64,000 nt of DNA from Arthrobacter sp. AQ5-05 (GTDB lineage Bacteria; Actinomycetota; Actinomycetes; Actinomycetales; Micrococcaceae), in contig NZ_QMKQ01000006.1 of the NCBI RefSeq assembly GCF_003287975.1, positions 62,001 to 126,000 on the forward strand, in the 5' to 3' direction. The position numbers and the translations under genes are program-made. The notes below the pieces were generated by a model. That model was not told where the DNA came from. It saw only the letters and a list, made by a program, of their open reading frames with translations, and searched no databases. Shown in pieces: positions 1 to 64,000 of the stretch; position 1 is the first letter of the stretch, and the number at the start of each line of letters is the position of its first letter.

Positions 1-2050
1 AGAAGGTCATCGAGTACACTGCACGGCCCTGGGTCTTCGAACGCAGGTCACCAATGTAACCGAACATCTCGGACAGCGGGACCGTTGCACGGATGACCTT
101 CACGCCTGCAGCGTCTTCCATCGAGGCGATGGAACCACGGCGGGAGTTCAAGTCACCGATGACGTCGCCCATGTACTCCTCGGGAGTACGGACTTCGACA
201 TCCATAACCGGCTCAAGGATGATCGGCTGGGCGCGACGTGCGCCTTCCTTGAACACCTGCGAACCAGCAATCTTGAACGCCATTTCCGAGGAGTCGACGT
301 CGTGGTAGGCACCATCAAGGAGGATAGCCTTCACGCCGACCATCGGGTAGCCGGCCAGGATGCCGAACTGCATGGCGTCCTGGATACCAGCGTCGATCGA
401 CGGGATGTATTCGCGAGGAATACGGCCACCGGTAACGCTGTTCTTGAATTCGTAGATGACACCGTCAACAACTTCCAAGGGCTCGAACGAGACCTGGACC
501 TTTGCGAACTGGCCCGAACCACCGGTCTGCTTCTTGTGGGTGAAGTCAACCTTCTCCACAGACTTCTTGATGGTTTCGCGGTATGCAACCTGCGGCTTGC
601 CAACGTTGGCTTCAACGCGGAATTCGCGACGCATGCGGTCCACCAGGATGTCCAGGTGAAGCTCGCCCATGCCGCCAATTTCGGTCTGGCCGGTGTCTTC
701 GTTGAGGGAGACGGTGAACGTCGGGTCCTCAGCCGAAAGCTTCTGGATTGCCGTCGAGAGCTTCTCCTGGTCACCCTTGGTCTTCGGCTCAATGGCAACG
801 AAGATCACGGGATCAGGGAAGGACATCGACTCAAGAACGATCGGGTGTGCCGGATCGCACAAGGTATCACCGGTGGTGGTGTCCTTGAGGCCGATCACAG
901 CGTAGATGTGGCCGGCGTGGACCTCGTCTACGGGCATTTCCTTGTTGGCGTGCATCTGGAAGAGCTTGCCGATGCGTTCCTTCTTCTGCTTCGTCGAGTT
1001 CAGCAGCTGGGTACCCGGAGTTGCCTTGCCGGAGTACACGCGGATGAAGTTCAACTGGCCGAAGAACGGGTGGGTTGCAATCTTGAAGGCAAGTGCCGAG
1101 AAAGGCTCGGTTTCATTCGGCTCGCGCCGGATCTCGATCTCTTCGTTCTTCGGATCGTGACCGATCGTCGCGCCAACATCCATCGGATTCGGCAGGTAGT
1201 CGATGACAGCATCGAGCATCGGCTGGACACCGCGGTTCTTGAATGCGGAACCACAGAAGACCGGGTAGAGCTGCGAGTTGACGACCATCTTGCGGATGCC
1301 GGCCTTGAGCTCAGGAATGCTGATCTCTTCGCCCTCGAGGAACTTCTCCATGAGCTCGTCAGAGCCCTCGGCGACGGCCTCTACCAGGTTGGCGCGGTAT
1401 TCCTCGGCCTTTTCCAGCAGGTCGGCCGGGATTTCGCGGGTCTCGTAGGCGGCACCCATGGTGACGTCACCCTTGGAGTCGCCCTCCCAGACGAAAGCCT
1501 TCATGGTCATCAGGTCGACAACGCCGGTGAACTCGGACTCGGAGCCGATCGGCAGCTGCATGACCAGCGGCTTGGCACCGAGGCGCTTGATGATGGTCTC
1601 TACGGTGAAGTAGAAGTCAGCACCCAGCTTGTCCATCTTGTTGACGAAGCAGATACGCGGCACGTTGTACTTGTCGGCCTGGCGCCAAACAGTCTCGGAC
1701 TGCGGCTCCACGCCTTCCTTGCCATCGAACACGGCAACTGCGCCATCGAGGACGCGCAGCGAGCGCTCTACCTCAACGGTGAAGTCAACGTGGCCCGGGG
1801 TGTCAATGATGTTGATCTGGTTGTTGTTCCAGAAGCAGGTCACGGCGGCAGACGTGATCGTAATGCCGCGCTCCTTTTCCTGTTCCATCCAGTCGGTCGT
1901 CGAGGCACCGTCGTGCGTTTCGCCGAGCTTGTGGTTCACACCCGTGTAGAACAGGATGCGTTCCGTAGTAGTGGTCTTACCGGCATCGATGTGGGCCATG
2001 ATGCCGATATTGCGGACCTTGTTAAGGTCGGTAAGCACGTCCTGTGCCAC
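1..2050 (-). CDS. fusA: Elongation factor G, C-terminus cut by window edge
   Basis: This is the translocation GTPase that moves tRNA and mRNA through the ribosome after each peptide bond and helps recycle ribosomes. The N-terminus reads [20 protein letters not shown] and runs into the G1 P-loop [12 protein letters not shown], which is diagnostic of EF-G. Translation starts at GTG 2050; an AAAGGGAGA ribosome binding site lies just upstream. About 683 codons are present; bacterial EF-G is about 700 residues, so only the last part of domain V lies outside the window. It sits 81 bases downstream of rpsG in the standard str-operon order rpsL-rpsG-fusA, presumably followed by tuf beyond the edge. 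Confidence 0.97.
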
Positions 2051-2131
2051 GATGTCTCCCTTTGTTGAATATGCCCGCGACGTTGGCGGAACCGGTCTGC
2101 GACCAATCCCGCCAACCGGACAAAACGCTTT

Positions 2132-2602
2132 TTACCAGCGGTAGTGGGCGAAGGCCTTGTTGGACTCTGCCATCTTGTGAGTGTCTTCGCGACGCTTGAC
2201 AGCGGCACCAAGACCATTCGATGCGTCGAGGATCTCGTTCATGAGACGCTCGATCATCGTCTTCTCGCGGCGAGCCTTGGAGTAGCCGACGAGCCAGCGA
2301 AGAGCCAGCGCGGTGGAGCGTCCGGGCTTGACCTCAACGGGAACCTGGTAGGTTGCGCCACCAACACGGCGGGAGCGAACCTCGAGGGCCGGGCGGATGT
2401 TATCCATGGCCTTCTTCAGGGTCACAACCGGGTCGGTACCGTTCTTGGCCAAGGCACCTGCGAGTGCACCGTAAACGATACGCTCTGCGGTGGACTTCTT
2501 ACCGTCGACCAAAACCTTATTGATCAGCTGGGTAACAAGCGGGGAACCGTATACCGGATCCGAGACGAGGGGGCGCTGTGGCGCGGGGCCCTTACGAGGC
2601 AT
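2132..2602 (-). CDS. rpsG: 30S ribosomal protein S7
   Basis: S7 is a primary 16S rRNA-binding protein that organises the head of the small subunit and contacts the E-site tRNA. The 156-residue length is standard. The protein begins [20 protein letters not shown] and ends NKAFAHYRW, both typical of actinobacterial S7. Its ATG overlaps the rpsL stop codon by one base (TAATG), indicating translational coupling within the str operon. In other bacteria S7 is the operon's autogenous translational repressor; whether this holds here is not visible in the sequence. Confidence 0.97.
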
Positions 2603-2976
2603 TACTTACCTTCCTTCTTGGCGCCGTAGCGGGAACGAGCCTGCTTACGGTTCTTGACACCCTGGGTATCGAGAGCGCCACGTACGATCTTGTAGCGCAC
2701 ACCCGGGAGGTCCTTCACACGTCCGCCGCGCACCAGCACGATGGAGTGTTCCTGCAGGTTGTGGCCGACACCCGGAATGTAAGCGGTAACTTCGACGCCA
2801 CCGGCAAGACGCACACGTGCGACCTTACGAAGTGCGGAGTTCGGCTTCTTCGGGGTGGTGGTGTACACACGGGTGCATACGCCACGACGCATTGGGTTGC
2901 CCTTAAGGGCTGGGGCCTTGGTCTTGGTGACCTTCGGCGAGCGACCCTTGCGGATCAGCTGCTGAATAGTAGGCAC
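2602..2976 (-). CDS. rpsL: 30S ribosomal protein S12
   Basis: S12 lies at the decoding centre and controls translational accuracy. The 124 residues begin [12 protein letters not shown]. The two loops where streptomycin-resistance substitutions arise are wild type: Lys43 in [11 protein letters not shown] and Lys88 in [13 protein letters not shown]. The start is a GTG preceded by a strong GGAGGA ribosome binding site. It is the first gene of the str operon; the promoter must lie in the roughly 495 bases upstream. Confidence 0.97.
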
Positions 2977-3471
2977 TTTCGTGTCCTCCGGTTTCTTTGT
3001 TCTGCGGCGCCACCCACAATCAAACTGCTTGGAGACGCTGCGTTTATAGTCGTTTCATCACAGCGATTTCGGATTTGACCCTAGGCGTGCGAAAGTGTGG
3101 CATCTGTTGCGCAACCTACCCGCAACCCGGACCGTGTCCATTTGCCACACATGAAAAACAATTAGCACAAGCTTAGCACGCGGATCACCCGCTCCCTGAC
3201 ACCGGGCCCCTTCCGGAGAGGCCCCTCATCCCCGTCGAATCGGGCCACGCTCCCCCGTCGCCTCGGGAACCACCGTGATTCCGCTATTGCCTCCCGCCAC
3301 CGGGCCTTCCCCGCGTGCCTGCACTGACACGCACATCACTTAATTTCCGCCTCCATTCGGCCGCCCCCCGGGAATCCCATTCACTTCCCATCCGACACGG
3401 CGCCACCGCCAAGCCAACGAAAGTTATCCACTTATTCGCCCAGACCCAGGATTTCGTCCCGGCAAAGGTTC
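2977..3471. other. Intergenic region upstream of the str operon
   Basis: No open reading frame here looks like a protein. It separates rpsL (minus) from the DUF222 pseudogene (plus) and must hold the str-operon promoter. A TATAAA hexamer on the minus strand (3043-3048) is a candidate -10 box, but no convincing -35 accompanies it, so the promoter is not assigned. The part from 3100 to 3470 is C-rich and shows nothing recognisable. Confidence 0.4.
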
Positions 3472-5267
3472 ATGGTGGATGGCATGACGACGACGGCAAC
3501 ACTCGCGACCGCCGGATTGGCTGCTCTGCAGCAAATCCTGGCTTCGTCCACGGAAGGCCCGGAGGCAAACCCATCCGCAGCCACGGTGGACGAGAAGTTG
3601 CGCCTGCTCGCCATCCTGACCTCCATGCAGAAGATCCACCTTGACGACGTCGCACACGCCGTCTCCTCATCACCTGCCAGGGCCGTGTTCCTGGCACTGC
3701 TGACCGAGGACCTGGCCCGGACCGCCGGCCGCGCCCAGATCGTTGCAGCGGGGAAACTCGAGGAAACCGAGGCCCACACCCTGCGGGAAGAACCCCTCGC
3801 CCGGCTTCACGAAGTGCACCGCGATTTGGAAGCATTCATCGGAGGAACCACCTCGCTGCCCGACGACCAGCGCAACACCCCCGGGACCAAGATGCTGTTC
3901 AAGGACGCCACCGATCTGGTCAAGAACCAGCTGCACCTCTCCTTTGCCCAGGCCAAGCGCCGGATCATCGTCCGCGACCTGCTGCTCCCCCATGCAGGAT
4001 TCAACGGCGCCGTTGTCCGCCCGCAGCTTGGGCAGCTGGCCAGGGTGTTCAATGACGGTTCGGCCGACCCCCACCAGGTCGCACTCGCCGCCCGGCGAAT
4101 GCTCGCCCTGCAACCAGGCATCGATGCCCAGCAGGATCCTGTGGCAACGGCCGAGGCCTTAGAGCAGCAGCTCGCCGAATCATTGGCAGAGAGGAACCAC
4201 TCCGGCACCGCGCAGCTTCTCAGGCGCTTTTTGCGGAACTCGACGCCGGCGCGCTGGAACACAGCGAGGCGGAGATGGAAGCCCACATCGGGCTGCGGTA
4301 CAAGGACAAGCAGTCACGCGGATTCATCTGGGAGCTCTGCGCTGACCTCCGGGGACATGGGATGCTCCAGACGCTATCGGACCAACTGTCCAATCCGCGG
4401 TCCGCATTCGGTCGTGACACCGCATGCCCCGCTGGAGACGGCAACGGGCAACAGGCAAGGGAACATGCCGCTGGGCAACCCGAGCTTCCGGGCCTTTCGC
4501 CCGGCTCGCTTCCCCCGGCTGCGCCGCCGATCCCCTCGTGGGCAGCCGATCCCGATGTGCCGGAAGACCAGTGGCAGCGAGCCTGGTTTACGGACGTTGG
4601 ATTGCCCTAAACCGTCGAAGACCAGATGCCCGGGATGCAGCTCCAAGCCGGCGAGACTCCGACGGCGGCCCGGGAACGGCTGAAGGCAAGGAACCTGCTC
4701 GAGTTCCTGTTCGATTCCGCGCGCTTCGTGGCCGACGGTGACCAGGAAGCCGCGCCGGATCTACCCATGAGACCCAATGTGGACATCATCGTCATCATTT
4801 CGTGGGATTCCCTGGTCGGGAAGCTGAACGACCCGGGCCTCACCAGCCACAACCATCTGGTTTCAGCCGGCTACGCGCGAAGACTCGCCTGTTCCAGCAA
4901 CATCATTCCGGCCGTGCTGGGAACGGAGTCGCTACCTCTGGATCTCGGCAGGACCCAGCGCTTCTTCAACCGCGCACAAAGACGGGCCATGATGCTGAGG
5001 GACAGGGGCTGCATCAACCCGGGCTGCAGCATCGCAGGGCATCGCTGCGAAGCCAACCACATCAAGCGCTGGTATCTCGGCGGCGAAACCAACCTGGCCA
5101 ACAGCGCCCTTCGTTGTCCTGTATGCCACGATTCCTTCCATGCCGGACACTTCAAGATCGTGGTGGTGAATTCGATCCGCTACGTCCTGCAGAACAAGGC
5201 ACTTGATCCCGAACAGCGGCTTCGCCGAAATTGGATCTTCCACCCGAGCGCCAAGGCCATCGGCTAA
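3472..5267 (+). pseudogene. DUF222 / HNH endonuclease-type (13E12 family) gene, frameshifted and interrupted by a stop
   Basis: Three consecutive segments together make one DUF222-HNH protein. The first (3472 to about 4220) carries the DUF222 helical region, including TKMLFKDATDLVKNQLHLSF. Reading then moves to another frame by about 4235 (LFAELDAGALEHSEAEMEAH and onward). That frame is stopped by an in-frame TAA at 4608-4610, then continues open to 5267. The last segment holds the zinc/HNH module (CINPGCSIAGHRCEANHIKR, then CPVCHDSFHAGH). Such genes are multicopy in Arthrobacter and related actinobacteria, and their biological role is uncertain. With one frameshift and one nonsense codon the gene is probably inactive, unless there are sequencing errors. 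A separate product starting at ATG 4626 and containing the HNH module cannot be excluded. Confidence 0.85.
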
Positions 5268-5670
5268 CCGGCAAACCGCCTGGCTCCTCCGATCCTCACG
5301 TTGCATGCCTTTCATAACGGAAAACGCAGAGCCGTTCCTTTCCCGTGCGGCAGCTCTCGACACCGAACCCCGCGCCTCGGTCCACCTGATGCACACCAGC
5401 CTACTTGTCCCCTAGTTGCATAAACATGCTGTTTTTCCCATCCATGTCCGGGATCCCTCGTCGCTTCCGCGCCAAGACCCGCACGGGCAGCCCCGCAAGC
5501 GGGAACATCCGGGGATTGCCCGGCTGAAACCGGGTGCAACTACAACCGTTCCCGCACCATCCTCCAGCCATGCGACCGTCGTGCCCCACCTGGAAACCTG
5601 CCGACCGCACGTGCCGCTCAGAGCCTGGGCGCGATTCCAGCCGATACGGCACCGACACCCTTGGGCATGA
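5268..5670. other. Intergenic region, nothing recognised
   Basis: About 400 bases between the DUF222 pseudogene and the rpoC terminator. Reading frames on both strands give low-complexity, protein-unlike translations. I see no RNA gene or repeat here. Confidence 0.4.
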
Positions 5671-5740
5671 AAAAGGCCGGCCCGCGGCGCACTCCCCCGC
5701 CTCCTCTTTCAAGGAGTGGGAAGTGCGGCGCGGGCCGGCC
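5671..5740 (-). terminator. Rho-independent terminator of rpoBC
   Basis: Long GC-rich inverted repeat whose outer arms are GGCCGGCCCGCG (from 5675) and CGCGGGCCGGCC (to 5740). Read on the minus strand it is followed directly by a run of five T. It lies 48 bases past the rpoC stop. Confidence 0.85.
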
Positions 5741-5788
5741 TCGTTACGTGTTCTTCCTCCCGGCGAAGCCGGAAAGAAGAACTACGCC

Positions 5789-8700
5789 TTAGCGGAAATC
5801 GTTGCCGAGATCGTAGTCATCCATGGCGATGGCGTGGAACTCCGGGCTCAGGCCCGGCTCCAGACCTTCGTAGTCCATGCCGGTGGAGAAGGCGGACTGC
5901 CCGGTGAACAGCGAAGCCTTCGCTGCCTCGGTCGGTTCCACATTCACCTGGGTGTAGCGGTCCAGGCCGGTACCGGCCGGGATGAGCTTACCGATGATGA
6001 CGTTTTCCTTCAGGCCGAGCAATGGATCGGACTTGCCTTCCATTGCGGCCTGGGTCAGGACACGCGTGGTCTCCTGGAAGGACGCGGCCGAGAGCCAGGA
6101 ATCGGTGGCCAAGGAAGCCTTGGTGATACCCATCAGCTCGTCACGACCGGATGCGGGACGCTTGCCCTCGGAGACGGCCTTGCGGTTCTCCGACTGGAAG
6201 CGTGCCTTGTCCGCGAGTTCGCCCGGCAGCAGGTCGGTTTCGCCCGACTCGATGACGGTGATGCGGCGAAGCATCTGGCGAACGATGACTTCCACGTGCT
6301 TGTCGTGGATGCCCACGCCCTGGGACTGGTAGACCTCCTGGACTTCGCGTACGAGGAACTTCTGTGCCTCACGCGGGCCAAGAACTCGCAGGACCTGCTT
6401 CGGATCGATCGCACCGGCAACCAGCTGCTGGCCAACGGTGACGGACTCGCCCTCGATAACCAACAGACGTGCACGGCGCAGCACCGGGTAGGCGATTTCT
6501 TCGTCGCCGTTGTCCGGGGTGATCACGATGCGAAGCTGCTTCTCGGAATCCTCGATGGTCACGCGACCGGCAACCTCGGAGATCGGGGCAACACCCTTGG
6601 GGGTACGTGCCTCGAAGAGCTCCTGGATACGCGGCAGACCCTGGGTGATATCTTCCGCGGAAGCAGCGCCACCGGTGTGGAAGGTACGCATGGTCAGCTG
6701 CGTGCCGGGCTCACCAATGGACTGGGCGGCAATAATGCCAACAGCCTCACCGATGTCAACGGTCTTGCCGCTTGCAAGCGAGCGACCGTAGCACAGTGCA
6801 CAGGTTCCGACTGCCGACTCACAGGTCAGCACGGAGCGGACCTTGATCTCGGTGACACCGGCGTTGAACAGTTCGTCGATGAGCACGTCGCCCACGTCCG
6901 AGCCGCCCTCGGCCAGCACCTTGCCCTCTGCGTCGGTCACATCGGTGGCCAACGTACGGGTGTAGGCCGAGTTCTCGACGGTTTCGTGCATGCGCACGGT
7001 GCCGATCTCGTCCGTGTAGGCAATCGGCACGGTCAGGCCGCGGCTGGTGCCACAGTCCTGCTCACGCACGATGACATCCTGCGAGACGTCCACCAGACGA
7101 CGGGTCAGGTAACCCGAGTTGGCGGTCTTCAGCGCGGTATCCGCCAGGCCCTTACGGGCACCGTGGGTCGCGATGAAGTACTCGAGAACCGACAGGCCTT
7201 CACGGTATGAAGACTTGATCGGACGCGGGATGATCTCACCCTTGGGGTTGGACACCAGGCCACGGATACCGGCAATCTGGCGCAGCTGCAGCCAGTTACC
7301 ACGAGCCTTGGAGGTCACCATGCGGTTGATGGTGTTCAGCTCTTCCATGCCGGCCTGCATGGCCGCGGCAACCTCGTCGGTCGCCTTGGTCCAGATGTCG
7401 ATCAGGTCCTGGCGGCGCTCCGAGTCGGCAATCAGGCCCTTGTCGTACTGCGACTGGACGCGACGTGCCTTCTCCTCGTACGGGGCAAGGATGGTGGCCT
7501 TGTCCATGTTCGAGGTGATGTCGGAGATGGCAACGGTGATGCCCGAGCGGGTGGCCCACTTGAAGCCTGCATCCTTGAGGTTGTCCAGCGTTGCCGCGGT
7601 AACAACCTTCGGGTAGCGCTCGGCCAGGTCGTTGACGATGTCCGAGAGGGCATCCTTGCCAGCGACACGCTCAACCCACGGGTAATCCGCAGGCAGGGTC
7701 TCGTTGAACAGAACCTGTCCGAGGGAGGTGTCGATGAGCGCCTCGGCGCCCTCGACCCAACCTTCCGGAGCCGGCTGGTCAGCGGACGGGACGAAGCCCG
7801 ACACGCGGATCTTGACCGGTGCGTTCAGGTGCAGCTCGCCGCGGTCCATCGCCATGATCGCCTCGGCGGCCGAGGAGAACGCACGACCGGCGCCCTTCTC
7901 GTCCAGGCGCTTGGTGGTCAAGTGGTGCAGACCGATGATCATATCCTGCGAAGGAAGTGCAACCGGGCGGCCATCGGACGGCTTCAGGATGTTGTTCGAG
8001 GACAGCATCAAGATGCGTGCCTCGGCCTGGGCCTCGGGGCTCAGCGGCAGGTGAACTGCCATCTGGTCACCGTCGAAGTCGGCGTTGAACGCAGCACAAA
8101 CCAGCGGGTGGAGCTGAAGGGCCTTGCCTTCAACCAGCTGCGGCTCGAACGCCTGGATGCCCAAACGGTGCAGGGTAGGTGCACGGTTCAGCAGCACCGG
8201 GTGCTCGGTGATGATCTCTTCGAGAACGTCCCAGACCTGCGGACGGTAGCGCTCGACCATGCGCTTGGCGCTCTTGATGTTCTGTGCGTGGTTGAGGTCG
8301 ACCAGGCGCTTCATCACGAACGGCTTGAAGAGCTCCAGGGCCATCTGCTTGGGCAGACCACACTGGTGCAGCTTCAGCTGCGGGCCAACCACGATGACCG
8401 AACGGCCCGAGTAGTCGACGCGCTTGCCGAGGAGGTTCTGGCGGAATCGTCCCTGCTTGCCCTTGAGCATGTCGCTCAGGGACTTCAGCGGACGGTTGCC
8501 CGGACCGGTCACCGGACGGCCACGACGGCCGTTGTCGAAGAGCGAGTCCACAGCTTCCTGCAGCATGCGCTTTTCGTTGTTCACGATGATTTCCGGCGCA
8601 CCGAGGTCCAACAAGCGCTTGAGGCGGTTGTTGCGGTTGATCACGCGGCGGTACAGGTCGTTGAGGTCGGAGGTCGCAAAGCGGCCACCGTCCAGCTGCA

Positions 8701-9682
8701 CCATCGGGCGAAGCTCCGGCGGGATCACCGGAACGGCGTCCAGGACCATGCCCAACGGGGAGTTGGTGGTGGTCAGGAACGCGTTGACGACCTTGAGGCG
8801 CTTCAGGGCACGGGTCTTGCGCTGGCCCTTGCCGGTCTCGATGATTTCCCGAAGGATCTCGGCTTCCGCTTCCATGTCGAAGGACTCGAGGCGCTTCTTG
8901 ATGGCTTCGGCACCCATGGAGCCTTCGAAGTACAGTCCGTAGCGTTCGCGCAGCGAACGGAACAGGCCTTCGTCACCCTCGAGGTCAGCGACCTTCAGGT
9001 TCTTGAAACGATCCCAGACCTGGTCAAGACGTTCGATATCGGCGTCGGCGCGCTTGCGCACCTGGGCCATGGTCTTGTCCGCAAGGTCGCGGGTCTTCTT
9101 CTTTTCCGCTGCCTTGGCGCCGTCGGCTTCGAGGGCAGCAAGCTGGTTCTCGAGTTCGCGGGCGATGGAGGCGATGTCGGAGTCGCGGGTGTCAACCAGC
9201 TGCTTGCGTTCCAGGTCATGCTGGGCCTGGAGGTTTGGCAGCTCGGCGTGGCGGCGCTCTTCATCAACGGCGGTGACCATGTAGGCCGCGAAGTAGATGA
9301 TCTTCTCAAGATCCTTCGGGGCCAGGTCAAGCAGGTAGCCCAAGCGCGAGGGAACGCCCTTGAAGTACCAGATGTGGGTCACCGGAGCGGCGAGCTCGAT
9401 GTGGCCCATGCGTTCGCGGCGGACCTTGGCGCGGGTGACTTCGACGCCACAGCGTTCGCAAATGATGCCCTTGAAACGCACGCGCTTGTACTTGCCGCAG
9501 TTGCACTCCCAGTCACGGGTGGGACCGAAGATCTTTTCGCAGAAAAGACCGTCCTTTTCCGGCTTGAGGGTGCGGTAGTTGATGGTTTCGGGCTTCTTTA
9601 CCTCGCCGTAGCTCCACCCGCGGATCTCTTCCGCAGTTGCCAGGCCGATGCGCATGAGGCCGAATGAGGATTCGCTGGACAT
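5789..9682 (-). CDS. rpoC: DNA-directed RNA polymerase subunit beta'
   Basis: This is the largest RNA polymerase subunit. It carries the catalytic magnesium site, the N-terminal zinc finger, clamp, bridge helix and trigger loop. At 1297 residues it has the usual actinobacterial size. The N-terminal zinc ligands are in [19 protein letters not shown], the catalytic triad of aspartates is in [16 protein letters not shown], and the second zinc site is in [13 protein letters not shown]. The start ATG at 9682 gives [20 protein letters not shown]. It is downstream of rpoB in the same transcription unit, after an unusually structured 198-base spacer, and is followed by a strong terminator. Confidence 0.98.
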
Positions 9683-9880
9683 ATGGTCCTTATCTCTCTT
9701 CTAAGTTCTCTGAAGTCTAATGTGGTGAGGTGTTCGCCCAACTTGTTGGTTGGGCGCTCACCGTGGGTCTGAAAGAGTTTCAGTCCTTGCAAGCTGGTCC
9801 GCTGTTCCCGGGAGAGCGGGGGGACGCATTGCTGCGTGCCCCACCGCCGTACCCGGGAACAAAGGCCCACTTGGCGCGAA
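9683..9880 (-). promoter_or_regulatory. rpoB-rpoC intercistronic spacer with three hairpins
   Basis: The 198-base spacer holds three inverted repeats. At 9724-9763, GGTGAG and CGCCCAAC pair with GTTGGGCG and CTCACC. At 9769-9783, CTGAAA pairs with TTTCAG. At 9805-9859, outer arms TTCCCGGG and CCCGGGAA enclose an inner stem of GGGGGGACGCA with TGCGTGCCCC. None has a T-run typical of a terminator. RNase processing, mRNA stability or partial attenuation are possible roles; this is inference from structure alone. Confidence 0.6.
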
Positions 9881-12800
9881 CTAAACTTCTTCGACGGAGT
9901 TCGGTTCCGACCGGGAAAGGTCGATGCCGAGTTCTTCCGCGGCCCGGAAGACTTCTTCATCCGAGTCTCGCATTTCGATGGTTTGGCCGTCGGTTCCAAG
10001 GACCTCGACGTTCAAGCACAACGACTGCATTTCCTTGATCAGGACCTTGAACGATTCCGGAACGCCGGGCTCCGGGATGTTCTCGCCCTTGACGATCGCC
10101 TCGTAGACCTTCACGCGACCGTGGATGTCATCGGACTTGATCGTGAGCAGTTCCTGCAAGGTGTATGCGGCACCGTAGGCCTCCAGGGCCCACACTTCCA
10201 TCTCACCAAAGCGCTGGCCACCGAACTGTGCCTTACCACCCAGCGGCTGCTGGGTGATCATGGAGTACGGGCCGGTGGAGCGGGCGTGGATCTTGTCGTC
10301 CACCAGGTGGTGGAGCTTCAGGATGTACATGTAGCCCACGGAGACCGGATCCGGGAACGGCTCGCCGGAGCGGCCGTCAAACAGACGGGTCTTGCCGGAG
10401 TTGCCGATCAGGCGCACGCCGTCGCGGGTCACCGCAGTGTGGTCGAGCAGCCCGCGGATTTCGTCCTCCGACGCACCGTCGAAGACGGGGCTGGAAACCT
10501 TGGTGGATCCCATTTCACGCGGGAGGGCCGGCAGGTTCTTGACCCACTCCGGCTCGCCCTCGATCTTCCAGCCCTGCTTCGCGGCCCAGGCCAGGTGGAT
10601 TTCCAGGACCTGTCCGACGTTCATTCGGCCCGGAACACCCAGCGGGTTCAGGACGATGTCGACGGCGGTTCCGTCTTCCAGGAACGGCATGTCCTCGATC
10701 GGCAGGATCTTGGAGATGACGCCCTTGTTGCCGTGGCGGCCGGCGAGCTTGTCGCCGTTGGTGATCTTGCGCTTCTGGGCCACGTAAACGCGGACCAGCT
10801 GGTTGACGCCCGGGGGCAGGTCGTCGTCGTTGTCGCGATCGAAGATGCGAACACCGATGACAACACCGGACTCGCCGTGCGGCACCTTCAAGGAGGTGTC
10901 GCGCACTTCGCGGGACTTCTCACCGAAGATGGCGCGCAGCAGGCGCTCTTCCGGGGTCAGCTCGGTCTCGCCCTTGGGCGTGACACGGCCAACGAGGATG
11001 TCGCCTGCTTCAACCTCTGCACCGATGTGGATGATGCCGCGCTCGTCGAGCTGCGCCAGGATCTCCTCGGAGACGTTCGGGATGTCGCGGGTGATTTCCT
11101 CGGCACCGAGCTTGGTGTCGCGGGCATCGACTTCGTGCTCCTCGATGTGGATCGAGGTCAGCACATCGTCGGAGACCATGCGCTGGGAGAGGATGATTGC
11201 ATCCTCGAAGTTGTGGCCTTCCCAGGACATGAACGCCACGAGGAGGTTCTTGCCCAGGGCAAGCTCGCCCTTGTCGGTGGACGGGCCGTCGGCGATGATC
11301 GAGTTGTAGTCAACCCGGTCGCCCTCGGAAACCATCACGCGCTGGTTGTATGCATTGCCCTGGTTGGAGCGTGCAAACTTCATGATCGGGTAGGCCGTCT
11401 CGGTGCCGTCGTCGTTCATGACGGTGACCAGGTCGGCCGAGACCTCGGAGACCACGCCGCCGGTGGAGGCAACGACGGAGTCGCCGGCATCCACTGCTGC
11501 GAACTTCTCCATGCCGGTGCCCACGAGCGGGGACTCGGAAGCCAGCAGCGGCACAGCCTGGCGCTGCATGTTGGCACCCATGAGTGCGCGGTTGGCATCG
11601 TCGTGCTCGAGGAACGGAATCAGGGCGGTTGCCACGGACACCATCTGGCGCGGGGAAACGTCCATGTATGCGATCTCGGACGGCTCGACGATGACAGGCT
11701 CGCCGCCACCGCCCTTTTCACGGACCAGGACGCCGTCTTCGATGAAGTGGCCGTCCTCGCTCAGCGGCGCGTTGGCCTGTGCGATGAAGTGGTCCAGCTC
11801 GTCGTCCGCGGTCAGGTAATCGATCTGGCCGGTGACCTGGCCGTTGACGACCTGGCGGTACGGGGTTTCGATGAAGCCGAAGGCGTTGATGCGGCCGTAG
11901 GTTGCCAACGAACCAATCAGGCCGATGTTCGGGCCTTCAGGGGTTTCAATCGGGCACATGCGTCCGTAGTGGGACGGGTGAACGTCTCGAACTTCCATGC
12001 CTGCACGGTCACGGGACAGGCCACCCGGGCCCAGCGCGGAAAGACGACGCTTGTGCGTCAAACCGGCCAGCGGGTTGTTCTGGTCCATGAACTGCGAGAG
12101 CTGGGAGGTTCCGAAGAACTCCTTGATGGCTGCAACAACCGGGCGGATGTTGATCAGCGTCTGCGGGGTGATTGCTTCGACGTCCTGGGTGGTCATGCGC
12201 TCGCGCACAACACGCTCCATGCGGGAAAGACCCGTGCGGACCTGGTTCTCGATCAATTCGCCCACGGCGCGGATGCGACGGTTGCCGAAGTGGTCGATGT
12301 CATCGATGCTGACGGTGAGGTCGACAGGCTTGCCATCGCGGATGCCCGGGGTGGTCTTCTCGCCTGCGTGCAGGGCAACCAGGAACTTGATCATTGCGAC
12401 GATGTCGTCGATGTTCAGTACCGATGCGTCCGGGGAGTTCAGCGGGGTGTCGACACCGAGCTTGCGGTTGATCTTGTAACGACCAACCTTGGCCAGGTCG
12501 TAGCGCTTCGCCTCGAAGTAGAGGTTCTTCAGCAACGCCTGTGCGGCATCGACCGTCGGCGGCTCGCCCGGGCGAAGCTTGCGGTAGATATCCAGGAGTG
12601 CTTCTTCCTGGGTATCGGTGGTGTCCTTCTCCAGGGTGGCGCGGATCGAGTCGTACTGACCGAATTCCTCGAGGATGCGACCTTCGGTCCAGCCAAGCGC
12701 CTTGAGCAGGACGGTGACCGACTGCTTGCGCTTGCGGTCGAGGCGTACGCCGACCTGGTCGCGCTTGTCGATTTCGAGCTCGAACCAAGCACCACGCGAC

Positions 12801-13387
12801 GGGATGATCTTCGCGGTGAAGATGTCCTTGTCACTGGTCTTGTCGGGGGTGCGCTCGAAGTAGGCTCCCGGGGAACGCACGAGCTGGGACACCACGACAC
12901 GCTCGGTGCCGTTGATGATGAAGGTGCCCTTGTCGGTCATCAGCGGGAAGTCGCCCATGAACACGGTCTGCTGCTTGATTTCGCCCGTGTTGTTGTTCAT
13001 GAACTCGGCCTTGACGTACAGCGGAGCCGCGTATGTTGCGTCGCGGTCCTTGCACTCGGCCATCGTGTACTTGGGATCAGCGAACTCCGGCTCCGAGAAG
13101 CTCAGGGACATGGTCTCCTGGAAGTCTTCAATCGGGGAGATCTCTTCGAAGATCTCGGCCAGGCCGGAGACGTTGGCTACACTGGTGTCACCAATGGTCT
13201 GGGCGTATGCCAGACGGTTCTTCCAGCGCTCGTTGCCGATGAGCCAGTCGAAGCTCTCGGTCTGAAGTGCCAAGAGGTTCGGGACGTCAAGTGGTTCGTG
13301 AATCTTTGCAAAAGAAAGTCGGCCAGCATATTCCGCGCTGCGGGCCGAACTAGCGGTTTGGTTGTTAGAGGTGCTCGAGGCGACCAA
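9881..13387 (-). CDS. rpoB: DNA-directed RNA polymerase subunit beta
   Basis: RpoB forms one jaw of the RNA polymerase active-site cleft and is the rifampicin target. The rifampicin-resistance region (roughly residues 425-460) is wild type: [17 protein letters not shown] followed by [13 protein letters not shown]. The C-terminus [10 protein letters not shown] is intact. I place the start at TTG 13387 ([13 protein letters not shown], 1168 residues). A GGAAGGA ribosome binding site sits six bases before it, and related Arthrobacter proteins begin with the same VASSTS segment. An in-frame GTG at 13402 would add five residues but would itself overlap that ribosome binding site. It heads the rpoBC operon. 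Confidence 0.97.
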
Positions 13388-13393
13388 GATGGA

Positions 13394-13400
13394 TCCTTCC
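13394..13400 (-). promoter_or_regulatory. Ribosome binding site deciding the rpoB start
   Basis: On the minus strand GGAAGGA is followed by the six bases TCCATC and then TTG. This spacing fits the TTG at 13387. The upstream GTG (13402) overlaps the first base of this motif, so the longer reading is unlikely. Confidence 0.7.
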
Positions 13401-13430
13401 ACAGACCGTCAGGTTTCCGGCGTCGTCTCT

Positions 13431-13455
13431 CTGTGAACAGTTTCACTGTTTACAG
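13431..13455 (-). promoter_or_regulatory. 25-base near-perfect palindrome in the rpoB leader
   Basis: The arms CTGTGAACAGT and ACTGTTTACAG surround TTC, with one mismatched pair. The element lies about 45 bases upstream of the rpoB start, between divergent rpoB and the thiolase gene. It could be a hairpin in the rpoB leader or an operator; the sequence alone does not decide. Confidence 0.5.
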
Positions 13456-13696
13456 CACCGCTGAGCAGGCCCACCGCTATATGAAGGCCGGAGATGAAAA
13501 GAGAAGACGCAAATCTCCACGCTACACCATGCGACCTACCATGTCCATCGGCCTGCTTGCAACCCGGCACCCCAGCGGCCGATTTCGATGAGATTTCCAT
13601 CACTGTTGGCACGAAGCCCTGTGGCCCAAACCACAGCGCGCTAGCCTAGAGGTAGCAGTTGTTTCACCGCAACCCCCGAAAGCGAGATCCACCGTC

Positions 13697-14890
13697 ATGT
13701 CCTCACCACGAGATGCAGTCATAGTCGCCGGAGCGCGCACCCCCTTCGGCCGCCTCAATGGCCAGCTCTCCACCCTCAGTGCCGTTGACCTAGGTGCCGC
13801 CGCCATCCGCGGGGCATTGGAACGCTCGGGTGTCGCGGTCGGAGACGTGCAGGCTGTCATCATGGGGCATGTGGTCCAGGCCGGTTGCGGCCAGAACCCG
13901 GCCCGCCAGAGCTCGATCGCGGCCGGGATCGGCTGGGACGTCAATGCCACCACGCTGAACAAGGTCTGCCTGTCCGGACTTGCAGCCGTCACCGATGCGG
14001 CGCGGCTGATTCGCGTGGGCGACGCGGATGTCGTGGTCGCCGGCGGCCAGGAATCCATGTCGCAGGCCCCGCACCTGCTGCCCGGTTCGCGCCAGGGCTG
14101 GACCTACGGGAACATCACCGCAATCGACTCGGTCGCCAACGACGGGCTAACCGACGCCTTCGACGGGAACTCCATGGGGGTAAGCACCGAAACCAAGAAC
14201 ACCGCGCTGGGCCTGACACGGACCCAACAGGACGAAGTTGCCGCGGCATCGCACCAGCGGGCCGCAGCGGCCGTCGAATCGGGCGTCTTTGCCGAGGAGA
14301 TCGTCCCGCTCAGCATCCCGCAGCGCAAGGGCGATGCCTTGGTCGTCGACACCGATGAGGGCATCCGGTCGAGCACGACCGTCGAAACCTTGGCCGGGTT
14401 GCGCCCGGCCTTCGCCCAGGACGGCAGCATTACCGCCGGCAACTCCTCTCCCTTGTCGGACGGGGCCGCAGCGGTCATCGTCACTTCGCGCGCATACGCC
14501 GATTCCCACAACATGGTGGTCTTGGCGACCATCGGGGCGGCCGGCCAGGTCGCCGGCCCCGACAACTCGTTGCACTCCCAGCCGTCGCACTCGATTGCCG
14601 CCGCCCTGGAGACCCAGGGCTGGACAACCTCGGACCTTGATTTCATTGAGATCAACGAGGCCTTCGGTGCCGTGGCCTGCCAGTCGCTGAAGGAACTGGA
14701 CTACCCGCTGGCAAAGACCAACATCCACGGCGGTGCGATTGCGCTCGGCCACCCGATCGGTGCGTCCGGTGCCCGCTTGGCCCTGACCGCGGCCCTGGAA
14801 CTCAAGCGCCGCGGCTCCGGCAAGACCGCCGTCAGCCTGTGCGGCGGCGGCGGCCAGGGCGATGCCCTGCTGCTGAGCCGAGAGGCCTAG
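13697..14890 (+). CDS. Acetyl-CoA C-acetyltransferase (thiolase)
   Basis: A thiolase of 397 residues, the full family length, that condenses or cleaves acyl-CoA thioesters. The nucleophilic Cys91 is in NKVCLSGL. The other active-site blocks are EINEAFGAVA (NEAF), GHPIGASG carrying the catalytic His, and CGGGGQGDA carrying the second Cys. ATG 13697 gives MSSPRDAVIVAGARTPFGRL, the usual N-terminus of biosynthetic-type thiolases. It diverges from rpoB and is followed five bases later by the YbaK-type gene. Whether it works in acetoacetyl-CoA synthesis or fatty-acid oxidation is not shown by the context. Confidence 0.93.
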   Translation: MSSPRDAVIVAGARTPFGRLNGQLSTLSAVDLGAAAIRGALERSGVAVGDVQAVIMGHVVQAGCGQNPARQSSIAAGIGWDVNATTLNKVCLSGLAAVTDAARLIRVGDADVVVAGGQESMSQAPHLLPGSRQGWTYGNITAIDSVANDGLTDAFDGNSMGVSTETKNTALGLTRTQQDEVAAASHQRAAAAVESGVFAEEIVPLSIPQRKGDALVVDTDEGIRSSTTVETLAGLRPAFAQDGSITAGNSSPLSDGAAAVIVTSRAYADSHNMVVLATIGAAGQVAGPDNSLHSQPSHSIAAALETQGWTTSDLDFIEINEAFGAVACQSLKELDYPLAKTNIHGGAIALGHPIGASGARLALTAALELKRRGSGKTAVSLCGGGGQGDALLLSREA

Positions 14891-14895
14891 GCAAG

Positions 14896-15399
14896 ATGTC
14901 GGATCAGCTGCCGGCAGGTGTGGAACGGATGATGCATGACGCATCGGCACGTGGACTCGATGTCGAAGTCGTTTCCCGCCCACCGGCCGGCAGCCTGGCC
15001 GAGGCAGCCGGCCTCCTGGGAATCCAGCCGCGCGAGATCATCAAGTCGCTGGTGGTCAAGCACAAGGACGGGTCGTTCTTCTTTGCCCTGATTCCGGGCG
15101 ACAGGGTGATTTCCTGGCCCAAGCTGCGTTCCTTGCTTGGCGTGAACAAGTTGTCCCTGCCGCACTCCGAAGTGGCCTTCGCTGCCACGGGATACGAGCG
15201 CGGCACCATCACCCCGCTGGGTTCTCGCACGCCGTGGCCTGTCTACGCGGATTTCGGCATCGAACAGGGACGCATCTGCATCGGTGCCGGCGCCCATGGG
15301 CACTCGGCGTTCGTGGATTCGGCGGACCTGGTCGCGGCACTTGATGCCACGGTGGCCGACATCAGCGATCCCGAGCCGCAGCCTCGACCTTCTTCGTGA
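14896..15399 (+). CDS. YbaK/EbsC-type aminoacyl-tRNA deacylase
   Basis: A stand-alone editing domain of the ProX/YbaK superfamily. These enzymes hydrolyse mischarged aminoacyl-tRNAs such as Cys-tRNA(Pro). The 167-residue protein contains the typical core EIIKSLVVKHKDGSFFFALI, with the conserved Lys, and PGDRVISWPKLRSLLGV. The start is ATG 14896, five bases past the thiolase stop; a longer reading into the thiolase gene has no supporting features. Its last 38 bases overlap the 3' end of the convergent acyltransferase gene. Confidence 0.85.
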   Translation: MSDQLPAGVERMMHDASARGLDVEVVSRPPAGSLAEAAGLLGIQPREIIKSLVVKHKDGSFFFALIPGDRVISWPKLRSLLGVNKLSLPHSEVAFAATGYERGTITPLGSRTPWPVYADFGIEQGRICIGAGAHGHSAFVDSADLVAALDATVADISDPEPQPRPSS

Positions 15400-16555
15400 G
15401 CCCGAGCCGGCTACCCAGGTAGTCCAGGGACCTGGTGGTCGCGGCGGCCAGTGGTTTGGCCAGCGGGCGTTCAATGAATCTCTGGACCAGGTATGCGGAA
15501 CCGAACACTATGCCAAGGACCAGGAACAGCGTCAGGTATTGACCCAGCACCGGGTTGAGGTGCTCGATCAGCCACCAACCCCATACCTGGTGCAAGAGGT
15601 AGACCGGATAGGTCAGCGCACCCAACGTGGCCAGGAATTTCCATTGCACGTTGCGCAGGGGCGTGAGCGACAGCAGGATCACTGCGGCAAAAAGCCCGGC
15701 AATGATCAGCCAATAGTGCCAGGCGGGGATGACATAGCCGACCAGTTCCAGGGCCTCGGCGGGGCCCTTCACGCCCGTGAAGAACGCGGCGAGGATGACA
15801 TTGAGCGCCAGCAGGGACCAGCGCACCGGGCTGTGCCCAAAGCGGTAGATGAGGAAGAGCATGATGCCGCCGCAAAAGAGCGGCGCATATTCACTCATCA
15901 GGAACTGTGCCGCGGTCTCGCGGTTCGCGATGTGCAGTGCCAGGCCAGTCACGGGCCATATGGCCGCCAAGATGGTCATTGTCCGAATGGTCAGCAGCCG
16001 CAGCATGATCATCGCAAGAATAAGCAGGTAGAACCGCATTTCGACCCACAAGGTCCAGTAGACCCCGTCGACGTGTCGCAGGCCCATGGCCGGGTGGAAC
16101 ATCGTGAGGTTGGCCAGCAGCTCCTTGATGCCCAGTCCTGCACCCATCTGGGGCCACACGTAAATCACCAGTGTTCCAGTGGCCAACACGGCGAACCAGT
16201 AGGCGGGATACAGCCGGCCGATCCGCGAACCGACGAAGCGTCCGGCACCTTTTCCGTAGGCGGAGAGCAGGATGACGAATCCGCTGATGATGAAGAACAG
16301 CTGCACACCCATGTTGCCGTATGCGGTGACCTTGGAGAGTAGCGGCCACGCGTCCCTGGCTTCATCGGTTCCCCAGAAACCGTGGTGCCACGCGGTGTAG
16401 TGAAAGAGCACCACCAGCACGGCTGCGGCGAATCGCAGTCCGTCGAGCAGTGCAAGGCGTGGGGCCCGCTTCGGAGGGGTTTCAGCTCTATGGGCAGGCT
16501 TGGTCTGGGTTGCGGCGGCCGGGGCGGTGATGGTTGCCGTGGCGTTGAACGACAT
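15362..16555 (-). CDS. Acyltransferase family 3 membrane protein (OafA/YrhL-like)
   Basis: An integral membrane O-acyltransferase of 397 residues. These enzymes move acetyl or acyl groups onto cell-surface glycans or lipids. After a soluble Ala/Thr-rich N-terminus comes the family signature LALLDGLRFAAAVLVVLFHY with the catalytic His in the first membrane segment. About ten hydrophobic segments follow, including FFIISGFVILLSAYGKGAGRF. The C-terminus is basic and cytoplasmic-like. It converges with and overlaps the YbaK-type gene by 38 bases and appears monocistronic. The acceptor substrate is unknown. Confidence 0.88.
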   Translation of the reverse strand: MSFNATATITAPAAATQTKPAHRAETPPKRAPRLALLDGLRFAAAVLVVLFHYTAWHHGFWGTDEARDAWPLLSKVTAYGNMGVQLFFIISGFVILLSAYGKGAGRFVGSRIGRLYPAYWFAVLATGTLVIYVWPQMGAGLGIKELLANLTMFHPAMGLRHVDGVYWTLWVEMRFYLLILAMIMLRLLTIRTMTILAAIWPVTGLALHIANRETAAQFLMSEYAPLFCGGIMLFLIYRFGHSPVRWSLLALNVILAAFFTGVKGPAEALELVGYVIPAWHYWLIIAGLFAAVILLSLTPLRNVQWKFLATLGALTYPVYLLHQVWGWWLIEHLNPVLGQYLTLFLVLGIVFGSAYLVQRFIERPLAKPLAAATTRSLDYLGSRLGLTKKVEAAARDR

Positions 16556-16705
16556 GGCTGCTTCCCCCTGCCCTTGACTTAGTTCGTTATAGATCCGTTA
16601 TCTACGGTATCAAAGAACATTAGTTGCAGTACCCCAAAGTTCAACAAGAGACGCATGTCACAGCAAGTCATGAGCTTATTCGCCGGAAGTTCGAGGGGTT
16701 AAAGA

Positions 16706-16745
16706 CCTCTGGCCCGCAAAACCAAGAGGTTTTGCGGGCCAGAGG
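16706..16745 (-). terminator. Terminator of rplJL
   Basis: A perfect 18-base-pair stem with an AAGA loop: left arm CCTCTGGCCCGCAAAACC, right arm its exact complement. It starts 15 bases past the rplL stop. The T-run on the minus strand is weak (TCTTTAACC), so termination may partly rely on stem strength. Confidence 0.8.
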
Positions 16746-16760
16746 CAATGAAGCAAAGAG

Positions 16761-17132
16761 TTACTTGACAGTAACCGTTGCGCCGGCGGCCTCCAGGGCC
16801 TCCTTTGCCTTCTCTGCAGCTTCCTTGGTGGCAGCTTCGAGGATGGCCTTCGGAGCGGCGTCAACCATGTCCTTGGCTTCCTTCAGACCCAACGAAGTCA
16901 GGGCACGAACTTCCTTGATGACTGCGATCTTCTTTTCGCCGGCCGATTCGAGGATAACGTCGAATTCGGTCTGCTCTTCGGCTTCAGCGGCACCAGCGGC
17001 CGGGCCGGCAACTGCAACAGCAGCTGCGGAGACCTCGAAGGTCTCCTCGAAGGTCTTTACGAACTCGGAGAGCTCGATGATGGTCATTTCCTTGAAGGCT
17101 TCCAAAAGCTCTTCGGTGGACAGCTTAGCCAT
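16761..17132 (-). CDS. rplL: 50S ribosomal protein L7/L12
   Basis: L7/L12 forms the mobile stalk that recruits and activates translational GTPases. Its 123 residues begin [20 protein letters not shown] (dimerisation domain). An Ala-rich hinge ([18 protein letters not shown]) follows, and then the globular factor-binding domain with [20 protein letters not shown]. The start is the Met preceding AKLSTEE, not an upstream in-frame codon nine residues earlier. It follows rplJ with a 68-base gap and ends at a strong hairpin. Confidence 0.97.
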
Positions 17133-17200
17133 GGTGGGCAGCCTTTCCGTCGGCGGCACTTATGTGCCGCAAGTTACTTGAGTGAGGGGTTGAAGAAAGC

Positions 17201-17755
17201 TTAGGCTTCTTCGGTGGCGGCTTCGGCAGCAGGTGCCTCGGCCTCGGCAGGTGCTTCAGCAGCGCCACCGTTTGCTTCTTCGAGCTTTGCACGCAGTGCT
17301 TCGATGGTGCGGACTGCGGCGGAAGCCGGAGCCTGCAGCACACCGGCAACACGTGCCAGCTGGAACTCACGCGATTCAAGGGCTGCCAGTGCGGCAACTC
17401 CGGCTGCGTCAAGGGCCTTGCCCTCGAAGAAACCGGTCTTGATGATGAGCTGCTTGTTGTCCTTCGCAAAATCCGTGAGGCTCTTAGCGGCAGCGATTGC
17501 ATCACCCTTGATGAAGGCGATTGCAGTCGGGCCAGCAAGCTGGCCTTCGAATGCTTCGATGCCGGCTTCCTTTGCTGCGATACCAGTCAAGGTGTTCTTC
17601 ACTACCGCGTACTTGGTCTCCTGACCAAGTGAGCGGCGAAGCTGCTTGAGCTGCGCAACAGTAAGCCCACGGTATTCGGTCAGGACAGCGGCGGTCGACT
17701 CCTTGAAGTCGGCGGTGATTTCCTCAACTGCGGAAACCTTAGTCGGCGTTGCCAT
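17201..17755 (-). CDS. rplJ: 50S ribosomal protein L10
   Basis: L10 anchors the L7/L12 stalk to 23S rRNA. The 184 residues begin MATPTKVSAVEEITADFKES and include the RNA-binding segment LTVAQLKQLRRSLG. The C-terminal helix that binds L7/L12 dimers ends in an Ala/Glu-rich tail (EAPAEAEAPAAEAATEEA). It is preceded by an L10 leader with an attenuator. By family knowledge, L10 with L12 binds that leader to repress its own operon. Confidence 0.97.
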   Translation of the reverse strand: MATPTKVSAVEEITADFKESTAAVLTEYRGLTVAQLKQLRRSLGQETKYAVVKNTLTGIAAKEAGIEAFEGQLAGPTAIAFIKGDAIAAAKSLTDFAKDNKQLIIKTGFFEGKALDAAGVAALAALESREFQLARVAGVLQAPASAAVRTIEALRAKLEEANGGAAEAPAEAEAPAAEAATEEA

Positions 17756-17818
17756 AACACTCCTTCCGGGGTATAGATCTGAAACCTGTCAATCTGGCCC
17801 GGTCAGGAGTACTGACAT

Positions 17819-17848
17819 AAAAAACGCCCCATGCAGATGCACGGGGCG
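17819..17848 (-). terminator. Attenuator hairpin in the rplJ leader
   Basis: On the minus strand a CGCCCC...GGGGCG stem with inner GCA/TGC pairs is followed by six T residues. It lies in the leader, about 65 bases before the rplJ start, so it can stop transcription before the coding region. Confidence 0.8.
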
Positions 17849-17965
17849 GAAAGAACGCAACAGTATTGCGGAAAATTCACTTCGTTCACCTGCGCAGGTC
17901 GTCCTTTGTGGGACTTTCGGAGTCTTGCCGCGTAAACAGCAATCCTCGACCGACGGTCTTCGGTA
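17819..17965 (-). ncRNA. Ribosomal protein L10 leader
   Basis: The transcript upstream of rplJ holds the elements of the L10 leader family: GAAGACCGTCGGT near its 5' end, GACTCCGAAAGTC in the middle, then ACCTGCGCAGGTG before the attenuator. In other bacteria, binding of the L10-L12 complex to this structure represses rplJL; in Bacillus subtilis this acts by transcription attenuation. The terminator hairpin seen here supports the same mechanism. Confidence 0.75.
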
Positions 17966-17971
17966 GTTCCA

Positions 17972-18001
17972 AGCCTAACAGCGGAACGCCGCCGGTTCCA
18001 A
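17972..18001 (-). promoter_or_regulatory. Probable rplJ promoter
   Basis: On the minus strand TTGGAA (17996-18001) and TAGGCT (17972-17977) are separated by 18 bases, resembling -35 and -10 boxes. Transcription from here would begin just before the first conserved L10-leader element. Confidence 0.55.
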
Positions 18002-18724
18002 ATCGAGTGCAGGGTGTTCTTTGCAACAGCGCCGGGACGGTGCCCGGATGCGGTTTGGAGGGAAAAGCGACAGGCCCCTCAGGTTCCGCAACTTGGGGGA
18101 TAGCGGAAGGGAGGGGCCCGTCTGTGCAGCAATGCAACTTGGGGGAACGCATTGCTGCGGTATCACGCTCGGGGCGGGGCTTGGGGTCTCCGCCGTGGAG
18201 CGCGTGGTGACATAGTCACCGGTCGCAATCAGATCGCGACCACTTAACCTTATCAGGAATGTGGCAACCAACAACTCACTGGACCGATATTTTTTCCTGA
18301 TGTCCCGCTGATCAGGCGAAAGGCAATTCCGAGGGCGGCCGGCCGAAAAACCGTGGAGTGCCGGGGTTTGCCGGGCGTAGACACATCGGCAATCGCCCGC
18401 GGCCGACATGGTTTTGCGCAGCAACGACCCGGGCATGGCCGGCCTTCCCGTGACTCGGCGGCCAGCCGCCAGGGCAAGGATTCGAACTCGTTGTCGCTGG
18501 CACTCCCCCGGCATGGTCCCGGGTTTCCGCCGGCCGGGCTCACGGAGCCGAGTGCCTGGGCCGCACCCAGGAGCGGCTGGGGACGTTCTGCGGCGTTGGT
18601 CCACGTTGCTGGTCACCAATCCGGCCTTCGTGCGCGGACGTTGCACAGGCTTGTTGATCCGGGGCCGTCCGGTGTCCATGCAGGCTCCCGGTGTCCGGCA
18701 GACAACGACATGCTCGTTAAACGG
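18002..18724. other. Intergenic region between rplJ leader and rplKA terminator
   Basis: No credible gene is visible; the longest frames are Arg/Pro/Gly-rich and unlike proteins. A perfect 10-base inverted repeat GCAGCAATGC / GCATTGCTGC (18126-18135, 18149-18158) encloses AACTTGGGGGAAC. The sequence GCAACTTGGGGGA also occurs a second time about 45 bases earlier. One arm shares an almost identical 19-mer with the rpoB-rpoC spacer. Confidence 0.45.
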
Positions 18725-18769
18725 GCGGACCCGGTACCAGCACCCGTGAGGGGCTGATACCGGGTCCGC
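18725..18769 (-). terminator. Hairpin terminator after rplA
   Basis: The arms GCGGACCCGGTA and TACCGGGTCCGC flank an inner stem (AGCACCC / AGGGGCT), 16 bases past the rplA stop. The following T-run on the minus strand is short (CCGTTTAAC). Confidence 0.65.
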
Positions 18770-18784
18770 GACGTGGACGCGTAC

Positions 18785-19495
18785 TTAGGAAGCGTCAGGC
18801 AGAACACGGGTGACGTTGGAGTCAACCGCAATGCCCGGGCCGAACGTGGTGGTCACGGTGGCCTTGGTGATGTAACGACCCTTGGAAGAGGAAGGCTTCA
18901 GACGAAGCACCTCGTCCAGGGCTGCTGCGTAGTTTTCTGCAAGCTTCTGCGCATCGAAGGAAACCTTGCCGATGATGAAGTGCAGGTTCGAGTGCTTGTC
19001 GACGCGGAAGTCGATCTTGCCACCCTTGATGTCGTTGACAGCCTTGGCGACGTCCATGGTGACGGTGCCGGTCTTCGGGTTCGGCATCAGGTTACGGGGA
19101 CCCAGTACCTTGCCCAAGCGGCCAACCTTGCCCATGAGGTCAGGGGTTGCAACTGCTGCGTCGAAGTCGGTCCAGCCGCCGGCGATCTTGGCGATCAGGT
19201 CGTCCGAGCCAACGAAGTCGGCGCCGGCTGCAATTGCAGCCTCTGCCTTGTCACCGTTCGCGAACACGAGGACGCGGGCGGTCTTGCCGGTGCCGTGGGG
19301 AAGAATCACGGTGCCGCGAACCATCTGGTCTGCCTTGCGAGGGTCAACGCCCAAGCGGAAAGCAACTTCAACGGTCTCGTCGGCCTTCGAGAAGGCGATC
19401 TCCTTGGCCAGGGCAATTGCCTCGACCGGAGCGTAGAACTTGTCTTCTTCGATCTTCGCCGCGGCGGCTACGAATGCTTTACTGCGCTTTGCCAT
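18785..19495 (-). CDS. rplA: 50S ribosomal protein L1
   Basis: L1 binds 23S rRNA at the mobile stalk near the E site and assists tRNA release; in many bacteria it also represses its own mRNA. The 236 residues begin [20 protein letters not shown] and contain the conserved block [16 protein letters not shown]. An AAGGAG ribosome binding site lies upstream. It follows rplK after a 158-base gap and is closed by a hairpin. Confidence 0.97.
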
Positions 19496-19653
19496 CTGCT
19501 TTTTCTCCTTATGCAGTCGTGGTCATGTTTGGGTCGCGCGCGACCCTGCCACTTGCGATGTGGTGCACCGGTTAGCTCCGGCGGGTTCCGCATCGTCTGG
19601 TTGTTTTGGGTTTGCGTTCCTGGCTGGCCAGGTACGCGGTGTAAAGGGCGTGA

Positions 19654-20085
19654 TTAGCCTTCTACGGTGATGCCCATCGAGCGGGCGGTGCCGGCGATGA
19701 TCAAGGCAGCAGCCTTGATGTCGTTGGCGTTGAGATCTTCCATCTTGGTGGTGGCGATCTCTTCAACCTGTGCCTGGGTCAGCTTGGCAACCTTGACGGT
19801 GTGCGGAGTGGCTGAACCCTTGGCAACGCCTGCGGCCTTCTTGATGAGCTCGGCGGCCGGCGGGGTCTTGGTGATGAAGGTGAAGGAACGGTCTTCGTAG
19901 ACAGTGATTTCAACCGGAACCACGTTGCCGCGCTGCGACTCGGTGGCGGCGTTGTACGCCTTGCAGAATTCCATGATGTTGACGCCGTGCTGACCAAGCG
20001 CCGGGCCGATCGGAGGTGCCGGGTTGGCGGCGCCTGCCTGGATCTGCAGCTTGATGAGTCCGGTGACCTTTTTCTTGGGGGCCAT
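19654..20085 (-). CDS. rplK: 50S ribosomal protein L11
   Basis: L11 forms the GTPase-associated centre with 23S rRNA and is the thiostrepton-binding region. The chosen start gives [20 protein letters not shown], 143 residues, the standard actinobacterial L11. GAAGGAC upstream is the ribosome binding site. An in-frame start 12 residues earlier has no support. Conserved blocks [20 protein letters not shown] and [17 protein letters not shown] are present. It lies between nusG and rplA, the usual order. Confidence 0.97.
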
Positions 20086-20165
20086 GTCGGGTCCTTCTTC
20101 TTTTGCGTTGCCCCGCTGCACAGGAGCGTGCCTCGGGGGGTTGACCGCCGTGGCGCGGCGGCCGA

Positions 20166-20204
20166 GTCGTGCCGATTTCCCGGTAAAGCAAACCGGGAAG
20201 GCAC
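20166..20204 (-). other. Intercistronic hairpin between nusG and rplK
   Basis: CGTGCC and TTCCCGGT pair with ACCGGGAA and GGCACG, with a three-base bulge and a seven-base loop. There is no T-run after it. It starts shortly after the nusG stop, so it may be a processing or partial termination structure. Confidence 0.5.
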
Positions 20205-20217
20205 GAAGTCTCTAATG

Positions 20218-21015
20218 TTACTGGATCTTGGTGACCTGGCTGAACGACAGGGTCACCGGGGTCTCGCGTTCGAAGATCGAGACCAGGACGACCATGGTCG
20301 AGGATTCCAGCTTGATCTCGCTGATCGTTGCGGGCAATGTCTCGAACGGGCCGTCGTTGACGATGACCGATTCGCCGACCTCGAAGTCGACGTGGACCTC
20401 GGTGATCGGGGCGCGGCCGGCCTTCGAGTGCTCGCCGGCTTCCTCGGTCACGATGGTGTGCTCGAGCATCGAGAAGACTTCCTCAAGACGCAGCGGGACA
20501 GGATCGTGGGCGTTTCCGACGAAGCCGGTGACACCCGGAGTGTGGCGAACCGCACCCCACGAGGCGTCGGTCAGTTCCATGCGGACCAGCACGTAGCCGG
20601 GAATGCGAACACGACGCACGATCTTGCGCGTGGTGTTCTTGATCTCGACGACTTCTTCCATCGGGACCTGGATTTCATAAATGAATTCCTCCATGCCCAG
20701 GGTCTGGATACGGGTCTCGAGGTTCACCTTGACGCGGTTTTCGTAACCTGCGTACGAGTGGATGACGTACCAGTCGCCGGGCTGGCGGCGAAGCTTGGTG
20801 CGGAATTCTTCAATGGGATCCACGGCCGGGGTTTCCTCGGCTGCTTCATCCTGCTCGGCATCCTCGGAGGCCTGCACGGCGTCCTCGGAAACCTCGGGAG
20901 CCTGCTCGGCGTCCTCGGAAACGACGGAATCGGCCGACACCTCATCGGTATCGACCTCAACTGCCTGGCCTTCGAGTTCTTCGGTGGCCTGCGGTTCGAG
21001 TTCCTGCTCGGACAC
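20218..21015 (-). CDS. nusG: Transcription termination/antitermination factor NusG
   Basis: NusG travels with RNA polymerase and links it to Rho or to the leading ribosome. The 265 residues comprise an acidic extension of about 75 residues rich in Glu, Asp and Ala, a feature of actinobacterial NusG. The NGN domain follows ([20 protein letters not shown], with [17 protein letters not shown]). The C-terminal KOW domain has [20 protein letters not shown]. It is the second gene of secE-nusG-rplK-rplA. Confidence 0.97.
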
Positions 21016-21072
21016 TGCGGTTCCTGCTTTCTGTTACTGGTTCACCAGAAATGTGGGGCGATTGGTCCCGGG

Positions 21073-21339
21073 TTACTGTTCGGGCGAATTGGTGAAGATC
21101 AGAATCGATCCGTTGCCGAACACGAAGTCCAGACCGGAGATGATCAACATCATCAACACCACAAAGCCGATGACAACCAAGGTGTAGTTGACCAGCTCAC
21201 TGCGGGTTGGCGTGACGACTTTCTTCAGCTCGGAAATCATCTGGCGGAAGAAGAGGGCAATGCCTGCGAAGAAGCCGGCTTTCGACGGTTTCTTGTTGTG
21301 CCCAGCGCCATGCGAATTGCTCGCAGTCGTTTCGGTCAC
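21073..21339 (-). CDS. secE: Preprotein translocase subunit SecE
   Basis: SecE is the small essential clamp of the SecYEG channel. The 88-residue protein has the single-helix form usual in Gram-positive bacteria. A short polar N-terminus is followed by the amphipathic helix FFRQMISELKKVVTPTRSEL, one membrane helix (VNYTLVVIGFVVLMMLIISG), and a short C-terminus. It lies between tRNA-Trp and nusG, a conserved arrangement. Confidence 0.96.
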   Translation of the reverse strand: MTETTASNSHGAGHNKKPSKAGFFAGIALFFRQMISELKKVVTPTRSELVNYTLVVIGFVVLMMLIISGLDFVFGNGSILIFTNSPEQ

Positions 21340-21456
21340 CGATTCCTCGTTTCAGATTATCCCACTTGAAACAATCACGGTGTGCCGCAGCCGTATCGAC
21401 CACAACACACCGTGACGTGAATATTCGCCGAGCAACCGTAGATGATTGCCACTGCG

Positions 21457-21529
21457 CAGGGCAGACAGGACTCGAACCTGCAACCTGCGGTTTTGGAGAC
21501 CGCTGCGCTACCAATTGCGCCACTACCCT
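21457..21529 (-). tRNA. tRNA-Trp (CCA)
   Basis: On the minus strand the 73-base sequence starts AGGGTAGTGGCGCAATTGGT. Its acceptor stem AGGGTAG pairs with CTGCCCT, the anticodon loop is CTCCAAA with anticodon CCA, and the T-loop is GTTCGAGTC. No CCA tail is encoded. It precedes secE as in many Gram-positive bacteria. Confidence 0.95.
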
Positions 21530-21700
21530 TCGAGCATCAAGCCCGCGGACCCTCAAATCCTTCTCGGACTTGGTGATCCAGATGTTTTCCAACACCGAGG
21601 ATCAAGTCTACGCAAAGAATGTGCCGATTGTCGAACCGGGGGCCCCGTAGGCGTTTTCCAGCCGACATTTGCCCCGGAAACGTCCTGCTAGGTTGGTTGC

Positions 21701-22279
21701 ATGTTCCCCATTACAGCCGGGCGCCCGCGCCCCGGTTCCGCCACCGCCTTGGTCTTGTTGGTTTTTGCCGGCGGTTCGGTGCTTGATTCCATCCTGCGCG
21801 CAACCTCGCGGTACTCGCCGGCAGCCGGAATGCTGCCGCAGATGCTGCTCGCCGTTGTACCGATGTTCATCGCCATTGGCGTCTGGATCTGCCTGCGCGG
21901 CCAAAAGGGGCTTTCCGGGAGCCTCCTCCTGCAATTGCTGCTGGCCATCGGGGTCGGGGTCCTGACCATGGGCTCGGCGCTTCCGCTGTCCTGGTATCTC
22001 GGCATCGGCCTGGTGCTCTGGGCGATGCGTCTGGGCCGTAGCCTGCTGATGTGGGTGGGCACCAGTCTCCTGGTGCTGGCGGGAGGGGCCCAATTCGGAA
22101 TGATCGAATTTTCCGGGGTGCTGTTCCTGCCCTTCACCCTCACCCCTCCGCTGTTCCTCGGTGCTGCCGCCTACTACCAGTGGCACCAGGTGCGCCACAG
22201 CCAGCTGGAGACGGACAGCGACGCGGAGCAGTCCGCACAGCTGCATCGGAATCGCTACGGCCGCGAGCCGGGCCACTAG
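21701..22279 (+). CDS. Putative integral membrane protein
   Basis: 192 residues with about five hydrophobic segments, including TALVLLVFAGGSVLDSIL, MLLAVVPMFIAIGVWICL and LLMWVGTSLLVLAGGAQFG. A polar His/Arg-rich C-terminal tail ends RNRYGREPGH. I do not recognise a family. The opposite strand also has an open frame here, but its Gln/Arg/His-rich translation is not protein-like, so the plus-strand reading is preferred. It is transcribed away from tRNA-Trp and stands alone. Confidence 0.7.
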   Translation: MFPITAGRPRPGSATALVLLVFAGGSVLDSILRATSRYSPAAGMLPQMLLAVVPMFIAIGVWICLRGQKGLSGSLLLQLLLAIGVGVLTMGSALPLSWYLGIGLVLWAMRLGRSLLMWVGTSLLVLAGGAQFGMIEFSGVLFLPFTLTPPLFLGAAAYYQWHQVRHSQLETDSDAEQSAQLHRNRYGREPGH

Positions 22280-22476
22280 GTCCCGAACCCTTCCGGGACC
22301 TGTCTTGGCAGCATTCACGGTGCCACCATGTGCCCGGCCGGCGCTTGCCTCGGTCCGGCGGGAAATACGGCTTCACACTACGACGGCGCGTCAACAAATA
22401 ATAGTGCCGCCACCGCCGCGACCACTAAGCTTGTTCCATACGCAAACCCACACCTCCCTTTCCAGGAAGCGACGAC

Positions 22477-23676
22477 ATGCCACGCATTTCCCGACGTATC
22501 GGGTCCATCGCAGAATCAGCCACGCTTGCCGTAGACGCCAAGGCCAAGGCCCTGAAGGCGGCGGGCCGACCCGTCATCGGCTTCGGCGCCGGTGAACCTG
22601 ACTTCGCCACCCCCGACTACATCGTCGAGGCGGCCGTTGCCGCGGCACGCAACCCCAAGTACCACCGCTACTCCCCCGCCGCCGGCCTGCCCGAGCTGCG
22701 TGCAGCCATCGCCCAGAAGACCATGCGCGACTCGGGCTACCAGCTCGACGCCTCGCAGGTCATGGTCACCAACGGCGGCAAGCAGGCCGTGTACAACGCG
22801 TTTGCCACGCTGCTGGATCCGGGCGACGAGGTCATCGTGCCGACCCCCTACTGGACCACCTACCCCGAGTCCATCCGCCTGGCCGGCGGTGTCCCGGTCG
22901 AGGTGTTCGCGGGCCCGGAGCAGGGTTACAAGGTCACCGTCGACCAGCTCGACGCGGCGGTCACGGACAGGACCAAGGTGCTGCTCTTCGTCTCCCCGTC
23001 GAACCCGACCGGCGCGGTGTATTCCCCGGAGCAGGTCGCGGAAATCGGCCGCTGGGCCGCCTCCAAGGACCTGTGGGTCATCACCGACGAAATCTACGAG
23101 CACCTGACCTACGACGATGCGGTGTTCACCTCGATCGCCACGGCCGCCCCGGAACTGGGCGACAAGGTCATCGTGCTCAACGGCGTGGCCAAGACCTACG
23201 CCATGACCGGTTGGCGCGTGGGATGGATGGCCGGGCCGCTTGACGTCATCAAGGCCGCCACCAACCTGCAGTCGCACTCGACCTCCAACGTCTCGAACAT
23301 CTCGCAGGTCGCCGCGCTGGCCGCCGTCTCGGGCCCGCTGGATGCGGTCGCCGAGATGCGCACCGCCTTCGACCGCCGCCGCAGGGCCATGGTCTCGGCG
23401 CTCAACGCCATCGACGGCGTCAACTGCCCCGTCCCGGAGGGCGCGTTCTACGCGTACTCCGACGTGCGCGCCCTGCTGGGCCGCGAGATCCGCGGCGCGG
23501 TCCCCACGACGTCGGCGGCACTGGCCGCACTGATCCTGGAACAGGTCGAGGTGGCGGTGGTGCCGGGCGAGGCGTTCGGCCCGTCGGGCTACATCCGCAT
23601 GTCCTACGCGCTCGGCGACGAGGACCTGGCCGAGGGCGTCGGCCGCCTGGCCACCCTCCTTGGCGAGGCCAAGTAA
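22477..23676 (+). CDS. Class I PLP-dependent aminotransferase (aspartate aminotransferase type)
   Basis: A fold-type I aminotransferase of 399 residues that moves amino groups between amino acids and 2-oxo acids. The PLP Lys239 is in [18 protein letters not shown]. Other landmarks are [15 protein letters not shown] at the N-terminus, [23 protein letters not shown] with the PLP-contacting Asp and Tyr, and [14 protein letters not shown] near the C-terminus with the substrate-binding Arg. This is the aspartate/aromatic subfamily Ib pattern; exact substrate is not determined. It is monocistronic and ends at a perfect 20-base-pair hairpin. Confidence 0.92.
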
Positions 23677-23697
23677 CCGAACCTGCATGACACAACG

Positions 23698-23742
23698 AAG
23701 GCCGGCGGCAGGATTCCCTTGCGGAATCCTGCCGCCGGCCTT
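23698..23742 (+). terminator. Terminator after the aminotransferase gene
   Basis: Perfect 20-base-pair inverted repeat (23698-23717 with 23723-23742) around a five-base loop, 21 bases past the stop codon. The outer arms begin AAGGCCGGCGG and end CCGCCGGCCTT. No long T-run follows. Confidence 0.75.
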
Positions 23743-23842
23743 CCTCGTATCCTCTGCCGGGTAGGAACACGTGGGCAGGCTCCCCGGATGCCGTGCGCTG
23801 CATGCTGGAGACCCGCCGTCCGGCAAGCCGGGCGGCAAGCGC

Positions 23843-24292
23843 CCAACCGGCCGAAATGATGTGTGCCCCGGGTGCCACGTTCGCCGTCACATGGCGGTCA
23901 GGCTCGGTGCCGAGGCGTCGGGAATGATTTGGAGCCGGGCCCTGCCCCCTGCCCCGGCCCCCGCGTTCAACCGCGCCGACGACAAGGGCCTTGCCGGACG
24001 CTCCACGGCCCCTGGCCACGGGACACCCACCGCCAATGAAGGTCCCGTCGACCTCGACAGCCCCCGTGGGTCGCCCATGGGCCGAAGGGTCCACGGCCAT
24101 GCGGAACCCCTGCAGCATTGTCCAGGGCATCCCATAGCTGCCCAGGCCAGTGGAGTGCGGCGGGGTTTGGGCCGAAAGGCCTTGCTTGGAGACCGTCACC
24201 AACCACGCAGCCTCGAACCACAGCTTGAGCGGGGTCCGATTCCCACGGTGAGGCGCTCCTCCGGAATAGCAGGAGGGACCTCCCCGGTCATG
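23843..24292 (-). mobile_element. Remnant of an IS1595-type (ISXO2-like) transposase
   Basis: Minus-strand translation gives the family landmarks NRTPLKLWFEAAWLVTVSKQ, GLGSYGMPWTMLQGFRMAV and EVDGTFIGG, followed by RGRGASGKALVVGAVE. In another frame comes RARLQIIPDASAPSLTAM, and back in the first frame TANVAPGAHIISAGW. Two compensating frameshifts therefore interrupt it. The N-terminal zinc-ribbon part and everything after the SAGW segment are missing. In intact members the first block reads VDET and the last ends DGW, so the second catalytic Asp is also lost. No terminal inverted repeats were found. It is a dead fragment. Confidence 0.75.
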
Positions 24293-24354
24293 AAAGGCAG
24301 CGCGAGAGGTGCCTGACCCAGGTACCGGACCACACACCATGGAGGATCATCGTC

Positions 24355-24958
24355 ATGACCACCATCAGCATCATCGGTTCGGGCAACATGGCCTCCGCCA
24401 TCGGTACCCGGGCAGCGAAGCACGGCCACACCATCGAGCTCATGGGCCGCCAAAGCGCAGGCACTCGCCGACCAGATCGCCAACGGAGCCACCGTCGGCA
24501 CGTTCGGCGCAAGGCCGGCGGGTGAAATCGTCATCATGGCCGTGACGTACAGCGGTGTGGTTGACGCGGACGCGAACCACGGCGATGGGCTGGCCGGCAA
24601 AATCCTCGTCGATATCTCCAACCCGTTCAATGACGACGCCAGCGGGCTGGTGAGCACAAGTTCCGCCGCCCAGCAGATCGCGGCTGCCGCCCCTGGGAGC
24701 GCCGATGTCGTGAAGGCCCTGAACACGGTCTTCGGCCACGTTCTGGCCAAGGGCACGCCGCTGGACGCGTTCATCGCGGGCGACAGCGCCGATGCGAAGT
24801 CGGTTGTCACGGCGTTCCTGCAGAGCCTGGAACTGCGACCCCTCGGTGCAGCTGGGCTGCAGGCGGCCTCGATCCTCGAGTCGACCGGCCTCCTGCTGAT
24901 GGGGCTGGCGCGCAATGGCGCCGGCTTCGACGTCGCTTTGGGCGCCGAGGTCCGCTGA
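24355..24958 (+). pseudogene. NADPH-dependent F420 reductase-like / NAD(P)-binding oxidoreductase, frameshifted
   Basis: The reading from ATG 24355 (ribosome binding site GGAGG) gives MTTISIIGSGNMASAIGTRA, a dinucleotide-binding GxGxxA turn, and runs to ELMGR. The family sequence then continues in another frame, AKAQALADQIANGATVGTFG, on to 24958. A shift occurs near 24445-24455; the first frame alone stops near 24525. The second part contains KILVDISNPF and VVKALNTVFGHVLA, typical of this NADP-binding family. The gene lies next to the transposase remnant and looks inactivated, unless the frameshift is a sequencing error. Confidence 0.75.
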
Positions 24959-25167
24959 GGATTCTCTCCAGCAGCGAACAAGGCCGCGATCGCCCCATGG
25001 GAGTACCTTGGGGAAGGGCTTCCACGTCGAACCCGGGATGCCGCGATGCCCGGTGCCAAGTCCTTGGTCGACACTTCAAAAGCCTGGCGTCGGCATCGGG
25101 AAAGGCATCAGGATTTGCTCGTCCCGTGGTTTCCCCCGATGACTTGCCACGGGCCCGTCGGCGCAGT

Positions 25168-25211
25168 GTCGCCAGGCAGGACGCCTCGTAGCCCATGTCC
25201 TGCCTGGCGAC
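25168..25211 (-). terminator. Hairpin downstream of the LuxR-type regulator
   Basis: Perfect 15-base-pair inverted repeat, GTCGCCAGGCAGGAC at 25168-25182 and its complement at 25197-25211, with a 14-base loop. It lies 39 bases past the regulator stop codon. There is no T-run, so its terminator role is inferred from position. Confidence 0.5.
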
Positions 25212-25249
25212 TCAATGGCAGGAGTGCGACCATTCGCCGGCCTCCAGGC

Positions 25250-25900
25250 TCAGAGGATCCGGCGGTCCACGGCCCAGCGGGTGAGTTCGTGCCGGTTGGA
25301 AAGCTGCAGCTTGCGCAGCACGCTCGAGACGTGGGTCTCGACGGTCTTGACCGAGATGAACAGGTCCTTGGCGACCTCCTTGTAGCTGTAGCCGCGCGCG
25401 ATCAGGCGCATGACCTCCAGCTCGCGGGCGCTGAGCAGATCCAGGTCCTCGTCGGCGCTGATCGCCGCCTGCGTGCCGAAGGCATCGAGCACGAATCCGG
25501 CCAGGCGCGGGGAAAACACCGCGTCTCCGCCCGCCACCCGTGCCACGGCATCGGAGATCTGCGCCCCGGAGATGGACTTGGTGACGTAGCCGCGGGCCCC
25601 GGCACGGATCACCGTGACCACGTCCTCGGCGGCATCCGAGACGCTCAGGGCCAGGAAACGGGTTGCCTCGAACAGCTCGGCGCAGCCGGCCAGCACCTCG
25701 GCACCGCCGCCGCCGCGCCCCCCGGGCAGGTGCACGTCAAGCAGCACCACGTCGGGCCGCTCGGCGTGGATCACGGCAATCGCTTCCTCCACGGTTGCCG
25801 CCTCTCCGGCCACCATGATGCGCGCGTCGAGGTCGGCCTTGAGCCCGGACCTGAAAATGGCGTGGTCATCGACGATGACCACGCGAAGGGTCTCACTCAT
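25250..25900 (-). CDS. LuxR/NarL-type response regulator (EsrR-like)
   Basis: A two-component response regulator of 216 residues. The receiver domain has the acidic pair Asp11-Asp12 (VVIVDDHAIF), the phosphoacceptor Asp55 in VVLLDVHLPGG and the conserved Lys in GYVTKSISG. The C-terminal LuxR helix-turn-helix reads LSARELEVMRLIARGYSYKE followed by SVKTVETHVSSVLRKL. Its first eight bases overlap the 3' end of the kinase gene, so the pair is translationally coupled. With its kinase and the divergent PspC gene it resembles the EsrISR cell-envelope stress system of Corynebacterium glutamicum; orthology is inferred. Confidence 0.93.
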   Translation of the reverse strand: MSETLRVVIVDDHAIFRSGLKADLDARIMVAGEAATVEEAIAVIHAERPDVVLLDVHLPGGRGGGGAEVLAGCAELFEATRFLALSVSDAAEDVVTVIRAGARGYVTKSISGAQISDAVARVAGGDAVFSPRLAGFVLDAFGTQAAISADEDLDLLSARELEVMRLIARGYSYKEVAKDLFISVKTVETHVSSVLRKLQLSNRHELTRWAVDRRIL

Positions 25901-27152
25901 GTTCTTCTCCCTGGGTGTGTTTCATGGACAGGTGCACCTCGGTGCCGCCTTCCGAACTGCGGATGTCGGCGGATCCGCCATTGCGGTTCATCCGCCCGAT
26001 GATTGATTCGCGCACGCCCAGCCGGTCCCCGGCCACCTGCGAGAGCTCGAAGCCCGGTCCGCGGTCGCGGATGAAGACGTCCACGCCGTCGTCGCGGGCC
26101 TCGACGTACACCGAGACCTCTCCGCCGGCGTGCTTGGCTGCGTTGACCATCGCCTCGCGGGCCGCCTGCAGCAGCGCGTCGTGCCCGGCCAGGCCGCTGC
26201 GGGCCCCCACGACGACCACGTCGATGTGCGCGTCGTGGCTGTCCTCGATGCGGGCCGCCTCCCCGCGGATGGCCTGCCCGATGTCGCCCTCGGCGGCCGG
26301 GGCCTCGCGGTAGAGCCATTGGCGCAGTTCGCGTTCCTGGGCGCGGGCCAGCCGCATCACCTGGGCGGGGTCGGTGGACCGGCGCTGGATCACGGCCAGG
26401 GTCTGGAGCACCGAGTCGTGCAGGTGCGCGGCGATCTCGGCGCGTTCGTCGGCTCGCACCCGCGAGGACCGTTCGGTGGTGTAGTCGCGCCAGAAGCGCA
26501 GTGCCCAGGGCAGCAGCACCAGGCCCACGCCGCACAGGACCACGGTGCCCACCAGCAACCCGGAGAACAGCGCCGCCCAGGAGACCGTTCCCGAAAGCAG
26601 GAAGACCAGGCCCAGCACCACCAGTGCCACCCCTGCCGCCAACCGGGCCACACCGGAGCGGCGGTCGGCCCCCGCACGGCGGAGCAAGCCCTCGCGCCCG
26701 CTGGCATCGAGCTGCGTCCAGGCGGTCACCGCACCGGCAAGGATGATCACCACCGGCCAGATGATGCCCCAGTCGAGGTCCAGGCCCATCAATTGCGCGG
26801 ACACCAGGCCCGCCAACGCCAGCAGCGCCGCACCGGCCAGGATCTCGCGGTGGGCACCCTGCCGCGCGCTGCGCGGTCCCTCGGCAACCCGGTTCAGCGA
26901 TTCGGCCAGGGTGGGACGCCGCGGGCCGGCATGAAGCTCTTCCTCGCGGGCCTTGTCCTCGGAGGAGGGCATGAATATCCACAACCAGCCGTAGAGCACG
27001 ATCCCGGCCCCGCCGGCCAGCACCGCGATGGCCATCAATACGCGGACGGCCCGCAGAGACAGCCCAAGGTGGGCCGCGACCCCCGCGCACACCCCGGCCA
27101 GGATGCGTGGTTCCCCACGGACCAGCGCGGGACGGCTCGGTGCTTGTGTCAT
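25893..27152 (-). CDS. PspC-domain sensor histidine kinase (EsrS-like)
   Basis: A 419-residue membrane histidine kinase whose sensory part is a PspC domain (PRILAGVCAGVAAHLGLSLR, then GGAGIVLYGWLWIFMPS). Two further pairs of membrane segments follow near residues 105-155 and 175-225. The HisKA_3 box is ERAEIAAHLHDSVLQTL. The ATPase domain has the N-box REAMVNAAKHAG and the G-box DRGPGFELSQ. The chosen start is ATG 27152, because GGATGGA four bases upstream serves as ribosome binding site; an ATG four codons earlier is possible. It diverges from the PspC/LiaF-like gene, with which it shares a 125-base promoter region. Confidence 0.9.
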   Translation of the reverse strand: MTQAPSRPALVRGEPRILAGVCAGVAAHLGLSLRAVRVLMAIAVLAGGAGIVLYGWLWIFMPSSEDKAREEELHAGPRRPTLAESLNRVAEGPRSARQGAHREILAGAALLALAGLVSAQLMGLDLDWGIIWPVVIILAGAVTAWTQLDASGREGLLRRAGADRRSGVARLAAGVALVVLGLVFLLSGTVSWAALFSGLLVGTVVLCGVGLVLLPWALRFWRDYTTERSSRVRADERAEIAAHLHDSVLQTLAVIQRRSTDPAQVMRLARAQERELRQWLYREAPAAEGDIGQAIRGEAARIEDSHDAHIDVVVVGARSGLAGHDALLQAAREAMVNAAKHAGGEVSVYVEARDDGVDVFIRDRGPGFELSQVAGDRLGVRESIIGRMNRNGGSADIRSSEGGTEVHLSMKHTQGEEHE

Positions 27153-27277
27153 GCTTCCATCCAAGCACGATTCGGCCCCGCCACGGTGCCGTTCAGGGGT
27201 ACCCCGGGCCAGGTTCAGGGTTCAATCAGGGCCGACCCCCATGGCGGGGACGCCCGCGACGCGACAGGATTGGAGAC

Positions 27278-28645
27278 ATGAACCAAACACCTGTTGAGAA
27301 TGGATTCTTCCGCTGGGTCCGAGACCTGGGGGTCAACCGCAGCGAACATGCCTGGATCGGCGGCGTGGCGGCCGGGGTCGGCAAGCGCTTCGGCATCGAC
27401 CCGATCCTGGCCCGGGGCATCCTGCTGGTCTTGTGCCTGTTCGGCGGGGTCGGCCTTGCCGCCTACGGCCTGGCCTGGGCCCTGCTGCCCGGACACGACG
27501 GGCGGATCCACCTGCAGGAAGCTGCCCGCGGCCGCTGGTCAAGCGGGATGACCGGTGCCGTGCTGTTCTTCGTCGTCGGCAGCATCGGACGGCCCCTGGC
27601 CTTGGACTCCTGGAACTGGGGCGGCTGGTGGGGCGGATGGATCGTCCCCGCCGTCGTCGTGGGACTGGTGCTCTGGCTGGTTTTCTCCCGCCGCCCCGAG
27701 GCCCCCGCTTCCCGCCAGGCAGGGTCACCCGGGCCCTTTGGCCCGCAGCCTTCATCCGGGACGCCCGGCCCCGGCGGGCAGGTGCCCTTCGGCCCGCAAC
27801 CTGAACCCTCCGTTCCGGGTCCCGAAGCGCCGTTCTCCGGCGCCACCCATCCAACACCCGAAAGCAGGGCAACCATGGAGAACAATCCTCCGACAGTCTC
27901 CTTCAACACCCCCGGACCTGCTTCCGGGTCGGTACGCGCGGACACCGGGTCGGGCCACACCGGCCCCGCCCCCTACGTCCCGGCTCCGCCGGAGCCCCGC
28001 GGGCCCAAGACCCCGCGCCCGCTTCCGTTGCCCGGACACCAGGGGGCGATCGTGCTGGGCATCGCCGCGGTGGTCGGAGGGCTGGTCCTCGGCATGGAAA
28101 ACCTCGGCTACATCGACCTGGGCCGTTCCACCGCCGCGGTGGCCCTGGCCGCGGCGCTGTTGGTGATCGGCATCGGCGTCGTCGGCGCAGCCGCTTCGCG
28201 ACGCACCGGTGGCGTGCTGGTCGGGCTCGGCATCCCGGTGCTGATCCTGACGCTGGTGGTCGGCGGCGCATCGGTGACCGCCAACCACCACCCGTCCTGG
28301 TTCACGACTTCCGGCATCACGGAGCACAGCGGAAACAACTACGACATCGCCTTCCACAACGGCAGCCTGGATCTGACCGGATACTCCACGATCACGACGG
28401 ACACCACCGTGAACGTGGACAACGCGTTCAGCAACATGGAGATCATGGTTCCCGGCAACATCCCGGTCATCGTCAACGCCGAGGGCGCCTTCAGCGTCGT
28501 GCGGCTGTCCTCCGTGGACACGGCGCAACCCGGCAGCAGCAACCGGCTCAACCCCCAGGCCACCGGCCCCACCCTGACCCTCGAGATCGACGGAGCGTTC
28601 AACTCCGTCACCGTCACCCCACAGAAAGCAGCGGTCACGCCATGA
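27278..28645 (+). CDS. PspC-domain membrane protein with LiaF-like C-terminus (EsrI-like)
   Basis: 455 residues. An N-terminal PspC domain (HAWIGGVAAGVGKRFGIDPI to AAYGLAWALLPG) is followed by two more membrane segments. A Pro/Gly-rich cytoplasmic linker of about 120 residues comes next, then three hydrophobic segments. The C-terminus is beta-rich, with GSLDLTGYSTITTDTTVNVD and FSNMEIMVPGNIPVIVNAEG resembling the LiaF/DUF2154 fold. ATG 27278 is preceded by TTGGAGAC. It diverges from the kinase-regulator pair. In Corynebacterium the equivalent PspC protein EsrI inhibits the kinase until envelope stress; that role is inferred here. Its stop overlaps the next gene's ATG. Confidence 0.88.
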   Translation: MNQTPVENGFFRWVRDLGVNRSEHAWIGGVAAGVGKRFGIDPILARGILLVLCLFGGVGLAAYGLAWALLPGHDGRIHLQEAARGRWSSGMTGAVLFFVVGSIGRPLALDSWNWGGWWGGWIVPAVVVGLVLWLVFSRRPEAPASRQAGSPGPFGPQPSSGTPGPGGQVPFGPQPEPSVPGPEAPFSGATHPTPESRATMENNPPTVSFNTPGPASGSVRADTGSGHTGPAPYVPAPPEPRGPKTPRPLPLPGHQGAIVLGIAAVVGGLVLGMENLGYIDLGRSTAAVALAAALLVIGIGVVGAAASRRTGGVLVGLGIPVLILTLVVGGASVTANHHPSWFTTSGITEHSGNNYDIAFHNGSLDLTGYSTITTDTTVNVDNAFSNMEIMVPGNIPVIVNAEGAFSVVRLSSVDTAQPGSSNRLNPQATGPTLTLEIDGAFNSVTVTPQKAAVTP

Positions 28646-28872
28646 GCGAGCACTCCTTGAATGAACACACCGCTTCCGGAACCGAATCCGCACGGTTCCC
28701 CATCGGGACCTTGGTTTTCGGACTCATCCTGGTCGTCGTCGCGGCCGCCGTGCTGCTCTCGCTGCTGACCGGCTTCCAGGTCAACGGCGGGCTGCTGGCC
28801 ATCGGCGTGCTGGTCTTTGCGGGCCTGGCGATGGTCATCGGCGGCATCGCCGCCAGCCGAAGGCACGGCTGA
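28642..28872 (+). CDS. Small two-helix membrane protein in the PspC operon
   Basis: 76 residues: a polar N-terminus of about 22 residues, then two membrane helices (LVFGLILVVVAAAVLLSLLT and LLAIGVLVFAGLAMVIGGIA) and a short RRHG tail. The ATG overlaps the stop of the PspC/LiaF-like gene (ATGA), implying coupled translation. I do not recognise a named family; its place suggests a part in the same envelope-stress response. Confidence 0.75.
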   Translation: MSEHSLNEHTASGTESARFPIGTLVFGLILVVVAAAVLLSLLTGFQVNGGLLAIGVLVFAGLAMVIGGIAASRRHG

Positions 28873-28928
28873 GCCGCCCCTTTCGGCAAAAACCCCAGCA
28901 CGCTCCACCGCACGAATCCGTGCCAGGC

Positions 28929-29192
28929 ATGAAAGACTTTGACACCATGGACACCTTTTTCAATTCCCTTCGCTCGATCCCGCTCCGCCGCGGCCCCAAG
29001 CGCCTGGTCGGCGGCGTCGCCGGCGGCATCGCCGACAAGTTCGGCTGGGACGTCACCCTGGTGCGGATCGGGGTGCTGCTCAGCTTCCTGCTGCCGGTCT
29101 TCGGCCTCGGCGCCTACGTGGTCGCCTGGCTGCTGATCCCCAACCAGGACGACACGATCGCCCTGCAGAAGCTGATCCGCTCGGTGGGCTGA
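28929..29192 (+). CDS. Small PspC-domain protein
   Basis: 87 residues, essentially one PspC domain: RRGPKRLVGGVAGGIADKFG, a segment WDVTLVRIGVLLSFLLPVFG and LGAYVVAWLLIPNQ. A short tail ends KLIRSVG. Starts at GTG 28920, ATG 28929 and ATG 28947 are all possible and none has a strong ribosome binding site; I chose ATG 28929. It is the third gene in the plus-strand PspC run and is probably an accessory membrane component of that system. Confidence 0.8.
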   Translation: MKDFDTMDTFFNSLRSIPLRRGPKRLVGGVAGGIADKFGWDVTLVRIGVLLSFLLPVFGLGAYVVAWLLIPNQDDTIALQKLIRSVG

Positions 29193-29358
29193 CGCTTCAC
29201 CCCTGCATCGCCCAGGGCCATTCCGCCGGGCAGAAACCTCCCCGTGCGGCATGGCCCTGGTGCGTCCACGACACGCCAGGGGCGCGGCGCGCAGGCCCGT
29301 TGCCGAGACGGTGGCGGCGTCATGCGGGCGGCGCAGGGCCGACGCGGTGTTGGTCATC

Positions 29359-29383
29359 ACAAGTGTTGCTTGGCTACACTTGT
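29359..29383 (+). promoter_or_regulatory. Inverted repeat over a possible pfkA promoter
   Basis: ACAAGTG and CACTTGT, separated by 11 bases, form a perfect inverted repeat about 95 bases before pfkA. A -10-like TACACT (29375-29380) lies inside the right arm. The arrangement resembles an operator over a promoter, but no regulator is identified. Confidence 0.35.
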
Positions 29384-29476
29384 TCTCGGCGAGCTCAACG
29401 TCGCGCTCCAACACACAACGCCCGGACCGAGGCAGGTCCCTCGTGGGTGATCGAGCACCAAAAGAATTGAGTGAGC

Positions 29477-30505
29477 ATGCGCATCGGGATCATGACCAGC
29501 GGCGGGGACTGCCCCGGGTTGAACGCCGTCATCCGCGGAGCCGTCCTGAACGGCATCAAGAGCTACGACCATGAATTCGTCGGCTTCCGCGACGGCTGGC
29601 GCGGGGTCAAGGACGGGGACTTCGTCGACCTCCCCCGCCATGCGGTCCGCGGCATCTCCAAGCAGGGCGGCACCATCCTGGGCACCTCGCGCACCAACGC
29701 GTTCGAGGGCGAAAACGGCGGGGCCGCGAACATCGCCGCCACCCTCGAGCGCCTCGGCGTGGACGCGCTGATCGCCATCGGCGGCGAGGGCACCCTGGCC
29801 GGGGCCAAGCGGCTGACCGACGCCGGGCTGAAGATCGTCGGGGTTCCCAAGACCATCGACAACGACCTGGACGCCACCGACTACACCTTCGGCTTCGACA
29901 CCGCCAACCAGATCGCCGTGGAGGCCATCGACCGGCTGCGCACCACCGGCGAGTCCCACCACCGCTGCATGATCGCCGAGGTCATGGGCCGGCACGTGGG
30001 CTGGCTGGCGTTGCACTCCGGCATGGCCACCGGCGCGCACGCGATCCTGATCCCCGAGCAGTCCACCACCATGGAGCAGATCTATGCCTGGGTTTCCGAG
30101 GCCCACGACCGCGGGCGCGCCCCGCTGGTCGTGGTGGCCGAGGGCTTCGTCCCCGAGGGCGCCGAGGGGGCCTTCTCCGAGCGCGGGCTTGACGCCTTCG
30201 GCCGCCCGCGCCTGGGCGGCATCGGCGAGCAGCTGGCCCCGTTCATCGAGGACGCCACCGGCATCGAGACCCGCGCCACGGTGCTCGGGCACATCCAGCG
30301 CGGCGGGGTGCCCAGTGCCTTCGACCGCGTGCTGGCCACCCGGCTGGGCATGGCCGCGGTGGATTCGGTGGCCGAGGCCGCCTGGGGCTCGATGGTCTCG
30401 CTGCGCGGCACCAAGATCAACCGGGTGCCGTTCCAGGCGGCGCTGAACAACCTCAAGCGCGTCCCGCAGGATCGCTACGACGAGGCGCGGATCCTCTTCG
30501 GCTGA
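29477..30505 (+). CDS. pfkA: 6-phosphofructokinase
   Basis: PfkA phosphorylates fructose 6-phosphate to the 1,6-bisphosphate in glycolysis. The 342 residues begin MRIGIMTSGGDCPGLNAVIR. The phosphate-donor site reads GGEGTL and the catalytic loop VPKTIDNDLDATDYTFGF with the base Asp. The residue equivalent to Gly104 is Gly, which favours ATP. The residue equivalent to 124 is Lys, as in pyrophosphate enzymes; this mixed pair is known from atypical actinobacterial ATP-dependent enzymes. A GTG two codons upstream is an alternative start. It is monocistronic. Confidence 0.93.
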   Translation: MRIGIMTSGGDCPGLNAVIRGAVLNGIKSYDHEFVGFRDGWRGVKDGDFVDLPRHAVRGISKQGGTILGTSRTNAFEGENGGAANIAATLERLGVDALIAIGGEGTLAGAKRLTDAGLKIVGVPKTIDNDLDATDYTFGFDTANQIAVEAIDRLRTTGESHHRCMIAEVMGRHVGWLALHSGMATGAHAILIPEQSTTMEQIYAWVSEAHDRGRAPLVVVAEGFVPEGAEGAFSERGLDAFGRPRLGGIGEQLAPFIEDATGIETRATVLGHIQRGGVPSAFDRVLATRLGMAAVDSVAEAAWGSMVSLRGTKINRVPFQAALNNLKRVPQDRYDEARILFG

Positions 30506-30597
30506 TGCGCCCGGCGGGCGGGCAGGGCGCAACGCCGCAGCGTTTTGCACGCCGCCGGCGGCGCCCGGGACCGGCGCACCTGCACTAGGCTCGAAAC

Positions 30598-31326
30598 GTG
30601 AATCTTGAATTCGGCACCCGTGCCATCATTGCGCTGTCCTGGGCCCGCGAGTTTTCCGTGCCCGACTCGGCTCTGCAACCCGACCGCGCGCCGGTGAGCC
30701 TGTTCGTGCCCTCGCTGGGCAGCGACCGCGTGGAGGTGCTGCACCTGGGCGACCACCAGGTGGTCCGCGCACCGGCGGACATCCTGCCGCTGCTGCGCGA
30801 TGCCAGGGACCAGCGCTTCGTCGATGACCGGTCGCTGCTGGGGCTGCTGCATGCCTCGGGGCTGGCCCCCTCGGTCCGCTCGCTGGGCGTGGACGCGCTG
30901 ACCTACCTGGACGCGCCGTTCGAGATCGTGGACTCGGAGCACATCACGGTCTCCGTCGATGCGGAGGACCTGGCGGATCTTCGCGGGCAGAGCCCGCGCG
31001 ACGACGCCTCCTCCACCGAGCTGGCCGGCTGGGACCAATGCTTCGTGCTGTTTTCCGACACCCGGGAGGACCCGGTGGCAGGTGCCGGCTACTGGGCGCC
31101 GGGCGGGTTGCTGGCCGACACCACGGTGCTCACGCTGCCGGGGCTGCGTGGCCACGGGCTGGGCAGGTACGCCGCGGCGCTGGCCGTGGACGACGCGTTG
31201 TCCGAGGGCCTGGTCCCGCAGGCGCGCATCAAGGAGGGGCAGGACGCCGCCAACGCGCTGGCCACCTCGCTGGGATTCGAGATGGTCGGCTCGCTGATGA
31301 CCCTGAAGCTGCACAACGGGCTCTAG
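30598..31326 (+). CDS. GNAT-family N-acetyltransferase
   Basis: 242 residues starting at GTG 30598. The first half (to about residue 120) is a poorly conserved domain; the second half is a GNAT fold. The acetyl-CoA-binding loop is LPGLRGHGLGRYAAALAVDD, with the R-x-x-G-x-G/A pattern as RGHGLG. The helix DAANALATSLGFEMVGSLMT marks the end of the fold. The substrate is not known. It stands between pfkA and a bidirectional terminator. Confidence 0.8.
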   Translation: MNLEFGTRAIIALSWAREFSVPDSALQPDRAPVSLFVPSLGSDRVEVLHLGDHQVVRAPADILPLLRDARDQRFVDDRSLLGLLHASGLAPSVRSLGVDALTYLDAPFEIVDSEHITVSVDAEDLADLRGQSPRDDASSTELAGWDQCFVLFSDTREDPVAGAGYWAPGGLLADTTVLTLPGLRGHGLGRYAAALAVDDALSEGLVPQARIKEGQDAANALATSLGFEMVGSLMTLKLHNGL

Positions 31327-31335
31327 GGCACGCAA

Positions 31336-31371
31336 ACGGGGCCGGGGGATCTCTCGATCCCCCGGCCCCGT
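31336..31371. terminator. Bidirectional terminator between GNAT gene and ygfZ
   Basis: Perfect 16-base-pair stem (ACGGGGCCGGGGGATC and its complement) with a TCTC loop. It lies between the 3' ends of two convergent genes, 10 and 35 bases from their stops. No T-run on either side. Confidence 0.7.
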
Positions 31372-31405
31372 GCGGCGCGTTCCCGCGGCTTTGTCCTGTT
31401 TCCCC

Positions 31406-32482
31406 TTAGTGCGGGGTGCGCAGGAACCCGGTGAAGCGCCCGGCGATCTGCCCGGCATCCGGGCTCACGATGGTTTCCTGCTTCGCGGCGTAGTGTTCCC
31501 CGCCGTCCACCACCTCGACGTCGATGTCCGGGTCGATGTTGCGCTTGATGAGGGCCAGGCCGATGGGGCCGGCCTCGAAGTGCGAGGCCACCGAGGTCAA
31601 CGTGCCCACGGTCTTCTCCCCGATGCGGACCTCCGAGCCCAGGGCCGGCAGCGTGTGCATCGAGCCGTCCAGCTGCAGGAACACCAGCCGGCGCGGGGGC
31701 CGGCCGATGTTGTGCACGCGGGCCACGGTCTCCTGGCCCTTGTAGCAGCCCTTGTCCAGGTGGACCGCGGTGCGCAGCAGGTCAAGTTCCTGCGGGATCG
31801 TCTTCTCGTCGGTGTCGAAGCCGAAGCGCGGGCGCCAGGCGGCGATGCGCAGCGCCTCCACCGCGAGCATCCCGGCCAGCGGCAGGTCCCCGACGGCGGT
31901 TTCCAGTTCCTCGGCCGGCACGATGTACTCGAACCACGGGCGCTCGGCACCGGGGTGCCCGGGCGCGGAGTAGGCGTAGCCGCCCTCGGTGACGCCGGGC
32001 CACGGATCGACCCACACCGGGTATTTTTCCAGCGCCGGCTGCACCGCGCACGCCCCCAGGATCGCGAACCGCCCGGAGACGTCGGTGATCTCCACGCGCA
32101 GCATGAAGCGCATGCGCGTCAGGAACGCGACCAGCGGTTCGGCCTGGCCCGGTTCCACCAGCAGCCAGAGCTTGTCGTCATCGGCCAGCACGCGGATGTC
32201 GAATTCGATGCGGCCCTGCACGGTGAGCAACAGCGTCTGGGTGCTCTGTCCCGGGAGCAGTCCGGTCACCGCCTGGCTGGAAAGCGTGTTGAGCCAGGAC
32301 AGCCGGTCCTCGCCGGCCAGGGTCACCACCTCGAAGTGGGACATGTCGGCCACCGCGGCGCCGTTGGACAGCGCGCGTTGTTCCTTGTTCAGTTCCCCGT
32401 AGTGGGCTGCCGTGCCCGCGTCGATCCCTGATCCGGCGACTGCGCCGGGTCGTGACAATAACGGCGAATTCGCCATGGTCAT
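31406..32482 (-). CDS. ygfZ: Folate-binding protein YgfZ (iron-sulfur cluster maintenance)
   Basis: A 358-residue member of the YgfZ/GcvT-like family. These use tetrahydrofolate in assembly or repair of some iron-sulfur enzymes. The signature KGCYxGQE is present as DKGCYKGQETVARVHN, and the GcvT-like N-terminus contains LSNGAAVADMSHFEVVTLAG. ATG 32482 overlaps the stop of the upstream nitrobindin-like gene (ATGA); an internal ATG two codons later is less well placed. The pair is conserved in actinobacteria. Confidence 0.92.
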   Translation of the reverse strand: MTMANSPLLSRPGAVAGSGIDAGTAAHYGELNKEQRALSNGAAVADMSHFEVVTLAGEDRLSWLNTLSSQAVTGLLPGQSTQTLLLTVQGRIEFDIRVLADDDKLWLLVEPGQAEPLVAFLTRMRFMLRVEITDVSGRFAILGACAVQPALEKYPVWVDPWPGVTEGGYAYSAPGHPGAERPWFEYIVPAEELETAVGDLPLAGMLAVEALRIAAWRPRFGFDTDEKTIPQELDLLRTAVHLDKGCYKGQETVARVHNIGRPPRRLVFLQLDGSMHTLPALGSEVRIGEKTVGTLTSVASHFEAGPIGLALIKRNIDPDIDVEVVDGGEHYAAKQETIVSPDAGQIAGRFTGFLRTPH

Positions 32483-33078
32483 CCCTGTTTCTTGAGGGCG
32501 GCCGACGCGTGGGCCTTCAGGTCGTTGCCGCCGGTGGATACATCCCAGCGCCAGAACAGGTCGCCGTTGACCAGCCCGTAGATCCGGGTGGCCGAGGCGT
32601 AGTCCTTGGCGTTGGTGCCGCGCATCACCAGATCCGTGGCCAGGTGGATCTGCGGGCCCTTGATGACCCCGTAGTAAAGTTCGGAGATCGCCCCGGGGTG
32701 CGCGATGTTGACCTGGATCTTGAACCCGCCCTCGTCGCTGCGCAGGTCCTCGACGTCCTGGGCCGAGCGAAGTGCCGGCACCACGTCGCCGGGCACCATG
32801 CCCGGGCCGAGGTCGGCTTCGACCATGGGGCGTTCCAGCGACCAGAAACCGGTCTCGACCGTGAGCGGGCGCAACGTGTTGCCCTGCTCGTCGGTGATCC
32901 AGGTTTCGGACCGGTATTCCAGGAACGGCAGGCCGTTCTGGGTGAAGCTCACGCGCTGGAGGAAGTGTTCGTCGTCGGCCTCCCCCTCGCCGAGGCGGCC
33001 GGTTCCTTCCCAGGAGCCGATCAGCCACGACAGCGGCACCAGCTCGGGGGTCAGGTCGGTGGGAATCTCAATGGCCAT
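32479..33078 (-). CDS. FABP-like / nitrobindin-family heme-binding protein
   Basis: 199 residues with the beta-barrel family signature GxWxGxG seen as IGSWEGTGRLGEG, then LPFLEYRSETWI and TVETGFWSLERP. In characterised nitrobindins this fold binds ferric heme and reacts with nitric oxide or peroxynitrite. The heme-ligand His cannot be assigned with certainty here. It is translationally coupled to ygfZ and follows the 38-residue membrane peptide gene. Confidence 0.88.
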   Translation of the reverse strand: MAIEIPTDLTPELVPLSWLIGSWEGTGRLGEGEADDEHFLQRVSFTQNGLPFLEYRSETWITDEQGNTLRPLTVETGFWSLERPMVEADLGPGMVPGDVVPALRSAQDVEDLRSDEGGFKIQVNIAHPGAISELYYGVIKGPQIHLATDLVMRGTNAKDYASATRIYGLVNGDLFWRWDVSTGGNDLKAHASAALKKQG

Positions 33079-33108
33079 CGTGTGTGCTTCTTTGCCGCTG
33101 GGGGTGGC

Positions 33109-33225
33109 TTACTTCTGGCCCTTGAAGAGGCGCGCGACCACGAGCCCGGCGAAGCCGGCCATGCCCAGGCCCGCGAGGGTCAGCAGGGAGAGGAAGAAAA
33201 TTTCAAGTCCAAGGTATTCGTTCAT
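33109..33225 (-). CDS. 38-residue single-helix membrane peptide
   Basis: Reading from ATG 33225 gives MNEYLGLEIFFLSLLTLAGL, continuing through GMAGFAGLVVARLFKGQK to a TAA at 33109. That is one long hydrophobic helix with a short acidic N-terminus and a basic C-terminus. It lies 30 bases upstream of the nitrobindin-like gene, on the same strand. The composition and clean boundaries suggest a real small membrane protein; its function is unknown. Confidence 0.6.
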   Translation of the reverse strand: MNEYLGLEIFFLSLLTLAGLGMAGFAGLVVARLFKGQK

Positions 33226-33306
33226 GCCACCATCCTAACCGCTTCGGGCCGGCGGTTGCCTCTTTCATGACGCCAGCCACGCATTGGGGGCCACACGCCG
33301 CAGCCG

Positions 33307-34056
33307 CTAGAGCAGCAGCAACAACACGTACCAGGTGACGGATCCGCATACCAGCAGCGGGGCCAGCGCCGCGGCCGCCATCTGGCCGGTTCCCTTCGGT
33401 CCGCCCAGCGAGACCAGCATGGCCCGCGAGCCGACGACCACCAGCCCGCACGCGGCTCCCAGCACCAGCGCCGGGGCCAGCTGGACCTGCGGGTGGAGCA
33501 TGCTCGCGGCCCCGCCGGCCAGCACTGCCAGCACGAATCCCAGCGGGAAGACGATGCGGTCCGGCAGCCGAAGCACCCCGGGCACCGCGGCGGCCAGGAT
33601 GCTGATCCCGGCCATCAGTGCCACCGAGCGCCAAGCCGGTTCGGTGCCCAGCACCGCCCAGCCGGATCCGAAGGCGGCGATCAGCAGTCCGACGATGCCC
33701 ACGGCGGCCGATTCCAGGCGCTTGGTGGCATCGGTGCCGCGCACCAGCTGGGTGAGGAACACCAGGATGACGCCGGCCGCCAGGGCCGGTGCCACCCAGC
33801 CCAGCGAGGGCCGCGGAGGGGCCCACAGGCCCAGCACCGTCGACCCGGCGCCCACCAGGAAGATCACCACGGACACCGGGAGCGGGGCCGAGAGCTTCAT
33901 GAGCCGCGGCCAGCCGAGCGCGAAGGCGGCAATCAGCACCAGGGTCATAGCGGCCAGCGGCCAGTTGGTCGCGCCTTCCAGCTGGCCGGGCAGGTAGCTG
34001 GCCACGACAAGCAGTGCCAGGGCAATGGTTCCGGTGGCCAAAACTTTGAGTCTCAC
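33307..34056 (-). CDS. Putative polytopic membrane protein
   Basis: 249 residues with about eight hydrophobic segments, starting [20 protein letters not shown] and ending in a very hydrophobic C-terminus ([14 protein letters not shown]). No motif that I can link to a transporter or enzyme family was seen. It lies divergent to glnR and is separated from the small peptide gene by about 80 bases. Confidence is for coding, not function. Confidence 0.75.
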
Positions 34057-34130
34057 AGGTTACATCCTGCCTTAACCACCGCCTTCGGCCCCCATTCGGG
34101 AGCGGGTGCGGTGCGCGTGTTGCGCGCACC

Positions 34131-34163
34131 GAAACATGTTCGAAACCCGTCGCAATCTATACT
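34131..34163 (+). promoter_or_regulatory. Possible GlnR box and -10 box upstream of glnR
   Basis: GAAAC (34131-34135) and GAAAC (34142-34146) are six bases apart, the geometry of GlnR half-sites (gTnAc-n6-GaAAc). The second half-site matches fully and the first at four of five key positions. A -10-like TATACT follows at 34158-34163. The pair would cover the -35 region, which suggests autoregulation. Confidence 0.45.
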
Positions 34164-34257
34164 TCATCTTGTAAGCACCGTTTGTCCCCTTTCGGTGCGC
34201 CGCGCAGGCGGCGCCGCACGGGGACCCGGCAACCCAAGCACAAAGGGGGAGGTCCCG

Positions 34258-34956
34258 ATGGCGATCATCGCGCTGCTGACCAACACCCCCGGCACCTCCG
34301 CCCAGATCGTACCGTCGCTGGAGCTGCTCTCCCACCAGGTCCGGGTGCTGCCGGCCTCCGGCTCCGCGCTGCTGGCCGCCGACGGCGCCGAGGTCGTGCT
34401 GGTGGACGGGCGCAAGGACCTGGCCGCCTCCCGCACGCTGTGCCAGCTGCTGCGCACCACCGGCGTCTCGGCCCCGCTGCTGCTGGTGCTCACCGAGGGC
34501 GGGATGGCGGCGATCTCCGCGTCCTGGCAGGTCGACGACGTGCTGCTTGACACCGCCGGGCCCGCCGAGGTCGAGGCGCGGCTGCGCCTGGCCATCGCCC
34601 GCTCGGCACCCGCCGCGGGAACCACCGGCGCGCCCATCCGCGCCGCCGGGGTCATCATCGACGAGGCCAGCTACACCGCCAAGGTCCACGGCACCCCGCT
34701 GAACCTCACCTACAAGGAATTCGAGCTGCTCAAGTACCTGGCGGCGCACCCGGGGCGGGTCTTCACCCGCGAGCAACTGCTGCACGAGGTCTGGGGCTAC
34801 GACTACTACGGGGGGACCCGGACGGTGGACGTGCACGTGCGCCGGCTGCGCGCCAAGCTGGGCACCGACCACGAGCAGCTCATCGGCACGGTGCGCAACG
34901 TCGGCTACCGCTTTGCCTCGGCACGCCACGAAAACACCGAGGTCATCGACGCGTAG
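34258..34956 (+). CDS. glnR: GlnR-type nitrogen regulator (atypical OmpR family)
   Basis: GlnR is the global nitrogen regulator of actinobacteria, controlling glutamine synthetase, ammonium uptake and nitrate use. The 232 residues match Streptomyces GlnR closely in [20 protein letters not shown] and in the winged helix. The latter contains [20 protein letters not shown], then [18 protein letters not shown]. The receiver domain keeps Asp50 in VLVDGRKDL but lacks the N-terminal acidic pair (LLTNTPG in its place), as in other GlnR proteins, which act without a classical phosphorylation site. ATG 34258 follows AAGGGGGAGG. It is followed by mshD, as in Mycobacterium. Confidence 0.93.
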
Positions 34957-34981
34957 GCGCCGCTGCGGCTATCTTAGGGAT

Positions 34982-35959
34982 ATGAACGCCGCACCGAATC
35001 CCGAAGTCAGCATCCACGTCGTCACCGGCACCCCGAACCCCGAGGTGCTCTCCGAGCTGCATGCACTGGTGGCTGCGGGCGAGGAAGCAGACGGCAACCC
35101 TCCGCTGAGCGAACAGACGCTTCTCGACCTGCGCACGCCGTCGGCCTCCGGGCTGCTGGTGGGTGCCTACGCCTACCTGGGCCAGGACGACGACACCGTG
35201 TCCACCGACCTGGTCGGCGCCGCTGTCGCGGTGCACGGGACCGGCGGGGAACCGGGCACGCTGGAAATGGTCGTGCACCCCTCCTTCCGCGATTCGGGGA
35301 TCGCCGGGTCGCTGGTCGCCGCCCTGGGAAAAAACACCAAGCTGGGCACGCTGCGCGCCTGGGCGCACGGGAACCACGAGGCCGCCGCCAAGCTGGCCGA
35401 ACGCTTCGGCTACACCCCGGTGCGCGAGCTGTGGCGCATGCGCATGGTCGCCGGCACCCGGGTCCCCGCCGCCATCGTCCCGGCCGGCATCACCATCCGC
35501 GCCTTCAACCCGGACACCGACCCCGCAGGCTGGGTCGCGGCCAACGCGGCGGCCTTCGCCCACCACCCCGAACAGGGGGCGCTGACGCTCGAGGACCTGG
35601 CCTCGCGCATGGCCGAGGACTGGTTCGACCCCGCCGGGTTCCTGCTGGCCGTGGACGAAGCCGGGAAGATCCTGGGCTTCCACTGGACCAAGGTGCACCC
35701 GGCGCTGTCCTCGCCCACCACCGGCGAGCACCAGGCCATCGGGGAGATCTACGTGGTCGGGGTGGTCCCCGAGGCGCAGGGCACCGGCCTGGGCAAGGTG
35801 CTCACGCTGGCGGGCATCGAGTACCTGGACTCCCTGGGCCTGGATGCGCTGATGCTCTACGTGGATGCGGACAACGCCCCGGCGGTTTCGCTCTACCGGA
35901 AACTGGGCTTCACCAAGTGGGATGTCGACGTCATGTACGCCCCGGCTTCGGTAAGCTAG
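34982..35959 (+). CDS. mshD: Mycothiol synthase
   Basis: MshD acetylates Cys-GlcN-Ins with acetyl-CoA, the last step of mycothiol synthesis; mycothiol is the actinobacterial counterpart of glutathione. The 325 residues contain two tandem GNAT domains. The N-terminal one includes TLEMVVHPSFRDSGIAGSLV, and the active C-terminal one GEIYVVGVVPEAQGTGLGKV. It ends LYVDADNAPAVSLYRKLGFT. The start at ATG 34982 lies 25 bases after glnR, so they are probably cotranscribed. Confidence 0.94.
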   Translation: MNAAPNPEVSIHVVTGTPNPEVLSELHALVAAGEEADGNPPLSEQTLLDLRTPSASGLLVGAYAYLGQDDDTVSTDLVGAAVAVHGTGGEPGTLEMVVHPSFRDSGIAGSLVAALGKNTKLGTLRAWAHGNHEAAAKLAERFGYTPVRELWRMRMVAGTRVPAAIVPAGITIRAFNPDTDPAGWVAANAAAFAHHPEQGALTLEDLASRMAEDWFDPAGFLLAVDEAGKILGFHWTKVHPALSSPTTGEHQAIGEIYVVGVVPEAQGTGLGKVLTLAGIEYLDSLGLDALMLYVDADNAPAVSLYRKLGFTKWDVDVMYAPASVS

Positions 35960-36046
35960 AGAGCGACGCAAGGCCGCGTGCCCGTTCCACGGCCCGCCGT
36001 GAAAAGCACGCACCACCACCACCATTTCACGCTAGGGGCAACGCTC

Positions 36047-38260
36047 ATGGATTCGCACCCACCCACCTCCTCCCTGGGCATCACCGACGTCCCGGCGGCC
36101 CGCGCCACCCAGGACCGGATCGAGCTGCCCGACTTCGCGCCCTCGCCGATCCCGGACGGCGACTTCGCCGACGACAGGTTCCTGGACCGCGAGCTGAGCT
36201 GGCTGCACTTCAACGCCCGGGTGCTGGAGCTGGCCGAGGATGCGGAAATGCACCTGCTGGAGCGGGTCAACTTCCTGTCGATCTTCGCCTCGAACCTGGA
36301 CGAATTCTTCATGGTCCGGGTCGCGGGCCTCAAGCGCCGCATCGCCACCGGCCTGGCGGTGCCCTCGGCGGCCGGGATGAGCCCCATCGACCAGCTGGAA
36401 ATGCTGCTGGGCGACGCGCACGCACTGCAGCTGCGCCACGCGCAGGTCTTCGCCGACCAGGTCCGCCCCGCCCTGGAAAAAGAGCAGATCCTGCTGGTGT
36501 GCTGGGAGGAGCTCGATGAGCGCGCCCGCGAGGAGCTGCACCGCTGGTTCATCGACCAGGTCTTCCCGATCCTCACCCCGCTGGCCGTGGACCCCGCCCA
36601 CCCCTTCCCCTACATCTCCGGGCTCTCGCTGAACCTGGCCGTGGTGGTCCGCAACCCGGTGACCGGCAAGGAGCTCTTCGCCCGGCTGAAGGTCCCGGAC
36701 ACCATGGCGCGGCTGATCTCGGTCGACGGGCCGCGCGCCGGGAACTCGGCGGGCCGGGTGGCGCGCTTCATCACGCTCGAGGACGTGATCGCGGTGCACC
36801 TGGAGCACCTGTTCCCGGGCATGGACATCGTCGAGCACCACTTCTTCCGCGTCACCCGCAACGAGGACCTCGAGGTCGAGGAGGACGATGCGGAGAACCT
36901 GCTCCAGGCCCTGGAGAAGGAGCTGCTGCGCCGCCGCTTCGGCCCGCCGGTGCGCCTTGAGGTCGTCGACGACATCAACCCCAACATCCGTGCGCTGCTG
37001 GTGCGCGAGCTGGGCATCGAGGACGACGAGGTCTTCGCGCTTCCGGCCCCGCTGGATCTGCGCGGCCTGGGCGTGATCGCCAACATCGACCGCTCCGATT
37101 TGCACTTCCCCAAGCACCTGGCGCACACCTCGCGCTTCCTCAACGAGTCCGAGACCTCCAAGGCCGCCAACGTGTTTGCGGCGATGCGAAGGCGCGACAT
37201 CCTGCTGCACCACCCCTACGACTCCTTCTCCACCTCCGTCCAGGCGTTCCTGGAGCAGGCGGCCAACGACCCCAAGGTCATGGCCATCAAGCAGACCCTG
37301 TACCGCACGTCCGGCGATTCGCCGATCGTTGACGCATTGATCGACGCAGCCGAGTCCGGCAAGCAGGTGTTGGCGCTGGTGGAGATCAAGGCGCGCTTCG
37401 ACGAGCAGGCCAACATCTCCTGGGCCCGGAAGCTGGAGCAGGCCGGGGTGCACGTGGTCTACGGGATCGTGGGCCTGAAAACCCACTCCAAGCTCTCCCT
37501 GGTGATCCGCCGCGAGGGCGAGCGGCTGCGCCGCTACTGCCACATCGGCACCGGCAACTACCACCCGCGCACGGCCCGCTACTACGAGGACCTGGGCCTG
37601 CTGACTTCCGACGACGCGGTCGGCGAGGACCTCTCCAGGTTGTTCAACCAGCTCTCGGGCTACGCGCCGCGCTCCACCTTCAAGCGCCTGCTGGTGGCCC
37701 CGCGCTCGCTGCGTTCGGGGCTGATCGACAGGATCGAGGCGGAGATCGCCAACCGCAAGGCGGGCCTGGCGGCCCGGGTGGTCATCAAGGTCAACTCGAT
37801 GGTCGACGAGGCAGTCATCGACGCGCTCTACCGCGCCTCGCAGGCAGGGGTGCAGGTGGACGTGATCGTGCGCGGGATCTGCGCACTGCGCCCGGGCGTG
37901 CCGGGGCTGAGCGAGAACATCCGGGTGCGTTCGGTGCTGGGCCGCTTCCTGGAGCACTCGCGGGTGTTCATGTTCGCCAACGCCGGGGAACCGGTGGTGT
38001 ACATCGGCTCGGCCGACATGATGCACCGGAACCTGGACCGCCGTGTCGAGGCCCTGGTGTCGCTGAGCAGCCGCGAGGACACCGCCGAGCTGGTCGCGTT
38101 GCTGGACCGCTACATGGATCCGGGCACCGCCAGCTGGCACCTGGATGCCGAGGGGCAGTGGACCCGGCACCACAAGGACCAAGACGGCGCGCCGCTGGAA
38201 GACATCCAGTCGTGGCTGATCGAGTCGCGCACCCGCCAGCGGACCGTGGTCAGGCGCTAG
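36047..38260 (+). CDS. ppk: Polyphosphate kinase 1
   Basis: Ppk1 reversibly polymerises the gamma-phosphate of ATP into polyphosphate. The 737-residue protein shows the N-terminal domain [20 protein letters not shown] and [19 protein letters not shown]. The catalytic domains include [19 protein letters not shown], the phosphorylated His in GLKTHSKL, and [19 protein letters not shown]. Translation is placed at ATG 36047 after AGGGGCAACGCTC. The five histidine codons just upstream are outside the gene. It is 87 bases after mshD and 4 bases before the mutT1-like gene. Confidence 0.95.
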
Positions 38261-38264
38261 GGGC

Positions 38265-39230
38265 GTGCATTTCGTGCGTTCAAGTGATTCGGAGCCCATC
38301 CGCACCGGCGACTTCGCGGTGCGGGCGGCCGGGGCCCTGGTCTGGCGGGTCAACGGCGGCGGGCTCGAGGTCCTGATGATCCACCGGGACCGGTACGACG
38401 ACTGGTCCTGGCCCAAGGGCAAGCTCGACCCCGGGGAGACACTGCCCGAGTGCGCAACCCGCGAGGTCTTCGAGGAGGTCGGGCTGGACATCGTGCTGGG
38501 CATCCCGCTGCCGGCGATGACCTACCAGGTGGGTTCCCGGGCCAAGGTCGTGTACTACTGGGCCGCGAAGTTCCCGGGCACCGCGCCGGTCCCGGACGGG
38601 AAGGAAACCGACGCGGTGCGCTGGGCCACCCCGAAGATGGCCCGCTCCTGGCTGACCAACCCCGGGGACCTGGAGCCGATGGAGGCACTGGTCGCCGCGC
38701 ACCGGGCCGGGATGCTGGACACCCACCCCTTTGTGGTGGTGCGCCATGCCAAGGCCAAGCCGCGCTCCAACTGGACCCGCGAGGAGGGCAAGCGCCCGCT
38801 GGCGGCCACCGGACAGCGGCAGGCGCTTGCCGTGGCCCGGCTGCTGGGTTCCTGGCGGCCGGCCAAGGTTGCGTCCAGCCCGTGGACCCGTTGCGTGCAG
38901 ACCGTCGCGCCCTATGTGAAGCAGCACCGCTTCATCGTGAAGATGCTGCCGTCGATCACCGAGCACGAGGCCAAGCGCCGCCCGGAAAAGGCCCAGCGCG
39001 CCATTGCCAAGCTGCTGGACAAGCGCCGCGCGCAGGCGGTGTGCACGCACCGACCGGTGCTGCCGCTGGTGCTTTCCGAGCTGCGCGGCAGGATGGATTC
39101 GGGGCTGGCCGCCTTCCTGCCCGAACTGGACCCGTTCCTGCGCCCCGGGGCGCTCGTCGTGGTCCACCAACCGGTCTCTGGCAAGCGCAAACTCGTATCC
39201 GTGGAAGTTTACGACGCGTTTGAGGACTAG
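38265..39230 (+). CDS. mutT1: Nudix hydrolase fused to histidine phosphatase (MutT1-like)
   Basis: 321 residues in two domains. The N-terminal Nudix box is complete (GKLDPGETLPECATREVFEE then VGL). The C-terminal histidine-phosphatase domain has the RHA signature in FVVVRHAKAKPR and a second catalytic His in AVCTHRPVLPLV. Mycobacterial MutT1 has this same fusion and hydrolyses 8-oxo-(d)GTP and diadenosine polyphosphates. The start GTG 38265 lies four bases after ppk; ppk1 and mutT1 are also neighbours in Mycobacterium. A direct role in sanitising nucleotides is inferred from the family. Confidence 0.92.
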   Translation: MHFVRSSDSEPIRTGDFAVRAAGALVWRVNGGGLEVLMIHRDRYDDWSWPKGKLDPGETLPECATREVFEEVGLDIVLGIPLPAMTYQVGSRAKVVYYWAAKFPGTAPVPDGKETDAVRWATPKMARSWLTNPGDLEPMEALVAAHRAGMLDTHPFVVVRHAKAKPRSNWTREEGKRPLAATGQRQALAVARLLGSWRPAKVASSPWTRCVQTVAPYVKQHRFIVKMLPSITEHEAKRRPEKAQRAIAKLLDKRRAQAVCTHRPVLPLVLSELRGRMDSGLAAFLPELDPFLRPGALVVVHQPVSGKRKLVSVEVYDAFED

Positions 39231-39322
39231 CCTGCACCCTTCGCGGTAGTCTCTAGGTAGGTGCCCGAATGCGCGGTGCCCCGGTTGTGTTTTTCACGGC
39301 TCAACGGTTCAAGGAGTGCATC

Positions 39323-39658
39323 ATGGCCCGACACGATTCCCCACCAGTCCACGGCAACGCCGGGGAGAAGATCGCGCACCAGGGGTTGCGGCTGGACCAC
39401 GACGAGGACCGCGGCCGCTACAGCCTGTGGCACGGCGCGACCTACGTGGGATTCCTGGGCTACAGCGTCGAGGGCGAGGTGGCCACGTTGCAGCACACCA
39501 TCATCAACGAGGAGTACGGCCGCCGCGGTTATGCCCGTGCGCTGGTGACCCTGGTCCTCGAGGACATGCGTGCCCGCAAGCTGAAGATCGTCCCGGAGTG
39601 CTCCTATGTGCAGGACTACCTGCGCCGCTACCCGGAGTACAACGACCTGCTGGTCTGA
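39323..39658 (+). CDS. Small GNAT-family N-acetyltransferase (YjdJ-like)
   Basis: 111 residues, the size of the compact Gcn5-related COG2388 family. The acetyl-CoA loop is YGRRGYARALVTLVLEDMRA, preceded by TLQHTIINEEYG and followed by the conserved KIVPECSYVQDYLRRYPEYN. ATG 39323 is preceded by AAGGAG. The substrate is unknown. It lies alone between mutT1 and the large membrane protein gene. Confidence 0.85.
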   Translation: MARHDSPPVHGNAGEKIAHQGLRLDHDEDRGRYSLWHGATYVGFLGYSVEGEVATLQHTIINEEYGRRGYARALVTLVLEDMRARKLKIVPECSYVQDYLRRYPEYNDLLV

Positions 39659-39714
39659 GCCCCTACGGCAGCCATTCGGCCGCGGCCGGGGAAACCGCCC
39701 CGCGGACCGGGACT

Positions 39715-39743
39715 TTGTCTCAATGTGTTGATACATTGATACA
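39715..39743 (+). promoter_or_regulatory. Promoter with tandem TTGATACA repeat
   Basis: TTGTCT (39715-39720) and GATACA (39738-39743) are 17 bases apart and resemble -35 and -10 boxes. The octamer TTGATACA is repeated back to back at 39728-39735 and 39736-39743, covering the spacer and -10. This is a plausible binding site for the GntR regulator encoded at the end of the same operon. Confidence 0.5.
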
Positions 39744-39767
39744 AAGTTCCAAGCAGAGGGGTCCCCC

Positions 39768-41648
39768 ATGATGGGTGCGTTGACAACCATCGGTTCCGGC
39801 CTGGCCATCTCGGCGGCGCTGATCTATGTGCTGCTGCGCTTCCTGGTCGCCGAACCCAGCGCGTCCAACGCCACCGCCGCGATCTCGCGCCACGCCTTCT
39901 GGACCGCGCTGATCGCGTTCCTTGCCTCGGGCACCGCCGGGCTGTCCAACCTGTGGGCCAACCCCGGAGAAGACCTGTTCAGGGAGACCGGCTCCGCGAG
40001 CACCAGCTTCCCGACGCTGGTCATGCATGCCGCCGCTCCCGGGCTCTGGCTGGGCATCGTCTACGTGCTGGGCCAGTTCACCTGGCCGCGGCATCTCAAG
40101 CCGGTGCGCGCCGCCTCGCTGGAGGTGCGCCGGCTCAAGACCCTCGTCCCGAGGTTCCTGGCCGGATTCCTGCTGCTGTGCACCGCGATCAGCACCGTGC
40201 TCATCATCGTGGCCTGGAACGATTCCGGGGCACCGGACCGGAGGGGCAACGAGTCTTCAACCGGCATGGAACTGCCGATCTACGACGGGGACACCGACGA
40301 ATACGGCAATCCGCTCGACGAGGACGGGAACCCGGTGGACCTCGACTACCCGGAGGACTACATCACCCGCGCCGAGGCCGACGCCGCAGCCAACGAGCCG
40401 ACAATCTGGCCCATCACCGGAACCCGGCCCGGCGACGTCGTGGGCCCGTACCTGCTCGGCGGGCTCGGGCTGGTGCTGCTCGGTTCCCTGGGTGCCGCCA
40501 CAGCGGTCGTCCACCGCCCGCCGCTGGATTCCCTGGGCCCCGAGGACAACGCGGTGCTGCGCGCCATCTGGATCAACCGGCTGCTGCGCACCACGATCCT
40601 CGCCGTCACCGGCTTCGGCATCGCCGCCCTGGGCTACGTCACCGAGGGCATGCGGGCCCGCGCCGACTGGGGCCTGACCCTCGGAGACGCCGGTTCCCCC
40701 TTCGATTCGACAGCCCAGGACCAGGCCAACGCGATGAACGGCATCGCAACGATCTGGATGCTGCTGGTGCTGGTGCTCATCGTGGCCTTCGGGCCGCCCA
40801 AGCTGGAGCCTTCGGCCTCGTTCACCGGCCTTCGGCCCGGAGCGCCGTCCGCGTCGTTTGCCAAGGCCCGGGATTTCCTCCTGCTGGCCCAGGGCGCCTC
40901 GATCCTCGCCGTGGCGATACTGGGGTCGATCCCGGCCTGGACCGCATCATCCTCATCCAGCGGCCAGGTGTGGGAGATCGTGGACGAGAACGGGGACGAG
41001 ATCCACCGCCTGGTCTCATCCGACGGGCCCTCGCGGTTGGACGATCTGGGCGGCTACGCCGCCGGGATGTTGCTGGTCATCGCCGGATACTTCCTGGTCC
41101 AGACACTGGCAGCCTGGATCGTGTCCCGCCGGCTTGGCAGCGGTGTTCCCCTCGATCGGCCGCGCACCGACCTGCTGCCCACCTGGTTTGTGGTCGTGCT
41201 GTGCCTGGCCGCGACCACGGGCGTGGCCAGCATCGCCACGTTCCTGCTCACCGGCCCGCCGGCGCTTGCCGCAGCGGCCTGGTGGATGCTGGGCATCCTG
41301 CTGCTGGCCGCAGCGCTCGCCTGGGGCTTGTACCGCATGGCCGCACGCCGACCGTTGCTCCGCGGGGCCGGCGGCGTCGAAGACCACCAGCTGCGCGTCC
41401 TTGTTGCCCAGCGCGGGGCCCGCACCTTCGGCGGGGCCTCGTTCATCATCGCGGGAATCCTGGTCACCCCCGGCTACTGGGTCTCGACCGACTTCGGCTA
41501 TGTGGCGGGCTCGTTCCAGGACCCGGCTCCCTCCGGCTTCCAGATCGTCTGCCTCGTGCTCGGTGTGGTCCTGTGCCTGCTGCCGGCGTCCACCGCCTAC
41601 CGCCCTGCGCTGCTTCACACCCCGGACCCAAGCCTGGGCAACCATTGA
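39768..41648 (+). CDS. Large polytopic membrane protein of unknown function
   Basis: 626 residues with around ten or more hydrophobic segments. A polar acidic loop follows about residue 160 (MELPIYDGDTDEYGNPLDED); a second, shorter polar loop near residue 405 reads VWEIVDENGDEIHRLVSSDG. I recognise no transporter or enzyme motif. Both polar loops are candidates for extracytoplasmic sensing or binding regions, which is inference. Start ATG 39768 (or the adjacent ATG 39771) follows GAGGGG. The stop overlaps the start of a GntR gene (TTGA), so the two are coupled. Confidence 0.8.
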   Translation: MMGALTTIGSGLAISAALIYVLLRFLVAEPSASNATAAISRHAFWTALIAFLASGTAGLSNLWANPGEDLFRETGSASTSFPTLVMHAAAPGLWLGIVYVLGQFTWPRHLKPVRAASLEVRRLKTLVPRFLAGFLLLCTAISTVLIIVAWNDSGAPDRRGNESSTGMELPIYDGDTDEYGNPLDEDGNPVDLDYPEDYITRAEADAAANEPTIWPITGTRPGDVVGPYLLGGLGLVLLGSLGAATAVVHRPPLDSLGPEDNAVLRAIWINRLLRTTILAVTGFGIAALGYVTEGMRARADWGLTLGDAGSPFDSTAQDQANAMNGIATIWMLLVLVLIVAFGPPKLEPSASFTGLRPGAPSASFAKARDFLLLAQGASILAVAILGSIPAWTASSSSSGQVWEIVDENGDEIHRLVSSDGPSRLDDLGGYAAGMLLVIAGYFLVQTLAAWIVSRRLGSGVPLDRPRTDLLPTWFVVVLCLAATTGVASIATFLLTGPPALAAAAWWMLGILLLAAALAWGLYRMAARRPLLRGAGGVEDHQLRVLVAQRGARTFGGASFIIAGILVTPGYWVSTDFGYVAGSFQDPAPSGFQIVCLVLGVVLCLLPASTAYRPALLHTPDPSLGNH

Positions 41649-42031
41649 GTGCCCTGGTCACCGTCGACCTGCGCGACGCCACTCCCCCGTTCGAACAGAT
41701 CCGCACGCAGATCGCCTCGCTGATCGCCGTGGGGCAGCTGGCCGACGGCTCGCGCCTGCCCACCGTCCGGGCCCTGGCCTCGGACCTCGGCGTGGCCACC
41801 GGAACCGTGGCCCGCGCCTACAAGGAGCTCGAGGCACTGGGACTGATCGAGTCCCGGCGCAGGCTCGGCACCGTGGTGACCCACACCCCGTCGGGCAGCA
41901 AGCTGGAAGCCGAGGCGGACATCCAGCTGCGGATCACCGAACTCATCGCCGCCTCCCGGGCCGCCGGCATCGAGGACGGCACCTTGCTCGCGCTGCTCCA
42001 GGGGCGGTTGCGGGCCACCGGGCGGGCCTGA
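41645..42031 (+). CDS. GntR-family (YtrA subfamily) transcriptional regulator
   Basis: 128 residues: an N-terminal winged helix (PPFEQIRTQIASLIAVGQLA, LPTVRALASDLGVATGTVAR, AYKELEALGLIESRRRLGT) and a short C-terminal helical region of about 40 residues, the size of YtrA-type GntR regulators. The start is TTG 41645, which overlaps the upstream stop codon by three bases (TTGA); no ATG or GTG fits. YtrA regulators usually control their own membrane-protein operon, which agrees with the coupling to the 626-residue membrane protein. Confidence 0.88.
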   Translation: MSALVTVDLRDATPPFEQIRTQIASLIAVGQLADGSRLPTVRALASDLGVATGTVARAYKELEALGLIESRRRLGTVVTHTPSGSKLEAEADIQLRITELIAASRAAGIEDGTLLALLQGRLRATGRA

Positions 42032-42171
42032 TTCCGGGCGGCAACGCAAGGGCGCGGGAGCATCCGCGATCCTGCCGGCCGCCTGTCCCTTCGTGGTGAT
42101 CATGAGCGCATTTCCGGTGTTCGGGGCAGTCGTTTCCGCCTGACCCGCCCGCCCGCGGTTAGACTGATGCG

Positions 42172-42975
42172 GTGACGATTCAAACCCCGTATGAAGACCT
42201 GCTGCGTGACGTCCTGGCCCATGGCACCGCCAAGGGAGACCGGACCGGCACCGGAACCTCGAGCGTCTTTGGCCGACAAATGCGCTTTGACCTCTCCGAA
42301 TCCTTCCCGCTGATCACCACCAAGCGGGTGCACTTCAAATCCGTGGCCGTGGAGCTGCTGTGGTTCCTGCGCGGGGACTCGAACACCTCGTTCCTGCGCG
42401 AGAACGGCGTGAAGATCTGGGACGAGTGGGCCGACGAGAACGGCGAGCTCGGACCGGTCTACGGGGTGCAGTGGCGCTCCTGGCCCACCGCGGACGGACG
42501 GCACATCGACCAGATTTCGCAGGTCGTGGATTCGCTGCGCAAGAACCCGGATTCGCGCCGGCACATCGTCTCGGCCTGGAACGTCGCCGAGATCGAGAAC
42601 ATGGCGCTGCCGCCCTGCCACGCGTTCTTCCAGTTCTACGTGGCCGACGGCAAGCTTTCCTGCCAGCTCTACCAGCGCAGCGCCGACATGTTCCTGGGCG
42701 TTCCCTTCAACATCGCCTCCTACGCGCTGCTGACCTGCATGATGGCCGACCAGCTCGGCCTGCAACGCGGCGAGTTCATCTGGACCGGCGGGGACACCCA
42801 CATCTACGACAACCACCTGGAGCAGGTCAAGGAGCAGCTCACCCGCGAGCCGTACCCTTACCCGCGTCTGCGCATCACGCGCACCCCCGATTCGATCTTC
42901 GACTACACGCTCGAGGACTTCGTGATCGAGGACTACCAACACCACCCGACGATTAAGGCCCCCATCGCCGTATGA
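42172..42975 (+). CDS. thyA: Thymidylate synthase
   Basis: ThyA methylates dUMP to dTMP using methylenetetrahydrofolate. The 267 residues contain the catalytic Cys149 in [14 protein letters not shown], the phosphate-binding RRHIVSAWN segment and the C-terminal TIKAPIAV typical of the family. Translation starts at GTG 42172. The stop overlaps the folA start (ATGA). This is the first gene of a four-gene overlapping chain. Confidence 0.96.
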
Positions 42976-43544
42976 GCAACCCAAACCAAGGCGCCGGACA
43001 CCGCGCCGAAACCACCGCACCCGAACGCATCGGCATGATCTGGGCCGAGGCCGCGGACGGCATCATCGGCGCCAACGGCACCATGCCCTGGTCCCTGCCC
43101 GAGGACCTGGCCCATTTCAAGGCCACCACCATCGGCCACCCGGTGATCATGGGCCGCAAGACCTGGGAGTCGTTCCCGGAAAAGTTCCGCCCGCTGCCCG
43201 GGCGCACCAACATCGTGATCACCCGCGATGGAACACGCCACGCGGCGCTGCGCAGTGCAGGAGCGGTGCCCGTCGCCACCGCCGGGGAAGCCCTGAAGGC
43301 CGCCCGCGCGGCCGAGGGCGCCGAAGAGATCTGGGTCATCGGCGGCGGCGAGATCTACTCGATGTTCGCCGGCCATGCCCACCTGGCTGTCAAGACCGTC
43401 ATCAACGCCTCCCCGAAGGGCGACACCCGGGCCCCGGCACTGAATGGCGGCTGGAGCAAGTCGCTCTCGGAACCGGAGGCCGGATGGCTCACCGCTGCCA
43501 ACGGCACGCAGTACCGCGTCGAGGCGTGGGAGCAGAAGGCATGA
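42972..43544 (+). CDS. folA: Dihydrofolate reductase
   Basis: FolA regenerates the tetrahydrofolate consumed by ThyA and is the trimethoprim target. Of 190 residues, the first 20 form a polar extension ([20 protein letters not shown]). The core then has [20 protein letters not shown], the catalytic acidic residue in [20 protein letters not shown], and the NADPH site [13 protein letters not shown]. Its ATG overlaps the thyA stop and its stop overlaps the next ATG. Confidence 0.95.
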
Positions 43545-43786
43545 AGGACGCCATCAACGCGCTGAAGACCAGCCCCGAGGGACTCTTTGTGCTCGGCTAC
43601 ATGCTCTTCCCGCTCTTCGCACTGATCCTTGCCGGGCTGGGCCTGTTCATGGTCCTGACCGGCTCCAAGATCATGGGTCTGGTGCTGTTGTTGGTCTTCA
43701 CCCAGGTCTTCGCGTTCGGCTCGCTGAAGCTGGTGGGCATGCGCAAGGCGCTGCTGGCCGGGCAGGACGACGGCCCGGGCAAGTGA
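43541..43786 (+). CDS. Small membrane protein downstream of folA
   Basis: 81 residues with two membrane helices (GLFVLGYMLFPLFALILAGL and IMGLVLLLVFTQVFAFGSLK) and a short polar tail GQDDGPGK. The ATG overlaps the folA stop (ATGA) and its stop overlaps the following GTG (GTGA), so translation is coupled on both sides. I do not recognise a named family. Confidence 0.8.
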   Translation: MKDAINALKTSPEGLFVLGYMLFPLFALILAGLGLFMVLTGSKIMGLVLLLVFTQVFAFGSLKLVGMRKALLAGQDDGPGK

Positions 43787-44283
43787 GCCACGCCCCCGGG
43801 GCACCCCGGCGGCCCGAACAGCCCAACCCGCCCGGCCGGCCCCGCAAGAGCATGTTCAAGTACTACGATCCCGAGCGCATCGAACGCGACAAGGCCGTGG
43901 TCCTGGCCCATGAACTGACCGTCGCCCGGGGCGAAAACCGCCGGCTGGTGCGCACCACCGACGGGGAGCTTTTCAGTTACCTGGCCGAAGAGATCGGTTT
44001 CACCACCGGCGGCGCCGGGCCGAAGATCACCACCGGGCCGGGCATGCTCTTTGGCGCGACCCTGTTCTGGATCGCGGTCCCGGCCCTGGGAATCTTCATC
44101 CTCGCGGGGCCGCCGGGCATCACGCCCGGGGAATTGGCGGGACTGGTTTTTGCCGAACTGTTCATGATCGCCGGCGGCTGGTACTTCACGCACCTGGGCC
44201 GCGCCGAGCATCGCGCCCGGAAGCTGCGCAAGGCCCGCGGCCTGCCCAAGCCGCTGCTGGGTGCACCCCTGGACCTGCCCTGA
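43783..44283 (+). CDS. Putative membrane protein closing the thyA-folA chain
   Basis: 166 residues from GTG 43783, which overlaps the upstream stop. A Pro/Arg-rich start is followed by a charged segment (MFKYYDPERIERDKAVVLAH), two membrane helices near residues 86-108 and 112-134, and a basic tail (EHRARKLRKARGLPKPLLG). An internal ATG at MFKYYD is an alternative start. Function unknown. Confidence 0.75.
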   Translation: MSHAPGAPRRPEQPNPPGRPRKSMFKYYDPERIERDKAVVLAHELTVARGENRRLVRTTDGELFSYLAEEIGFTTGGAGPKITTGPGMLFGATLFWIAVPALGIFILAGPPGITPGELAGLVFAELFMIAGGWYFTHLGRAEHRARKLRKARGLPKPLLGAPLDLP

Positions 44284-44348
44284 GCGCGGGGACGGCGCAC
44301 TGCGTAACCGAATCCGCGTGCGGGGCCTTCACCCCTTAAGCTTGAACC

Positions 44349-45467
44349 ATGACTTCTTCCGTTGGCTTTGTCGGTTACCGCGGCATGGTCGGCTCCGTCC
44401 TGATGCAACGCATGCAGGACGAGGGCGACTTCGCGAACCTCGACCCCGTGTTCTTTTCCACCTCCAACGCCGGCGGCGCGGCCCCGGCCTTCGCCGAGGG
44501 CGCACCCGCATTGCAGGACGCCTACGACCTGGACACCCTGGCCAAGCTGCCGATCATCGTCACCGCCCAGGGCGGGGACTACACTTCGGCGGTCCACGGG
44601 GATTTGCGCAAGCGCGGCTGGGACGGCCTGTGGATCGATGCGGCCTCCACGCTGCGCATGAACGACGACTCGGTGATCGTGCTTGACCCGGTCAACCGCA
44701 ACGTCATCGACACGTCGCTGGCCGGCGGCACCAGGGACTTCGTGGGCGGCAACTGCACGGTCTCGTGCATGCTCATGGGCCTGGGCGGGCTGTTCACCAA
44801 CGGGCTGGTCGAGTGGGGAACCTCGATGACCTACCAGGCTGCCTCCGGCGGCGGCGCCCGGCACATGCGCGAGCTGCTGACCCAGTTCGGCGACATCAAC
44901 AGCCACGTCGCCTCCGAGCTCGACGACCCGGCCTCCGCGATCCTGGAGATCGACCGCAAGGTCCTCGCCGCGCAGCGCGGCGGCCTGGACGCCACCCAGT
45001 TCGGCGTGCCGCTGGCCGGCTCGCTGATCCCGTGGATCGACGCGGATCTGGGCAACGGGCAGTCCAAGGAGGAGTGGAAGGCCGGGGTCGAGACCAACAA
45101 GATCCTGGGCAACACCGAGGCCAACAAGGTCGTCGTGGACGGTCTGTGCGTGCGCATCGGCGCCATGCGCTCACATTCCCAGGCGCTGACGCTCAAGCTC
45201 ACCGAGGACCTGTCGGTCGCGGAGATCGAAAAGCTCTTGGCCGAGGACAACCAGTGGGCCAAGGTCGTGCCGAACACCAAGGACGCCACGGTCGACGCAC
45301 TGACCCCGGTTGCCGCCTCCGGCACCCTGGACATCCCGGTGGGACGCATCCGCAAGCTGGAGATGGGTCCGAAGTACATCTCCGCCTTCACCGTGGGCGA
45401 CCAGCTGCTCTGGGGCGCGGCCGAGCCGCTGCGCCGCATGCTGGCCATCGCGCAGGGCCGCCTCTAG
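44349..45467 (+). CDS. asd: Aspartate-semialdehyde dehydrogenase
   Basis: Asd reduces aspartyl phosphate to aspartate semialdehyde, the branch point to lysine, diaminopimelate, threonine and methionine. The 372 residues have the NADP-binding start [18 protein letters not shown], the catalytic Cys136 in [13 protein letters not shown] and the substrate-binding [17 protein letters not shown]. Length and motifs match the Escherichia coli-type subfamily. It is monocistronic, with its own terminator. Confidence 0.95.
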
Positions 45468-45478
45468 GCACGCCGCAC

Positions 45479-45534
45479 GGGCCGGTCCCGGCCGCCGTTC
45501 CCCTGCTGGGGGCGGCGGCCGGGGCCGGCCTTTT
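45479..45534 (+). terminator. Terminator after asd
   Basis: GC-rich inverted repeat with outer arms GGCCGG / CCGGCC and inner arms CCCGGCCGCCG / CGGCGGCCGGGG. It is followed directly by TTTT on the plus strand, 12 bases past the asd stop. Confidence 0.8.
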
Positions 45535-45599
45535 GCGTGCCACCGGCCCGCGGCCTTCCGGTCGGCCGCGGCCGCGTTCCGTTCCCTCCATCCATGGCC

Positions 45600-46766
45600 C
45601 TAGCTGCTGCGGAATTCCAGGTACGCCTCGATGCGCGCGGCAACCTGTGCGGCGCGCGCGGGGCTCCCCTCGCCCGACCCGCGCGCAGGTCCCGCCGCCG
45701 GCCCGGTTCCCTCCCCGGCGCCGAAGGGCACGAAGCGCCCCCGCCGCTGCTTGCCGGTGGCGGCCAGTTCCCAGGTGCCGACGGTTTGGCCTCCGGCGGC
45801 CACGGTGCGCAGGAAGATCCCGTTCTTCCCCGGGGTCACCGCCTGCACATGCTCCTGGGGCAGGGTCGCGGAGCGGTCCTTGTAGCCGAGCACGAACTCG
45901 TCGAACCCCGGAAGCGCCAGCACGCTGCGCGCCCCGGGCGGGTGCTCCCAGCGTTTTGCGTGTGCGGCGGCGAAATGGTGCGCGACCCCGCCCAGTTCGC
46001 GGCTGCCCAGCACCCCTGCCAGGTCCGCGACAGCGGCACGCACGGGCGTCAGCGGAATGCCGAGCCACCAGGCGCAATCGGCGACGGTGGCCGGGCCGTG
46101 GGACTCGAAGTAGGTGCGCACCAGCAATTTCAGCGCCCTGCGCGCGTCGGGCACCTCGGCCCCGGCCCGGATCCAGGACCCGGCGGCCATGAACAGCTGC
46201 CGGGTCTCGCTGCCGGGCTCCATGGGGCCCTGGACGATGCCCCCGTGCAGGCTCGCGGCCACGATCAGGTGGTAGCCGCGCTGCCCGGCGATGCTTGAGC
46301 CGGACGCGGCAAAGGCGTCAAGCAACTCCGTGCGCGTGGCACCCGCCCCGGCGCAGCGCTCGCGCGCCACCTCGGCCAGGCGCGCGATTTCCGGTGCGGT
46401 GATGTCTTCCTGCGCCCGGGTGGCGGCCATCTTCGCGTTCATCCGCGGTGCCGTCACGCTCATGAGCCTGCCGTGCAGCGCCGGGTCGATGAGCATCAAC
46501 GTGCCGCGGGCGCCCCAGCAACGGATGACCGAACCGTCCGTCAGGGCCGCATGGATGTCGCTGAGCCCGGCACCGGGCAGCCGCACGCCCACCGCCCAGC
46601 ACACCTGGGGCAGGTCCTGGGCCTGCATCATGCCCAGCGCGGCGACCACTTGCTGCGGCGTGGTGGCCGGCGCATCCAGGGTGGCCGGAGGAACACCCCG
46701 CAGCAGCCCCTGCGCGGCCAGGCGCAGGCGGGCGACGGCGGTGGTGCGTGGGGTTCCGGGTGCCAT
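45600..46766 (-). CDS. Winged-helix DNA-binding domain protein (HTH_42 family)
   Basis: 388 residues of the HTH_42 (COG3214) family, which includes DNA glycosylase-like proteins such as AlkX/YcaQ. Landmarks are VVAALGMMQAQDLPQVCWAV, RCWGARGTLMLIDPALHGRL and LPGFDEFVLGYKDRSATL with a C-terminal NGIFLRTVAAGGQTVGTWEL. The QxQ-type motif of the interstrand crosslink glycosylase YcaQ is seen as MQAQD. Activity is not established. ATG 46766 is preferred to one four codons upstream. It lies 18 bases after murB on the same strand. Confidence 0.85.
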   Translation of the reverse strand: MAPGTPRTTAVARLRLAAQGLLRGVPPATLDAPATTPQQVVAALGMMQAQDLPQVCWAVGVRLPGAGLSDIHAALTDGSVIRCWGARGTLMLIDPALHGRLMSVTAPRMNAKMAATRAQEDITAPEIARLAEVARERCAGAGATRTELLDAFAASGSSIAGQRGYHLIVAASLHGGIVQGPMEPGSETRQLFMAAGSWIRAGAEVPDARRALKLLVRTYFESHGPATVADCAWWLGIPLTPVRAAVADLAGVLGSRELGGVAHHFAAAHAKRWEHPPGARSVLALPGFDEFVLGYKDRSATLPQEHVQAVTPGKNGIFLRTVAAGGQTVGTWELAATGKQRRGRFVPFGAGEGTGPAAGPARGSGEGSPARAAQVAARIEAYLEFRSS

Positions 46767-46784
46767 GGTGCACCCCACGATTCC

Positions 46785-47861
46785 CTACAGGGCGCAGCCG
46801 ATCAAGAGCGGTTCGTTGTGCAGCTCGATGCCGAAGCGTTCGCGGACCCCGGCACGCACCGCGCGGGCGATGGCCAGCACGTCCGCGCTGGACGCGTGTC
46901 CGCGGTTGGTGATGGCCAGGGTGTGCTTCGTGGACAGCGCCGCCCGACCGCCGGCCAGCCGTTCCCCGGCGGTGCCTTCCAACCCGAAGCCCTTGGCGAA
47001 GCCGGCCCTGTCGATCAGCCAGGCAGCCGAGAGCTTGACCATGCCGGGGGTGTCCACCGGGAAGTTCGGGGCCCCGGCGGGCAGCGAGTCGAGCACCGCG
47101 GCCGGCACGATCGGGTTGGTGAAGAAGGAACCGGTGGAAAAGGTGTCGCGGTCCGCGGCGTCCAGCACCATGCCCTTGGAGGCACGCAATTGGAGCACCG
47201 TGGCGCGCACCGCCGCGGCGTCGGCGCGTTCTCCCACCGACACGCCCAGGGTGCGGGCCAGCTCCTGGTAGCGGATCGGCGCGGAGTCGGGCCGGCGCTC
47301 CAGCGCGAAGGACACCGAGAGCACCACGTATTGCGGCGAGCCGTTGGTGGTGGTGCGCTTGAGCAGCGAATCGCGGTAGCCGAACCCCAGCCCGGCGTTT
47401 CCGAAGTAGGTGGTGAAGCCGGTGGCGCGTTCGTAGACCTTGGCCTCGAGCAACGTGTGGGCCACCTCGGAGCCGTAGGCGCCGACGTTCTGCACCGGGG
47501 TGGCCCCGGCCGATCCGGGGATCCCGGACAGGGCCTCGAGCCCCGAGAGCCCGGCGTCCAGGGTCTGGGCGACGGCGTCGTCCCACGGGTGCCCGGCGGC
47601 GATGTCCACGCGGATGCGACCGTCGGACAGCTCCTTGCCGATCGACACCCCCCGGTTGGCGATCTGCAGCACCGTGCCGGGGTACCCGGCGTCGTCGATC
47701 ACCAGGTTCGAGCCGCCGGCAACGATCAGCAGTTCCTCCCCCGCCGCGTCCGCGGCCCCCACCGCGGCGGTGATCCGTGCCTCGGTGTCCGCACGGACGA
47801 AGGTGGCGGCGGGGCCGCCGACGCCGGTGGTGGTCAGGGGTGCGAGCAGCTGGGTGTTCAC
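46785..47861 (-). CDS. murB: UDP-N-acetylenolpyruvoylglucosamine reductase
   Basis: MurB is the FAD enzyme that reduces enolpyruvyl-UDP-GlcNAc to UDP-MurNAc for peptidoglycan. The 358 residues include the FAD-binding IVAGGSNLVIDDAGYPGTV, LSGIPGSAGATPVQNVGAYG, the proton-donating Ser in FSTGSFFTNPIV and the conserved terminal Glu in LHNEPLLIG. It uses GTG 47861 as start. It follows the MFS gene by 12 bases and is probably cotranscribed with it and with the dehydratase pair. Confidence 0.95.
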   Translation of the reverse strand: MNTQLLAPLTTTGVGGPAATFVRADTEARITAAVGAADAAGEELLIVAGGSNLVIDDAGYPGTVLQIANRGVSIGKELSDGRIRVDIAAGHPWDDAVAQTLDAGLSGLEALSGIPGSAGATPVQNVGAYGSEVAHTLLEAKVYERATGFTTYFGNAGLGFGYRDSLLKRTTTNGSPQYVVLSVSFALERRPDSAPIRYQELARTLGVSVGERADAAAVRATVLQLRASKGMVLDAADRDTFSTGSFFTNPIVPAAVLDSLPAGAPNFPVDTPGMVKLSAAWLIDRAGFAKGFGLEGTAGERLAGGRAALSTKHTLAITNRGHASSADVLAIARAVRAGVRERFGIELHNEPLLIGCAL

Positions 47862-47873
47862 GGTGGTTGCGCC

Positions 47874-49064
47874 TTAGTGTTCGGAGGTGTTGGTTGCGGG
47901 TTCCGGCACGGCGGCGGCCTTGCGGGGGCCGGCGGCCGGGGCCAGGAAGAAGGAGATGACCACGAGGATGCCCACGTAGCCCAGGGCGTGCAGCAGCCCG
48001 ACGCGGTCAGCCAGCAGGCCCAGCAGCGGGGGGCCGCCCAGGAACGCACCGTAGCCGATGGTGGAGACCACCGAGACCCGGGCGGCGGCGCGCATCGGGT
48101 CGTCCGAGGCCGCGGTCATCGCCACCGGGAAGCTCAGTGCGACCCCCAGTCCCCAAAACACCAGGGCCGCGAAGGCCGTGTGCAGGGAGGGCCCGAAGAC
48201 GAACAGCAGCAGTCCGGCCAGGGTGGACGCCGCGGAGATCCGGATGACCACCACGCGCCCGAGCCGGGCCAGGACAAACCCGCCGCCGAGGCGGGCCAGG
48301 GTCATCGCGGTGACGAAGACCCCGTAGCCGATGGCACCCACGGAGTTGATGGCCCCGTAGCCGTCGGACAGGGCCAGGGCGACCCAGTCCCCCGCCGCGC
48401 CCTCGGCCAGCGCCATGCCGAGGACCAGCACGCCGAGCACCAGGGTGCGCGGTTCGCGCCAGGCATCGGCCAGCAGCGACTTGTTGGAGTGCCCGGACCC
48501 GGCGTTGGAGGCGTCGGGCCGAAAGGCCCTGGTGCCGGTGTGGATGATGGCCAGCACGGCCACGGACATCAATGCGAAGTGCCAGGAAATGGACAGGTGC
48601 AGCGCGGCGCCCAGGGCCCCGGCCGCGGCACCCAGCACGGTGCCCACGGAGAAGAAGCCGTGCAGCACCGGCATGATCGGCACGCCCAGGGCCCGTTCCA
48701 TGGCGGCGCCCTGGACGTTGGAGGAGACGTTCCAGGCGGCGTTGCCGGCGCCCACGAGTCCCAGCGCCGTCCCGGTAAGCACCAGCGAGTGGAGCGCTGC
48801 CGCCGCGACGCCTACGGCAGCAAGTGCCACTGCGGTCAGCGAGGCGGCGAGCACCAGGGTCCGCTTGGAGCCCAGGCGCATGACCACGAATCCGGAGACC
48901 GAGACCGAGGCGAAGGACCCGGCCGTCATGCACAGCAGCAGCAGGCCGACCTCGCCGTGGCTCAGCCCCAGCGCGTCGCGCACCGAGGGCAGCCGGGAGA
49001 CCAGCGTGGAGAGCATCAGCCCGGAGGCCAGGTACAGCGCGAGCACGCCATTGCGCCAGGGCAT
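47874..49064 (-). CDS. MFS transporter
   Basis: A 396-residue major facilitator with about twelve membrane segments. It begins RNGVLALYLASGLMLSTLVS and has the loop 2-3 motif in VVMRLGSKRTLVLAASLT. GNAAWNVSSNVQGAAMERAL recalls the YbjJ-like subfamily. The substrate is unknown. The start ATG 49064 lacks a clear ribosome binding site. It lies between the HadB-like gene (59-base gap) and murB (12-base gap). Confidence 0.88.
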   Translation of the reverse strand: MPWRNGVLALYLASGLMLSTLVSRLPSVRDALGLSHGEVGLLLLCMTAGSFASVSVSGFVVMRLGSKRTLVLAASLTAVALAAVGVAAAALHSLVLTGTALGLVGAGNAAWNVSSNVQGAAMERALGVPIMPVLHGFFSVGTVLGAAAGALGAALHLSISWHFALMSVAVLAIIHTGTRAFRPDASNAGSGHSNKSLLADAWREPRTLVLGVLVLGMALAEGAAGDWVALALSDGYGAINSVGAIGYGVFVTAMTLARLGGGFVLARLGRVVVIRISAASTLAGLLLFVFGPSLHTAFAALVFWGLGVALSFPVAMTAASDDPMRAAARVSVVSTIGYGAFLGGPPLLGLLADRVGLLHALGYVGILVVISFFLAPAAGPRKAAAVPEPATNTSEH

Positions 49065-49123
49065 GACCCCGGGGTTGCCCCGGCGCCCCGCGGGGGCGGG
49101 CGATGCGGATTCCGATGCTGGTT

Positions 49124-49564
49124 TCAGAGCTGCACCACGGCCTGGGCCTTGACCAGGACCTTGGTGCCCTCGACGCTGACCACCAGGTCCACGCGGGCGG
49201 TGCGGGCCTCGGTGTCCAGCGCGCCGATGGTGCCGACGATCTCGATGGCGGTGCCCCGGGTCTCGGACGGGTTGGTGCCGGCCGGGTCTGCCACCGGCAC
49301 GGGCTTGGTAAAGCGGGTCTGGTAGTCGACGATGGCGCCGGGGTTTCCGGCCCAGTCGGCGACCAGCTGCACCGCGGCCCCCATGGTGAACATGCCGTGG
49401 GCGATCACCCCGGGCAGCCCGACCTCGGTGGCGAAGCGCTCGTTCCAGTGGATGGGGTTGAAGTCCCCCGAGGCCCCGGCATAGCGCACCAGGTCCGCGC
49501 GGTTCACGAAGACGGTGGCGGAGCCGATCTGCTGGCCCTTTTCAAGGGCGTCGAAGTCGATCAT
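49124..49564 (-). CDS. MaoC-family dehydratase (HadB-like)
   Basis: 146-residue hot-dog-fold subunit. The hydratase motif is YAGASGDFNPIHWNERFATE with Asp34 and His39, five residues apart as in mycobacterial HadB, followed by GLPGVIAHGMFTMGAAVQLV. Together with the preceding HadA-like subunit it should dehydrate (3R)-hydroxyacyl thioesters in fatty-acid elongation. Its ATG overlaps the partner's stop by one base (TAATG). Confidence 0.9.
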   Translation of the reverse strand: MIDFDALEKGQQIGSATVFVNRADLVRYAGASGDFNPIHWNERFATEVGLPGVIAHGMFTMGAAVQLVADWAGNPGAIVDYQTRFTKPVPVADPAGTNPSETRGTAIEIVGTIGALDTEARTARVDLVVSVEGTKVLVKAQAVVQL

Positions 49565-50013
49565 TACTGGTCCTCTCCGCGTACCAAAATCGAGGAAACG
49601 GTGGTGGCGACCTTTTCGCCCTCGGTGGTGGCGATCTCGGCGCGGGTGGAAATCATGGCCCCGCCGCCCATGGCGCGCACGGTGTCCACGTGCAATTCGG
49701 CAACCAGCTGGTCCCCGGCCACGATGGGACGGTGGTGGGTGAAGCGCTGGTCGGCGTGCACCACGCGGGAGAAGTCGATGCCGCTGTCGGAATCGTTGAC
49801 CAGCAGCGCGTCGGCGCGCTGGGCCACGATGATCGCGAAGGTCGGCGGTGCCAGCAGGTCTCCGTGGCCCAGCTGCGCCGCGGCGTCCAGGTCGTAGTGG
49901 GCCCGGTGGGTGGCCTTCACGGCTGCGGCGAATTCGCGGATCTTTTCGCGGCCCACCACGTAGGGCTCCTGGGCCGGGTAGTTCCGGCCTGCCAAGTCGG
50001 GATTGATGCTCAT
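49564..50013 (-). CDS. FAS1-like dehydratase domain protein (HadA-like, UPF0336)
   Basis: 149-residue hot-dog protein beginning MSINPDLAGRNYPAQEPYVV and containing LLAPPTFAIIVAQRADALL and HADQRFTHHRPIVAGDQL. It lacks the catalytic Asp/His motif of its partner, as expected for a HadA-type subunit that provides substrate binding and stability in the heterodimer. It is translationally coupled to the HadB-like gene by a TAATG overlap. Confidence 0.88.
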   Translation of the reverse strand: MSINPDLAGRNYPAQEPYVVGREKIREFAAAVKATHRAHYDLDAAAQLGHGDLLAPPTFAIIVAQRADALLVNDSDSGIDFSRVVHADQRFTHHRPIVAGDQLVAELHVDTVRAMGGGAMISTRAEIATTEGEKVATTVSSILVRGEDQ

Positions 50014-50080
50014 CGGTTGTGCCGCTCCTGTGTGGGACGAGTGCTGCTGCTTGGGTGAAAGATGTGGGCCCGGGGATCGG

Positions 50081-50374
50081 CTAGGGGGTGTCCCCGGGGG
50101 TGTTGTTGTTGCGCTTGCCGCGCTTGGGCGGCCGGGGCCGGACCAGTCCCTGGGAGACGCGCCAGGCCCTGGCGTCGCGGGCGCGGATCACCATCCCGAT
50201 CAGGTGGGCCACCAGTCCGATGCCGATGATGCCCATGGCCGTGTACATCAGCGGCCGGTTGTGCGTGTTGGCACCGATCAGGGCCAGGACGATGCCAGTG
50301 CCCGAAACCACCATCGACCCGATGGCCAGTTTCTTGTACAGTCCGGAAGAAGCTTCCCAGGGGGTATTGGTCAT
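50081..50374 (-). CDS. Small membrane protein
   Basis: 97 residues with two membrane helices (KLAIGSMVVSGTGIVLALIG and LMYTAMGIIGIGLVAHLIGM) and a basic tail (RPRPPKRGKRNNN). It sits between the DUF2797 gene and the HadA-like gene on the same strand. No named family recognised. Confidence 0.75.
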   Translation of the reverse strand: MTNTPWEASSGLYKKLAIGSMVVSGTGIVLALIGANTHNRPLMYTAMGIIGIGLVAHLIGMVIRARDARAWRVSQGLVRPRPPKRGKRNNNTPGDTP

Positions 50375-50406
50375 GCTCCAATCCTAATTCAGCGCCGCAA
50401 ATCGGC

Positions 50407-51342
50407 TTAGAACAGTGCGCCCTGGACCGGTGGCGACTGTGTCGCATGTTCACCCAGCGCCAGTTTGCGCCCCTTCAACACAGCCGCATTGGCCACGAAC
50501 ATCTCCGGTTGCCCGCCCAATTCCATGCCCAGCACCTGCCCGGAGACCGCGGCCACGCAAAAACCGTGGGGTCCTTCGGCGAGGTTCCCCGGGTAGGGCT
50601 GCAGCCGGCGGGCGTCGAAACCGGCCAGCAGGACCTGTCCTTGGGGCGGCGGGGTCCAGGTCTCCTCGACCGTGTGCGAACCGGCCAGGGTTCCCGGGTC
50701 CAGCGACGCGAGAAGGCTGCGCGCGGCCTCCGCCCTGGAAGCGTTCAGCGCATCGAGTTCCACGGTGCCCACGTGGTTTTCCAGCAGGCCGCGGACCTTG
50801 GAGTTGGCCCTGACCTGTTGGGTGAATCCGAGCTCGCTGGTGAGAAGGTCCTCGAGGTCGCGCACCGAGACCCCGTCGGGGCACCAGGCGACATAGCGGG
50901 CGCTGATCGCGCCCTGTTCGGCCAGGCGGCGCCACTTGCTGGGGTTCGCGGCAGTGCCGACCTTGGTGGTTCCCTGGGCAAACGTCGCCACGTAGAGCCA
51001 GTGCGGTTGGTCCAGGTAGTCGCGCAGGCCCGGACCGGCGCGGCCCGTGCGATGGAATTCATGCATCGGCCGTGATTGGTCGGCGGCCGCGCAAGGTGCG
51101 CACTGGGTGCCGCTGGCAATCAGGGAGCCGGTCGGGCAGGGCACCAGGGTGCGGTGGGTCCTGTCGGCGATCAGTTGGTGGCCCAGGCACCAGCGGCCGG
51201 GCAGCACCCTGAAGCCAAGCCGCGTTTCCGGTTCCAGCACCACGTCGCGGGCGTGCCGGTTTTCATCATCGAGCACCAGCGACGGGGTTCCGGGGGCCGC
51301 GGGCCAGCGGATCCCGCGGCAGAGCAGGGCGCGGGTTTCCAC
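50407..51342 (-). CDS. DUF2797 domain protein
   Basis: 311 residues starting at GTG 51342 (VETRALLCRGIRWPAAPG), two bases past the stop of the MinD-like gene, so they are probably cotranscribed and coupled. It contains cysteine pairs near the N-terminus (CLGHQL, CPTGSLIASGTQCAPCAAAD) that look zinc-binding. Next comes the DUF2797 core: HWLYVATFAQGTTKVGTAAN, KWRRLAEQGAISARYVAWCP and VRDLEDLLTSELGFTQQVRA. The GxTKVG segment resembles GIY-YIG-like cores, which is inference. Function unknown. Confidence 0.85.
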   Translation of the reverse strand: METRALLCRGIRWPAAPGTPSLVLDDENRHARDVVLEPETRLGFRVLPGRWCLGHQLIADRTHRTLVPCPTGSLIASGTQCAPCAAADQSRPMHEFHRTGRAGPGLRDYLDQPHWLYVATFAQGTTKVGTAANPSKWRRLAEQGAISARYVAWCPDGVSVRDLEDLLTSELGFTQQVRANSKVRGLLENHVGTVELDALNASRAEAARSLLASLDPGTLAGSHTVEETWTPPPQGQVLLAGFDARRLQPYPGNLAEGPHGFCVAAVSGQVLGMELGGQPEMFVANAAVLKGRKLALGEHATQSPPVQGALF

Positions 51343-51343
51343 C

Positions 51344-53359
51344 TCAGCCGTGCAGTGCCCCGGCCACGGCGGCGGTGGCGTGCAGCCAGGCCCGGCGTGT
51401 TGCCGGGCGCAGTCCCTCAAAGCGGATCTGCCCCTTGACCAGTGCCGCGTCGTAGGGGACGGTGACCACGGAGCGGGCCAGGCGGCCGAAGCCGTGGGCG
51501 ATGCGGTCAAGCTGTTCGCTGTTGCCGTGGGGCTGGTGCTGGGAGACGATGACGACGGCGTTTTGGGCCAGCTCGGCGTAGTGTCCCCCGCGCTTGGCCA
51601 GGGCCTCGAGCAGCAGGGCGCCGGCCTCGGCGTGTTCCTCCACCGTGGTGCTGGCGATGACCAGCTGGTCGGTGTGGTCGATCATGCGCATCCAGCGTTC
51701 GGCCGACTCGTCGTTGCCCGAGTCCATGATGGTCAGGGAGAAGAAGCGCGAGGCTATCGAGTGCAACGCGTCGAAGTCCGCGGCGTTGACGAACTGCTCG
51801 CTGGCCAGCAGCGTCGGGTCGGTGCGCAGGACGCTGTAGCAGTCCTCGGGCTGGTAATGCGTGTAGTCGTGGATGACCGGGTCCCCGACCTTCACGTCCT
51901 TGAGCCGCGGTGCGGCAGCCAGCAGGTCCATGGAATGGGCGGTGTGCGGCCCCTGGCTGGTGCGCCAGCCCAGGGTTCCGCGGGTTCCGTTGTTGTCCCA
52001 GACCAGGACCGGGTCCCCGGTGTTGCGGCCGAAGACGGCCGAGAGCAGCACCGCGGTGGGGGTCTTGTTGGCTCCGCCCTTGCCGTTGACCACGGAGATG
52101 GTCTTGGGTTCGGTGAGCCGGGTGCCGACGACGCGGCGCCATTTGCGTTCCTCGACCTCCTCGGCCGAAGGTTCCATGTTGAAGCCCAGACGCGTGAGGA
52201 AGCCGCGGAAACCGCGTTCGGCACGGAACGTGGTCTCGTCCTCGGGGCGCAGGAACGTGTCGCGGGTCCCGGCTGCCGGGTTCATCTCGCGGAAGGCCTG
52301 GCGGCGCCCTTCGGGCGTCGTGAGGTCCTCGGCCGGTGCTGAGCTGTCCGCCGTCTTGGCCGCTGCCGCGGCGGGCGCGGCGGGGTTTCCGGCGGCCTTG
52401 GGTGCGACCGGCTTCGGAGCAACCGGCTTGGGCGCAGCAGGCTTGGCTGGGGCAGCAGCAGGCTTGTTGTCTGTCGTGGCCGTCGGCTTGGCGGGTGTTG
52501 CCGCGGGCTTCGCGCCCGGTGCGGCTGCCGGTTTGGCGGCCGCGGGAGCAGGCCTTGCGGCGGGGATGGCTGCCGTCGGAGCCGGCTTTGCCGCGGTAGG
52601 TGCGGGCTTTGCTGCGGCTGGAGCGGGTTTCGCTGCCGGTGTGGCGGCGGCCTGTGCAGGCTTTGGCTCCACGGGAGCCGGCTTGGTTGCGGGGGTGGCT
52701 GCAGGCTTGGCGGCTTCCGGCTTCGCGGCCGGGGCCGCGGGCTTGGCCGGTGCAGCGGGCTTGGCCGGTGCAGCGGCTGCGGCAGGTTTCGGGGAAGCAG
52801 TGGCTGCGGGCGCGGGTGGCTTGGCGGCGCTTACGGCGGGGGCCGCGGGCTTGGCCCCGGTTGCAGGCTGTGTCTCGGCCTTGGGCGGAACGGCCTTGGC
52901 ATCCGGTGCTTTTGCTGCTGCTGGCGCCGGTGCTGCTGGTTTGGCTGCGGGCTTGGCATTTGCCGGCGCCGGTGCAGCGGGCTTGTTCACGGTCTTGGTG
53001 GCGTTGCCGTCCTTTTCCGGGGCTGGCGCGGCGGCTGCGGGCCTTGCCGGAGCCGACGGAGCCGGTTTGGGTTGCGGCTTTGCGGGGGCCGTTGCGCTCG
53101 ACGCGGCCGTCGGTGCGGTCTTGGCGTTTGCGGCGCCTGCGGTGTTGACCGGGCTGGCTGGTCCGGGCTTGGCGGTTGCGGCCGGGGCTCCTTCGAGGCC
53201 GGCTTCGGGAACGGCATCGAATTCGTCCGGCACCCGGGGCTTTGCCGCGGCCTTCTTCGCGTCGTCCTTGGCCTGTTCTTGGGCTGCCACTTCGGCTTGG
53301 CGGGCGCGCCGCAGGGAAGCACGGGTCGGGAACTCTTGGTTGAAGTCCGCTTTCGGCAT
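51344..53359 (-). CDS. MinD/ParA-like ATPase with long Ala/Pro/Lys-rich N-terminus
   Basis: 671 residues from ATG 53359 (ribosome binding site AGGAGAGGA). The charged start MPKADFNQEFPTRASLRRAR is followed from about residue 60 to 345 by a low-complexity region dominated by Ala, Pro and Lys (units such as AAKPAPAAAKPAPT). A P-loop ATPase domain then starts near residue 415. Its Walker A motif is altered: VVNGKGGANKTPTAVLLSA, where KGGVGKTT is usual. Later parts include LTIMDSGNDESAERWMRMID and VVIVSQHQPHGNSEQLDRIA. The architecture recalls EspI of mycobacterial type VII secretion, but no secretion genes are nearby. It is followed at once by the DUF2797 gene. Confidence 0.85.
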   Translation of the reverse strand: MPKADFNQEFPTRASLRRARQAEVAAQEQAKDDAKKAAAKPRVPDEFDAVPEAGLEGAPAATAKPGPASPVNTAGAANAKTAPTAASSATAPAKPQPKPAPSAPARPAAAAPAPEKDGNATKTVNKPAAPAPANAKPAAKPAAPAPAAAKAPDAKAVPPKAETQPATGAKPAAPAVSAAKPPAPAATASPKPAAAAAPAKPAAPAKPAAPAAKPEAAKPAATPATKPAPVEPKPAQAAATPAAKPAPAAAKPAPTAAKPAPTAAIPAARPAPAAAKPAAAPGAKPAATPAKPTATTDNKPAAAPAKPAAPKPVAPKPVAPKAAGNPAAPAAAAAKTADSSAPAEDLTTPEGRRQAFREMNPAAGTRDTFLRPEDETTFRAERGFRGFLTRLGFNMEPSAEEVEERKWRRVVGTRLTEPKTISVVNGKGGANKTPTAVLLSAVFGRNTGDPVLVWDNNGTRGTLGWRTSQGPHTAHSMDLLAAAPRLKDVKVGDPVIHDYTHYQPEDCYSVLRTDPTLLASEQFVNAADFDALHSIASRFFSLTIMDSGNDESAERWMRMIDHTDQLVIASTTVEEHAEAGALLLEALAKRGGHYAELAQNAVVIVSQHQPHGNSEQLDRIAHGFGRLARSVVTVPYDAALVKGQIRFEGLRPATRRAWLHATAAVAGALHG

Positions 53360-53622
53360 GTGCTTCGTCCTCTCCTGGAGATTCATGGTCGTCGAGAGCG
53401 AATGACCCCAACGAGTCCAACCTTCCAGGTCGGGCACGCATGATTGCGGCTTTCGCACTTCGTCCATCTTATCGGGCAACCCACGTGAACCGCCGGATTG
53501 AGTCGGCTTGATCACAGGCGCCATCAAAGTAGGAAATGGTATGTGTCGTGGCTAGCCTTGGAGGTGGAAGCCCGCGTTGACCTACATTGGGAGCCCGGGA
53601 CACTGAACGAACAGGATTTCTC

Positions 53623-54252
53623 TTGGACTTTTTCTCCACTGCCTTGGACGCACTAAGTGCCTTCATCTTCGCTGCTGCAGGAAACCCCCTGTCGTACTTG
53701 ATGATTTTCCTGTTTTGCGCGATTGACGGCTTCTTCCCGCCGGTGCCCAGCGAATCGCTGGTCGTGGCCTTGGCTTCCCTGGTGCCAACCCACGGAAATC
53801 CGAACCCCTGGCTACTGGGGCTGGTCGCCGGCCTCGGCGCCTTCGTCGGTGACAACGTGGCATACCTGATCGGGCGCGGCATCGGAACCGACAGGTTTGC
53901 GTGGATGCGCCGGAAGCGGCTTCAGCACGCCTTTGCCTGGGCCGGCTACGAATTGCGGCTTCGCCCGGTCTCCCTGATCCTGGTTGCCCGGTTCGTTCCC
54001 ATCGGTCGTGTCGCGGTGAATCTGGTGGCGGGAGCCACGGGTTTCCCGCGCCGGACCTTCATCATCCTGACCTGCTTTTCCAGCCTGGGCTGGGCAACCT
54101 ATTCCGTCCTCATCGGGATCCTGGCCGGCCGGTGGTTCGAGGAACACCATCTCCTGGGCATGGCGGTCGCCGTGGCGGTGGCCATCGGACTGGGGATCCT
54201 CATCGACCGGATCGTTTCCAGGGTCAGCGGGAACACGTCGTTGCGGAAATAG
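53623..54252 (+). CDS. DedA-family membrane protein
   Basis: 209 residues of the DedA family, linked to lipid scrambling or undecaprenyl-phosphate recycling and membrane potential in other bacteria. It has AIDGFFPPVPSESLVVALAS, a FVGDNVAYLIGRGIG segment and ILVARFVPIGRVAVNLVAGA with the conserved Arg-containing re-entrant motif. I chose TTG 53623 (MDFFSTALDALSAF) because AGGAT lies seven bases upstream; a TTG 12 codons earlier is the alternative. It is divergent from the MinD-like gene and ends at a good terminator. Confidence 0.9.
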   Translation: MDFFSTALDALSAFIFAAAGNPLSYLMIFLFCAIDGFFPPVPSESLVVALASLVPTHGNPNPWLLGLVAGLGAFVGDNVAYLIGRGIGTDRFAWMRRKRLQHAFAWAGYELRLRPVSLILVARFVPIGRVAVNLVAGATGFPRRTFIILTCFSSLGWATYSVLIGILAGRWFEEHHLLGMAVAVAVAIGLGILIDRIVSRVSGNTSLRK

Positions 54253-54270
54253 CCGGAGCCGACGCAAAAC

Positions 54271-54317
54271 AAAAACCGCGGCTGGACCCGTTATCCGGGC
54301 CAACCGCGGTTTTTTTG
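54271..54317 (+). terminator. Terminator after dedA
   Basis: AAAAACCGCGG and CCGCGGTTTTTTT enclose an inner stem (GGACCCG / CCGGGCC); the T-run follows the stem on the plus strand, 18 bases past the stop. Confidence 0.85.
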
Positions 54318-54320
54318 TCG

Positions 54321-54392
54321 AGCCCCCCACCGGAATCGATCCGGTGACCTCGTTCTTACCAAGAACGCGCTCTACCACTGAGCTAGGGGGGC
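54321..54392 (-). tRNA. tRNA-Thr (GGT)
   Basis: On the minus strand GCCCCCCTAGCTCAGTGGTA begins a 72-base cloverleaf. The acceptor stem GCCCCCC pairs with GGGGGGC, the anticodon loop is TTGGTAA (anticodon GGT), and the T-stem is CACCGG/CCGGTG. No CCA tail is encoded. A second, nearly identical copy lies at 55742-55813. Confidence 0.93.
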
Positions 54393-54573
54393 AACGAGAA
54401 AACACTCTACCCAATGATCGACCTAAATTGCACATCGAAAACCGCGGACATGACCAACGCCACATTTTGGCGCCTTCGACAGTGCGTTTCCGCCCGTTCG
54501 AAGCCGGCAGCCGCCCCCCTCCGGCTCTGTATCCGGGGGCCGTGCCGACCCGCAATCCGGATGGCCCGGTGCC

Positions 54574-55284
54574 TCAGCTTTCGGTTGCCTTGCGCCGCCC
54601 GGCCTTCAGCAGCTCGAGCCCAATGGGGATGACGGAGACGAGAACGATCGCGATGAAGATGACATCAATGTTCTTGCCGACCCACTCGTATTGGCCCAAC
54701 CAGAAACCCAGCAGTGTCACGCCCACGCCCCACAGCAGGGCTCCCAGGAGGTTGTAGAGCGCGAAGACTCGGTAGCGCATGTGCGCCACCCCGGCGATCA
54801 CCGGGGCGAACGTCCTGATGATCGGGACGAATCGGGCAAGAACCACGGCCCGCCCGCCGAAGCGTTCGAAGAAGACATGCGCCTTGTTGACATGCTCCCT
54901 GTGGAAAAACCTTGAATCGGGCTTGTTGAAGATTGCGGGGCCGGCCTTGCGGCCGATCAGGTATCCGGTTTGGTCACCGGCGAAAGCCGCAATAACGATC
55001 AGCAGCGCAAACAGCGGCAGGCCGACATCCAGGGCGCCGGTGGCGACCAGAAGCCCTGCGGTGAAAAGCATGGAATCACCGGGCAGGAAGAAACCCACCA
55101 GCAGTCCGGTCTCGGCAAACACGATGCCGCAGATCAGCAGGATCACCCACGGGCCCAATGCGGGATTCCGCAAGAAGACATCGGGGTTCAGCCAGTCCGG
55201 CAGGAAACTCGCCGACGCCGGCCGCACCGCAATCGCAGCCATCGTTGCATGCAGATTCAGAAGTTGGATCACCGAACAAACCAT
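54574..55284 (-). CDS. DedA-family membrane protein (second)
   Basis: About 236 residues of the DedA family, the longer subtype with an E-x-G...P-G-D motif (FAETGLLVGFFLPGDSMLFT). Then come AAFAGDQTGYLIGRKAGPAI, VVLARFVPIIRTFAPVIAGV and a final helix FIAIVLVSVIPIGLELL. The start is uncertain: ATG 55284, GTG 55272 and ATG 55242 are all in frame and none has a clear ribosome binding site. It faces the first DedA gene with tRNA-Thr between them. Confidence 0.88.
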   Translation of the reverse strand: MVCSVIQLLNLHATMAAIAVRPASASFLPDWLNPDVFLRNPALGPWVILLICGIVFAETGLLVGFFLPGDSMLFTAGLLVATGALDVGLPLFALLIVIAAFAGDQTGYLIGRKAGPAIFNKPDSRFFHREHVNKAHVFFERFGGRAVVLARFVPIIRTFAPVIAGVAHMRYRVFALYNLLGALLWGVGVTLLGFWLGQYEWVGKNIDVIFIAIVLVSVIPIGLELLKAGRRKATES

Positions 55285-55553
55285 ACGGCACCACATCGTC
55301 TCACGAGCAGGACTACACCGATCGGAACCGGTTTCCCAGCCGATTCACGGCCTGCACTCGGACATGCCCCGCGGGTTGAGCCCCGGCGCGAAAGTCGCGT
55401 TTCGCCACAGCCGTGCAACTGCCCGCGTCGTTCACTCAGCGGATAGGTCCAAGGGGGCCAATGGAAGGAACGCGCCGGATGACAAAAAGGGGCGCGCCGT
55501 CGGGTGCACCCAGGCCTGCACTTGGGCACTTTTTTGCCTGTTTTTGGGCAAAG

Positions 55554-55586
55554 AAAAAGCCCCGGAATCGTTGAGATTCCGGGGCT
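55554..55586 (-). terminator. Terminator after tRNA-Met
   Basis: Perfect 12-base-pair stem AGCCCCGGAATC with its complement and a five-base loop. On the minus strand it is followed by five T. It lies about 10 bases past the tRNA-Met 3' end. Confidence 0.85.
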
Positions 55587-55596
55587 AAGTCCTTGG

Positions 55597-55670
55597 TAGC
55601 GGCTCCGGGACTCGATCCCGGGACCTCACGATTATGAGTCGTGCGCTCTAACCAGCTGAGCTAAGCCGCC
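55597..55670 (-). tRNA. tRNA-Met (CAT), elongator type
   Basis: On the minus strand GGCGGCTTAGCTCAGCTGGT begins a 74-base cloverleaf. The anticodon loop is CTCATAA with anticodon CAT, and the acceptor GGCGGCT pairs with AGCCGCT (first pair G-U). The first acceptor pair is paired and the anticodon stem lacks the three G-C pairs of an initiator, so it is called elongator. Confidence 0.9.
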
Positions 55671-55741
55671 ACGAATGATGAGACCCGCGTCCGCGCCAGG
55701 TTCCCTTGCGGGCCGACTTGGACGCGGGCCATTCCATTCAG

Positions 55742-55813
55742 AGCCCCCCATCGGAATCGATCCGATGACCTCGTTCTTACCAAGAACGCGCTCTACCACT
55801 GAGCTAGGGGGGC
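55742..55813 (-). tRNA. tRNA-Thr (GGT), second copy
   Basis: Identical to the copy at 54321-54392 except for one compensated pair in the T-stem (CATCGG/CCGATG instead of CACCGG/CCGGTG). The anticodon loop TTGGTAA is unchanged. It is upstream of tRNA-Met on the same strand, and the two may be cotranscribed. Confidence 0.93.
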
Positions 55814-56742
55814 AACGAGTAAGAACTCTACCAGCAATTTTCGACGCTGTGAAATCGGGATGGCACTTTGTGATCGACCACACAAAATCCCTTGAAAGCG
55901 GCACGTCAGGGTGTCATTCGGGTCGGAATGCAGTGATGCGAATCACCAGGCAATTGGTCGGGGCGGTGCCGCAGAACGCTCCTGTTCCCGTGATGGCGGC
56001 GACGGAGGCCAAGGGTCTCGTCTTCGGGACACCTTGGCCGGGAGGTTCAGTCATGCGCCGGTCCGGAATCGCGCCTGGCTCCCCATCCGCCTTCTCCCTG
56101 CGTTGCGACTGGTTGCCGTTGGCGGAAATAGGCAGGCATCGGATCCGGACCATTCTCCCGCACCATGGATGGGCTCCGTGACGCCTCCGGATGCACCGGG
56201 AACCTTCCAGGTGGGACCGCATCCTGGAGGCACCGTGGGTTCTGCACGGGAGCCGAAGGAACTGAAAAGAGGACGCGAATTCGCGCGGAGGTCCCGCAAG
56301 CACCCGCAGGCGCGAGCAGCTTCTGTTGGAGTCGCGGGGCCCGCCGCGCGCGCTGCTGCAGCCGTGGCGGCAGTGCTCACCTCCCGAATCCGTGAAACCG
56401 TCCCCGGCCACCTCACGAAAGCCTCCATGGATGGCCGGCAGAGGCCGCGGCCGCCCCCGCCAAGTCGCCCATGGGCCGGGGAACGGTGCAGGTCCATGCT
56501 CGTCGTCCGGGGCCACCTGGCGGCCCTGCCAGTGCACGCCCCCGCAACCCACAGGGGCCGCAGGATGTCACCCCCGGGGGAATCCAGCGGTTCCGCGAAG
56601 GCACCTTCCATTTCCGGTTGGCACCCGTGGTTGCAGGTGATCCCCGACGGCATGGACGCATCGGGTTCATGGCCTGCCGGCTCCTCGCCGCACGGCGGGG
56701 AACGGGCCCAACACGCATCCGGGCCGGGGCCGGGAAAAGCAA
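55814..56742. other. Long GC-rich region without a recognisable gene
   Basis: Some 930 bases between tRNA-Thr and the helicase terminator. Long frames are open on both strands because of base composition, but the translations are rich in Arg, Pro, Gly and His with no domain or hydrophobic pattern. No tRNA or clear terminal repeat was found. It may be a degraded gene or insertion. Confidence 0.4.
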
Positions 56743-56797
56743 GACCCCCGGCGGGAGTGCCCCTCCTTGCCAGGAAGGACACCCCTCACCGGGGGTC
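56743..56797 (-). terminator. Terminator of the DEAD-box helicase gene
   Basis: Outer arms GACCCCCGG / CCGGGGGTC with an inner GTGCCCCTCC / GGAAGGACAC-type stem. On the minus strand it is followed by TTGCTTTTCCC. It lies 16 bases past the stop. Confidence 0.8.
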
Positions 56798-56812
56798 GTG
56801 GCTGTTTAGTGC

Positions 56813-58843
56813 CTAGTAATCGCGACGGCGCGGGCCGCCGGTGGTGCGTGGCTTGCGCGAGGAGCCGCCGAAGCTGCGCTCACCTGCGCCGGCACCGGCG
56901 TTGCCGCGGTATCCACCGCTGCGCTCGCCACCGGCGTTGCGGTCGTAGCCGCCGCGGTCGCCCTCGGAGGAGCCGCCTTCGGTACGACGGTCGTTGCCAC
57001 CGCGGTAGCCACCGCCGCCACCGCTGCGTGCGCCGCCCTGGTAGCCGCCGCCACCGCCACGGCCGCCGCTGTAGCCGCCGCGTCCGCCGCCACCCTGGTA
57101 GCCGCCGCCGCCTTCGCGGTCGGACTTCGGGCTGCGGCCGTTGTCCAGCTCGAGGTGGATCAGTTCGCCACCGATGCGGGTGCGGGACAGCGAGCGGATC
57201 TGCTCCGAGGAGAGGTCTGCCGGCAGTTCCACCAGGGTGTGGTCGGCACGGATGTCGATGCCACCGATCTGGGCGGAGGTCAGGCCGCCTTCGTTGGCAA
57301 GTGCGCCAACGATGGAGCCGGGCATGACGCGCTGGCGACGGCCCACCGCGATGCGGTAGGTGGCGTTGCCTTCGGTCAGGGAGCGGGACGGTCCGCGGGA
57401 GTTGAATCCGTCGCGTCCGCCACTGGCCAGGCGTGCCTGCTTGGCCGGGGCCGCAGGCATTTCCTGCATGAGCAGCGGGCGGCCGCCCTGTGCCATGTGG
57501 GCCAGCGCCGCGGCGATCTCGACCTCGGTGATGTCCTCGTGCTCGGCCGAGTACTTTTCCACCAGGTTGCGGAAGACCGTCAGGTCCTGCGAGGAGATGG
57601 TCTCGCCGATCTGGTCGGCGAACTTGGCCAGGCGCTTGTCGTTCACTGCGTCAACGCTCGGCAGGTGCATGTGCTCCACCGTCTGGCGGGTGGCCTTTTC
57701 GATGGCACGCAGCAAGTACTTTTCGCGCGGGGTCATGAAGAGGATCGCGTCGCCCGAGCGGCCGGCACGGCCGGTGCGGCCGATGCGGTGCACGTAGGAC
57801 TCGGTGTCGTGCGGGATATCGAAGTTGATCACGTGGGAGACACGCTCCACGTCAAGGCCGCGGGCCGCAACGTCGGTGGCAACCAGGATGTCGATCTTGC
57901 CATCGCGAAGGTTCTCGATGGTGCGCTCGCGCTGCTGCTGCGGGATGTCACCGTTGATGGCTGCGGCGGTGAAGCCGCGGGACTTGAGCTTGTCGGCCAG
58001 GTCCTCGGTTGCCATCTTGGTGCGCACGAAGGCGATAACGCCCTCGGACTTCTCCGACTCCAGGATGCGGGTCATGGCATCGAGCTTGTGGGCTCCCATG
58101 ACCTGCACGTAGCGCTGGCGGATGTTGGTGCCGGTCGAGGTGTTCGACTTGACCGAGATTTCCTGCGGGTTGCGCAGGTACTGCTTGGAGATGCGGCGGA
58201 TCGAGGACGGCATGGTGGCCGAGAACAGCACCACCTGCTTCTCTTCCGGGGTGGCCTCGAGGATCTTGTCGACCTCTTCGGCGAAGCCCATGCGCAGCAT
58301 TTCGTCGGCCTCATCCAGGACCACGTACTGCAGGTCCGACAGGTCCAGGGAACCCTTGTTGATGTGGTCGATGACGCGGCCCGGGGTGCCAACGACAACC
58401 TGGGCGCCGCGGCGCAGGCCTGCAAGCTGCGGGCCGTAGGCGGATCCGCCGTACACGGGAAGGACGGTGAAGTCGCCCATGTGCTTGGCGTAGGAGGTGA
58501 AGGCCTCGGCGACCTGGAGCGCGAGCTCGCGGGTCGGGGCAAGGACCAGGACCTGGGTCTTGCGGGCGGTGCCGTTGAGGTCGGCCAGTTCGGCCATCTT
58601 CGACAGCGCGGGAAGGGCGAACGCGGCGGTCTTGCCGGTGCCGGTCTGGGCAACGCCCACGACGTCGCGGCCTTCGAGCAGCAGCGGGATGGTGGCTGCC
58701 TGGATCGGGGAGGGCTTTTCGTAGCCCAGGTCGGAGACGGCGGCGAGAACGCGGCCGTCGAGGCCCAGATCGGCGAAGAGGATCGAGTCTTCTTCGGTCT
58801 TGGTTTCGGCGGTGGGCTGGTTTTCGGGCATGTCAGAAGACAA
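56813..58843 (-). CDS. deaD: DEAD-box ATP-dependent RNA helicase (DeaD/CsdA type)
   Basis: 676-residue RNA helicase that remodels structured RNA, important for ribosome assembly and mRNA decay in the cold. Motifs are: Q (GYEKPSPIQ), I (AQTGTGKT), II (DEAD), III (SAT) and VI (HRIGRTGRAG). A DbpA/CsdA-type RNA-binding domain follows (VGRRQRVMPGSIVGALANEG). The C-terminal tail of about 95 residues is Gly/Arg/Tyr-rich, with repeats such as GGYQGG and RGGY. The start is TTG 58843, with GAGG nine bases upstream; ATG 58831 lacks a ribosome binding site. Its leader contains a notable inverted repeat. Confidence 0.94.
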   Translation of the reverse strand: MSSDMPENQPTAETKTEEDSILFADLGLDGRVLAAVSDLGYEKPSPIQAATIPLLLEGRDVVGVAQTGTGKTAAFALPALSKMAELADLNGTARKTQVLVLAPTRELALQVAEAFTSYAKHMGDFTVLPVYGGSAYGPQLAGLRRGAQVVVGTPGRVIDHINKGSLDLSDLQYVVLDEADEMLRMGFAEEVDKILEATPEEKQVVLFSATMPSSIRRISKQYLRNPQEISVKSNTSTGTNIRQRYVQVMGAHKLDAMTRILESEKSEGVIAFVRTKMATEDLADKLKSRGFTAAAINGDIPQQQRERTIENLRDGKIDILVATDVAARGLDVERVSHVINFDIPHDTESYVHRIGRTGRAGRSGDAILFMTPREKYLLRAIEKATRQTVEHMHLPSVDAVNDKRLAKFADQIGETISSQDLTVFRNLVEKYSAEHEDITEVEIAAALAHMAQGGRPLLMQEMPAAPAKQARLASGGRDGFNSRGPSRSLTEGNATYRIAVGRRQRVMPGSIVGALANEGGLTSAQIGGIDIRADHTLVELPADLSSEQIRSLSRTRIGGELIHLELDNGRSPKSDREGGGGYQGGGGRGGYSGGRGGGGGYQGGARSGGGGGYRGGNDRRTEGGSSEGDRGGYDRNAGGERSGGYRGNAGAGAGERSFGGSSRKPRTTGGPRRRDY

Positions 58844-58857
58844 AGAGAATTACCTCA

Positions 58858-58943
58858 TTCATAGGGGCGGATGGACCCCGTATCAACGAGGTTCCGCAGC
58901 ACAATCGGACTCAATCACTTTGGTCCGGCGACTCCCCTATGAA
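58858..58943 (-). promoter_or_regulatory. Structured leader of the helicase gene
   Basis: The perfect 10-base inverted repeat TTCATAGGGG / CCCCTATGAA (58858-58867 and 58934-58943) encloses about 66 bases. Its start-proximal arm ends two bases before the GAGG ribosome binding site. Folding would place the ribosome binding site at the foot of a hairpin. The region 58844-59173 otherwise holds no gene and must contain the promoter, which I could not assign. Confidence 0.55.
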
Positions 58944-59173
58944 AGGAACAACCCGCATCAGATGGCGGGCTCACACACGACAGCTCCTGCCTCAAGAATT
59001 GGGCAGAATGCGAGGGAAGCCGGATACAGTGAACACCTAATCTTATCGCCCTTGGCGCAACATGGGGTACTTAATGCCGGTGAGGTTGCGCACACGGTGT
59101 GGCAAACCGGACTATGATGTGCCCGTTCACGGCTTTAAACCTTCCCGTTTCCCGGGGGTGGACCCCTGGCCGG

Positions 59174-59860
59174 CTACCGCCCCGCGGCGCCGGGCAGCGT
59201 GCGAAGGACCTTCTCCGGAAGCCGGTGGCCGGTGGCCGCCTGGTGGGCCAGCAGCGCCTCGGCCTGCACGGGCGTGGGGCCGAAGAAGACGTCGCGGATC
59301 CGCACCCCGTGCCCGGGACGCGAAAGCACCACGACCTCGTCGCCCGCGCGGACCTTGCCGGTGCGGATGACCTTCAGGAAGCAGCCTACGTCCCCGCGTT
59401 CGGTGAACCGGGGCACCCAGTTTTCCGCCTCGAGATGCCGGGCAAAGGTGGAGCAGGGAACCCGCGGGCAGGTGACCTCCAGGACCACGGAGGCGCCGAT
59501 CCGCCAGCGCTCCCCCACCACGGCGTCGGACGTTTCGACGCCGGAGATCCGCAGGTTCTCCCCGAAGAGCCCGGCGACGACTTCCCGACCCAGATCCGCA
59601 CTCCAGCGTTCGGCCTCGGCCGTGGAGTAGGCGTAGATCGCCTGGTCATAGCCGCCATGGTGTTCGCGATCCACCTGGGTGTCGGCGTAGAGCCCGAGCT
59701 TGCGCACCTTGACCGGTCCGGCGACGGGCCGTTTGTCGATGGCGGTGATTCCAACCGCGCCGGCGTCGGGCTTCAGCGCGTGCACGATGCACACCGCCTC
59801 CAGGCGCCCACTGGCGATGTCGGCGGATTCGGGGTGTCCGGTGGCGGGGTTCGGGCTCAT
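59174..59860 (-). CDS. MOSC-domain protein (YiiM-like)
   Basis: 228 residues with a MOSC domain, related to the C-terminal domain of molybdenum-cofactor sulfurases. Landmarks are REHHGGYDQAIYAYSTAEAE, LFGENLRISGVETSDAVVGE and the conserved Cys in VTCPRVPCSTFARHLE. Members such as YiiM use molybdenum cofactor to reduce N-hydroxylated bases; other MOSC proteins handle sulfur. It begins nine bases after the CstR-like repressor gene, so the two form an operon. Confidence 0.88.
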   Translation of the reverse strand: MSPNPATGHPESADIASGRLEAVCIVHALKPDAGAVGITAIDKRPVAGPVKVRKLGLYADTQVDREHHGGYDQAIYAYSTAEAERWSADLGREVVAGLFGENLRISGVETSDAVVGERWRIGASVVLEVTCPRVPCSTFARHLEAENWVPRFTERGDVGCFLKVIRTGKVRAGDEVVVLSRPGHGVRIRDVFFGPTPVQAEALLAHQAATGHRLPEKVLRTLPGAAGR

Positions 59861-59869
59861 GGAAAAAGC

Positions 59870-60142
59870 CTATGCCAGGGACAGAAAGAGTTTCTCCAGC
59901 TTGTCCCGGTCCAGCTGCGCGGACCCGGGCTCCCGGGCCTCGGCAAGCATGCAGGATTGCAGGCCGCTGGCGATGATGCTGAAGCCGGCCCGGTCCATGG
60001 CCTTGGAGGCGGCCGAGAGCTGGGTGATGACCTCGCTGCATTCGCGCCCGTCCTCGATCATCCGGATCACGGCGGCCAGCTGGCCCTGGGCGCGCTTGAG
60101 GCGGTTGAGTACCGGTTTCAGTTCAACGGGGTCGAGTTCCAT
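59870..60142 (-). CDS. CsoR-family repressor with CstR-like cysteine pair
   Basis: 90 residues, all-helical DUF156 protein: VLNRLKRAQGQLAAVIRMIE and TQLSAASKAMDRAGFSIIAS. Cys35 and Cys64 are 29 residues apart, as in the family. The position of the copper-ligand His in CsoR (four before the second Cys) is Gly60. This matches the persulfide sensor CstR better than copper sensors. Translation starts at ATG 60142. A CCCCGGGG palindrome lies just upstream. It is followed by the MOSC gene. Ligand assignment is inference. Confidence 0.87.
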   Translation of the reverse strand: MELDPVELKPVLNRLKRAQGQLAAVIRMIEDGRECSEVITQLSAASKAMDRAGFSIIASGLQSCMLAEAREPGSAQLDRDKLEKLFLSLA

Positions 60143-60154
60143 GCCCCCAGAATA

Positions 60155-60168
60155 TACACCCCGGGGTA
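60155..60168 (-). promoter_or_regulatory. CsoR-family operator-like palindrome
   Basis: TACCCCGGGGTGTA on the minus strand, with a perfect CCCCGGGG centre, lies 13 bases before the repressor start. It resembles the G/C-tract palindromes bound by CsoR-family repressors. A TATATT follows immediately and may be the -10 box. Confidence 0.6.
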
Positions 60169-60272
60169 CGGACAAGAAGCGCGCCACGGCGCAGGGCCGA
60201 ATCCGCGCACCGGCATTCATCGGGTAACCTGCGGTGCATGGAGAAGAAGCAAAACGCCCTCGGGGCAGCGAA

Positions 60273-60713
60273 GTGAAAACCGCCAAGGACGCGCTGCCGG
60301 CCTCGCTGCGCACCGCCCGCTGGTGGTGGGCCGCCGCCTGCGCCTCCGCGCTGGCATTCGCCGCCGGGTTCTTCCTCAATGCAGCCTCGCGCCCGGCCAA
60401 CGAGGCGCCCGGATTCTGGGGCGCGGGCATCGCACTGGTCGGGCTGGGCCTGGTCATCGGGTACTGCACCTTCCAGCTCTGGTTGGGCAAACTGGCCGGG
60501 CGGATCTCCCTGACCTGGTGCGGGATCATCGTGGGCATCCCGCTGCTGACCCGCGGGGTGCGGTTGGGCATCTTCGGCGCGCTGCTGCTGGTGGGCGTCG
60601 CGCTGCTCTGGAGCCCGGGAGCCACCAGGTACTTCGCCCCGCAATCCAAGGCCGCCCGCGCCAGGCGCCGGGCCGAACGCAGTGCCGAGAAGGCCCGCAA
60701 CCAGCGTCGGTGA
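60273..60713 (+). CDS. Small polytopic membrane protein
   Basis: About 146 residues with four hydrophobic segments (WWWAAACASALAFAAGFFLN, GAGIALVGLGLVIGYCTF, LTWCGIIVGIPLLTRG and LGIFGALLLVGVALLW) and a strongly basic tail (KAARARRRAERSAEKARNQ). GTG 60273 and GTG 60234 are both possible starts; neither has a good ribosome binding site. Function unknown. It diverges from the repressor-MOSC operon. Confidence 0.7.
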   Translation: MKTAKDALPASLRTARWWWAAACASALAFAAGFFLNAASRPANEAPGFWGAGIALVGLGLVIGYCTFQLWLGKLAGRISLTWCGIIVGIPLLTRGVRLGIFGALLLVGVALLWSPGATRYFAPQSKAARARRRAERSAEKARNQRR

Positions 60714-60774
60714 CTCCCCGGGACCCGGGCATCGACCCATGTCGGAGCGCGGCAAACCATGGCAGAGTGCACCC

Positions 60775-61962
60775 ATGAACACTTTTGCGATCACCAATGC
60801 ACATGTCGTCCCGATCATCGGGGAACCGTTCACCGGGACCGTCGTGGTCACCGGATCCGTCATCACCGCGCTGGGCCCCGCGGCGAAGGTCCCGGCCGGC
60901 GCGCAGGTCCTCGACGCGGACGGAGCATGGCTGCTGCCCGGGTTCATCGACGCGCACGTGCACCTGGGCATGCACCCGGAGGGCGAGGACGGTTCCGGAG
61001 CCGACGTGAATGAGATGACGGACCCGAACATGGCAGCGGTGCGCGCCATCGACGCCGTCGACCCCTTCGACCCCGGCTTCGACGATGCCCTTGCCGGCGG
61101 GGTGACCACCGTGAACGTGAACCCCGGGTCCGGGAACCCGATCGGTGGACAGACCGTGGCGATCCACACGCACGGGCGCTACGTCGATGAGATGGTGCTG
61201 CGGGCCCCCAGCGGCATCAAGTCGGCCCTGGGCGAGAATCCCAAGCGCGTATACGGGGCCAAGGACAAGACGCCCTCCACCCGGCTGGGCACCGCAATGG
61301 TGATCCGCCAGGGGTTCATCGAGGCGCAGAACTACCTGGCCGCCAACGACCCGGACAAGCGCGACGCCAAGCTCGAGGCCCTGGGCATGGTGCTGCGCCG
61401 GGAGATCCCGTGGCGCCAGCACGCCCACCGCACCGACGACGTGGCCACCGCGCTGCGCCTGGCCGCGGAGTTCGGCTACGAGCTGGTCCTTGACCACGGC
61501 ACCGAGGCGCACGTGATCGCCGATGTGGTGGCCGCCGCCGGGGTGCCGGTGCTCATCGGCCCGCTGTTCACCACCAAGTCCAAGGTGGAGCTGCGCGGCC
61601 GCTCGCTGGCCAACCCGCGCCGGCTCGCCGAGGCCGGGGTGGAGATCTCGATCATCACCGACCACCCGGTGATCCCGATCAACTTCCTGATCCACCAGTG
61701 CACGCTGGCGGTGAAGGAGGGCCTGGACCGGGACACCGCGCTGCGCGCCGTGACGATCCACCCGGCGAAGGTGCTGGGGCTTGCGGGGCGCATCGGTTCG
61801 CTGGAAGCCGGCAAGGACGCGGACCTGGTGCTGTGGAGCGGGGATCCGCTCGATGTCTTCTCCCGGGCGCTGCGCGTGTGGATCGGCGGGAAGCAGGTCA
61901 TGGAATACGATGCGGCCACCCGCACCCCTGTCGTGGCCGCCCGCAAGGTCGTGCCCGAATAG
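60775..61962 (+). CDS. Amidohydrolase (imidazolonepropionase-related)
   Basis: 395-residue metal-dependent hydrolase. The first metal site is GFIDAHVHLGMHPEG (HxH). Further metal or catalytic residues are in REIPWRQHAHRTDD, LVLDHGTEAHVIAD and IITDHPVIPINF. The C-terminal beta-sandwich returns with GSLEAGKDADLVLWSGDPLD. The family acts on cyclic amides and related C-N bonds; the substrate here is unknown. ATG 60775 gives MNTFAITNAHVVPIIGEP. It ends at a long perfect hairpin. Confidence 0.88.
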   Translation: MNTFAITNAHVVPIIGEPFTGTVVVTGSVITALGPAAKVPAGAQVLDADGAWLLPGFIDAHVHLGMHPEGEDGSGADVNEMTDPNMAAVRAIDAVDPFDPGFDDALAGGVTTVNVNPGSGNPIGGQTVAIHTHGRYVDEMVLRAPSGIKSALGENPKRVYGAKDKTPSTRLGTAMVIRQGFIEAQNYLAANDPDKRDAKLEALGMVLRREIPWRQHAHRTDDVATALRLAAEFGYELVLDHGTEAHVIADVVAAAGVPVLIGPLFTTKSKVELRGRSLANPRRLAEAGVEISIITDHPVIPINFLIHQCTLAVKEGLDRDTALRAVTIHPAKVLGLAGRIGSLEAGKDADLVLWSGDPLDVFSRALRVWIGGKQVMEYDAATRTPVVAARKVVPE

Positions 61963-61982
61963 GCGCAAGCCGGCCCGGAGCC

Positions 61983-62042
61983 CAACCACGCGAGGTGCGT
62001 GCCTGGCGGAATGTCCCGTCGGGCACGCACCTCGCGTGGTTG
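61983..62042. terminator. Bidirectional terminator between amidohydrolase and metB
   Basis: Perfect 21-base-pair inverted repeat (61983-62003 with 62022-62042), arms starting CAACCACGCGAGG and ending CCTCGCGTGGTTG, with an 18-base loop. It separates two convergent genes. No T-run. Confidence 0.7.
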
Positions 62043-62056
62043 CTGCGGCCTGGTGC

Positions 62057-63214
62057 CTACAGCCGGGCGAAGGCCTGCTCGAGGTCGGCGAGCAGGTCGG
62101 CGATGTCCTCGATGCCCACCGAGAGGCGCAGCAGGTTCACCGGAACGGCCAGCTCGGTGCCCTTCACCGAGGCGTGGGTCATCTCCGAGGGGTAGTTCAT
62201 CAGCGATTCGATGCCGCCCAGGGACTCGGCCAGGGTGAACACGCGGGTCGCCTCGGCCACGGTGCGTGCCGCGTCCTCGCCACCGGTGAACTGCACCGAG
62301 ACCATGCCGCCGAAGCCGCTCATCTGCTTCTTGGCCAGCTCGTGCTCCGGGTGGGACTCCAGGCCCGGGTAGTGCACGGCCTCGACCTCGGGGCGCTGTG
62401 CCAGCCAGCGGGCCACGGCCATCGCGTTCTCCGAGTGGGTGCGCATGCGCACGCCCAGGGTCTTCAGGCCCCGGGTGGTCAGGAACGCGTCCATCGGGCC
62501 GGAGACCGCGCCGACGGCGAACTGGATGAAGCCGATGGCCTCGGCCAGCACCGGGTCCTTGACCACCACGGCGCCGCCGACCACGTCGGAGTGCCCGCCG
62601 ATGTACTTGGTGGTGGAGTGCACCACCACGTCCGCGCCCAGGTCCAGGGGCTGCTGCAGCGCCGGGGAGGCGAAGGTGTTGTCGACCACCAGCAGGGCGC
62701 CGGCATCGTGGGCGATCTTGGCGACCGCAGCGATGTCGGTGATGCGCATCATCGGGTTCGAGGGGGTTTCCACCCAGACCAGGCGGGTCTTGTTGGCCGC
62801 AATCGCTGCCTTGAGCGCGGCGTGGTCGGACATGTCCACCGGGGTGTTGCCGATGCCCCAGCCCCCAAGCACCCGGGAAATGAGCCGGTAGGTTCCGCCG
62901 TAGGCGTCGTTGCCCAGCACGATGTGGTCCCCGGGTTCGGCCAGCGCGCGGATCAGCGAGTCCTCGGCGGCCAGGCCCGAGGAGAACGAGTAGGCGTGGG
63001 TGCCGTGTTCCACCGCGGCGAGCTGTTCCTGCAGGGCGTCGCGGGTGGGGTTTCCGCCGCGGCCGTATTCGTAGCCGGCGCGCAGGTTGCCGATGCCGTC
63101 CTGGGCATAGGTCGAGGAGAAGTGCAGCGGCGGGACCACGGCCCCGGTGCGCGGCTCGAACGCCTGCCCGGCGTGGACGGCGCGGGTGTTGAATCCTTGG
63201 ATGTTCTCAGTCAT
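62057..63214 (-). CDS. metB: Cystathionine gamma-synthase / gamma-lyase family enzyme
   Basis: 385-residue PLP enzyme of the Cys/Met metabolism family. It begins MTENIQGFNTRAVHAGQAFE and has YEYGRGGNPTRDALQEQLAA, VWVETPSNPMMRITDIAAVA, VVDNTFASPALQQPLDLG and the PLP Lys in HSTTKYIGGHSDVVGG. It makes cystathionine from an O-acylhomoserine and cysteine, or acts in the reverse gamma-lyase direction. The family does not separate these by sequence alone. The start ATG 63214 lies 19 bases after cbs, as in the mycobacterial cbs-metB pair. Confidence 0.92.
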   Translation of the reverse strand: MTENIQGFNTRAVHAGQAFEPRTGAVVPPLHFSSTYAQDGIGNLRAGYEYGRGGNPTRDALQEQLAAVEHGTHAYSFSSGLAAEDSLIRALAEPGDHIVLGNDAYGGTYRLISRVLGGWGIGNTPVDMSDHAALKAAIAANKTRLVWVETPSNPMMRITDIAAVAKIAHDAGALLVVDNTFASPALQQPLDLGADVVVHSTTKYIGGHSDVVGGAVVVKDPVLAEAIGFIQFAVGAVSGPMDAFLTTRGLKTLGVRMRTHSENAMAVARWLAQRPEVEAVHYPGLESHPEHELAKKQMSGFGGMVSVQFTGGEDAARTVAEATRVFTLAESLGGIESLMNYPSEMTHASVKGTELAVPVNLLRLSVGIEDIADLLADLEQAFARL

Positions 63215-63233
63215 GAAAGGGGAGCCAACTTTC

Positions 63234-64000
63234 TTAGTGGGTGAGGTAGGTGAGCAGGTCGTGGCGGGTGACGACCCCGGCCGCGGCCCCGTCGTCGGTG
63301 ACCAGCAGGGCGTCATGCTGGGAGAGCTGTTCCTTGGCCCGGTCAATGGTTTCGTGGATGCCGATCAGCGGCAGCGCGGTGGCCACCAGCGGGCCCACCG
63401 GGTCGGTCAGGGAGATCTCGTTGCGGAAAAGCTTTTCGGTCAGCGTGCGCTCGTCGATGTAGCCGCGGACCTCGCCCAGGCGCACCGGGGGTTCGGCGGA
63501 GAGCACCGGCAGGGCCGAGACCCCGTATTCGCCCATGATGCCGATCGCGTCGCGGACCGACTCGTTGGGGTGGGTGTGGACCAGCGCCGGCAGGCCCGCG
63601 GGCTTGGCGGCCAGCAGCGCACCGACGGTGTCCGTGGCGTCGTCGCGCAAAAAGCCGTAGGAGCGCATCCAGGCATCGTTGAAGATCTTGCCCAGGTAGC
63701 CGCGCCCGCCGTCGGGCAGGATCACCACGAGAATGGCCTCGGCCGGAAGGTCCTTGGCCACCTGCAGGGCGGCAACCACGGCCATGCCCGAGGAGCCTCC
63801 CACCAGCAGGCCCTCCTCCTTGGCCAGGCGGCGGGTCATCGCGAACGCGTCCGCGTCGCTCACGGCGATGACCTCGTCGGGGACCTTCGGGTCGTAGTTC
63901 CCCGGCCACATGTCCTCGCCGACGCCCTCGACGAAGTAGGGCCGGCCGGTGCCCCCGGAGTAGACCGAACCGTCCGGGTCCACGCCGATGACCTTTACCG
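63234..64000 (-). CDS. cbs: Cystathionine beta-synthase, N-terminus outside window
   Basis: The C-terminal 255 residues of a PLP-dependent cystathionine beta-synthase, which joins homocysteine and serine. Visible are VIGVDPDGSVYSGGTGRPYF, VSDADAFAMTRRLAKEEGLL, GGSSGMAVVAALQVAKDLP and LPDGGRGYLGKIFNDAWM of the PLP domain. Two CBS modules follow (from about VHTHPNESVRDAIGIMGEYG to DDGAAAGVVTRHDLLTYLTH). The PLP Lys and the start lie beyond position 64000. With metB it forms a transsulfuration operon. Confidence 0.93.
   Translation of the reverse strand, partial: VKVIGVDPDGSVYSGGTGRPYFVEGVGEDMWPGNYDPKVPDEVIAVSDADAFAMTRRLAKEEGLLVGGSSGMAVVAALQVAKDLPAEAILVVILPDGGRGYLGKIFNDAWMRSYGFLRDDATDTVGALLAAKPAGLPALVHTHPNESVRDAIGIMGEYGVSALPVLSAEPPVRLGEVRGYIDERTLTEKLFRNEISLTDPVGPLVATALPLIGIHETIDRAKEQLSQHDALLVTDDGAAAGVVTRHDLLTYLTH

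What the first reader, a model, noticed from the sequence alone, without database searches (positions are those of the whole stretch)
50407..53359. MinD-like ATPase with altered P-loop and a 280-residue Ala/Pro/Lys tether, coupled to DUF2797
The ATPase has Walker A KGGANKTPT instead of KGGVGKTT: the catalytic-loop Gly is replaced by Asn and the second Thr by Pro, while the deviant Lys and the P-loop Lys remain. A long low-complexity arm precedes it, as in EspI-type proteins, but no type VII secretion or partition gene is near. Two bases later starts a DUF2797 gene with zinc-type cysteines. The tight pairing suggests a joint, undescribed function. ATP binding with weak hydrolysis is an inference from the motif.
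Basis: partly seen in the sequence, partly recalled or inferred. Interest (0 to 1): 0.7.

Follow-up and report, generated by a model that had tools for sequence, protein, structure and literature searches.

The report
Chromosomal cousin of conjugation ParA-like ATPase
A soil bacterium's chromosome carries a well-conserved relative of a positioning ATPase often found in plasmid DNA-transfer gene clusters; its unusual ATP-binding loop is common in that family, and the gene beside it is mostly a neighbour, not a fixed companion.

Summary
In detail: KGGANKTPT P-loop, an Ala/Pro/Lys arm of about 300 residues, and a DUF2797-like gene one base downstream. The P-loop is close to a family signature: KGGA[N/G/S]KTP[T/S] recurs in actinobacterial MinD/ParA-like ATPases, many of them in conjugative type IV secretion (T4SS) clusters, one in this genome. 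The window copy belongs to one chromosomal clade of Micrococcaceae (44 tree rows, support 100/99) at a deaD...hadA-hadB-murB site. The pair is in 15 of 15 genomes of the genus. Outside it the genes are usually separated by other genes, or one is missing, and DUF2797 changes 3.3-6.2 times faster. The Lys-rich arm is specific to the genus. New here: the residue matching MinD's hydrolysis Asp D40 is Asn in 103 of 104 rows (23 of 24 not found by a motif), and a cationic amphipathic helix precedes the domain. Most likely a membrane-associated, ATP-switched scaffold with slow hydrolysis, kin to conjugation ATPases, without an obligate DUF2797 partner; this function is inferred. New variant of a known kind; moderate interest.

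The parts
51344..53359 (-). MinD/ParA-like ATPase gene, 671 aa
   Evidence: orthologues
53273..53359 (-). Conserved basic N-terminal head, residues 1-29 (FPTRASLRR)
   Evidence: first 53 residues 53-96% identical in 14 of 14 other genus loci; a (P/T)TRxxxRR-type motif found by pattern in 28 of 43 chromosomal-site orthologues
52325..53227 (-). Ala/Pro/Lys low-complexity arm, residues 45-345, net positive
   Evidence: Lys-rich only in this genus among the loci compared
52184..52225 (-). Cationic amphipathic stretch before the ATPase domain, residues 379-392 (RAERGFRGFLTRLG)
52055..52081 (-). Deviant Walker A KGGANKTPT
51989..51997 (-). DNN (residues 455-457), in place of MinD DxD; N457 falls on the hydrolysis Asp D40 by ungapped alignment
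51707..51724 (-). Walker B/switch II DSGNDE (residues 546-551)
50407..51342 (-). DUF2797-like gene, 311 aa, Cys 52/69/81/84 invariant in 30 sequences
50830..51009 (-). Residues 112-171 of the DUF2797-like protein: beta-beta-alpha-beta-alpha with Y117, K127, G129, R139, E164 invariant; GIY-YIG-like by eye, not proven
50081..50374 (-). Small hydrophobic protein, 97 aa, no Pfam family; next to hadA in the loci where both were found
49564..50013 (-). hadA-like dehydratase (FAS1_DH_region), locus anchor
49124..49564 (-). hadB-like MaoC dehydratase, locus anchor
47874..49064 (-). MFS transporter
46785..47861 (-). murB, locus anchor

Best explanation
The gene encodes a MinD/ParA-superfamily ATPase of an actinobacterial family, many of whose members sit in conjugative T4SS clusters next to a cell-wall hydrolase. 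The window copy is a chromosomal version kept at the deaD...hadA-hadB-murB site of Micrococcaceae. Proposed working: ATP drives a sandwich dimer through the signature Lys and P-loop Lys; dimerisation raises the avidity of the cationic amphipathic helix in front of the domain for the membrane; the N-terminal head and arm reach a partner or the nucleoid. The switch-I Asp is Asn, so the ATP dimer should be long-lived, making it more a placed scaffold or clamp than a fast oscillator. DUF2797 is a closely linked neighbour in this genus, not an obligate partner. Shown by computation: family, predicted fold, synteny, clade, residue conservation. Inferred: dimer, membrane binding, slow hydrolysis, role in placing a membrane or wall machine.
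For: Fold: ParA/Soj/MinD/FleN chains top the PDB search (E to 8.9e-10). Signature Lys, P-loop Lys, T33 and Walker B Asp are conserved in 44/44 chromosomal-site rows. Asn at the D40 position in 103/104 rows, 23 of the 24 rows not found by a motif seed; ungapped alignment to Pyrococcus MinD 1g3q and ParA 3cwq. MinD D40A was mainly dimeric with negligible ATPase (PMC13246001, passages). Stretch 379-392 has a hydrophobic moment up to 0.72, against 0.27-0.38 for the E. coli MinD tail. 274 of 72,556 plasmid records match; 9 of 11 viewed have an annotated SCO6880-family, VirB4 or PrgI gene nearby and a tenth has homologues of such a cluster. One chromosomal clade, 44 rows, 100/99. ATPase domain has the lowest dN of seven locus genes in 9 of 14 comparisons.
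Against: No experiment. The helix is modelled at pLDDT about 56-70 and could pack on a partner instead of a membrane; helices inside the ATPase domain of the same protein have higher moments, up to 0.91. MAFFT places MinD D40 one column earlier, on N56, which is Asn in 44/44 chromosomal rows but in only 17 of 21 unseeded T4SS rows. No T4SS gene is at the locus, so a role carried over from conjugation rests on kinship. 28 of the 60 tree rows outside the site have no T4SS match in the fetched flank, and standalone copies in Leifsonia, Microbacterium and Occultella sit in unrelated contexts, giving no shared partner.
Confidence: 0.5

Rival explanations
1. Joint system: the ATPase places or gates the DUF2797-like protein, which acts on DNA as a zinc-bearing GIY-YIG-like nuclease or DNA-binding protein.
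For: One-base gap in the window, and about 0-24 nt in the 9 other genus loci, so probably one transcript. Both genes share the locus in several other genera. The DUF2797 model is confident (pLDDT 93.2); viral fold hits include GIY-YIG, CapR, T5 Orf172 and Seg-like names, none at E<=0.001. In some Arthrobacter loci an ATP-dependent DNA ligase lies between them.
Against: None of the 5 g35 genomes (Zhihengliuella/Kocuria polaris) nor the one g9 genome gave a DUF2797 match at E<=1e-15, yet all six keep the ATPase at the site. Three genera seen in full have DUF2797 at the site without the ATPase. dN of DUF2797 is 3.3-6.2 times that of the ATPase domain in 14 comparisons. Profile comparison with MUG113 gave only 1-2% probability (unrelated control 0.1%).
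Confidence: 0.12
2. Retained conjugation helper: the chromosomal ATPase acts on resident or incoming conjugative elements, as a stand-in for, or brake on, their own copy.
For: The own genome carries a second family member inside a T4SS cluster (G000:C33); many relatives are T4SS-linked. ParA-like StbB stimulates R388 transfer, is strictly required when StbA is present, and is needed for polar placement of the plasmid (PMC3098194, passages).
Against: The chromosomal copy is kept in genus genomes in which this search found no second family member (G003, G004, G005, G007, G010, G013, G014), and is under strong purifying selection.
Confidence: 0.13
3. Pseudo-ATPase: with Asn in both the P-loop and switch I it binds nucleotide constitutively or not at all and is a static scaffold.
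For: Asn at P-loop position 5 and at the D40 position in 44/44 chromosomal-site rows.
Against: Signature Lys, P-loop Lys, Thr and Walker B Asp are all invariant in that clade, which argues for a nucleotide-dependent role.
Confidence: 0.15

Closest known systems
MinD (E. coli, B. subtilis)
   Same: Deviant Walker A fold; cationic amphipathic helix with a GFLxRL-like core (E. coli tail KKGFLKRLFGG read; window GFRGFLTRLG)
   Different: Helix is before, not after, the domain; no minC/minE among the genes checked; P-loop Gly and D40 positions are Asn; long arm
ParA/Soj partition ATPases
   Same: Fold and signature Lys; best Foldseek match is a ParA family ATPase
   Different: No parB among the eight neighbours scanned; the genome has seven AAA_31 matches elsewhere, one of them the second family copy; Asn for the catalytic Asp
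VirC1 / StbB, ParA-like proteins of conjugation (PMC3098194, passages)
   Same: ParA-like proteins tied to conjugation; the T4SS-linked kin fit such a role by position
   Different: Those are Gram-negative and tied to the transferred DNA; here the kin sit beside a cell-wall hydrolase, and the window copy is chromosomal without a T4SS
EspI of type VII secretion (recalled)
   Same: Low-complexity N-terminal arm and ParA-like domain (recalled)
   Different: No type VII gene among the neighbours scanned; EccC model matches in the genome are below its curated cut-off and on other contigs
PF10977 DUF2797
   Same: Cys residues, K.G...RL.EQGA core; hhalign E 1.7e-9
   Different: Below Pfam's gathering cut-off

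Membership tests
ParA/MinD deviant Walker A superfamily | KGGxxK[ST] P-loop | tested here: met
ParA/MinD deviant Walker A superfamily | ParA/MinD fold | tested here: met
   predicted model pLDDT 86.7; 3ea0 E 8.9e-10, TMt 0.77
Hydrolysing MinD/ParA (functional subclass) | Switch-I Asp (MinD D40) | tested here: not met
   Asn in 103 of 104 rows by the ungapped assignment (23 of 24 unseeded); the exact column differs by one between aligners
MinD proper | C-terminal membrane-targeting helix and minC/minE neighbours | tested here: not met
   a similar helix is N-terminal to the domain; no min gene among the eight neighbours scanned
ParABS partition ATPase | adjacent parB and centromere | tested here: not met
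   no parB among the eight neighbours scanned; parS sites not searched
EspI / type VII secretion | type VII genes at the locus | tested here: not met
   eight neighbours scanned; EccC model below cut-off and on other contigs
T4SS-linked ATPase family described here | sequence clade with KGGA[N/G/S]KTP[T/S] | tested here: met
   a few members differ, for example KGGVGKTMT
T4SS-linked ATPase family described here | located in a T4SS cluster | tested here: not met
   the window and the 14 other genus loci have no match at E<=1e-6 to the T4SS query proteins
DUF2797 (PF10977) | Pfam gathering score 25 bits | tested here: not met
   20.4 bits
DUF2797 (PF10977) | profile-profile homology to members above the cut-off | tested here: met
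   probability 96.3, E 1.7e-9 against three members; so a divergent relative
GIY-YIG nuclease | GIY-YIG core fold and catalytic Arg and Glu | tested here: inconclusive
   topology and invariant Y117, K127, R139, E164 fit; no significant fold match; hhalign 1-2%
ParA/MinD deviant Walker A superfamily | ATP binding, dimerisation, hydrolysis | not testable with these tools
   needs biochemistry

The most novel reading that the evidence does not exclude
A family of actinobacterial MinD/ParA-like ATPases has fixed Asn at the hydrolysis Asp, and often at the P-loop Gly, and so works as long-lived ATP-bound membrane clamps for conjugation machines. One copy became a chromosomal housekeeping gene in Micrococcaceae, and in Paeniglutamicibacter it gained a Lys-rich, histone-tail-like arm that ties the membrane clamp to the nucleoid.
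Probability: 0.12. Interest if true: 0.7.

Novelty: new variant of a known kind. Interest (0 to 1): 0.4.

Why it matters
It points to a ParA/MinD-like ATPase as a recurrent part of actinobacterial conjugation clusters, by position next to the wall hydrolase, and to a chromosomal relative kept under strong selection. If the switch-I Asn means slow hydrolysis, the family would test whether MinD-type positioning can work without fast ATP cycling. It also corrects two misleading cues: a P-loop change that is widespread in the family, and an operon-like pairing that does not hold across genera.

Tried and rejected
EspI-type protein: rejected for lack of type VII genes among the neighbours scanned and because many closer kin are T4SS-linked. 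Chromosome partition ATPase: rejected for lack of a neighbouring parB, and stronger ParA matches exist elsewhere in the genome. Defence system: no PADLOC match for either protein at E<=0.1. Tether as the defining feature: rejected, Lys-rich only in this genus among 43 loci. My early reading of the ATPase at this site as limited to one genus was changed by the family survey. GIY-YIG identity of DUF2797: kept only as a lead. One search was an out-of-frame translation and was not used. A genome-wide count of the N-terminal head motif was planned and not done.

Papers: two papers in the library mention DUF2797; I saw the one passage in each. Searches for the ATPase family listed no title or abstract start that describes it; I opened only PMC3098194, PMC9178275, PMC12102498, PMC3218068 and PMC13246001, as passages. 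Listings were seen as listings only, apart from PMC13246001 and PMC9178275.
Full report
What is there. The ATPase gene spans 53359-51344 (minus strand) and a DUF2797-like gene 51342-50407, with one base between stop and start. The ATPase has a basic head, an arm of about 300 residues (41% Ala, 24% Pro, 11% Lys), a short amphipathic stretch and a C-terminal ATPase domain with KGGANKTPT. The two genes head a co-directional run through a 97-aa hydrophobic protein, two MaoC-type dehydratases (hadA, hadB), an MFS transporter and murB, with gaps of -1 to 67 nt. Pfam sees the ATPase only weakly (AAA_31 17.2 bits, cut-off 27) and DUF2797 weakly (20.4 bits, cut-off 25).

Distribution in the genus. The window is G000:C6:62001-126000. 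Both genes occur in 15 of 15 genomes of the genus searched, own included, and in the 14 other loci fetched the order ATPase, DUF2797, small protein, hadA, hadB, MFS, murB is the same. The nine close relatives among named records are six Paeniglutamicibacter species, two Arthrobacter-labelled genomes and one metagenome assembly, so I call the genus Paeniglutamicibacter; this is by sequence kinship.

Distribution beyond. Among 197 family genomes of 32 genera, the ATPase domain was found at E<=1e-30 in 79 and DUF2797 at E<=1e-15 in 99. Fetched loci show the ATPase at the same chromosomal site in Zafaria, Arthrobacter, Zhihengliuella and Haematomicrobium. In the five g35 genomes and the one g9 genome the ATPase is there and no DUF2797 match was reported. 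In three genera of the first survey (g5, g8, g10) DUF2797 stands at the site without an ATPase. For other genera with DUF2797 I did not fetch the locus; in g32 and g40 no ATPase match was listed, and in the g37 and g38 genomes with both, they lie on different contigs or far apart. Of 43 chromosomal-site loci, 33 have DUF2797 within the fetched flank. Of these, 12 have a gap of at most 150 nt (9 of the genus, Zafaria, two Arthrobacter); the other 21 have about 674 to 5089 nt, counted to an estimated DUF2797 start. I looked into nine of those 21: a DJ-1/PfpI gene, an ATP-dependent DNA ligase gene or both lie in eight, and in the ninth no gene was called; three of these genes were named by Pfam, the others by likeness to them. 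Loci found by whole-genome search show the same two kinds of gene between the pair. So close linkage depends on the lineage.

Rates. Against the window, over 14 genomes of the genus, DUF2797 has dN 3.3-6.2 times that of the ATPase domain; DUF2797 is the fastest of seven locus genes in 13 of 14 and the ATPase domain the slowest in 9 of 14. The ATPase is a real, constrained gene, and the two do not evolve at one pace.

Kin in conjugation clusters. tblastn of the protein hits 274 of 72,556 plasmid records at E<=1e-5. I viewed 11, chosen from the top 40. Nine carry a gene annotated as SCO6880 family, VirB4 or PrgI nearby; a tenth has homologues of the same cluster; the eleventh shows only a wall hydrolase by my query set; all 11 have a wall-hydrolase gene by annotation or by tblastn. 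That SCO6880 marks conjugation clusters is recalled; one viewed plasmid has it beside TraM-type and MobF relaxase genes. The own genome holds a second member in such a cluster (G000:C33, L075). Three of the 11 plasmids carry a separate ParA family gene in view, so this ATPase is unlikely to be their partition ATPase.

Tree. With 104 ATPase domains (44 labelled chromosomal site, 32 T4SS-linked, 28 other), the site group is one side of a branch with 100/99 support; T4SS and other copies are mixed, 8 changes each. Of the 43 site loci, 42 show deaD or had/murB genes in the flank and one short contig shows only DUF2797. Two of the 32 T4SS rows (L021, L086) were so labelled on a wall hydrolase alone. 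The T4SS label rests on my query proteins within the fetched flank, so some 'other' rows may be T4SS-linked. The root is a midpoint.

Seeding bias. Eighty of the 104 rows come, the best 80 of 414 relatives, and had to match VNGKGGAN or a stretch with WDNN; they cannot be used to count those residues. Of the 24 rows not so seeded, the P-loop residue is Asn in 9, Gly in 10 and Ser in 2 of 21 T4SS rows, and the D40-equivalent is Asn in 23 of 24. For the chromosomal site itself, unseeded evidence is the 15 genus loci (KGGANKTPT in 15 of 15) and six loci of other genera, all with KGGANKTPT and WDNN.

Active site. Signature Lys, P-loop Lys, the following Thr and Walker B Asp are invariant in the 44 chromosomal rows. 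The switch-I DxD of MinD/ParA is DNN here. HMMER aligns it without gaps to Pyrococcus MinD (1g3q) and a ParA family structure (3cwq), which puts N457 on the hydrolysis Asp. MAFFT shifts E. coli MinD by one column, to N456, also Asn in all 44 chromosomal rows but in only 17 of 21 unseeded T4SS rows. Two distant paralogues with a canonical P-loop also read D-A-N-P there, so the change may be older than this family. In B. subtilis MinD, D40A was mainly dimeric and had negligible ATPase activity (PMC13246001, passages). The P-loop Gly by itself is not decisive, because SopA reads KGGVYKT (PMC9178275, passages).

Membrane helix and arm. Residues 379-392 form a cationic amphipathic stretch; for 80 relatives the best window of a short segment there has a median moment of 0.62, a median rank in the top 3% of windows of the frame, and net charge at least +1 in 71 of 80. 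Taking the best window favours high values, and helices inside the domain score higher still, up to 0.91. The model gives the stretch low confidence, as expected for a linear motif but no proof. The Lys-rich arm is confined to the genus: Lys 10-13% and net positive in 9 of 9 genus loci plus the window, against 0-3% Lys in the other 34 chromosomal loci. Those figures use stop-to-stop frames where no start motif was found, so some include upstream bases.

DUF2797-like protein. The AlphaFold model is confident (pLDDT 93.2). Homology to PF10977 members is supported. The stretch 112-171 has the strand-strand-helix-strand-helix order of GIY-YIG domains (recalled), with Y117, K127, R139 and E164 invariant in 30 sequences. 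The tests were not decisive: no PDB match at E<=0.001; viral models with GIY-YIG, CapR, T5 Orf172 and Seg-like names among the top 50, none at E<=0.001; hhalign to MUG113 1-2%, with 0.1% for the unrelated ATPase profile.

Conclusion. I read the ATPase as a positioning or scaffold ATPase that cycles slowly, one branch of a family often tied to actinobacterial conjugation, and the DUF2797 pairing as a lineage-dependent neighbourhood. The family, site and residue statements rest on calculations; mechanism and partner are inference.

Noticed in passing
window 54320-54392, 55594-55670, 55741-55813 (minus): Two tRNA-Thr(GGT) genes and a tRNA-Met within 1.5 kb, with a DedA/VTT-domain gene between; looks like a local tRNA duplication.
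   Followed up: no
window 45600-46778 (minus): AlkZ-like DNA glycosylase gene six bases after murB; with the DNA ligase seen between ATPase and DUF2797 in some Arthrobacter this puts DNA-repair genes around the locus.
   Followed up: partly
L075 (G000:C33:27619-28374): Second member of the ATPase family in the same genome, inside a T4SS cluster with a separate ParA-like gene.
   Followed up: partly
L206, L209, L211: In Microbacterium, standalone chromosomal copies of the ATPase lie among what look like purine-biosynthesis genes (names by eye from the sequences).
   Followed up: no
L193, L195, L196, L190: Three Occultella species keep a standalone copy in a shared context, and one of them also has a T4SS-linked copy.
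   Followed up: no
L091, L022: The N-terminal part of two T4SS-linked ATPases resembles an FHA-annotated protein (32-36% identity), pointing to a shared N-terminal domain.
   Followed up: no
window 50081-50374 (minus): 97-aa hydrophobic protein without a Pfam family, kept beside hadA with or without the ATPase.
   Followed up: partly
G000:C11:29135-31021 and G000:C1:105612-106256: EccC-like matches below the type VII cut-off in the own genome (349.6 and 191.3 bits, cut-off 509); the C1 one lies about 17 kb from a ParA-like gene.
   Followed up: no
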